A DNA stretch of 29,476 bases from a virus, in IMG/VR virus record IMGVR_UViG_3300037963_000485, positions 1 to 29,476 of that record. One strand, 5' to 3'. Of this stretch, positions 1 to 29,476 are shown one piece after another. The position numbers were made by a program, and so were the translations under genes. The notes under the pieces were generated by a model. It ran no database searches and was not told the DNA's origin. It saw nothing but the letters and a program-made list of their open reading frames with translations. Each line of letters opens with the position of its first letter. Positions within the stretch are counted from its first letter, which is position 1.

Positions 1-240
1 TGTCAATTCAGTTGGTATTGTGATGGCAAGAGTGATAAACCAAGAGAGCCAAAAGCATGGAGAGATGCTATGCACGTAGCAAATGGTGTGTACAATGGAC
101 ACTTAGATGACTTTGTGGAAGGTGCTACACACTACCATGCCTACTATGTTAATCCTAGTTGGGCAGAAACTAAAACTTATGTAACAAGAATAGATGACCA
201 CATATTTTATAGGTGGGATATTGAAAGGAGTAAAAAATGA
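1..240 (+). CDS. SleB-like cell wall hydrolase (Hydrolase_2), 3' part only
   Basis: Frame 1 is open from the first base to a TGA at 238-240, giving the last 79 residues of a protein whose start lies left of the window. It begins with CQFSWYCDGKSD and later has GATHYHAYYVNPSWA and DHIFYRW. These are characteristic of the C-terminal half of phage SleB-type cell wall hydrolases (Hydrolase_2 family, peptidoglycan-cleaving, related to spore cortex-lytic SleB). The catalytic glutamate region should lie upstream and cannot be seen. The stop overlaps the next start (ATGA), so the two genes are probably translationally coupled. It sits among early genes on the strand opposite the late endolysin, so it may act at a different stage from that enzyme. 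Family assignment is firm; its stage of action is inference. Confidence 0.88.
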   Translation, partial: CQFSWYCDGKSDKPREPKAWRDAMHVANGVYNGHLDDFVEGATHYHAYYVNPSWAETKTYVTRIDDHIFYRWDIERSKK

Positions 241-506
241 CAATGTATAGATTAGAAATGAAACCTCATGTTGAGACAGATGCTCAATATGAGAAAAGAA
301 AAATGGATTTGTTAGAAAGTGAATCATCAACAAGTCAAAGAAATTATAACTACATACAAAGAAAAATAAATGAGTTCAAAGATGGTGTTACAGATGCTAT
401 GATACATGGCACAAAAGACGAGAAAAAATCACACCATTATTATAATCAAGGTTATGACTTTGGTATAGATTTATTTTGTAAACAAGAGGAGTGGACACAT
501 GAATAA
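237..506 (+). CDS. Small hypothetical protein, 89 aa
   Basis: The ATG overlaps the stop of the preceding hydrolase gene (ATGA) and is preceded by an AGGAG ribosome binding site at a normal distance. The product is hydrophilic and highly charged, with many Lys and Glu in the first half, a probable helix around residues 35-60 and an aromatic-rich C-terminus. There is no signal peptide or membrane segment. The second methionine at codon 3 could also be the start. I do not recognise the family. It belongs to a cluster of small early genes, which in phages often encode host-takeover proteins, but nothing in the sequence assigns a role. Confidence 0.75.
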   Translation: MTMYRLEMKPHVETDAQYEKRKMDLLESESSTSQRNYNYIQRKINEFKDGVTDAMIHGTKDEKKSHHYYNQGYDFGIDLFCKQEEWTHE

Positions 507-582
507 TGAAGAATTGATATGGTTTATATTAGGTTGTGCTTCAGTAGCATTCTTATTTGGATACTTTGGAATATGCCTATGA
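499..582 (+). CDS. Membrane microprotein, 27 aa
   Basis: This very short reading frame starts at an ATG inside the end of the previous gene, after a GAGGAG-type ribosome binding site near 485-490, and ends in an ATGA junction with the next gene. The peptide is MNNEELI followed by a continuous hydrophobic stretch of about 20 residues ending in GICL, so it is predicted to be one membrane helix with a short acidic N-terminus. The ribosome binding site and the stop/start overlaps on both sides support real translation despite its size. Possible roles are a small lysis accessory or a superinfection or membrane-altering peptide; none can be chosen from sequence. Confidence 0.5.
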   Translation: MNNEELIWFILGCASVAFLFGYFGICL

Positions 583-749
583 AGAAATCAAAAGAACAAC
601 AAAAGAAAGAAGACAATATGATATTGTTATCTTGGGAAGATTATTCAAAACAGTTTAATACATATTCAATACTGACTTGGATAATTTATATTATATTATT
701 TATTCCCATGTTAATTGCATGGATTATAATTGAAATGAGAAAGGATTAA
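579..749 (+). CDS. Small single-pass membrane protein, 56 aa
   Basis: I place the start at the ATG overlapping the preceding stop (ATGA) rather than at an upstream in-frame codon near 519, because the upstream extension overlaps the 27-aa microprotein and reads out of phase with it. The protein has a Lys/Glu-rich N-terminus (MKKSKEQQKKEDN), a middle linker, and one strong hydrophobic helix at about residues 32-51 (many Ile/Leu/Trp) followed by a positively charged tail. It is a membrane protein of unknown function lying three genes after the cell-wall hydrolase, so a holin-like or inner-membrane lysis role is possible but unproven. Confidence 0.6.
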   Translation: MKKSKEQQKKEDNMILLSWEDYSKQFNTYSILTWIIYIILFIPMLIAWIIIEMRKD

Positions 750-751
750 TT

Positions 752-1243
752 ATGAATAGATTTATTATAGAAAAGACACCTCAAGAAATTGCATCATCTC
801 TATGTGACCAACACGTAGTTAAGATGCCACTTGAAGAAGCACAGATGTTATGTACTGCCTTATGGCATCATGCACCTCAGTATGCAGAAGATAATAACTT
901 GTACAAACCTGTACATCAAAAGCATCCATGTACTTTATGGGCAATGCAGACAAGAAGTAATTATTCTTTTGCTTGGAGATTGTATATTGCAATGCTTGTA
1001 GAGTATGAAGTTAGGTATGGCAAAAAGCATGGAGCAGGCAAGCATAAGTTTACTTTACTCAAAGGTATGGAGTATATACCTATGGGAGAACTGACTCAAC
1101 ATCCTCAATGTTTTAGTGGATTAGATGAGTTAAAGACAGATGAGTTTTATCCTATTGAAGCTTATAGAAAGTTTTATATTGCAGATAAGTTAGACTTTGC
1201 AAGATATAAATATACTACAAAACCTAGTTGGTTATATGTTTAA
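752..1243 (+). CDS. Conserved phage protein of unknown function (CDQHVVKM motif)
   Basis: The 163-residue product starts after an AAGGA site at 741-745. It carries CDQHVVKM near residue 18, then LEEAQML, and further on HPCTLWA. I recognise this pattern from hypothetical proteins found in many tailed phages, but I know of no established function. The conserved Cys/His residues (C18, H21, H58, C60) could bind a metal or form a catalytic site; this is inference. There is no membrane segment. Its place upstream of the replication genes suggests early expression. The gene is complete, and its last bases overlap the start of a small membrane protein. Confidence 0.8.
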   Translation: MNRFIIEKTPQEIASSLCDQHVVKMPLEEAQMLCTALWHHAPQYAEDNNLYKPVHQKHPCTLWAMQTRSNYSFAWRLYIAMLVEYEVRYGKKHGAGKHKFTLLKGMEYIPMGELTQHPQCFSGLDELKTDEFYPIEAYRKFYIADKLDFARYKYTTKPSWLYV

Positions 1244-1364
1244 GTTATTTAATTATATAATAGGTATTGTAATAGGTAGTTATTTAGTGTATATAATAGG
1301 TATGGCAATCCTAAATGATATATGTGGTTGTGCATTAGATGTATATAAATGGCTATTTGTATAA
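1236..1364 (+). CDS. Membrane microprotein, 42 aa
   Basis: A short frame begins inside the last codons of the previous gene (ATGTTTAAG) and ends 14 bases before the next start. The peptide has a basic MFK start, a hydrophobic helix of about 20 residues rich in Ile, Val and Gly, then a short DICGC segment with two cysteines and a second hydrophobic tail. It fills an otherwise empty gap in a genome with almost no gaps, which supports it. There is no strong ribosome binding site, so translation would rely on coupling. Function unknown. Confidence 0.45.
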   Translation: MFKLFNYIIGIVIGSYLVYIIGMAILNDICGCALDVYKWLFV

Positions 1365-1378
1365 AGAAAGGACACGTA

Positions 1379-1798
1379 ATGAAGTGGACAGAACTAGAAC
1401 CTAAGAAAGAGGACAGAAAAAAGTTTGACATTGACCTTCAATGGGGAAAAGTCAGAGAAAAAAATGTGGCAAAAATGTTACAAGATAAAAAGATAGAAGT
1501 CAAAAGTGAAAGAGATATCTGGCAGTCAACAGGTAACATTGCTATTGAGTTTGAATCCTATGGAAAACCTAGTGGTATCATGGCAACTGAATCAGATTAT
1601 TGGTTTCATAATCTTTGTATTGGAGATGAAACCTTTTGTACTTTAGTCTTTGATGTCAATAGCTTACGAAAGATTATTAATAATTTAGATTCAAAAAAGA
1701 TTGTCAAGGGTGGTGACCACTATGCATCACGAATGTATCTTTTAAATCTTCAAAAGTTATTCTCTTCTGATGTAATTAAAACTTTCAAAGGAAGTTAA
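1379..1798 (+). CDS. Putative PD-(D/E)XK nuclease-like protein, 139 aa
   Basis: An AAAGGA site at 1367-1372 lies six bases before the ATG at 1379. I prefer this start to an ATG at 1349, which lies inside the preceding microprotein gene. The sequence FDIDLQWGKVREK is followed by KIEVKSERDIW and then TGNIAIE. The E40-V-K42 pair after an acidic N-terminal strand, with conserved E27 and E57, fits a small PD-(D/E)XK nuclease fold such as phage or Holliday-junction-type endonucleases. I have seen similar proteins in marine phages annotated only as hypothetical. A nuclease would suit its place just upstream of replication genes, but activity is inferred. Confidence 0.6.
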   Translation: MKWTELEPKKEDRKKFDIDLQWGKVREKNVAKMLQDKKIEVKSERDIWQSTGNIAIEFESYGKPSGIMATESDYWFHNLCIGDETFCTLVFDVNSLRKIINNLDSKKIVKGGDHYASRMYLLNLQKLFSSDVIKTFKGS

Positions 1799-1799
1799 C

Positions 1800-1988
1800 A
1801 TGGGATTAAAAAATCAAACGAATAAATGGGAAGTCATACATCTTCAAGTTGATAGGAATACATATATTGTTTCTGCAACTGACAGATGGGAAGCAATGAG
1901 AAAGGCATTGAATGATATGGACAAACCTACAATAAAAGAAACAGTAGAAACTGTAACTGAATCAATCACACCAATAAGGTATTCATGA
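1800..1988 (+). CDS. Small hypothetical protein, 62 aa
   Basis: A good AAAGGAAG ribosome binding site lies about six bases before the ATG. The product has a central stretch WEVIHLQVDRNTYIVSATD that looks like a beta hairpin, then a helix (WEAMRKALNDM), suggesting a small alpha/beta domain. There is no membrane helix. The stop overlaps the next gene by four bases (ATGA), indicating coupling. I do not recognise the family. The small size and the location in the early block are typical of accessory phage genes. Confidence 0.7.
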   Translation: MGLKNQTNKWEVIHLQVDRNTYIVSATDRWEAMRKALNDMDKPTIKETVETVTESITPIRYS

Positions 1989-2320
1989 TGGAGCAAGAGC
2001 CTGAAAGATATTATGATTGGGTTGGTTGGAAACTTAGAAAGGTAATAAAAAATATGGAAGATAAAAACAAAGCACCTGAGTATTTATCAGGAAAGGGTAA
2101 AGAAGATTTAGTAAATAGTCCACCTCACTACAATCAGTCAAGTGTAGAATGCATTGATGCTATAGAGAGTGCAACTGAGGATGGGTTTGAAAACTATTTA
2201 CAAGGTAACATTATTAAGTATATATGGAGATATAGATACAAGAATGGTATTCAAGATTTGAAGAAAGCAGAATGGTATCTTAATAAATTAATTAATGTTG
2301 TGAATAAAAGATATGACTAA
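1985..2320 (+). CDS. DUF3310 family protein (phage nucleotide kinase-like)
   Basis: The C-terminal two thirds contain VNSPPHYNQSSVECIDAIE, GNIIKYIWRYRYKNG and DLKKAEWYLNKLI. This is the DUF3310 signature found in many tailed phages and sometimes labelled nucleotide kinase because of a T7-group homologue. The domain occupies roughly residues 40-108; the N-terminal 40 residues are a charged extension. Two ATGs (1985 and 1988) are possible after an AAGG site at 1976-1979, and the first forms an ATGA overlap with the upstream gene. The biochemical role of the family is unsettled. The nearby replication genes are consistent with a link to nucleotide metabolism. Confidence 0.85.
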   Translation: MMEQEPERYYDWVGWKLRKVIKNMEDKNKAPEYLSGKGKEDLVNSPPHYNQSSVECIDAIESATEDGFENYLQGNIIKYIWRYRYKNGIQDLKKAEWYLNKLINVVNKRYD

Positions 2321-2495
2321 TCTTTGGCAAGGAAGTAAAAAATCTCTTTACAAAGAACTGTATATGCAGTATCTTGAAGAAGGTTATACTTCAAGTGAAG
2401 CTAAAAAACTAGCAAAATCAGAAGTGGAAGACATGATAGATACTGACACAGAGTTTATAAATGAAATAATAAAACAGGAGTATGATGATGGATAA
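2313..2495 (+). CDS. Small hypothetical protein, 60 aa
   Basis: The start lies inside the end of the DUF3310 gene, so translation is probably coupled; no strong ribosome binding site is seen. The product is helical and acidic, with YMQYLEEGYTSSEAKKLAKSE resembling a small helix-turn-helix-like or coiled segment, followed by an Asp/Glu-rich tail. The motif ARG-free 'EGYTSSEAKKLA' pattern occurs in small phage proteins but I cannot assign a family. No membrane helix or cysteines are present. Confidence 0.7.
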   Translation: MTNLWQGSKKSLYKELYMQYLEEGYTSSEAKKLAKSEVEDMIDTDTEFINEIIKQEYDDG

Positions 2496-2685
2496 GAATG
2501 AGTATGTAGGAATTGTAGATGGTGTAGAAAAAGAATGTGTAATATCTTACAACACTACAAAAGATATGTATGAATTAATTGAATCTGAGAATGGTAAAAT
2601 AATTAATAGATACTATTCTATAAAGAGAGAAGGCATGGTAACACTTGCCAATGTATTAACAACAGACAGTACTAGGGAGAAGTAA
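2488..2685 (+). CDS. Small hypothetical protein, 65 aa
   Basis: Three ATGs follow in a row at 2482, 2485 and 2488. The AGGAG site ends at 2480, so the third has the best spacing (seven bases) and I chose it; the first would give 67 aa. The product is hydrophilic with alternating beta-type segments (YVGIVDGVEKECVISYN, then MYELIESENGKIINRYYSI), suggesting a small all-beta domain. Function is not recognisable. It overlaps the preceding gene by eight bases and is followed directly by the primase-helicase, so it is probably in the same transcript. Confidence 0.7.
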   Translation: MDKNEYVGIVDGVEKECVISYNTTKDMYELIESENGKIINRYYSIKREGMVTLANVLTTDSTREK

Positions 2686-2686
2686 T

Positions 2687-4324
2687 ATGTCAAAAGTAAT
2701 GAGTAGAGGTAGTTGTTCCAACTGTGGTTCTTCAGATGCAAATATAAAGTACGAAGGTGGTACTAAGTTTTGTTTCTCTTGTAGAACTTATTCAAAAGCA
2801 GAAGGACATGAACAGGTTGCTAAACCTGTATCAATAAACAATAATCATTTAAACTTTAGTAGTGGAGTGATAGATGCTATACATGATAGACAGATTAAAA
2901 GAGAGACTTGTAACTTTTATAATGTCCAAGTCTTACACGATAGAAATAATAATGTGGTTAAGCATATATATCCTTATTTCGATATTAATAATAGTCACGT
3001 AGCTAATAAGGTAAGGCTTGTAGATAATAAAGCTTTCCATTCTGAAGGTGCATTACAGAATGCAACTCTGTTTGGACAGAATAAATTTAAAGGTGGTAAG
3101 TATCTTACAATATGTGAAGGAGAAGTTGATGCTCTGTCTGCCTATGAATTGATGGGTTCTAAGTGGGCATCTGTCTCAATAAAGAATGGTTGTCAGTCTG
3201 CACTAAGAGATGTCAAGGCAAACTATGACTACATCAATAAGTTTGAAAAGATTGTCATTTGTTTTGATAATGATGAGCATGGAAGAAAAGCAGCCAACCA
3301 AGTTGCTCAAGTCTTTGAACCTAACAAGTGTTTGATTATGGACATGAGGTTTAAGGATGCCAATGAATATCTCATGAAGAATATGAGAGAAGAGTTTACA
3401 AAAGATTGGTGGAATGCTAGACCTTATACACCTGCAGGCATATATAACTTGGCAGATATATCTAATCGTATCTATGAAGAGGATGATACAGAGACTTGTT
3501 TGTATCCTTATGCAGGATTAAATGATAAGTTATTTGGCATGAGGACAGGTGAACTTGTTACCTTTACTGCAGGCACAGGAGCAGGAAAGTCTTCTCTTAT
3601 GAGAGAGATGATGCACCACTTACTAAAGAATACTAAACATAATATTGGTGTGTTCTCTCTTGAAGAAAACATAACAAGAACTATGTTACATATTATGTCA
3701 GTAGAAGCTAGTGATAGATTATATATTAAGGAAGTACAAAAGAACTATACCACAGAGCAGTTACAAGCTTTTGAAAAAGAAACTATAGGTACAAGAAGGT
3801 TCTTTGGCTTTGACCACTTTGGTTCTATTACTACTGATGAGATATTAAATAGAGTAAGATATATGGTAAAGGCTTTGGATTGTAAGTACATACTTATTGA
3901 CCACCTTTCAATTCTTGTGTCAGGTATTGAAGGCGAAGATGAAAGAAGAAACATTGACCAACTTATGACAAAGCTACGTTCTCTTGTAGAAGAAACAAGA
4001 TGTGCAATGCTTCTTGTATCTCACTTGAGAAGAGCTACAGGAGATAAAGGTCAAGAGCAAGGTAAAGAAATATCTTTGTCAATGCTTAGAGGTTCACATT
4101 CTATTGCACAAATATCTGATGCAGTTATTGCTCTGGAAAGAGACCAACAAGCAGAAGACCCTGTGGTAGCGAATACAACTACTGTAAGGGTACTAAAGAA
4201 TAGATACGCAGGAGAGACAGGAGTAGCAACATATCTTCTGTATAATAAAGATTCAGGAAGATTAAAGGAGATAGAGAATCCTCTTGAATCTAATAATCAA
4301 AATGATTTAGAGGACTTTTTATAA
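2687..4324 (+). CDS. T7 gp4-like DNA primase-helicase
   Basis: This 545-residue replisome motor unwinds DNA and should lay down RNA primers. An N-terminal zinc finger is formed by C10, C13, C29 and C32. A TOPRIM primase domain follows, with CEGEVDALS (E144, D148), CFDNDEHG (D194, D196) and DANEYL. The C-terminal RecA-like helicase has Walker A AGTGAGKSS (K301), a Walker B-like YILIDHL, and LLVSHLRR. All catalytic motifs are present, so both activities are expected. The length matches T7 gp4 (566 aa). The AGGGAG site at 2674-2679 fixes the start. The stop overlaps the polymerase start by one base (TAATG), so helicase and polymerase are coupled, as expected for partners at the fork. Confidence 0.96.
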   Translation: MSKVMSRGSCSNCGSSDANIKYEGGTKFCFSCRTYSKAEGHEQVAKPVSINNNHLNFSSGVIDAIHDRQIKRETCNFYNVQVLHDRNNNVVKHIYPYFDINNSHVANKVRLVDNKAFHSEGALQNATLFGQNKFKGGKYLTICEGEVDALSAYELMGSKWASVSIKNGCQSALRDVKANYDYINKFEKIVICFDNDEHGRKAANQVAQVFEPNKCLIMDMRFKDANEYLMKNMREEFTKDWWNARPYTPAGIYNLADISNRIYEEDDTETCLYPYAGLNDKLFGMRTGELVTFTAGTGAGKSSLMREMMHHLLKNTKHNIGVFSLEENITRTMLHIMSVEASDRLYIKEVQKNYTTEQLQAFEKETIGTRRFFGFDHFGSITTDEILNRVRYMVKALDCKYILIDHLSILVSGIEGEDERRNIDQLMTKLRSLVEETRCAMLLVSHLRRATGDKGQEQGKEISLSMLRGSHSIAQISDAVIALERDQQAEDPVVANTTTVRVLKNRYAGETGVATYLLYNKDSGRLKEIENPLESNNQNDLEDFL

Positions 4325-5973
4325 TGAGATTCATAGTAGATATAGAGACTGATGCTATTGATGCAAAGGTTATTCATTGTATTGTTGCTAAGAATATTGA
4401 TACTGAAGAAGTATTAACTTGGCATGGAGATACTCTGAGAGACTTTGCTTCATGGGCAGAAACTGTTGACATATTTATTATGCATAATGGCATCTCTTTT
4501 GATGCACCTGTTCTCAATAAACTGACAGGAAGTAAGATAAAACTTTCACAGGTGAGAGACACTTTAATCCTTTCACAACTCTCAGACCCTATGCTAGAAG
4601 GTGGACATTCACTCAAGGCATGGGGTGAGAGATTGGGATTTGGAAAGATAGAGTATAATGACTTTAGTCATTTCAATGAAGAGATGTTAAAATATTGCAT
4701 ACAAGATGTACAACTAACACATAAACTTTATAAACATTTACTTCCTAAACTAAAGAAGTTTTCAAAGAAGTCTATGTTATTAGAGCATGAGATAAGAGCA
4801 ATTGTAAACAGGCAAGAACAGAATGGGTTCACACTAGATGTAAAGAGTGCAACTATCTTATGCTCTAAGCTTGAAGCAGAAGCTTCACAAATAGAAAAAG
4901 ATTTACAAACAGTTTTCCCACCTATCACAGAAGAAAGGTACTCTGAGAAAACAGGCAAGAGACTAAGTGATAAGGTGGAGCATTTCAATCCTAACTCTAG
5001 GCAACAAATATCTAAGAGGTTGATAGAGAAAGGTTGGAAACCTGAGAACCTCACACCTACAGGGCATCCTATAGTTGATGAAGGAACATTGAAGAAGATA
5101 AAAAATATTCCTGAAGCACTACAGATTGCTCACTATCTTCTACTACAGAAGAGAGTTTCTCAGATTAAATCTTGGATAGATGTTGTCCAAGAAGATGGCA
5201 AGGTGCATGGAAGAGTCATGACACTAAAAGCAATTAGTGGAAGAATGGCACATAACTCTCCAAATATGGCACAAGTTCCTGCTTCCTACTCTCCCTATGG
5301 AAAGGAATGTAGGTCAGTTTGGATACCTACAAATGACAAGTATACACTTGTAGGTTGTGATGCATCTAGCCTAGAGCTACGTTGCCTTGCTCATTATATG
5401 GGCGATAAAAAATTTACAAAAGAAGTTGTAGATGGTGACATACATACTGCCAATCAAAAGGCTGCAGGTCTGAAGACTAGAGACCAAGCAAAGACTTTTA
5501 TCTATGCTTTAATCTATGGAGCAGGTGCAGAAAAGATTGGTAGTATTGTAGGTGGTGGCAAGAATGAAGGACAGAAAGTTATCAATCAGTTTATGAAGAA
5601 TATGCCTGCCTTAAAAGCTTTGCGTGATAAAGTTGATAGGGTAGCGAAGACAGGATTCGTAAGAGGATTAGATGGCAGACTTCTGAAAGTTCGACAGTAC
5701 CATGCATCTATGAACTTGCTTCTTCAAGGAGCAGGAGCTATCATTTGTAAAGAATGGCTACGTCAAATAACCTATAAGGTGCAACAGGCATACGACTATA
5801 AGCTTGTTGCATCTATTCATGACGAATATCAATTTGAAGTTCGTAGAGACCAAGCAGAAAGGTTTGGGGAGATAACTAAACAAGCTATGAAGCTTACTCA
5901 AAAAGAACTGAGTATTCATTGTCCACTAGATAGTGAATATAAGATAGGAAAAAATTGGTATGAAACTCATTAA
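4324..5973 (+). CDS. T7-like family A DNA polymerase with 3'-5' exonuclease
   Basis: This 549-residue enzyme is the phage replicative polymerase. Proofreading motifs are DIETD (D6, E8), HNGISFD (D60) and YCIQD (Y124, D128). The polymerase domain has motif A with D346 in GCDASSLELR, motif B from R386 to G399 with K390 and Y398, and motif C with H499, D500 and E501. Tyr394 occupies the place of T7 Tyr526, the residue that limits discrimination against dideoxynucleotides. T7 polymerase has 704 residues; here only about 22 residues (199-220) stand where T7 has its long thioredoxin-binding insertion, so use of host thioredoxin as a clamp is doubtful. The gene overlaps the helicase stop by one base. 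Confidence 0.96.
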   Translation: MRFIVDIETDAIDAKVIHCIVAKNIDTEEVLTWHGDTLRDFASWAETVDIFIMHNGISFDAPVLNKLTGSKIKLSQVRDTLILSQLSDPMLEGGHSLKAWGERLGFGKIEYNDFSHFNEEMLKYCIQDVQLTHKLYKHLLPKLKKFSKKSMLLEHEIRAIVNRQEQNGFTLDVKSATILCSKLEAEASQIEKDLQTVFPPITEERYSEKTGKRLSDKVEHFNPNSRQQISKRLIEKGWKPENLTPTGHPIVDEGTLKKIKNIPEALQIAHYLLLQKRVSQIKSWIDVVQEDGKVHGRVMTLKAISGRMAHNSPNMAQVPASYSPYGKECRSVWIPTNDKYTLVGCDASSLELRCLAHYMGDKKFTKEVVDGDIHTANQKAAGLKTRDQAKTFIYALIYGAGAEKIGSIVGGGKNEGQKVINQFMKNMPALKALRDKVDRVAKTGFVRGLDGRLLKVRQYHASMNLLLQGAGAIICKEWLRQITYKVQQAYDYKLVASIHDEYQFEVRRDQAERFGEITKQAMKLTQKELSIHCPLDSEYKIGKNWYETH

Positions 5974-5978
5974 AGGGG

Positions 5979-6007
5979 TTTACATATTATCTTTTATATG
6001 ATATATT
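5979..6007 (+). promoter_or_regulatory. Probable sigma70-type promoter for SSB and downstream genes
   Basis: The 88-base gap after the polymerase holds TTTACA at 5979-5984, a 17-base spacer, and TATATT at 6002-6007. These match the TTGACA/TATAAT consensus at 5 of 6 and 5 of 6 positions. Transcription would begin near 6014, leaving a leader of about 48 bases with an AAGGAG site at 6048-6053 before the SSB start. The rest of the gap shows no gene or clear hairpin. AT-rich DNA gives chance matches, so confidence is moderate. Confidence 0.55.
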
Positions 6008-6061
6008 CGTTTTAACAATAACAGCAACCAAGATTGCACTATAAACTAAGGAGTAAAAACT

Positions 6062-6514
6062 ATGCCAGTATTAAGTGGTAAAGCCTATTGGGCAGCAATT
6101 TCAAATCCAAATACTACATTTGAACCTGTATGGTCAATTGATTTGGCTTTGGATTCTAAAGCTAAGAAAGAAGCAATCGACTTAGGTCTTACAGTTAAGA
6201 ATAAGTCAGATGACAGAGGTGATTTCGTGACCATTAAAAGAAAGGTCAAGAATAAAAGTGGGAATGATAATCCTGCACCTATGTTAAAGGACTCTGAGAA
6301 GAGAGACATCAGAGGTACATTAGTTGGTAATGGTTCTGATGTTAACGTACTCTTCAAGGTGTATGATTGGGAATACGCAGGCAAGAAAGGTAAAGGTTCT
6401 GATTTACAGGCAGTTCAAGTTACCAATCTTGTTGAGTACTCAGAAGGAGAGGACTTTGATGTCATCCCTGATGGGTATAAGTCATCAGAAAAAGCTGATG
6501 AAATCCCATTCTAA
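6062..6514 (+). CDS. Single-stranded DNA-binding protein, T7 gp2.5-like
   Basis: This 150-residue protein should coat single-stranded DNA at the fork and recruit polymerase and helicase. It starts MPVLSGKAYWAA, has an OB-fold-like pattern of beta strands through the middle (FVTIKRKV, VNVLFKVYDWEY, LQAVQVTNLVEY), and ends in an acidic tail finishing DEIPF. An acidic tail ending in phenylalanine is the hallmark of SSBs that bind replication partners. Position right after polymerase and before exonuclease and endonuclease I supports the assignment. A strong AAGGAG site precedes it, and the promoter upstream would allow the high level an SSB needs. Confidence 0.88.
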   Translation: MPVLSGKAYWAAISNPNTTFEPVWSIDLALDSKAKKEAIDLGLTVKNKSDDRGDFVTIKRKVKNKSGNDNPAPMLKDSEKRDIRGTLVGNGSDVNVLFKVYDWEYAGKKGKGSDLQAVQVTNLVEYSEGEDFDVIPDGYKSSEKADEIPF

Positions 6515-6521
6515 ATAATAA

Positions 6522-6578
6522 GTCTAGCTAAAGTTTTAGAGTTAATCTCGAAATGGGTGGGTTGTGTGGGTGCTAGAC
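6522..6578 (+). other. Intergenic segment able to form a stem-closed RNA structure
   Basis: The 80-base gap between SSB and exonuclease contains GTCTAGC at 6522-6528 and its perfect reverse complement GCTAGAC at 6572-6578. They could close a 57-nt structure. Inside are two short hairpin possibilities (CTAA/TTAG at 6528-6539, competing with the closing stem by one base, and GAG/CTC at 6539-6549) and a G-rich run with three GGG triplets (6555-6570), unusual in this AT-rich DNA. The exonuclease ribosome binding site follows directly. It may be an RNA control element or a processing site. It is too short and lacks the conserved loops for a tRNA. Confidence 0.4.
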
Positions 6579-6594
6579 GATATAAGGAGTTATC

Positions 6595-7452
6595 ATGTCT
6601 AAAAAAATAGATACGCTAGTAGAAGATATATATTCTACTATAGAGAAAGGCTTGGATAAATCTACTACTGATAAAACATTTATTGAAGAATTTCTAAAGA
6701 ATATTATCGCTACTTTAAATAAGTTTCTTTTTGAAAAGAGAGAGGACATGACTACTCTTAGACTTTCTCAGATAGGAAGACCTGACAGGCAGTTATGGTA
6801 TGATATTAACATACCTAACAAGCCTTTTAAAGTAGATGGAAAAACTAAGATAAAGTTTTTGTATGGAGAAATACTTGAGTCACTACTTATACTTCTTGCT
6901 CAAGCTTCAGGACATAGAGTTTCTGAAGAGCAGAAGATGGAAGAAATAAATGGTGTCAAAGGTCATAAAGATTGTAGGATAGATGGTACACTTGTAGATA
7001 TTAAGAGTGCATCTTCTTATGGTATGAAAAAGTTTAAGGATGGTTCTCTCTTTACCAATGACCCTTTTGGTTATATAGCACAGATAAGTGCCTATGCAGA
7101 GAGTGCAGGAGATAAAGAAGCAGCATTCCTTGCAATAGATAAATCATCAGGTGAAATTGTTCTTCTTCCCATAGAAGAGATACACATGATAAATGCTTCA
7201 GATAGGGTTGAGCATCTTAAAGGAGTTGTCAATTCCAAAGCACCACCTCAGAAGTGTTACACTGATGAGCCTGATGGTAAGTCAGGCAACAGAAAACTTT
7301 CTATTGGTTGTGTGTTCTGTGGATATAAAGATATGTGTTGGGCAGACGCTAATGGTGGTAGTGGCTTGAGAAAGTTTCAATACTCTACAGGAGTAAGATA
7401 CTTAACTCATGTTTCTAAGACACCTGATGTGCAAGAGATTAGGGATGTATAA
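6595..7452 (+). CDS. Cas4/RecB-like PD-(D/E)XK exonuclease
   Basis: The 285-residue product has the nuclease core RIDG (D130), VDIKSAS (D135, K137) and the RecB-type QxxxY motif (Q163-Y167). It ends with CVFCGYKDMC, where C239, C242 and C248 have the Cx2Cx5C spacing of Cas4 and AddB iron-sulfur clusters. The N-terminal segment SQIGRPDRQLWY matches the Cas4 region that normally supplies the fourth cysteine, but has proline there; C221 may replace it. It takes the role that gp6 exonuclease has in T7: degrading host DNA and processing replication ends. It overlaps endonuclease I by eight bases. ATAAGGAG lies just before the start. Confidence 0.85.
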   Translation: MSKKIDTLVEDIYSTIEKGLDKSTTDKTFIEEFLKNIIATLNKFLFEKREDMTTLRLSQIGRPDRQLWYDINIPNKPFKVDGKTKIKFLYGEILESLLILLAQASGHRVSEEQKMEEINGVKGHKDCRIDGTLVDIKSASSYGMKKFKDGSLFTNDPFGYIAQISAYAESAGDKEAAFLAIDKSSGEIVLLPIEEIHMINASDRVEHLKGVVNSKAPPQKCYTDEPDGKSGNRKLSIGCVFCGYKDMCWADANGGSGLRKFQYSTGVRYLTHVSKTPDVQEIRDV

Positions 7453-7882
7453 AAGAAAAAAGTACAATCACAAATATAAATCTAATTCTGAGTACAATTG
7501 CTCTTGTATATTGAGGAAGAATAAAGTATCATTTAAATACGAAAATCTAAATCTCAATTACAAGTGGGAAGAATCCAAACGATACATACCTGACTTTATC
7601 CTAGAGAATGGAATCATTCTTGAGGTTAAGGGAAGGTTTGTATTGGATGATAGAAAGAAACATCTATTCATAAGAAGCCAACATCCACACTATGATATAA
7701 GATTTGTGTTTGACAATCCAAATAGAAAACTGTATAAGAATGGTAAGATGACTTATGCAGATTGGTGTGACAAATATGACTTCAAGTATTGTAAGTTAGG
7801 TGATGGCATTCCTGAAGATTGGCTACAGACTAATGGCAAACGAAGTGAAATTTACACTAGAAGAAGAAGTACTAAGGGATAG
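7445..7882 (+). CDS. T7 gp3-like endonuclease I (Holliday junction resolvase)
   Basis: The likely start is the ATG at 7445, overlapping the exonuclease stop by eight bases; it gives 145 aa, close to T7 endonuclease I (149 aa). The family signature is clear: RYIPDFIL (D50), GIILEVKGRF (E60, K62), DRKKHLFIRSQHP, DIRFVFDN and ADWCDKY. E16 is the probable fourth acidic residue. This PD-(D/E)XK enzyme cuts branched DNA as a dimer, debranching replicated DNA before packaging and helping break down host DNA. Its place after the exonuclease fits that joint task. Confidence 0.93.
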   Translation: MYKRKKYNHKYKSNSEYNCSCILRKNKVSFKYENLNLNYKWEESKRYIPDFILENGIILEVKGRFVLDDRKKHLFIRSQHPHYDIRFVFDNPNRKLYKNGKMTYADWCDKYDFKYCKLGDGIPEDWLQTNGKRSEIYTRRRSTKG

Positions 7883-8165
7883 AACTTCATCAGAGCAGAC
7901 AATGTTTTTGTGTGTTCTTTTGCAGGCATTACTTGACGCAACTAAACCTAAGTATGAAGGAGAACCTGATGCATCTGTTGTGGAAAGAGACAGAGCAAGA
8001 GCATGGTTCTTTGCTTCAGTAGGTGTTACTGCACAGGATTTTAGAACTGTATGCGACTATGCAAATGTAGACCCTGTTTACATGAAAGAGTTTGCATTCA
8101 AAGTTTTAAAGTCAGGTGAAATAGAATATGTAAGAAAACGAATCAACGCAGTGTTAGGACATTAA
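7833..8165 (+). CDS. Conserved phage protein of unknown function, 110 aa
   Basis: I chose the ATG at 7833 (MANEVKFTLEEE); the frame is open further left, but that would extend deeper into endonuclease I. Even so the two genes share 50 bases in different frames. The product is helical, with RDRARAWFFASVGVTAQDFRTV in the middle, then ANVDP and SGEIEYVRKRINAVL at the end. I have the impression of similar proteins beside endonuclease or RNR genes in marine phages, with no known function. There is no metal site or membrane segment. The next gene starts two bases after its stop. Confidence 0.72.
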   Translation: MANEVKFTLEEEVLRDRTSSEQTMFLCVLLQALLDATKPKYEGEPDASVVERDRARAWFFASVGVTAQDFRTVCDYANVDPVYMKEFAFKVLKSGEIEYVRKRINAVLGH

Positions 8166-8166
8166 T

Positions 8167-10080
8167 ATGAACAATAATTTATTACCAACAGACTATCAAA
8201 ATTTTATTGCTCTTTCTCGTTATGCGAGGTGGAGAGATGAAGACCAAAGAAGAGAGACTTGGACAGAAACTGTTTCAAGATACTTTGACTATATGCAGAA
8301 TCTACACCCTGCAATCCTTACAGACAAACTTAGAAATAAGTTAGAAGAAAAGATTGTAGGTTTACAGGTTATGCCTTCAATGAGAGCATTAATGACTGCA
8401 GGAGAAGCCTTAAAGACTTGTAATGTAACAAGCTATAATTGTAGCTACATTCCTGTTGATTCACCTAGAGCATTTGATGAGTGTATGTATATCCTCATGT
8501 GTGGTACAGGTGTAGGCTTCTCAGTGGAAAGAGATAATGTAAACAAACTACCTACAGTTAATGAACACTTTGAGAATAGCACAACTGTTATTAAGGTTGC
8601 AGATAGTAGACCCGGATGGGCAAGAGCATTACGTGAATTAATTGCAATGCTTTATGTAGGACAAATACCTACACTAGATACATCAGAGGTAAGACCTGCA
8701 GGTGCAAAACTAAAGACAATGGGTGGTAGAGCAAGTGGTCCTCAACCTTTAGTAGATTTATATAACTTTTGTATAAAGATATTTAGAGGAGCAAAGGGAA
8801 GAAAGCTTTTCCCTATTGAGTGTCATGACCTTATGTGTAAGATAGGAGAGGTTGTAGTTGTAGGTGGTGTTAGACGTTCTGCTCTTATATCATTATCCAA
8901 TTTAAATGATGACCAAATGAGACACGCTAAGTCAGGTCAATGGTGGAATGATGAAGGGCAAAGAGCATTAGCAAATAACTCAGTTGCTTACAAAGGCAAA
9001 CCTACTATGGGTACATTCATGAGAGAGTGGTTAGCTTTATATGAATCTCACTCAGGTGAGAGAGGTATCTTCAATCGTAAGTCTGCAATTGCAAAGGTTC
9101 AAGAGAATGGTAGACGAAATCATGAGCATGAGTTTGGATGCAATCCTTGTAGTGAAATCATTCTAAGACCTTATCAGTTCTGTAATCTTACAGAAGTTGT
9201 TGCAAGAGAAACTGATACTCTTGGAACTCTAAAAGAAAAGGTAGAGGTTGCCACTATACTTGGAACTCTACAGTCAACTCTTACTAACTTTAAATACCTC
9301 AGAAAGATTTGGAAGGATAATACAGAAGAAGAAAGATTATTAGGAGTATCTCTTACAGGTATAATGGATTCACCTATACTAAGTCATGAGTCCTTAGAAC
9401 TAGAAGATGTTCTTAACCAACTCAAACAGGTTGCTATTGATACAAATAAAAAGTATGCAGAAATGTTAGGCATACCTCAGTCAACTGCAATCACTTGTGT
9501 AAAACCTTCAGGTACAGTTAGTCAATTAGTTGACAGTGCTTCTGGTATCCATGCAAGACATAACGACTACTACATTAGAACTGTTAGAGGTGGTAACACA
9601 GACCCAATCACACAGTTCATGAAGGATGCAGGCATTCCTGCAGAACCTGACTTCAGTAAGCCTGATACAACAACTGTATTTAGTTTTCCTACCAAGTCAC
9701 CAAAGGGTGCAGTCACAAGAACTGAAATGACTGCTATACAACAGTTAAACTTTTGGTTGACCTATCAAAGACATTGGTGTGAACACAAACCTTCTATTAC
9801 AGTATCTGTTAAAGAAAATGAGTGGATGGAAGTAGGTGCTTGGGTGTATGAAAACTTTGATGAAGTATCAGGTATTTCTTTCTTACCTTTTAGTGAGCAT
9901 ACTTATGAGCAAGCTCCTTATCAGGACATAACTGAATCTGAGTACAAAGAGTTCATGAAGAAGATGCCTAAGTCTATTGATTGGCAGAAGCTTAGAGAGT
10001 ATGAGAAAGAAGATACAACGAAGGGCAGTAAGGAATTAGCCTGTACTGCAGGAGTATGTGAGGTTGTAGATATTCAATGA
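8167..10080 (+). CDS. nrdJ: Adenosylcobalamin-dependent (class II) ribonucleotide reductase
   Basis: This 637-residue monomeric-type class II enzyme reduces ribonucleotides to deoxyribonucleotides with a cobalamin-generated thiyl radical. Visible motifs: TSYNCSY with C92 (redox cysteine), GTGVGFSVERDNV, CNPCSEIIL with C328 (probable radical cysteine), QFCNL with C339 (redox partner), KPSGTVSQLVD, and a C-terminal CTAGVC (C626, C631) that re-reduces the active site. It is somewhat shorter than the Lactobacillus enzyme (739 aa). It needs no second subunit and no oxygen, but it does need B12 coenzyme from the host. Together with exonuclease and endonuclease I it would turn host RNA and DNA nucleotides into phage DNA. 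Confidence 0.95.
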   Translation: MNNNLLPTDYQNFIALSRYARWRDEDQRRETWTETVSRYFDYMQNLHPAILTDKLRNKLEEKIVGLQVMPSMRALMTAGEALKTCNVTSYNCSYIPVDSPRAFDECMYILMCGTGVGFSVERDNVNKLPTVNEHFENSTTVIKVADSRPGWARALRELIAMLYVGQIPTLDTSEVRPAGAKLKTMGGRASGPQPLVDLYNFCIKIFRGAKGRKLFPIECHDLMCKIGEVVVVGGVRRSALISLSNLNDDQMRHAKSGQWWNDEGQRALANNSVAYKGKPTMGTFMREWLALYESHSGERGIFNRKSAIAKVQENGRRNHEHEFGCNPCSEIILRPYQFCNLTEVVARETDTLGTLKEKVEVATILGTLQSTLTNFKYLRKIWKDNTEEERLLGVSLTGIMDSPILSHESLELEDVLNQLKQVAIDTNKKYAEMLGIPQSTAITCVKPSGTVSQLVDSASGIHARHNDYYIRTVRGGNTDPITQFMKDAGIPAEPDFSKPDTTTVFSFPTKSPKGAVTRTEMTAIQQLNFWLTYQRHWCEHKPSITVSVKENEWMEVGAWVYENFDEVSGISFLPFSEHTYEQAPYQDITESEYKEFMKKMPKSIDWQKLREYEKEDTTKGSKELACTAGVCEVVDIQ

Positions 10081-10208
10081 TAGGAAACGAACTTGACTGG
10101 TGGCAGTGGTGGTTACTCATTGCCATTACAATTAATACAGTAATCAATTCAATTGTCTTCTTTAGAGGAAGGAAGGTTTTTAGAAAAAATGCCAACACTG
10201 ATAACTAA
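10077..10208 (+). CDS. Membrane microprotein, 43 aa
   Basis: The ATG overlaps the RNR stop (ATGA). The peptide MIGNELDWWQWW leads into one hydrophobic helix (LLIAITINTVINSIVFF) and ends in a strongly basic tail (RGRKVFRKN), so it is predicted to be one-pass with the C-terminus in the cytoplasm. It overlaps the next gene by 20 bases. It fills what would otherwise be a 108-base gap in a very compact genome. It could be a small membrane effector or lysis accessory; the function is unknown. Confidence 0.5.
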   Translation: MIGNELDWWQWWLLIAITINTVINSIVFFRGRKVFRKNANTDN

Positions 10209-10815
10209 TTTACCTGCAGAAAAGGTATGGGTAAGAAAAGAATATCTTAGAGATTTAAAGGATGGTCATGGTGAATTTGTAGAAGGTGTATGGGTTTGTG
10301 CAAAATCCATTGCAGGTAGAGCATTCTATTTTGAAACTTATCTACCTCAGTATGGAGCATTGTTTGACAAGCTTCCTATCTCTGCCTTTTTATCTGAACC
10401 AAAGATACCTGAAAAAGATTTACCTCTACATGAGTTACAGTTTTGGAACTGTATGGATTATGGTATTGTGTCTATCCACAAACAGTTTATAGCAAGCATG
10501 AACTATGAAATAATAACAAAGAATAGTGGCACTATGAATGGCACTTATATTTGTACACTAGATAACTATCATGAAGATGTAGATACTGTTGATTATAGTA
10601 CAAGTGAAAAACCTGAGGAACATAAATCATTTAACTTAATAGAACTTACCAATGGTCAGTATGCACTCTATCCTAATAACAGAATGAGAGTATATGACAA
10701 TTCCCTTACCCCGAAAGAACCTAAGACACCTGACTTTCGTGTTAGCACTGAAGTATATCAGGTAGAATGTGGTGAAGAAATCAGACTAGGTGATACATCT
10801 GAATATCATTATTAA
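10189..10815 (+). CDS. Conserved marine-phage protein of unknown function, 208 aa
   Basis: The ATG at 10189 is preceded by AGGAAGGAAGG at a longer than usual distance of about 13 bases; the frame also has an upstream TTG at 10153, which I consider less likely. Recognisable segments are EKVWVRKEYLRDLKDGHGEF, PQYGALFDKLPISAF, then LTNGQYALYPNNR and TPDFRVSTEVYQVE. I have a clear impression of this sequence pattern in hypothetical proteins of cyanophages and other marine phages, but know no function. It is mostly beta, soluble and acidic. It is the last gene before the second promoter. Confidence 0.8.
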   Translation: MPTLITNLPAEKVWVRKEYLRDLKDGHGEFVEGVWVCAKSIAGRAFYFETYLPQYGALFDKLPISAFLSEPKIPEKDLPLHELQFWNCMDYGIVSIHKQFIASMNYEIITKNSGTMNGTYICTLDNYHEDVDTVDYSTSEKPEEHKSFNLIELTNGQYALYPNNRMRVYDNSLTPKEPKTPDFRVSTEVYQVECGEEIRLGDTSEYHY

Positions 10816-10822
10816 ATAATCC

Positions 10823-10838
10823 TTGACATTTCTGTCAA
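10823..10838. promoter_or_regulatory. Palindrome over the -35 box, possible operator
   Basis: TTGACA, four bases TTTC, then TGTCAA form a perfect 6-bp inverted repeat that includes the whole -35 element. A dimeric repressor bound here would block RNA polymerase. As RNA it is not made, since it lies upstream of the expected start, so a DNA-level role is more likely than a hairpin role. It has no following T-run, so it is not a terminator. No repressor gene was recognised in the window. Confidence 0.4.
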
Positions 10839-10851
10839 AATTTTGTACAAT
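10823..10851 (+). promoter_or_regulatory. Near-consensus sigma70 promoter before the glycan cassette
   Basis: TTGACA at 10823-10828, a 17-base spacer and TACAAT at 10846-10851 match the bacterial housekeeping consensus at 6 of 6 and 5 of 6 positions. Transcription should start near 10858, only about 15 bases before the next ATG, with AAGGAGG-like GGAAGGAG at 10859-10866 as ribosome binding site. This is the strongest promoter-like sequence I found in the window, and it lies in one of the few gaps between genes. Confidence 0.78.
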
Positions 10852-10872
10852 TCCAAAAGGAAGGAGTATTTT

Positions 10873-11103
10873 ATGTCTGATGATAAAATTAAAAAGCTTG
10901 AAGAAGAAATTCAAGCAAAGAAAAAAGAAGTTGAAGAACTCAAGTATGGTGACTTAAAGCAAGCATGGAAAGAGTTTGAAGCAGCTTCTGAGATTGCCAC
11001 TCAGAAATATAAAAAATACAGAGAAATAGCTAAAGAAAAGTATGGAGCAAATACTATTGCACCAAATCACTTTACTATCTTTGACCAATTTTTTAAGTGG
11101 TAA
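10873..11103 (+). CDS. Small coiled-coil protein, 76 aa
   Basis: The start is the ATG at 10873 after GGAAGGAG; an apparent upstream extension from a TTG lies inside the promoter and is discarded. Residues 4-62 are almost all charged and helical (KIKKLEEEIQAKKKEVEELK and a second Lys/Glu-rich helix) with heptad spacing of Leu, Val and Ile, so a long coiled coil is expected. The C-terminus (HFTIFDQFFKW) is aromatic. As first gene behind the strong promoter it should be well expressed. It may be a scaffold or partner for the following glycosyltransferase; this is inference from position only. Confidence 0.72.
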   Translation: MSDDKIKKLEEEIQAKKKEVEELKYGDLKQAWKEFEAASEIATQKYKKYREIAKEKYGANTIAPNHFTIFDQFFKW

Positions 11104-11106
11104 TTT

Positions 11107-11871
11107 ATGTTTACTTATAAAAGACCTGCTATATACGTGGGGTATGACCCCAAAGAACACATTGCTTTTGAAGTATTAAAATATTCTATTGAAAGATTCA
11201 ATCATAAGTATGACATTATTCCATTGGAGCAGTCATCCTTACGTAGGTCAGGTCTTTATAGAAGAGCTTACTATATTGATGAAGAAGGTCAGAAGAGAGA
11301 TTCATCTGACAAGAGACCCTTTAGTAGTGAGTTTACTTTCACAAGATTTCTAGTTCCATTTATTAATTTACACAAAGGACTCGCACTCTTTATGGATTGT
11401 GATATGTTTGTAAGAGCAGACATCTCAGAAATATTTGATGAGTATGGACAGTATGAAGAGTATGCAGTATCTGTAGTAAAACATGACTACAATCCAAAAG
11501 ATACTAAGAAAATGGACAATCAAAAACAAGAAAATTATAACAGAAAGAATTGGTCAAGTTTCATACTATGGAATTGTGAACATCCTGCTCATGATAATCT
11601 AACTGTAGATGATGTCAATACTAAATCAGGTAGGTGGCTTCATAACTTTAGTTGGCTAGATGAACATGAGATAGGTTCTATTCATCCCAAGTGGAACTTT
11701 TTAGATGGTTGGACAGACGAATCAATTAATCCATGTAATGTACACTTTACAACAGGAGGACCTTGGTTTGATGGTTGGACACCTAAGAGAACAATTGATG
11801 GAAGTTATACAGGTGAGTGGAATACTTTAAGAAACGATTATAACTCAAGACTATTACCAAAGGAATATTAA
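11107..11871 (+). CDS. GT8-like glycosyltransferase
   Basis: The 254-residue protein starts with AIYVGYDPKEHIAFEV, typical of GT-A type sugar transferases, and has LFMDCDMF with a D97-C98-D99 (DXD) metal and nucleotide-sugar site. Further family features are PFSSEFTFTRFLVP before the DXD, VKHDYNP, NWSSFILWNC and HPKWNF. It should move a sugar from a nucleotide donor to an unknown acceptor in the cytoplasm. No signal peptide or membrane anchor is seen. It is followed two bases later by a multi-domain protein that also has a transferase-like domain, so the two probably work on the same glycan or glycoprotein. Confidence 0.85.
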   Translation: MFTYKRPAIYVGYDPKEHIAFEVLKYSIERFNHKYDIIPLEQSSLRRSGLYRRAYYIDEEGQKRDSSDKRPFSSEFTFTRFLVPFINLHKGLALFMDCDMFVRADISEIFDEYGQYEEYAVSVVKHDYNPKDTKKMDNQKQENYNRKNWSSFILWNCEHPAHDNLTVDDVNTKSGRWLHNFSWLDEHEIGSIHPKWNFLDGWTDESINPCNVHFTTGGPWFDGWTPKRTIDGSYTGEWNTLRNDYNSRLLPKEY

Positions 11872-11872
11872 T

Positions 11873-14206
11873 ATGTACACATTTGTAACTTCATTTAGTG
11901 AAGAAGGATATAATACTTATGCAAAGAAAATGCTTGAAAGTGTCGCAGATAAATGGAATCCAAAACATTTTAAACTGTATGCTTACTACCACGATTTCGA
12001 TATTAAAAAGGTTGACCACCCTATTTCTCCTAGCATTGTATATATACATCTTAATGATGTAAAAGAAATGGAACAGTATCGTGAACGAATGAAAGTTCAT
12101 GATGGTACAGAAGGTGGAAAGATACCATATAATTGGAGACTTGATGCAGTCAAATGGTGTCATAAAGTTTATGCATTAACTGAGCAGTCATTCAAGATGA
12201 TGGAAAATAATCCTGAAGAATCCAATTGGTTGATATGGCTTGACGCAGATACAATAACTCATAAAAGATTAGAAAAGAAGGCACTTGATAAATGGCTTCC
12301 TGAAAAAGCAAGTCTTGTACATCTTGGAAGAAAAGATGTTGATTATAGTGAGACAAGCTTCATGGCATTTAATTTACTTTATCATGATGCCTGCTCTATA
12401 CTTGCAGATTTAAGAGGTTGTTATACTCTAGGAGAAACATTATCTTATAGAGAATGGCATGATGGTTTTATATTTGAGAGACTACTCAATATATATAAGG
12501 CACATGGTATGATTGTAAATAATCTATCTGAGAATTGTAAAGGTTTAACTGCCTTCATGCAGTCACCTCTATCAGAATACTTTACACACTTCAAGGGAAA
12601 CTTAAAAAAGAATGCAAACTCTACGAATACAGAAGTTGCACCTGACATCAAGCTACCAAGATACAAACAACTTGCAGATATTATAAGACATTACAAACCA
12701 AAGTCACTTGTAGAAGTTGGAACTTGGAATGGTGGTCGTGCAATAGAAATGGCACTTGCAATGTTTGAGTATAGAGATAAGTGTCACTATCTAGGATTTG
12801 ATTTGTTTGAAGAAGCAAATGAACAGACTGATGACTATGAGATGAACACTAAAAAGCATCACTCAATAGAACTCATTGAGAATAGACTTAATCAGTTTGC
12901 AGAAAAGATGAAAGAAAAAGGTAAGACATTTACTTTTAAACTTCACAAAGGAGATACAAAAGAAACACTAAAGAAGTGTAAGGCTGCTTCAAAAGTAGAC
13001 TTCGCATTCATAGATGGTGGACACTCCTATGAAACTGTAAAGTCTGACTATGAAAATTTAAAGACTGTTCCTATTCTAGTGTTTGATGATTTCTTTTCTA
13101 AGGATGATAAGGGTATGCAACCTGCAGAAAAGAACATGGGTGTAAACAAACTTATAAAAGAAATAGAAGCTTATGGTAAGGTTGTGTTACCTTCTAATGA
13201 TAGAGTAGTAGGTGGTGGCAGAACTCATATTGCTTTTGTTGCAACAAAGAAAGGAATAGAAAAACTTCCTGAACATATAACACGTATGCCTATTGTTGTT
13301 ACACCTAGAGATTCAAGACCTAAAGAAGAAATTTTTGACAATATAAAAGCTAATAAGAAACTTATCAAAAACTTTGGTTGGTTAAAACATAGTAAAATAA
13401 ATAATGAAACTGCAATCATTGTTTCAGGTGGAGAAAGCACTGACTATAGAAAACTAAAAGATATGATAGAGTCTTACAAAGATTATAACAAAGAAAATTG
13501 TAAAGTCTTTTGTGTCAAGCATAGCTATCCTAAATTAATACAACATGGTATACAACCTTTCATGTGTGTTATTCTTGACCCAAGACCTATCACAGGTATT
13601 AGTACTCATGGTGTAAAAAGAAAAGATTTATTTAAGACTATTGATAATAAAACTTTATTCTTAGTTGCTTCCATGACTGACCCTTCTGTAACAAAACATC
13701 TTATTAAAAAGAAAGCAAACATATTAGGTTGGTCTGCCTACTCAGAAGCATTAAGAGATACAGACATTACAGATAAAATAAAACTACATAAAGATACAGG
13801 TATTGATGAAGGAGAAACACTTGTATCAGGTGGCACTTGTGCTGCTATGAGAACAATTTCTCTTGCTCACATACTAGGATTTAGAAACTTTGAGTTGTTT
13901 GGTTTTGACTGCTCTGTACCTAAAGTAACAGAAGAAATGTCTAAAGAAATACTTAATAATAAACCTAAGTATTTTAAAGTTGAAACAAATGGCGAATACT
14001 TTTGGACTACAGGTGAGCTTCTCGCAATGGCACAAGACTGTGAAAAGTTATTTGATAACAAAGAAATAGATGTTTCTATTAATATGAATGGCAAGAACAC
14101 TCTTGTATCTGCAGTATATAAAAATTCTATGAGAGCAACAGAACCTCAGTATTCAGATATACTTCTATCTACAGGTACAAGTAAAGAGGTATGGAATGCT
14201 GCTTAA
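11873..14206 (+). CDS. Three-domain protein: glycosyltransferase-like, methyltransferase, DUF115/MptE-like
   Basis: This 777-residue protein looks like a fusion. Residues 1 to about 250 resemble a GT-A glycosyltransferase with WLIWLDADT (D124, D126). Residues about 262-460 form a class I SAM-dependent methyltransferase of the Methyltransf_24 type: LVEVGTWNGG (E281-G288), YLGFDLF, and FIDGGHSY (D381, H384). Residues about 500-760 match the DUF115/MAF_flag10-like domain: IIVSGGEST (517-523), CVILDPR, SGGTCAAMR (652-660), GFRNFELFGFDCS (669-681). DUF115 proteins include Maf flagellin glycosylation proteins and archaeal MptE. A joint role in building or attaching a modified sugar is inferred. The AAGGAA site precedes the start; the end overlaps the terminase gene by 11 bases. 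Confidence 0.8.
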   Translation: MYTFVTSFSEEGYNTYAKKMLESVADKWNPKHFKLYAYYHDFDIKKVDHPISPSIVYIHLNDVKEMEQYRERMKVHDGTEGGKIPYNWRLDAVKWCHKVYALTEQSFKMMENNPEESNWLIWLDADTITHKRLEKKALDKWLPEKASLVHLGRKDVDYSETSFMAFNLLYHDACSILADLRGCYTLGETLSYREWHDGFIFERLLNIYKAHGMIVNNLSENCKGLTAFMQSPLSEYFTHFKGNLKKNANSTNTEVAPDIKLPRYKQLADIIRHYKPKSLVEVGTWNGGRAIEMALAMFEYRDKCHYLGFDLFEEANEQTDDYEMNTKKHHSIELIENRLNQFAEKMKEKGKTFTFKLHKGDTKETLKKCKAASKVDFAFIDGGHSYETVKSDYENLKTVPILVFDDFFSKDDKGMQPAEKNMGVNKLIKEIEAYGKVVLPSNDRVVGGGRTHIAFVATKKGIEKLPEHITRMPIVVTPRDSRPKEEIFDNIKANKKLIKNFGWLKHSKINNETAIIVSGGESTDYRKLKDMIESYKDYNKENCKVFCVKHSYPKLIQHGIQPFMCVILDPRPITGISTHGVKRKDLFKTIDNKTLFLVASMTDPSVTKHLIKKKANILGWSAYSEALRDTDITDKIKLHKDTGIDEGETLVSGGTCAAMRTISLAHILGFRNFELFGFDCSVPKVTEEMSKEILNNKPKYFKVETNGEYFWTTGELLAMAQDCEKLFDNKEIDVSINMNGKNTLVSAVYKNSMRATEPQYSDILLSTGTSKEVWNAA

Positions 14207-14738
14207 AGAAAAGCATGAAAAGTTTTGTCAGAACTATGTCCTGCATAGAAATGCCACACGAGCTGCTAAAGATGCAGGATATAGCGAAGTCTCTGCTCAC
14301 AATCAAGGTGGCAGGTTACTTAAACAACAAGATATAAAAGATAGAATAGATGAATTATCTTCCAGTCTCACAACTAGTATAGACGTTGTAGATGAGATAG
14401 AAAATCAATATAATGTAGCTCGTACACAAGGACAGACTACATCTGCTCTCAAGGCTTTGGAGCTTTTATCAAGAATAAGAGGAAATAATATTGATGTAGA
14501 TGAGATTACAACTGAATCTCTTGAAGAAGATATTATAAAGTGTATGGAAGTTCTTGGATTAGAAAAATGTTTAGAGTTAATTCAGAGAGCATTTCCTGAT
14601 GAACTATATGATACAGATGATATTCCTGAAGATGATGATTCTATAAGTTATGATATGCCTGTAGAACAGGAAGACCTTGAAGAAGCAGAAGAATCATTTC
14701 TTACCACTGAAGAACTTAAAGGCCCATCTGATTCCTAA
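14196..14738 (+). CDS. terS: Terminase small subunit (Terminase_2 type)
   Basis: The N-terminus reads LKEKHEKFCQNYVLHRNATRAAKDAGYS, then GGRLLKQQDIKDRIDEL. This is the DNA-binding helix-turn-helix domain of Terminase_2 small subunits, which recognise phage DNA and load it on the large terminase. Residues about 62-90 are a helical, possibly oligomerising, segment; the C-terminal third is strongly acidic (EDIIKCM to EDLEEAEES). The 180-residue length fits the family. The large subunit is not beside it and must lie outside the window. The gene is the last on this strand and overlaps the convergent holin gene by 45 bases. Confidence 0.85.
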   Translation: MLLKEKHEKFCQNYVLHRNATRAAKDAGYSEVSAHNQGGRLLKQQDIKDRIDELSSSLTTSIDVVDEIENQYNVARTQGQTTSALKALELLSRIRGNNIDVDEITTESLEEDIIKCMEVLGLEKCLELIQRAFPDELYDTDDIPEDDDSISYDMPVEQEDLEEAEESFLTTEELKGPSDS

Positions 14739-15080
14739 AGAAGCTGCGACTGCTCCCATAAAACTCCACTGATACCAATCAGGTGCTTTGTTTATGTATT
14801 CCCATCCTTTGAGAACATAATCTTGTATATTAGGGATGAAGCTCCCGATGAAAGGTAGGGTAAGGATGACAAGTACATATTCATCTTTCCATGAATATCT
14901 TGTTTGTCGTAAGGCTTCAATGTCATAGTCTTGGTCTGACTTGGCTGCCTTTTCAATCCTGTTAATTTCTGCATTTAATCTTGCCTGTTCTATCTTAGAC
15001 TTGTGTTCTGCCTTTACCTTCCTACTATCCATATAAGAAGAAGCAAGACTTGTTACTCCACTAATTATTGCACCCCACAT
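14694..15080 (-). CDS. Holin, GTA_holin_3TM-like
   Basis: I start the 128-residue protein at MWGAIISGVTSLA, one base after the endolysin stop; a longer version from 15110 would overlap the endolysin. There is a hydrophobic N-terminal segment, a charged middle (SRKVKAEHKSKIEQARLN, and EALRQTRYSWKDEY), then two further membrane segments (VLVILTLPFIGSFI and WSFMGAVAASLGI) and a basic C-terminus. This matches the three-helix holins related to gene transfer agent holins. It should open the inner membrane to release the endolysin. It is the last gene of the late operon. Confidence 0.82.
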   Translation of the reverse strand: MWGAIISGVTSLASSYMDSRKVKAEHKSKIEQARLNAEINRIEKAAKSDQDYDIEALRQTRYSWKDEYVLVILTLPFIGSFIPNIQDYVLKGWEYINKAPDWYQWSFMGAVAASLGIRWAFKFFSGKK

Positions 15081-15081
15081 A

Positions 15082-15567
15082 TTACACCCACTCTCCTGTC
15101 TCCATTGCATTGGAAAGTCGCACTGCCCTGTTACCTACTTGTTTTGCCCAACGAGAATCTAACATTTCAATTTTTGCAGAAGGAAAGTCTTTATTATCTA
15201 TAGCTTTCCACATTTTTTTAAATTTACCTAGTCGTGGCACACCCATATTGAATGCCATGTCAATAATTATTCTTTGTCTCACTTCGTCTAATTCTATCAC
15301 ACAAGGATGCTTTTCACAAACTTCCTTCTCAACTATCTTGATATCGTTCTCTGCTAAGTAGTAAGCATTCTCTTTTGTTATACCCCACTCATATACACTA
15401 GACATATCCTTTCCCATATGAGTTAACTCTAAATCAGATATACCTCTATCAACTAAGTTACGACCTATTCCTATGGTATTTATTCCCAAAGAATCTTCAT
15501 AAGGCATAAGCTCCAATCCCTCATGTTCAACAAGTTGGTCTAACAGTTCTGTTATGTTGTATTTCAT
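15082..15567 (-). CDS. Endolysin, GH24 (T4 lysozyme-like) muramidase
   Basis: The 161-residue protein carries HEGLELMPYEDSLGINTIG, giving E16, D25 and T31. Their spacing (9 and 6) equals that of the T4 lysozyme catalytic residues E11, D20 and T26. The C-terminal part has RIIIDMAFNMG and RWAKQVGNRAVRLSNAMETG, typical of the GH24 fold. It cuts the glycan strands of peptidoglycan. No signal peptide or membrane anchor is present, so export should depend on the adjacent holin. A GGTGGAAG site precedes the start, and the ATG overlaps the stop of the upstream gene (ATGA). Confidence 0.95.
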   Translation of the reverse strand: MKYNITELLDQLVEHEGLELMPYEDSLGINTIGIGRNLVDRGISDLELTHMGKDMSSVYEWGITKENAYYLAENDIKIVEKEVCEKHPCVIELDEVRQRIIIDMAFNMGVPRLGKFKKMWKAIDNKDFPSAKIEMLDSRWAKQVGNRAVRLSNAMETGEWV

Positions 15568-16568
15568 ATTCTTCCACCTTCAAATAATTCTAGTCCTTGC
15601 ATCTTTTCTACTTCTCTTCCTGTTCTCAGGTCTATAACCTTTCCATTAGGTAGTGTTAAGAATCTTTTATCTTTACTTAGAGTTGCACCTATAGGACTTG
15701 TTGTATCACTATATAGTCCACCTATAAACTCATTAATATCTGCAAGAGTTTTCATTGGCTTAGATGCAGTGCCTATACCTCTACCATAGTAGTCTAGCTC
15801 TGCTTCAGTTAATGGAGTATCCTCTTTCTTTTTTTCTTCTACAATTTTTCTTATCATCTTAGAAGGTTCTTCTCCTGAGTCTCCACTATCAGGTATTTCA
15901 GAACCTGCACCATATCCTGTATAAACTCTACCACCACTTAATCCTAACAAAGATGTTAATCCACCAAGAAATCCGGGAAGTTGAGGTGCATCATGATATA
16001 TACCTGTTACTCTACCATCTTTATTTCTTTCTAATTCAAATTCACCTTTATCAATTTGTTTTCTTATAAGGTCACCCAAAAATCCTTTTAATTGTGGGTT
16101 TGAATCAACTTCATTTTTATAAAAATCTTTTTGTGCTTGAGTAAAATCTTCTCCTATCTTTTCCTGAGGTCCAAATACATTTCCTCTTTCTGCAACCTCT
16201 ATAGATTCATCACTACTTCCACCATCATCACTACCACTATCTATTCCTGAAGCACCCATAGCTCCTTCATCTGCAGAACCTGTTTCATCTGCAGAAGGAC
16301 CACTACCACTATAGTCATCATCATCTTCAGAACCTATACCACCTGACCCTACTGCCAAACTTATAATACCACCCTCTGCTTTATTAGAACTGTGTATTTC
16401 ATTCACAAGAAGTCTACGAATAGTTCCATACTTCTTTGGATATTTCTTTTTAAACTTTGCCTGCTCTGTGCTTTTAGCATTGGCATAGTCTGTTGCTAAA
16501 GTATATAACTCATCATATAGATTGGCTACGTCTTCGCCATCTACACCATCATATATATCATCACTCAT
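15564..16568 (-). CDS. Putative virion-associated protein with acidic low-complexity region
   Basis: This 334-residue product has a helical N-terminus (residues 12-60) ending in a Lys/Arg-rich part. It then has the glycine motif EGGIISLAVGSGG (65-77) and an extreme Asp/Ser/Gly region (about 79-124). A mixed middle with LGGLTSLLGLSGG follows, and a C-terminal domain containing RFLTLPNGKVIDLRTGREV. I do not recognise a family. The glycine motif is shared with two nearby structural-type proteins, and the gene lies between the internal virion protein and the endolysin, so a virion or injection role is likely. It overlaps both neighbours by four bases. Confidence 0.65.
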   Translation of the reverse strand: MSDDIYDGVDGEDVANLYDELYTLATDYANAKSTEQAKFKKKYPKKYGTIRRLLVNEIHSSNKAEGGIISLAVGSGGIGSEDDDDYSGSGPSADETGSADEGAMGASGIDSGSDDGGSSDESIEVAERGNVFGPQEKIGEDFTQAQKDFYKNEVDSNPQLKGFLGDLIRKQIDKGEFELERNKDGRVTGIYHDAPQLPGFLGGLTSLLGLSGGRVYTGYGAGSEIPDSGDSGEEPSKMIRKIVEEKKKEDTPLTEAELDYYGRGIGTASKPMKTLADINEFIGGLYSDTTSPIGATLSKDKRFLTLPNGKVIDLRTGREVEKMQGLELFEGGRI

Positions 16569-19500
16569 TTTCTCAACCTCGTTCCTGTTAATTGTGCTTG
16601 AACCTGACCTAACGCATTTATAAGTTCAGGTGGAAACTTTTTATCTTTAAGTATTGTCATTATGTTAGGAGCATTTAATACATTATCAGGCATAAAAAAT
16701 CCTTTACCATCTTCACCATCTTGCAATGCATACAATACAGAGTCATCTACTTTTCTTCTTCCCATATTACTATTTGCTTCTATTATTTTTTCTATACCAA
16801 ATCTCTTTTTAAAAACATTATTACCTTCTTGTTTGTAGTACTTAATATTTTTAATTAGGTTTAATCTGTCAGAAAACTGTCTCATTAGTTTCTTCTTTTC
16901 TATTTGAGAATCTATATACATCTCTACTATATTGTCAACATCTTCCTGAGTATATACTTTAGAATCATATCTTTTTAAATCACTTATAAATTTTTTAATA
17001 GGTTGATTTAATTTTTGATTCTCATTGTATATAAAATAACCTACTGATTTTGAAACATTCATATTAGAATTTCTAATACCTGTGCCAAAATGTTGAAGCT
17101 CATCTTCCCATTTTATAGGATAGCCACTATCATTAGAAGCTATAGGCAGTCCATCATACTTTGCTTTTTCTTCTGCTTCATAAGCTTTGTAAACTCTCCA
17201 TGCACTTTTAGCAGTTCCCGGAACAAATACTTTTCCTATTCCTTGCAATGCTTCAAAATTAGAAATCTCTCTACCATTTGCATCACGACCTCTATACATA
17301 TTAAGTAATGCACCAAATAAAAACTTTTCTGATGTAAATGGACTATATATTTCTCTTGTTGCATTTATAAATTTATCTTCTAATTCAGTTTCAGTAACCT
17401 CTCCACCTGCAAATATTGTTCCTAGTATTCCTTTTACTATATTCTTTGTATATTGATTTGCATCTAAAGAACCTGAGTCTACAAATGAAGTAAACACTTC
17501 TCCATTCTGTCCTTCGTATATAGGAGATGTAAAAGCTTTGGATGTATTTTTTTGCCAATCAGAAACTAACTGATTAATACCTTTTTGACTTTCTTTAGTT
17601 ACTCCCATTCCTGTATATTCATCTTCATTATTTCTGTTAAAAGCATAGTCAATACCTACAGTCGTTGCGGCAGCACCTGATAATCTTCTTAATCCTATTA
17701 ATCTTAATTGGTTATTACCTTGTTTATTAAATATATCTCTTAATGCATATTTTAAAATATTAAAATTACTTCTTAATATTTCTGCAGGGAATGTTGCATA
17801 TGTTCCAAAGAAAGGCAACTGTGCTAATTTTCTTACTGCAGGTATTGCAGTCGTATATGAAGGCATTGTATTTCTTACAATCTCTGCAGCATAATCAAAT
17901 GCTTCATCATCAGTTAAATTAAGTGCCTTCTTATAAGATTTCATTTCTGCTTGTAGTGCAGTTAACTTACCAAAGTCATCAGTCAAACCATACGCTTCAG
18001 AAGGAAATCTCCCTGCTTTTTTTATAACTCTTTTAATTCCTGACTGTGCTAAATTTTCATCAAGCACATCAAGATTTTTTCTTACTATTTCTGCATTAAC
18101 ACTAGAATCAACAACACCCTTTTCTTTTGCCTTTGCAAAAAACTTTAATGCTTCAGGGTCTTTCTTTAAGAATGCTTTTTGATATATAGTCTTTGCTGCT
18201 TTTGCAAACTCTTTACCTCTAAATATATGTCCATTAGTTGCAAGCGTTTGAAACATACCAATCATATTTACTATATGTGCAGTATGGTCAAATACAGTTT
18301 CTGCTGCTTGAGTAACACCTGCACTTCTTTGTACTATTCTTTTAAAAACATTTGCAAACCCACTTCCAATAGGCATATTAGTATCAAATACATCAATACC
18401 TTTATCAATCATTTTGCCAAACATATCTGTTGTCATATACTTATTTAGTCCAAAAGCTTTTCCATCCCCACCTAAAGCTCCCATTTCTTTTGCAACAATA
18501 TCTCCAATATTTTTATTTAAACCTATTTGGTCTTCTTTTAATATTTTAGTAGTTGCAGTAGGAAGAAACTCAAACAATCCACCTAGCTTTATTTCTTGTC
18601 CTAAGTTTTCATCTGCAAACTTTTTTATATCTTTAAAATATTGTGCTTTAGCTATACCCTTATTTAAGTTACGCATAGTTTCTATATAGTTTCTATAAGG
18701 GTCTTTTACTTCTCCTAAAAAATTAATTAGTCTATCATCTAATTTTTTTCTTTGCTTAAATATTTTTATAGGTTTACCACCTGAACTAAATCCCATTATA
18801 CCTGCAAGTGTATCAGCTTGACCTGTCTCACCTTTAGTTACACCACTAATAAATTTATCTAATACACCATCAATCTGACCACCTGTTAGACTAGGATTAA
18901 TTTCTTTCAGATAATCTCTCATGTCATTTATTCTATCTATAGTATCTGCATCATTCAAATCACCTCGTAATCCTTTTTGTAATTTTTTTGCCCAAGCAGG
19001 ATTAGTATAAAATTCATAACTCTTAGTTATATATGAGTTTAAATTTTTATCTATGGCAATTCCTAATTTATTTTTATCAGATAAATTTAGAATATTTTTT
19101 AAGTTAGTGCTTTGAATATCTATATTATTTCTAAGTCTTCTTGTAAGATTTGTAAGCTCATCAGATAATTGACCTAACGCATCCTGACCTTGTAAAACTC
19201 TATTAACATCATTTCTTAATGCTTCTTTACCTGCACTATCTAAATTCTTTGTTTCTTTTTTAATTACTTGTTCTAAATCTTTTGCACCCTGTTTAACTAG
19301 TAACTCTTTTCCTTCTGCATATTTATTCTTTTTTATATATGCTTTAAATATTTGGTCAGGCATAGCTGCCTTTGACCTAAATACTCTACCAAGTTTAGTA
19401 TTAATCTTTGCAACTGCAGAAGACATCTTACCTCTTTGTAAAAATTGACCCGGAGACTGTTGAACAACTTCTACATTACTTGCTACATTATTAGATGTAT

Positions 19501-20188
19501 TTGTAACAGGTGTGTTAATCTTATCCTTTTTAAGTGCTTTTACCTTACCTATTGCTTTTGCACCACCATGTTTTAAAATACCAAAAGCAAGAGCTAAAGG
19601 TATACCAAGTGTAACTGAAATACCTGTACTGTCTATAATCTGCTTTAATAATCTTTCTGCTACAGCATCATCAGGATTTATATCTAGTTTAGTTACTAAT
19701 TCATCAACTTCTTTACTTTTACCTTTTAGACCAAACAAGTCCATCATTTCTTTTAAGTATTGTTCATCTTCATCTTTAGCTATAACATCTGCAACAACAC
19801 CTGCAGTACCATATTTAGATGCCTTAACAAATTTATTTGCAGTCTTACCTGCTTTTAAAATTTTAGCTCCTGCTCCAAAAGGAACTAAGAATGAACCTAT
19901 ATCTTTTCCTATGTCTTCTGTAATAGATAAATCTTTTTCTTCAGGAAAAAAAGTTTTACTTAAAAAATCTGTAGTGGCTTCTCCCACTTTAGTCTTATCT
20001 AAGTTATCATCAATAAAATTTATAGCATCAGATAATTTACCTTCTATAATATTTGTTCTTTTCTTACCATAGATAAGCTCTAAGGCATCACTACCTAACT
20101 CTGCTATATCCTTTCCTGCTTCTCCAATAGCTGCAGGTATAACTCTTAAAGGATTAAATGCAAATGATTCTGACCTATCTTCTGCCAT
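16565..20188 (-). CDS. Large internal virion / DNA ejection protein, 1207 aa
   Basis: This is the largest gene of the window. The product is mostly helical and Lys-rich, with an N-terminal hydrophobic stretch near residues 97-110, a probable membrane-crossing or buried helix at about 186-206 (GISVTLGIPLALAFGIL), and long charged helices through the middle. No lysozyme or transglycosylase motif could be found. Size, composition and place between tail genes and lysis genes match the large internal proteins of T7-type phages (gp15/gp16), which are ejected with the DNA to form a channel. The sequence itself does not give the family, so the role is inferred from context. Confidence 0.7.
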   Translation of the reverse strand: MAEDRSESFAFNPLRVIPAAIGEAGKDIAELGSDALELIYGKKRTNIIEGKLSDAINFIDDNLDKTKVGEATTDFLSKTFFPEEKDLSITEDIGKDIGSFLVPFGAGAKILKAGKTANKFVKASKYGTAGVVADVIAKDEDEQYLKEMMDLFGLKGKSKEVDELVTKLDINPDDAVAERLLKQIIDSTGISVTLGIPLALAFGILKHGGAKAIGKVKALKKDKINTPVTNTSNNVASNVEVVQQSPGQFLQRGKMSSAVAKINTKLGRVFRSKAAMPDQIFKAYIKKNKYAEGKELLVKQGAKDLEQVIKKETKNLDSAGKEALRNDVNRVLQGQDALGQLSDELTNLTRRLRNNIDIQSTNLKNILNLSDKNKLGIAIDKNLNSYITKSYEFYTNPAWAKKLQKGLRGDLNDADTIDRINDMRDYLKEINPSLTGGQIDGVLDKFISGVTKGETGQADTLAGIMGFSSGGKPIKIFKQRKKLDDRLINFLGEVKDPYRNYIETMRNLNKGIAKAQYFKDIKKFADENLGQEIKLGGLFEFLPTATTKILKEDQIGLNKNIGDIVAKEMGALGGDGKAFGLNKYMTTDMFGKMIDKGIDVFDTNMPIGSGFANVFKRIVQRSAGVTQAAETVFDHTAHIVNMIGMFQTLATNGHIFRGKEFAKAAKTIYQKAFLKKDPEALKFFAKAKEKGVVDSSVNAEIVRKNLDVLDENLAQSGIKRVIKKAGRFPSEAYGLTDDFGKLTALQAEMKSYKKALNLTDDEAFDYAAEIVRNTMPSYTTAIPAVRKLAQLPFFGTYATFPAEILRSNFNILKYALRDIFNKQGNNQLRLIGLRRLSGAAATTVGIDYAFNRNNEDEYTGMGVTKESQKGINQLVSDWQKNTSKAFTSPIYEGQNGEVFTSFVDSGSLDANQYTKNIVKGILGTIFAGGEVTETELEDKFINATREIYSPFTSEKFLFGALLNMYRGRDANGREISNFEALQGIGKVFVPGTAKSAWRVYKAYEAEEKAKYDGLPIASNDSGYPIKWEDELQHFGTGIRNSNMNVSKSVGYFIYNENQKLNQPIKKFISDLKRYDSKVYTQEDVDNIVEMYIDSQIEKKKLMRQFSDRLNLIKNIKYYKQEGNNVFKKRFGIEKIIEANSNMGRRKVDDSVLYALQDGEDGKGFFMPDNVLNAPNIMTILKDKKFPPELINALGQVQAQLTGTRLRK

Positions 20189-20195
20189 TTAATTA

Positions 20196-21839
20196 TTATC
20201 CCTCTTTAAATTTTTTTATTTTATTTTGAATGTTTTCATTTTTTAGAATTGTATTATTTTTATCACCACCTCCTGTTGATGTTCCTACAGTTGATAATAA
20301 TTGTGCAACTCCAGTAAATCCTTTTGATTTATATATATTAACTGCTTCTAATAATTTTTTATTAACATCAACTTGGTCTTTTGCTAATAAAGCTTTACCA
20401 CCTATACCTCTTAAATTACCATCAGGTCCTACAGTATAACCAAAAGATTTGTAAACCATATCTACAATTCTTCCCATATCTGTAGAATCTACATCATTTG
20501 ATAATTCTTTAATAGCTTTTAAATAATCTTTACTTAGCTCTGCCATTGCTTGTTGAGTTTTAATCTCGCCTTCTATGCCTTCTGCTTCTGCCTGTGCTTT
20601 AACTAATTCAGGGTCTTGAAGATTAGCTTCATCAACTGCCTTTATACCACCTGCCAAAGAACCTGCTAATGACTGAGGTTTTGTAGGGTCAAAACTACCT
20701 GCTACACCTTGAGCAAATGTACCAAGCCTACCCATAAAAGTATCTTGCTCTGCTGCCTTTTTAGCTTTAGCTTCTGCAATCTTAGTTCTTAATTCTTGTA
20801 ATCTTGATAAACTATCAGACATTGTTCCTAAGTTTATAGAACCTAATAAGTTAGCAGTTAAATTAGATTTTAATCCTGTCATACCTTTTGAGCCTACAGT
20901 TTCATTACCTGTACCTTCTTGGTAGTTTGCAGTCAAACCTGATAAACCACCACTAGACCTAAAAGCAATATGACCACCATCCTTAAAACCAAATGAAGGA
21001 AATAAAGATTTACCTGCACCTATAACACCCATAAGATTTTGAAAGCTACTAGGCTTAGAAAATCCTGAAGTAGTTTGATAAGCTTGATAAGGATAACCAT
21101 ACAGTGTAGATTGATATTGACCAAGTACATCATAAGGATATTGTTGCTTTTGTAAAAAGTTTTGATAAGCTAAGTCAAGTCCTTGTTGAGTCATATCTCT
21201 TTGAGCTTCACCTACACCTGATAATGCAGTAAGTTCTTTAAGTGCCTGTTGAGGAGCTTGCTGACCTAGTGCTGCTAATGCACTTCCTGCCTGTCTTTCT
21301 CTACCCTTCTGAGCTTCAAATGCTCTTCTTGCATCCTGAAAAGCTGACTGAGAACCCAAAGTTTGTATATCAGAAAGTCTCTGACCTAAATCCTGAACAC
21401 CTTCTGCTTCTACAATTGCTCTTGCAGTTCCTCTTCTACCACCACCTAATGCACTCTTTAACCCTATGTCTTGCAAAGTTGTATCAAAGTCTTCTCTTGC
21501 TTTTCTTTTTGCAACATCAGTAACTGCCTGCTGATATGGACTCATATATTCCTGTGCAGTTTCTGCAGTAAATTTATCTGCAACACCTTTGGCTAAATCA
21601 GTTGCAGGGTCAAAATATTTTTTACCTTCACCAACTAAACTTGCAATACCTGTCATGGCTGCTTGCTCTTCAGGAGTAAAGTCTGCTATCCTATCACCTT
21701 CATAATCTTGAAAGCCTAGTTGTTTTTTAGCTTCATATATTTTTTTAGCTTCAGCTAATAAGTCGGCTAAACCTGACTTAAAATCTGCAGGTGTATTATA
21801 TACACTCTCTCTATTTACATCTGAATCAAAAAATCCCAT
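20196..21839 (-). CDS. Injection/virion structural protein, 547 aa
   Basis: The N-terminal half has the pattern YMSPYQQAVTDVAKRKAREDF, GLKSALGGGRRGTAR, then LAYQNFLQKQQYPYDVLGQY. I recognise this from putative tail or injection proteins of many marine and soil short-tailed phages. This part (about 40-250) is helical and Ala/Gln-rich. FKDGGHIAFRSSGG (285-298) follows, then a region with LRTKIAEAKAKKAAE (coiled coil) and a helical C-terminus ending KNENIQNKIKKFKEG. No enzyme motif is seen. It is probably a minor virion protein ejected with or guarding the genome. It touches the next gene at a single base (TAATG). Confidence 0.72.
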   Translation of the reverse strand: MGFFDSDVNRESVYNTPADFKSGLADLLAEAKKIYEAKKQLGFQDYEGDRIADFTPEEQAAMTGIASLVGEGKKYFDPATDLAKGVADKFTAETAQEYMSPYQQAVTDVAKRKAREDFDTTLQDIGLKSALGGGRRGTARAIVEAEGVQDLGQRLSDIQTLGSQSAFQDARRAFEAQKGRERQAGSALAALGQQAPQQALKELTALSGVGEAQRDMTQQGLDLAYQNFLQKQQYPYDVLGQYQSTLYGYPYQAYQTTSGFSKPSSFQNLMGVIGAGKSLFPSFGFKDGGHIAFRSSGGLSGLTANYQEGTGNETVGSKGMTGLKSNLTANLLGSINLGTMSDSLSRLQELRTKIAEAKAKKAAEQDTFMGRLGTFAQGVAGSFDPTKPQSLAGSLAGGIKAVDEANLQDPELVKAQAEAEGIEGEIKTQQAMAELSKDYLKAIKELSNDVDSTDMGRIVDMVYKSFGYTVGPDGNLRGIGGKALLAKDQVDVNKKLLEAVNIYKSKGFTGVAQLLSTVGTSTGGGDKNNTILKNENIQNKIKKFKEG

Positions 21840-22915
21840 TACACCATATCCTTTAGTTCTTTTGTTGCATTAATTGGTTTCTGTTGCTCTGTTGTACCAA
21901 ATGCTTTCATTCTCATTTCTTTTGTAAAAGCATCTAATTTCTTTGCACCTGCATCAGATGACCCATTGCCTAGCATTGCAACAAGGTCTGCAGGCATTAC
22001 ATATTCGTCTGCACTTAATTTTGCACCCTTAATTACAGGGTCTCCATCTACTTTAAAACCTATGTCATCAGACATACCATCACCTCTGTCATCATACACC
22101 TGACCCTCAAAGTAATCTTTAGGTCTCATACCACCTGCTAGTTGTGCCACACCACCCTCATATTGTGACTTGCCTGACATTAATCTATCTAAAGCTTTTT
22201 TAAATACGTCTGCTGAATCTTTCATATTTTGTCTTATTTCTAGTATTCTACCGGGGTCTTGACTTCCTAAAGGTTTAGTTTGTTGATAAGGTTGTACTCC
22301 TATAGGAAACCTATCAACTGCAGGACCAATTACATTAGGTCTAGGAAAAGGCATTGGTCTTGGTTGTTGTCCACCTATACCATCACCATTAAATTTTATA
22401 CCAAATCTTTCTTCTGCCATTCCTTCTACTTCATCTAAGAATGGTTCAATGTTTCCACCACTTTCTTCTCTTGCTTTGTTCATTAACTGTCTTTGAATAT
22501 GTTGACCAAAACTAGCCAAACCACCTGAACGTAAGTTAGTCATTGCACCCTGTTGAGGTTGTGGCATAGGTCTTTGTATAGGTATTGGTTGTTGCTGCGG
22601 TGCAGGCATTTCTTTTTCTATCTCTTTCATAGTTAAAGTTTTTAATTTTTCTTTACCATAATCCATTAAATCTTTCATTGCATCTTTAGCACTTGGCATT
22701 TCCATAAGAGAAGCAAGTCCTGAAATCTCATCTTCTAAACTAAATGCTTCAGGTAAACCTGTTACAGGATTACTTGTCATCTTACCCATTCTTTCCATCA
22801 TATCAATTTCAGGCTTAGACATATGAACTAATTCAGTATCACCTTGTCTTCCTCTCATTGCAAGAAGATTTGCAAGACCACTTACAGGTGCATTTCTATT
22901 TGTCAAGTATGCCAT
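21839..22915 (-). CDS. Virion structural protein with GDGMSDDI/AKLSADEYV motif, 358 aa
   Basis: A typical N-terminal element GRQGDTELVHMSKPEID is followed by a helical part, a Pro/Gln-rich linker (about 104-122), SGGLASFG (130-137), a second Pro-rich part, and EGGVAQLAGGM (253-263). The C-terminal RGDGMSDDIGFKVDG and AKLSADEYVMPADLVAMLGNGSSDAGAKKL is a block found in structural proteins of many tailed phages. Its function there is not settled. The AGGGAG site (complement at 22921-22926) fixes the start. It overlaps the next gene upstream by 20 bases. The repeated glycine motifs link it to its two downstream neighbours. Confidence 0.75.
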   Translation of the reverse strand: MAYLTNRNAPVSGLANLLAMRGRQGDTELVHMSKPEIDMMERMGKMTSNPVTGLPEAFSLEDEISGLASLMEMPSAKDAMKDLMDYGKEKLKTLTMKEIEKEMPAPQQQPIPIQRPMPQPQQGAMTNLRSGGLASFGQHIQRQLMNKAREESGGNIEPFLDEVEGMAEERFGIKFNGDGIGGQQPRPMPFPRPNVIGPAVDRFPIGVQPYQQTKPLGSQDPGRILEIRQNMKDSADVFKKALDRLMSGKSQYEGGVAQLAGGMRPKDYFEGQVYDDRGDGMSDDIGFKVDGDPVIKGAKLSADEYVMPADLVAMLGNGSSDAGAKKLDAFTKEMRMKAFGTTEQQKPINATKELKDMV

Positions 22916-23135
22916 TTGTTCTCCCTATCCTATTAGGCATAGCATAATAAGATTGTTCTTTCGTCATATTTGCTTGAAAGTTACTGATTTTATTATTACT
23001 CTTATTATACAACATTCCTGTGTTTAATGCCATACCCTGTATTGTTTTTGTACCAAAATAGTCATTTGTTTGTGTAATACCTTTATTTATATTATCTATA
23101 AATGTACTGTCTGCTATAAACTTAAAATAATTCAT
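22896..23135 (-). CDS. Small virion-associated hypothetical protein, 79 aa
   Basis: I use the ATG at 23135, which shares one base with the stop of the upstream gene (TGATG); an ATG six codons earlier is also in frame. The product MNYFKFIADSTFIDNINKGI is aromatic at the start, then polar and Asn-rich (TGMLYNKSNNKISNFQAN), ending RIGRTNGILDK. It has no clear membrane helix or known motif. Its position between tail-hub and injection-type proteins suggests a small structural part or assembly factor. Overlaps on both sides support coupled translation. Confidence 0.65.
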   Translation of the reverse strand: MNYFKFIADSTFIDNINKGITQTNDYFGTKTIQGMALNTGMLYNKSNNKISNFQANMTKEQSYYAMPNRIGRTNGILDK

Positions 23136-23398
23136 CAATGAAAATCCACCCATGCACTACCTGTATAACCTTTAAACTTGCTTTCTCCTAAAGAAAAAGC
23201 TACGTCACCTTCTTGAGGATTACCTAAGTCAGTAACAGTTGTTACCTGTATTACCTTAAAAGAAGGTCTTGAGTTTTCTAAGTCATCTCTTATCTGAAGA
23301 GAAGCAGTTAGTCTATTACCCCAACCTGCAATCTCATTATACATTTCTTTAATGTCTTGTATATTTCTATACGTACTAAACTGAGGATAGGTAGCCAT
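23135..23398 (-). CDS. Small tail-associated protein, 87 aa
   Basis: The first half is a helix (RNIQDIKEMYNEIAGWGNRL) and the second half is beta: GNPQEGDVAFSLGESKFKGYTGSAWVDFH. The end pattern, a short EGD strand followed by KGYTGSAWVDF, is common in phage fibre- and tail-associated proteins where it forms a small beta domain displayed on the virion. I recognise the pattern rather than a named family. The start overlaps the stop of the tail-hub gene by one base (TAATG), suggesting fixed stoichiometry with it. Confidence 0.7.
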   Translation of the reverse strand: MATYPQFSTYRNIQDIKEMYNEIAGWGNRLTASLQIRDDLENSRPSFKVIQVTTVTDLGNPQEGDVAFSLGESKFKGYTGSAWVDFH

Positions 23399-25311
23399 TA
23401 TCTTTTACCATCATTCTGTAATGCCATACGAACAGTACCCCATCTCCATGAACCATCATTAGTTGCAGATACCTTTACAGAAGCCTGTCTACCTCTTGCT
23501 CTCATGTCTATTTTAGTTACTGCTGAGTTAATTACAAAAGGTCCTTTTACTGTTTCATTTGCAGAGTTAGGATACTCTTTTACATTTACAAATATATTTA
23601 TATTCTGACCATCATCAAGTTTATAGTCAGGTATAATTCTATTTATATACATAATATCATCACCATCACCTACATCAAAGTTTGAAGATTTAATAAATGA
23701 TGTTAGTGAGTTTCCTTCATCATCTGTATAATATTCTTCAGGCTCATTATCAAATACAAATTGACTTGAATCAGTTACACCCTGAAAATCAGTTCGTTTT
23801 CCTGTAGCAATAGTATTATCAAATACTTGTCTGTCTTTATATGTAGTATAAAAACTATCACCAAATACCCAAGTTCTTTCTTCAGTATTATAAATAACAT
23901 AAGCATTAGGTTCTGTAGAGTTTCCTTTAGGATACAACCATATTATTTCTTTAAACTCTGAATTAATACCTGCATATACTTTATCTTTATTTGTATTATT
24001 AAAGTCATCAAATAAATGTCTTCTTATTGTACATGGTAAGTTTTGTATTCTACCATCATAAGCATAAAAATTATTGTCACCCATCCAATAAGCTACACCA
24101 TCATAGTCAATTGCTGCATGAGGACCTATAAGTCCACACTTTGTACCTAACTGAGTAAATCTAAATACACTTGCTCTGTCACCTGTAAAAACCATATTGT
24201 GTAAAGAGTTGTCAGTCCATATAAGTATTTCACCTCTTGACCTTACTGCTCCTATAATTTCTGTGCCATCTGCAAGAGGATTTTCTCTTGATGTTGTTCC
24301 TGAACTTACTGCCCAATTAGAAAAGTCTTCTTGGTCTGACCAACGTACAAGTAATGGGTCAAATGTACCATCAATAGAGTTTGTTCCAAAACAAATAACA
24401 TGACCATCATTAGGAGACACAAGTAAAAAGTTTGATTTAACAGGTGCTGAAGTTGCAGTAATATGAACTGCATTTGTTGAACTTGTTACAATCTTCATTC
24501 TTTCAGGTGTTACAGATGCATCCTGTTTAAAGGCAAGTATTTGTCCACCTCTTCTTACACCTAATACATATTCTTCATAGTTATCAAAAGACCACTGATT
24601 ACTTCTAAATGTAATATTAGAAACAGATGAAGGTTGATTCCATGCTCTTATATTTGTTGTTGTAGTTCCTGCATTATACACACCTGCACCATATCCTAAA
24701 CCCTGAATAGCATCTGTTAACTCATTACCTAATAAAAATGCAACAGAAACTGTAGTACCTCCTGCTTCTGCAGATGTATTTGCTGCAACAGTTACTGCAT
24801 TTATTTTAAAGGAATTTAAATCTGTCACACTTGCAACTGCATAAATTCCTGTACCTAAAGAAGTTATACCTACTAAATTAATATTACCACCTATAGAAGC
24901 TGCACCTTCTACAATTATTCTGTCACCTGCTGCTCTTCCATGATTAGTAATACTTACTCCTACTTCCTTAGAACCTTGAGTTGTAGAAAATATATTACTA
25001 TCTTCAACAACAGTTACAATAGGAGTTACATCATAAAATTGTTGGTCTTTCTCTACAATAACTTCTTTATTTGTTCCTATTATAATATGTTTTCTTGAAT
25101 CAAAATCTGTCCATGCAAGAATATCTCTAGGAGTTCCTGAAATAGAAGTTGTATTATGTTTTTTATAACCTCTTAAATTTTCAGGTTTACCCTGTCTAAA
25201 TCTTACTCTGTTACCTTCAAACCATTTACCTTCTTCTCCATAACGAGTAGACTCTTTATGAAATCCGGGAACAAACTGTAATTTGGTTAATTTAGAATCT
25301 GTAGATGCCAT
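23398..25311 (-). CDS. Tail hub/tube-like structural protein, 637 aa
   Basis: The N-terminus LQFVPGFHKESTRYGEEGKW, then VRFRQGKPENLRGYKK and ILAWTDFDSRKHIIIGTNKEV, is typical of a protein found in the tail modules of many short-tailed phages. It is mostly beta, with repeated Trp/Tyr-rich strands (AYWMGDNNFYAYDGR, IIWLYPKGN, TWVFGD) that suggest a beta-propeller like those of T7 gp12 and P22 gp10-type tail proteins. That equivalence is inferred from length, composition and neighbours. It probably closes the tail tube and joins fibres to it. The upstream fibre gene overlaps it by one base. Confidence 0.75.
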   Translation of the reverse strand: MASTDSKLTKLQFVPGFHKESTRYGEEGKWFEGNRVRFRQGKPENLRGYKKHNTTSISGTPRDILAWTDFDSRKHIIIGTNKEVIVEKDQQFYDVTPIVTVVEDSNIFSTTQGSKEVGVSITNHGRAAGDRIIVEGAASIGGNINLVGITSLGTGIYAVASVTDLNSFKINAVTVAANTSAEAGGTTVSVAFLLGNELTDAIQGLGYGAGVYNAGTTTTNIRAWNQPSSVSNITFRSNQWSFDNYEEYVLGVRRGGQILAFKQDASVTPERMKIVTSSTNAVHITATSAPVKSNFLLVSPNDGHVICFGTNSIDGTFDPLLVRWSDQEDFSNWAVSSGTTSRENPLADGTEIIGAVRSRGEILIWTDNSLHNMVFTGDRASVFRFTQLGTKCGLIGPHAAIDYDGVAYWMGDNNFYAYDGRIQNLPCTIRRHLFDDFNNTNKDKVYAGINSEFKEIIWLYPKGNSTEPNAYVIYNTEERTWVFGDSFYTTYKDRQVFDNTIATGKRTDFQGVTDSSQFVFDNEPEEYYTDDEGNSLTSFIKSSNFDVGDGDDIMYINRIIPDYKLDDGQNINIFVNVKEYPNSANETVKGPFVINSAVTKIDMRARGRQASVKVSATNDGSWRWGTVRMALQNDGKR

Positions 25312-27680
25312 TACTGAGTCCTTGAATATTTACCTGAATAGTTTGTAAGATTAATACCTGCAGTTGGTACTCCTGATGCATTATTTGTTACACCTGTACC
25401 ATCAAAAGCAGGTTTTGCTCCAAGAGGGTTACCATCTGAATTAGTAGATGACCTTGTTCCTGTGTAACTCCAATCTTCATCTGTGCTATTTAAATTAGTA
25501 ACAGTTGTAAGTGTACTTGCAGTTACAATTGCAGTTGTGCTTACACCTGTAAAACTAATATCTGTATCATTACCATTATTAACTGCAAATGCTTTTCCTT
25601 CTATATAAGTTCCTGCATTAGGTAAAGTCACGCTTGTCATTGTATATGTAGTACCAAAATCACTTGCACCAGTAGATTGTCTATTTAAATTATTTGCACC
25701 ATTTGTTGAAGTAGGTCTGTGAGTCCAAAACCATTTAGATATGTCAACATTATTAGAAGTTCTAGGACTATCTAAAAAGAATTTTAAAACATGAGAAGTA
25801 TTTGTAAAGAAAAACTCATAGGCATTATTAGCAACAACTGATGTTGTAATTCCTGTTGCAGAACCTCCTGATACTGTACCTGAAGCATTAGCTCCATTAC
25901 CTGTTAGTGCAAAGTTATTTCCATCAATAGTACCACTATAAGTAAATTGAACAGGACTACCTAAATCAGTTTTAAGTCTTGCAGCACATCTAGCCTGTCT
26001 ACTAGCAGGATAAGTATAATTAGCACTATCCCAATAAGGACTATATAAATCTGTATTAATAGAAAATATTGATGAACCCATACCACCATCAGGAAATGCA
26101 GAAGAGCTTACACCTACAGGAACTGTATTACCATAAGACTTTGGATATACTTGAGAACTATTTACTGTACCATTATTATCAGGTGTATATTCCATACCTG
26201 CATATACTTCATCTCCTGTTTTTGCAGGAAAGTCTTGAACATTATCTGCTACAGAAACAACAACATTTCCTGTTGCACCATCACCACCACTTACAGATGT
26301 TACAGTTCCTGTACCTGTTCCATTACCTGCTAAAGATTGAGTAGAACCTTTTGTTCCTTCAATATACCATAATTCGTCAGTATTATAAGTTTGTAAACTA
26401 GCAGTTCCACCATTTGCAGTAGCAGTAACATTTCTTGTTGAACTGGTAATATTAATTGTATTACCCATTCCATTACCATGTTGAGTACAATAATATTTTA
26501 AAGTGTTAGGTGCATTAGGTGGCACAACAATAACCACAGTTGCATTTGCCTGCCCTTCTGTACCACTTACAGTAACTCCATCTGTATAACTTGTATCAGA
26601 AGAATCTCTAAATCTAAGAGGATGACCTCCACCTGTTCCATTAGAAGCATCACTTACATCAAATGTATATGTTACACCTCTTTTTAAATTTAATACAGGA
26701 TTAGCTTGACCATCTATATAAAAAACTCCACTAACTACAGTAACTACAAAAGTTTCAGAAGGACCTACAGAATAAAATGATATATCAAAAGTATTATTAT
26801 TAGTTATTGAAAATGTTCTTGAAGGTATTGATATAGATTCTAATCTTCCCATTGCTGCAAAGTTACCATAAGCATCATGGTCATTATTACTATCTCTACT
26901 GCCTTGAGGAATATAATATCCTCCAGTATACGGATTGGAAGCAGGTCCTGTAATATAATCAGGATTATCAGTGCTAGAATTATTAACATTATTAGCAACT
27001 ATTTTTTTAAACATTCCAGTGCTACACCAAACATAAGCTTTATAGTCCATGTCACCTCTGCTTCTTCTAGCATCAGTCATTCTATAAAATTCAAAACTTC
27101 CTATTGAACCTGTTACTCCAGTCATTAAAGTTCCTACATTATTAAAACTAAAACCACTAGCAGTTAAAGCATTTATATTTGCACCTTTCGCACCTGTAAG
27201 ACCTAACCAAGTTTCTCCTGAAGGTATATTATCAGGTGTTCTAATTCCATGTTTATCTCTATAAGGTTCATTTTCTGGAGTATAAGTTTCATTAAATGTA
27301 ATATCAAAGTTAGGACTTGTCATTGTTATAACTACTGTACCATCTCCTAGTGTAGGTGTTGCATTATAACTACCTGAACCATTAGCAGAAACTCTTACTG
27401 TTCCACCTGACGTAATTAATCCTTGTCCTTTTATTTCTAAAGTATCATTACCATTATATGTAATTGCAGTTTGATTTTCACCATTTATGGTTTTACCATT
27501 TACATCTAATATAAGTTTTTTATGGTTATCGTTATTATCAATAACTAACTGACCATTAATATTACTGACTACTTTATAAAATTGAACAGGTAAATTATCT
27601 TTAACACCTGCTACAGTGTTAACAGTTCCTGACGTATCTATTTCAGTAAAACCTACATTTGATATTAAAGTTATAGCCAT
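25311..27680 (-). CDS. Large tail fibre-like protein with internal cupredoxin-like domain
   Basis: The 789-residue product is beta-rich and full of Thr, Asn, Gly and Ser, as receptor-binding or appendage proteins are. Residues 1-130 have parallel-strand-like repeats (LVIDNNDNHKKLILDVNGKTI). Residues about 305-412 form a cupredoxin-like domain: YIDGQANPVLNLKRGVTYTF, GGHPLRF (H353), and YYCTQHGNGMG (C398, H401, M405). This His/Cys/His/Met set is that of type 1 copper sites. A Ser/Thr/Asn-rich C-terminal half follows, with no chaperone or peptidase motif seen. Its place between tail hub and fibre genes supports a virion surface role. Copper binding is inference. Confidence 0.72.
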   Translation of the reverse strand: MAITLISNVGFTEIDTSGTVNTVAGVKDNLPVQFYKVVSNINGQLVIDNNDNHKKLILDVNGKTINGENQTAITYNGNDTLEIKGQGLITSGGTVRVSANGSGSYNATPTLGDGTVVITMTSPNFDITFNETYTPENEPYRDKHGIRTPDNIPSGETWLGLTGAKGANINALTASGFSFNNVGTLMTGVTGSIGSFEFYRMTDARRSRGDMDYKAYVWCSTGMFKKIVANNVNNSSTDNPDYITGPASNPYTGGYYIPQGSRDSNNDHDAYGNFAAMGRLESISIPSRTFSITNNNTFDISFYSVGPSETFVVTVVSGVFYIDGQANPVLNLKRGVTYTFDVSDASNGTGGGHPLRFRDSSDTSYTDGVTVSGTEGQANATVVIVVPPNAPNTLKYYCTQHGNGMGNTINITSSTRNVTATANGGTASLQTYNTDELWYIEGTKGSTQSLAGNGTGTGTVTSVSGGDGATGNVVVSVADNVQDFPAKTGDEVYAGMEYTPDNNGTVNSSQVYPKSYGNTVPVGVSSSAFPDGGMGSSIFSINTDLYSPYWDSANYTYPASRQARCAARLKTDLGSPVQFTYSGTIDGNNFALTGNGANASGTVSGGSATGITTSVVANNAYEFFFTNTSHVLKFFLDSPRTSNNVDISKWFWTHRPTSTNGANNLNRQSTGASDFGTTYTMTSVTLPNAGTYIEGKAFAVNNGNDTDISFTGVSTTAIVTASTLTTVTNLNSTDEDWSYTGTRSSTNSDGNPLGAKPAFDGTGVTNNASGVPTAGINLTNYSGKYSRTQ

Positions 27681-27683
27681 TTA

Positions 27684-28406
27684 CTATGCCTTAATTGTTT
27701 CCACAAAAGAAAATTTATTACCATTATATATACCAATTGCAAGTTCTGTTGCACTTGATAAACTAATTCCTTGTGAACCTGAATCCCATGATATTGTCAT
27801 TTTATTTGTAGTAGTAACTTTGTCTACAATAACATATTGACCTATACCTAATCCACCTACAGAAACAGAAACAGTAACATCATTACTACCTGTATTTACT
27901 CTTTGATATATAGACTTTGTTGCAGAAGTATCTACTGCACCATTAGCAGTTATTGCATCAGGCACAATAAAGTTACTAAATATTTTTGAATCGTTATCTT
28001 CATTTTTAAATAAATTAATAGTTGTTCCATCTGTAGCAATCATCATACTTTTACCTGATTCAGTTGCAGTTACTGCAGTTCCTGAACCTGCCTTAAATAA
28101 AACATTATATCCACCTGTTGTTCCATTATGAACAAAGTATATTTTTTCTTGTGCAGGTATTGCAACAGTTACATCTGCAGTTAAAGTTCCTTCTAATTTT
28201 AAACCTGATTTTCTTGCTTGGTCTGCTGCACCATTACCTGTTGTTAATGTTACTCCTGTATTTGAAACAGAAACAACCTGATAACCTGCAACTGCATCAT
28301 CTATTAAATCTATTACATTTTGATTTAATATTAATCCCCATGCATTAGGATTTTCTCCATCCCCTTGCTTTTCAAGTCTTATTCTACTTGTATATGTTGA
28401 AGCCAT
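27684..28406 (-). CDS. Tail fibre protein with typical N-terminal attachment region, 240 aa
   Basis: The start RIRLEKQGDGENPNAWGLILNQNVIDLIDDAVAGY is a pattern I know from many marine phage fibre proteins, where it probably fixes the fibre to the tail. It is followed by beta-rich parts: VSVSNTGVTLTTGNGAADQAR, EKIYFVHNGTTGGYNVLFKAG, and a C-terminal domain with VIVDKVTTTNKMTISWD and ELAIGIYNGNKFSFV. There is no catalytic motif. It is separated by three bases from the large cupredoxin-bearing protein, so both should be made together. A role in host recognition is likely from type and position. Confidence 0.82.
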   Translation of the reverse strand: MASTYTSRIRLEKQGDGENPNAWGLILNQNVIDLIDDAVAGYQVVSVSNTGVTLTTGNGAADQARKSGLKLEGTLTADVTVAIPAQEKIYFVHNGTTGGYNVLFKAGSGTAVTATESGKSMMIATDGTTINLFKNEDNDSKIFSNFIVPDAITANGAVDTSATKSIYQRVNTGSNDVTVSVSVGGLGIGQYVIVDKVTTTNKMTISWDSGSQGISLSSATELAIGIYNGNKFSFVETIKA

Positions 28407-28639
28407 TATTTACTCCCTATTAATATTTTATCTAATTTATCTTCTAATCTTTTAATTGCATCCATAAGGTCATGCATATCTTCTTTTACATCATCCTTAC
28501 GTGCATACTCTTCTCTTGTTTTATTAAGTAATATTTGTAAACGCTTTACCTCTTGAAACATTTTATTAAATGCCCACCCTGCAGGTACTACAACCATTGT
28601 CAAAATAATATTCCAAAATAACATTGCATCTATTTCCAT
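28406..28639 (-). CDS. Single-pass membrane protein with coiled coil, spanin-like
   Basis: The 77-residue protein has one N-terminal membrane helix (LFWNIILTMVVVPAGWAF, about residues 7-24) followed by a long charged helix with heptads (VKRLQILLNKTREEYARK, then MHDLMDAIKRLEDKLDKIL). The layout equals that of inner-membrane spanins, and similar small proteins occur among fibre genes of many marine phages. No partner outer-membrane lipoprotein (lipobox) was found next to it, so a spanin role is only a possibility. The ATG shares no overlap with the upstream gene (two bases apart), while its stop overlaps the next start by one base. Confidence 0.65.
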   Translation of the reverse strand: MEIDAMLFWNIILTMVVVPAGWAFNKMFQEVKRLQILLNKTREEYARKDDVKEDMHDLMDAIKRLEDKLDKILIGSK

Positions 28640-28641
28640 AA

Positions 28642-29196
28642 TTAATTTATTCCATATATTTTTTGTTTAACTACTGTAATGTTTCCTGCTGTAAAAGCAT
28701 ATCTCATAGCAGTAACTTGTTTACTATGAACATCAATTCCACTATGTCCATGAAACGCACCAAAATCATCAGAACTATCTGAAGTACCACCAAGTTCATG
28801 AAACATCATTGGGTATCCTTCATTATTACTAAAATTTACACAATGAACAAATCCTCCCCATCTTTTTGTAGGAAGATTTGTTGTAAAAAATTCCATATTA
28901 TCAACATTGTTAATATTTCTTCTTGTTCCATTATCTATTAATTCATTACTTGTCATATAAGGAGTAGATTGACCATCATCTAATGTACCATCCATTTTAA
29001 ATTTAACATCCCAATTTTCATTAACAGATGATGAATCACCTGACATTCTTTCAACAATAATTAAAAAATTATTATAATCATAATCCATTGTAAATTCATA
29101 TGTACTAGCATTTGGAGTTGCATCTATTGTTGCCAATAACTTCATGTTCTGTTGGCTATCACCTATAAACTTTGCTAAATCTGCTGCTTTACTCAT
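28642..29196 (-). CDS. Putative tail appendage protein, 184 aa
   Basis: The protein starts with a short helix (ADLAKFIGDSQQNMKLLATI) and continues as a beta-sandwich-like sequence (TYEFTMDYDYNNFLIIVERM, WDVKFKMDG, MRYAFTAGNITVVKQKIYGI). The ending, strands with GNITxxxxKIYGI, is typical of C-terminal domains of fibre or spike-associated proteins with a jelly-roll-like fold. No enzyme residues are evident. It lies between two fibre-type genes, overlapping the upstream one by four bases. Host binding or decoration is the most likely role but is inferred. Confidence 0.65.
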   Translation of the reverse strand: MSKAADLAKFIGDSQQNMKLLATIDATPNASTYEFTMDYDYNNFLIIVERMSGDSSSVNENWDVKFKMDGTLDDGQSTPYMTSNELIDNGTRRNINNVDNMEFFTTNLPTKRWGGFVHCVNFSNNEGYPMMFHELGGTSDSSDDFGAFHGHSGIDVHSKQVTAMRYAFTAGNITVVKQKIYGIN

Positions 29197-29476
29197 GCTA
29201 AGTCTCCCATAATATGAACAGCCACATATCCTGCATCTGCTGCTGAACCACTTGTGGTAAATTGATTAACATAAACTTCGTTTTCATCTTTTGGCATAGC
29301 GACTGCAATATAATTTCTGCCATCATCATCAGCATTAGTACCCATACAAGAAGTGGTTCCTGCATAATTTGAATTAGCCATAGTAACTGATAAATTCATT
29401 GTCGCTAAACCTGTGCCTCTATCTGACATTGAACTTAAGCCAAAACTTCCATTTGTTCTTGCAGCAGCATCAGTAG
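29193..29476 (-). CDS. Tail fibre C-terminal part, 5' end outside window
   Basis: The frame stays open to the right edge, so the ATG at 29429 is probably internal: before it come in-frame residues TDAAARTNGSFGLSS. The visible 94 residues contain RTNGSFGLSSMSDRGTGLATM and LSVTMANSNYAGT. This pattern (short strand, 'D.GTG', then 'M.N.NYA') is a common C-terminal domain of phage tail fibres. The end is VAVHIMGDLA, overlapping the next gene by four bases (ATGA). The N-terminal attachment part must lie right of the window. Confidence 0.78.
   Translation of the reverse strand, partial: TDAAARTNGSFGLSSMSDRGTGLATMNLSVTMANSNYAGTTSCMGTNADDDGRNYIAVAMPKDENEVYVNQFTTSGSAADAGYVAVHIMGDLA

Follow-up and report, generated by a model that had tools for sequence, protein, structure and literature searches.

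The nearest working analogue of the protein described here is A064R of chlorovirus PBCV-1, a 638-aa protein with the order glycosyltransferase, glycosyltransferase, methyltransferase that builds the capsid glycan (PMC9614988); a second methyltransferase of that system, A061L, is encoded separately. Maf/PseD proteins (structure 5mu5, Pfam family PF01973) place a Rossmann domain with methyltransferase-like motifs before a sialyltransferase-like domain, and DUF115/Maf relatives act on cytosolic protein (PMC11339370). The family PF01973 includes a pterin pyrophosphokinase as well, archaeal HPPK/MptE (8sd5), a single-domain cofactor enzyme with no glycan context. In the gp188-gp191 cluster of Mosig (pelagiphage type), homologues of two of the parts described below, a GT8 protein and an N-terminal domain, are neighbours and are accompanied by methyltransferases. 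We found no relevant paper on DUF115 or MptE-like proteins in phages, and to our knowledge the virion glycans of marine phages are almost unstudied.

The window, a 29,476-nucleotide stretch of viral DNA (IMG/VR record IMGVR_UViG_3300037963_000485), encodes one protein with the following features:

11873..14206, + strand: gene of the three-transferase fusion protein, 777 aa, identified by profiles, folds and homologues
11873..12607, + strand: N-terminal domain, predicted GT-A-fold glycosyltransferase, residues 1-245 (AF2, Foldseek and VIA)
12242..12250, + strand: DAD (D124, D126), the DxD motif, invariant in 49 sequences
12587..12598, + strand: H239-F-K-G242, GT8-like HxxG signature, close to where the GT-A domain ends; H239, K241 and G242 invariant in 49 sequences
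12629..13258, + strand: class I SAM O-methyltransferase-like domain, residues 253-462 (Pfam Methyltransf_24, Foldseek and VIA)
12713..12736, + strand: EVGTWNGG, SAM-binding motif I; E281, G283, G287 and G288 in 30 of 30 homologues
13013..13030, + strand: DGGHSY; D381 in 30 of 30
13298..14092, + strand: DUF115/MptE-like, sialyltransferase-like domain, residues 476-740 (PF01973 and fold matches)
13421..13441, + strand: VSGGEST, first glycine motif of DUF115; S518, G519 and G520 invariant in 30
13877..13915, + strand: GFRNFELFGFDCS, GxD motif of DUF115; G677, D679 and S681 invariant in 30 and kept in a clade 46% identical

Like A064R, this is predicted by fold and profile to be one soluble viral polypeptide with two transferase domains and a class I SAM methyltransferase, and its first domain likewise has a GT-A fold (2p72, Z 13.7) with a DxD motif. 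Unlike A064R, it follows the order GT-A, methyltransferase, DUF115, its second transferase is DUF115/sialyltransferase-like rather than of the A064R-D2 family, identity is about 11% over the shared fold, and the host is a bacterium. Residues 253-740 repeat the domain order of Maf/PseD. Unlike Maf, the fusion begins with an additional GT-A domain, keeps the SAM motif intact where the Maf Rossmann domain is degenerate, and has only 37 residues after the DUF115 domain, which leave no room for the C-terminal helical domain (domain description in PMC11339370); against the PseD family model it scores 36.9 bits, with a cut-off of 670. Archaeal HPPK/MptE shares the Pfam family and the fold of residues 476-740. 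In Mosig, the parts are separate genes in a different order with FkbM-type methyltransferases, and the genome has no PF01973 match. We did not file the fusion as Maf or GT8 because it falls below the Maf model cut-off, lacks the Maf C-terminal domain and stays under the GT8 cut-off. One deposited protein, UniProt A0A6J7X5Q0 from an uncultured Caudovirales phage (714 aa), matches in both fold and sequence over the full length (33% identity over 773 columns, E 1.5e-55), so the architecture was already in the databases; it is named only as a methyltransferase-domain protein, with no function proposed. Each domain is of a known kind; their combination, order, core-gene status and partner gene are, as far as our tools show, undescribed.

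Three domains in one reading frame

The fusion gene is an intact + strand reading frame with an ATG start, 777 translated codons and a GGA-type ribosome-binding site, CAAAGGAATATTAATATG. Profiles and folds bear out the earlier note for all three parts that it had named, glycosyltransferase-like, methyltransferase and DUF115, which run in the order GT-A (1-245), O-methyltransferase-like (253-462) and DUF115 (476-740). The five motifs fall exactly where it had placed them (DAD at 124-126, EVGTWNGG at 281-288, DGGHSY at 381-386, VSGGEST at 517-523 and GFRNFELFGFDCS at 669-681). Among 30 representative homologues, every one matched both the Methyltransf_24 and the MptE-like/DUF115 profiles of Pfam. 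With dN/dS at ~0.09-0.11 in each of the three, all domains appear to be under constraint. In a deeper clade (L338-L341), 46% identical, nearly all checked residues are kept; the substitutions are H196T, S231C, Y386L and C656A.

Modelled over its full length with AlphaFold2 from 30 homologues, the protein gave a mean pLDDT of 78 and a pTM of 0.45, so single domains are usable and the packing between them is unreliable. Foldseek searches of the PDB with this model returned Maf 5mu5 first (E 2e-9), followed by TrmR/COMT-type O-methyltransferases and GT6 alpha-1,3-galactosyltransferase. Sequence searches of solved structures gave weak matches only. We found no hydrophobic or membrane segment in the protein, which is therefore probably cytosolic.

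The N-terminal domain was modelled separately (AF2) from 49 sequences that combined the window family with stand-alone homologues 23-28% identical (two lineages), reaching a pLDDT of 88.5 and a pTM of 0.88. Foldseek matched the model to GT6 alpha-1,3-galactosyltransferase (E 2.5e-8), XXYLT1 and glycogenin. VIA-align placed it with BoGT6a (4ayl, Z 13.8) and with the first domain of A064R (2p72, Z 13.7, 3.1 A over 180 residues), in a fold list filled by GT6/GT8/GT34-type structures (Z 12.7-13.8). Judged by these models, residues 1-245 have a GT-A fold, for which sugar transfer is predicted. Besides the DxD motif and the histidine-glycine motif, which we take to resemble the GT8 HxxG signature, D91, K98, R153, E160, N167 and D197 are invariant in the 49 sequences. 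None of the 49 matched a Pfam glycosyltransferase family above its cut-off, GT8 included, so we label the domain 'GT-A-fold' and assign no family. Pfam AEP-TOTE, a weak hit in 1 of 49 (E 0.0067), is contradicted by the GT-A fold.

The middle domain matched Methyltransf_24 (PF13578) at residues 280-398 with 46.3 bits against a cut-off of 26.3 (E 8.5e-12). Together with motif I and a Rossmann methyltransferase fold, this profile identifies it as a class I SAM methyltransferase. Foldseek matches are of the TrmR/COMT type (E about 1e-6), and VIA gave TrmR (Z 16.2), the Mg-bound sugar O-methyltransferase MycF (Z 15.5, a value that many other O-methyltransferases share) and SpnH (Z 15.1). The Pfam TylF cut-off was not reached (17 bits against 23). 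D381 of DGGHSY forms a candidate metal-binding triad with D405 and D406 of FDDF (residues 404-407), at positions where metal-dependent sugar O-methyltransferases presumably hold Mg; D405 and D406 occur in 29 of 30 homologues, and the triad is kept in the 46% clade.

Profile and fold alike assign the C-terminal domain to the DUF115/MptE-like superfamily, with PF01973 matched at residues 486-683 (E 8.7e-19, 68.4 bits against a cut-off of 34.6). The motifs SGG, LDPR, GGT and GFDCS are invariant among 30 homologues. By VIA, residues 476-740 match M. jannaschii HPPK 8sd5 (Z 15.1, 3.3 A, 200 residues), and residues 245-755 match Maf 5mu5 with Z 19.0 and 356 aligned residues, at an rmsd of 14.4 that means no single rigid superposition; 5mu5 is aligned over 34-502 of its 632-residue chain. 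The best NCBIfam match of the domain is PseD (FlagModPseD, E 1.7e-9).

Partner gene, conservation and phage group

The genes on either side of the fusion are:

11107..11871, + strand: GT8-like glycosyltransferase gene, the partner of the fusion; 254 aa, with a DCD motif and HFTTGGPW near the C-terminus
14196..14738, + strand: terminase small subunit (Pfam Terminase_2, E 1.3e-14), overlapping the 3' end of the fusion gene by 11 bases

The upstream protein matched phrog_28018 (E 6e-49). We call it 'GT8-like' because it stays below the Pfam GT8 cut-off (19.2 bits against 24.3) while its homologue Mosig gp188 passes (30.9).

An alignment-pattern scan of IMG/VR yielded 409 stretches encoding a relative. 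The fusion occurs down to 46% identity. Among the best 80 of these 409 loci, 76 hold the fusion at full length and the other 4 end at contig edges. Wherever the IMG/VR loci have sequence there, the GT8-like gene lies directly upstream and the terminase small subunit directly downstream, followed by an inverted lysozyme and virion module. Another set was chosen as DNA polymerase neighbours with enough downstream sequence, without the fusion as a selection criterion, and all 23 of its loci carry both the fusion and the GT8-like gene. The 76 full-length loci and the 23 polymerase-chosen ones rule out a sequencing-type or other artefactual fusion, and the latter also rule out dispensable cargo within the group. 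Two outcomes that the earlier note had set against its own reading, a missing DUF115 or methyltransferase fold and homologues that are always separate genes, were looked for, and neither occurred. Its pairing of the fusion with the preceding enzyme is strongly supported, since the two are adjacent in every covered locus and, in a myovirus lineage that is unrelated, homologues of the GT8-like gene and of the N-domain neighbour each other again.

No isolated phage in INPHARED carries the fusion. We set aside a host origin as well, since a scan of GTDB genomes with fusion-derived patterns, a kind of search with limited reach, found no relative.

The DNA has a GC content of 33.9%, and its polymerase is nearest to those of pelagiphages HTVC103P/104P/115P (47%); in HTVC104P and HTVC115P the cassette is absent from the corresponding place. 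On a related 58-kb contig (G001), the terminase large subunit is nearest to that of HTVC027P/023P (about 39-40%). The host is likely a SAR11-like or other low-GC marine bacterium. Because no integrase-family gene was found in 11 long contigs, the group is probably lytic.

Some other genes were noticed in the window and on G001. After a B12-dependent (class II) ribonucleotide reductase with an insertion domain (8167-10815) comes a gene with a TTG start, whose 220-aa product belongs to the PHROG 'ferredoxin' family (phrog_3704, E 2.6e-103); such a gene was detected in the close clade and is missing from most of the more distant loci. The replication/glycan operon ends with the terminase small subunit gene, and on G001 the small (23008-23490) and large (42933-44456) subunits are ~19 kb apart on opposite strands. 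Antisense to the small subunit gene and overlapping its 3' end is a 138-aa open reading frame (14694-15110, - strand), whose G001 homologue is 89% identical, compared with 66% for the terminase small subunit; by sequence conservation it is possibly a real, strongly conserved overlapping gene. G001 also encodes a C-5 cytosine DNA methylase (16732-17754, - strand, E 2.8e-54), and positions 752-1243 (+ strand) of the window have a weak, sub-threshold match to a pyrimidine dimer DNA glycosylase of the T4 endonuclease V type.

The same parts as separate genes

The GT8-like gene has homologues in Mosig, Caulobacter giant phages, S-SCSM2R, DLP6 and MW202512. On Mosig-type contigs, 70 of 80 loci with the N-domain homologue also have a GT8 homologue (many of the remaining loci are truncated), and in Mosig-type myoviruses FkbM methyltransferases adjoin the pair. 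The methyltransferase and DUF115 parts of the fusion had no match in Mosig-type loci, so only the N-domain and GT8 parts are common to both lineages. A tblastn search of isolated phages with the DUF115 part alone likewise gave no significant match. Mosig gp186 (8178-8795 of its locus) belongs to a sulfotransferase family (Sulfotransfer_2, 47 bits) and lies in the glycan cluster; such a gene was found in only 2 of 80 related contigs.

Comparable company recurs elsewhere. In MW202713, a Manatee Spring podovirus, the N-domain homologue precedes a methyltransferase gene, after which comes one for a relative of Mosig gp187; the N-domain homologue is an unannotated open reading frame (3263-4027 of the locus examined), and the cluster, which lies next to the terminase large subunit, also has a DegT-type aminotransferase. 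In DLP6 a methyltransferase, the GT8 homologue and a GT29 sialyltransferase-family protein are consecutive. The last of these in Stenotrophomonas phage DLP6, gp202 (5635-6426 of the locus), is annotated 'hypothetical protein' and passes Pfam GT29 (31.8 bits against 23), a mainly eukaryotic family of sialyltransferases. Caulobacter phages have a gene with a weak, below-cut-off DUF115 match ~2 kb from the GT8 homologue, called sialyltransferase-like in some annotations, and in S-SCSM2R KdsB and KdsA of the CMP-Kdo route lie near the GT8 homologue.

Proposed function and competing readings

We consider it somewhat more probable than the opposite that the fusion and the GT8-like protein form a soluble two-protein assembly line that builds a methylated oligosaccharide on a virion protein, in an uncultured marine podovirus group. 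Sugars would be added from nucleotide-sugar donors by two enzymes, the GT8-like protein and the N-terminal GT-A domain, judging by fold, DxD and histidine-glycine motif. The middle domain, with its methyltransferase fold and motif I, would then use SAM to O-methylate what is presumably a sugar, and a methylated sugar is reasonably inferred as the product. DUF115 would add a further sugar in the manner of Maf and sialyltransferases, plausibly from a CMP-activated acid such as Kdo. Donors would be supplied by the host: six long contigs, possibly incomplete, contain no CTP_transf_3 or epimerase-family genes, and the donors are therefore probably host-made. The acceptor, the weakest step, would most likely be a virion protein that receives its glycan in the cytosol, prior to assembly. 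We favour this because protein is the target of Maf, the group seems to be lytic and the A064R analogue serves a capsid glycan.

A more specific version is put forward tentatively, and we regard it as rather doubtful. Here, a core enzyme of an uncultured pelagiphage-like group would coat the phage's virion protein with a methylated glycan whose last sugar is a CMP-derived acid (Kdo or nonulosonic acid). Donors would come from the host, DUF115 would act as the phage-encoded protein or glycan transferase, and the enzyme would be a one-protein glycan assembly line of a kind demonstrated to date only for chloroviruses.

That a sizeable group of uncultured phages retains the three fused transferases and their partner enzyme as core genes suggests that infection depends on the decoration, which would then be no optional cargo. 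The fusion is a concrete, expressible enzyme in which genomic context ties DUF115 to phage glycan building, and it would be a bacterial-virus counterpart to the chlorovirus A064R system.

The main rival reading replaces the virion protein as acceptor by a glycan of the host surface (lipopolysaccharide or capsule) or by its lipid-linked precursor; we hold this unlikely, though sequence alone favours neither. The same enzymes would remodel the surface during infection, for example by blocking the adsorption of other phages or of the phage's own progeny to debris. Phage glycosyltransferases are known to alter host O-antigen, the GT8 family includes lipopolysaccharide glycosyltransferases, and the fusion shares an operon with the genes for ribonucleotide reductase and DNA replication, so that its expression may precede that of the virion module. 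Such remodelling, however, is mostly a trait of temperate phages, whereas the 11 contigs have no integrase and the fusion protein no membrane segment; the action of DUF115/Maf relatives on cytosolic protein (PMC11339370) points the same way.

Very improbable, in our judgement, is the reading that the enzymes glycosylate and methylate modified bases of the phage DNA to shield it from host nucleases. Phage enzymes such as T4 AGT/BGT do glycosylate modified DNA bases, the fusion gene lies within a DNA-metabolism operon, and the middle domain has a match to a PHROG family that bears the name DNA methyltransferase. The fold matches of that domain, however, are O-methyltransferases (TrmR, COMT and MycF) and not DNA methylases, and DUF115 is no known DNA-modifying fold. 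DNA had been among the targets raised in the earlier note; glucosylation of the T4 type is disfavoured because the thymidylate-synthase family (dCMP/dUMP hydroxymethylase) is absent from the six long contigs, possibly incomplete.

Least probable of all is a role of the fusion in cofactor metabolism, with a genuine pterin pyrophosphokinase (MptE) as its C-terminal domain, as the Pfam name MptE-like, the scope of PF01973 and the 8sd5 match might suggest: the domain is fused to a GT-A domain beside a GT8-like gene, its best NCBIfam match is a flagellin-modification protein and its top fold match Maf, and, as the best argument for a sugar transferase, split homologues repeatedly keep such company, since the clusters of phages with GT8 homologues also include sialyltransferase-like genes, either GT29 or DUF115-like.
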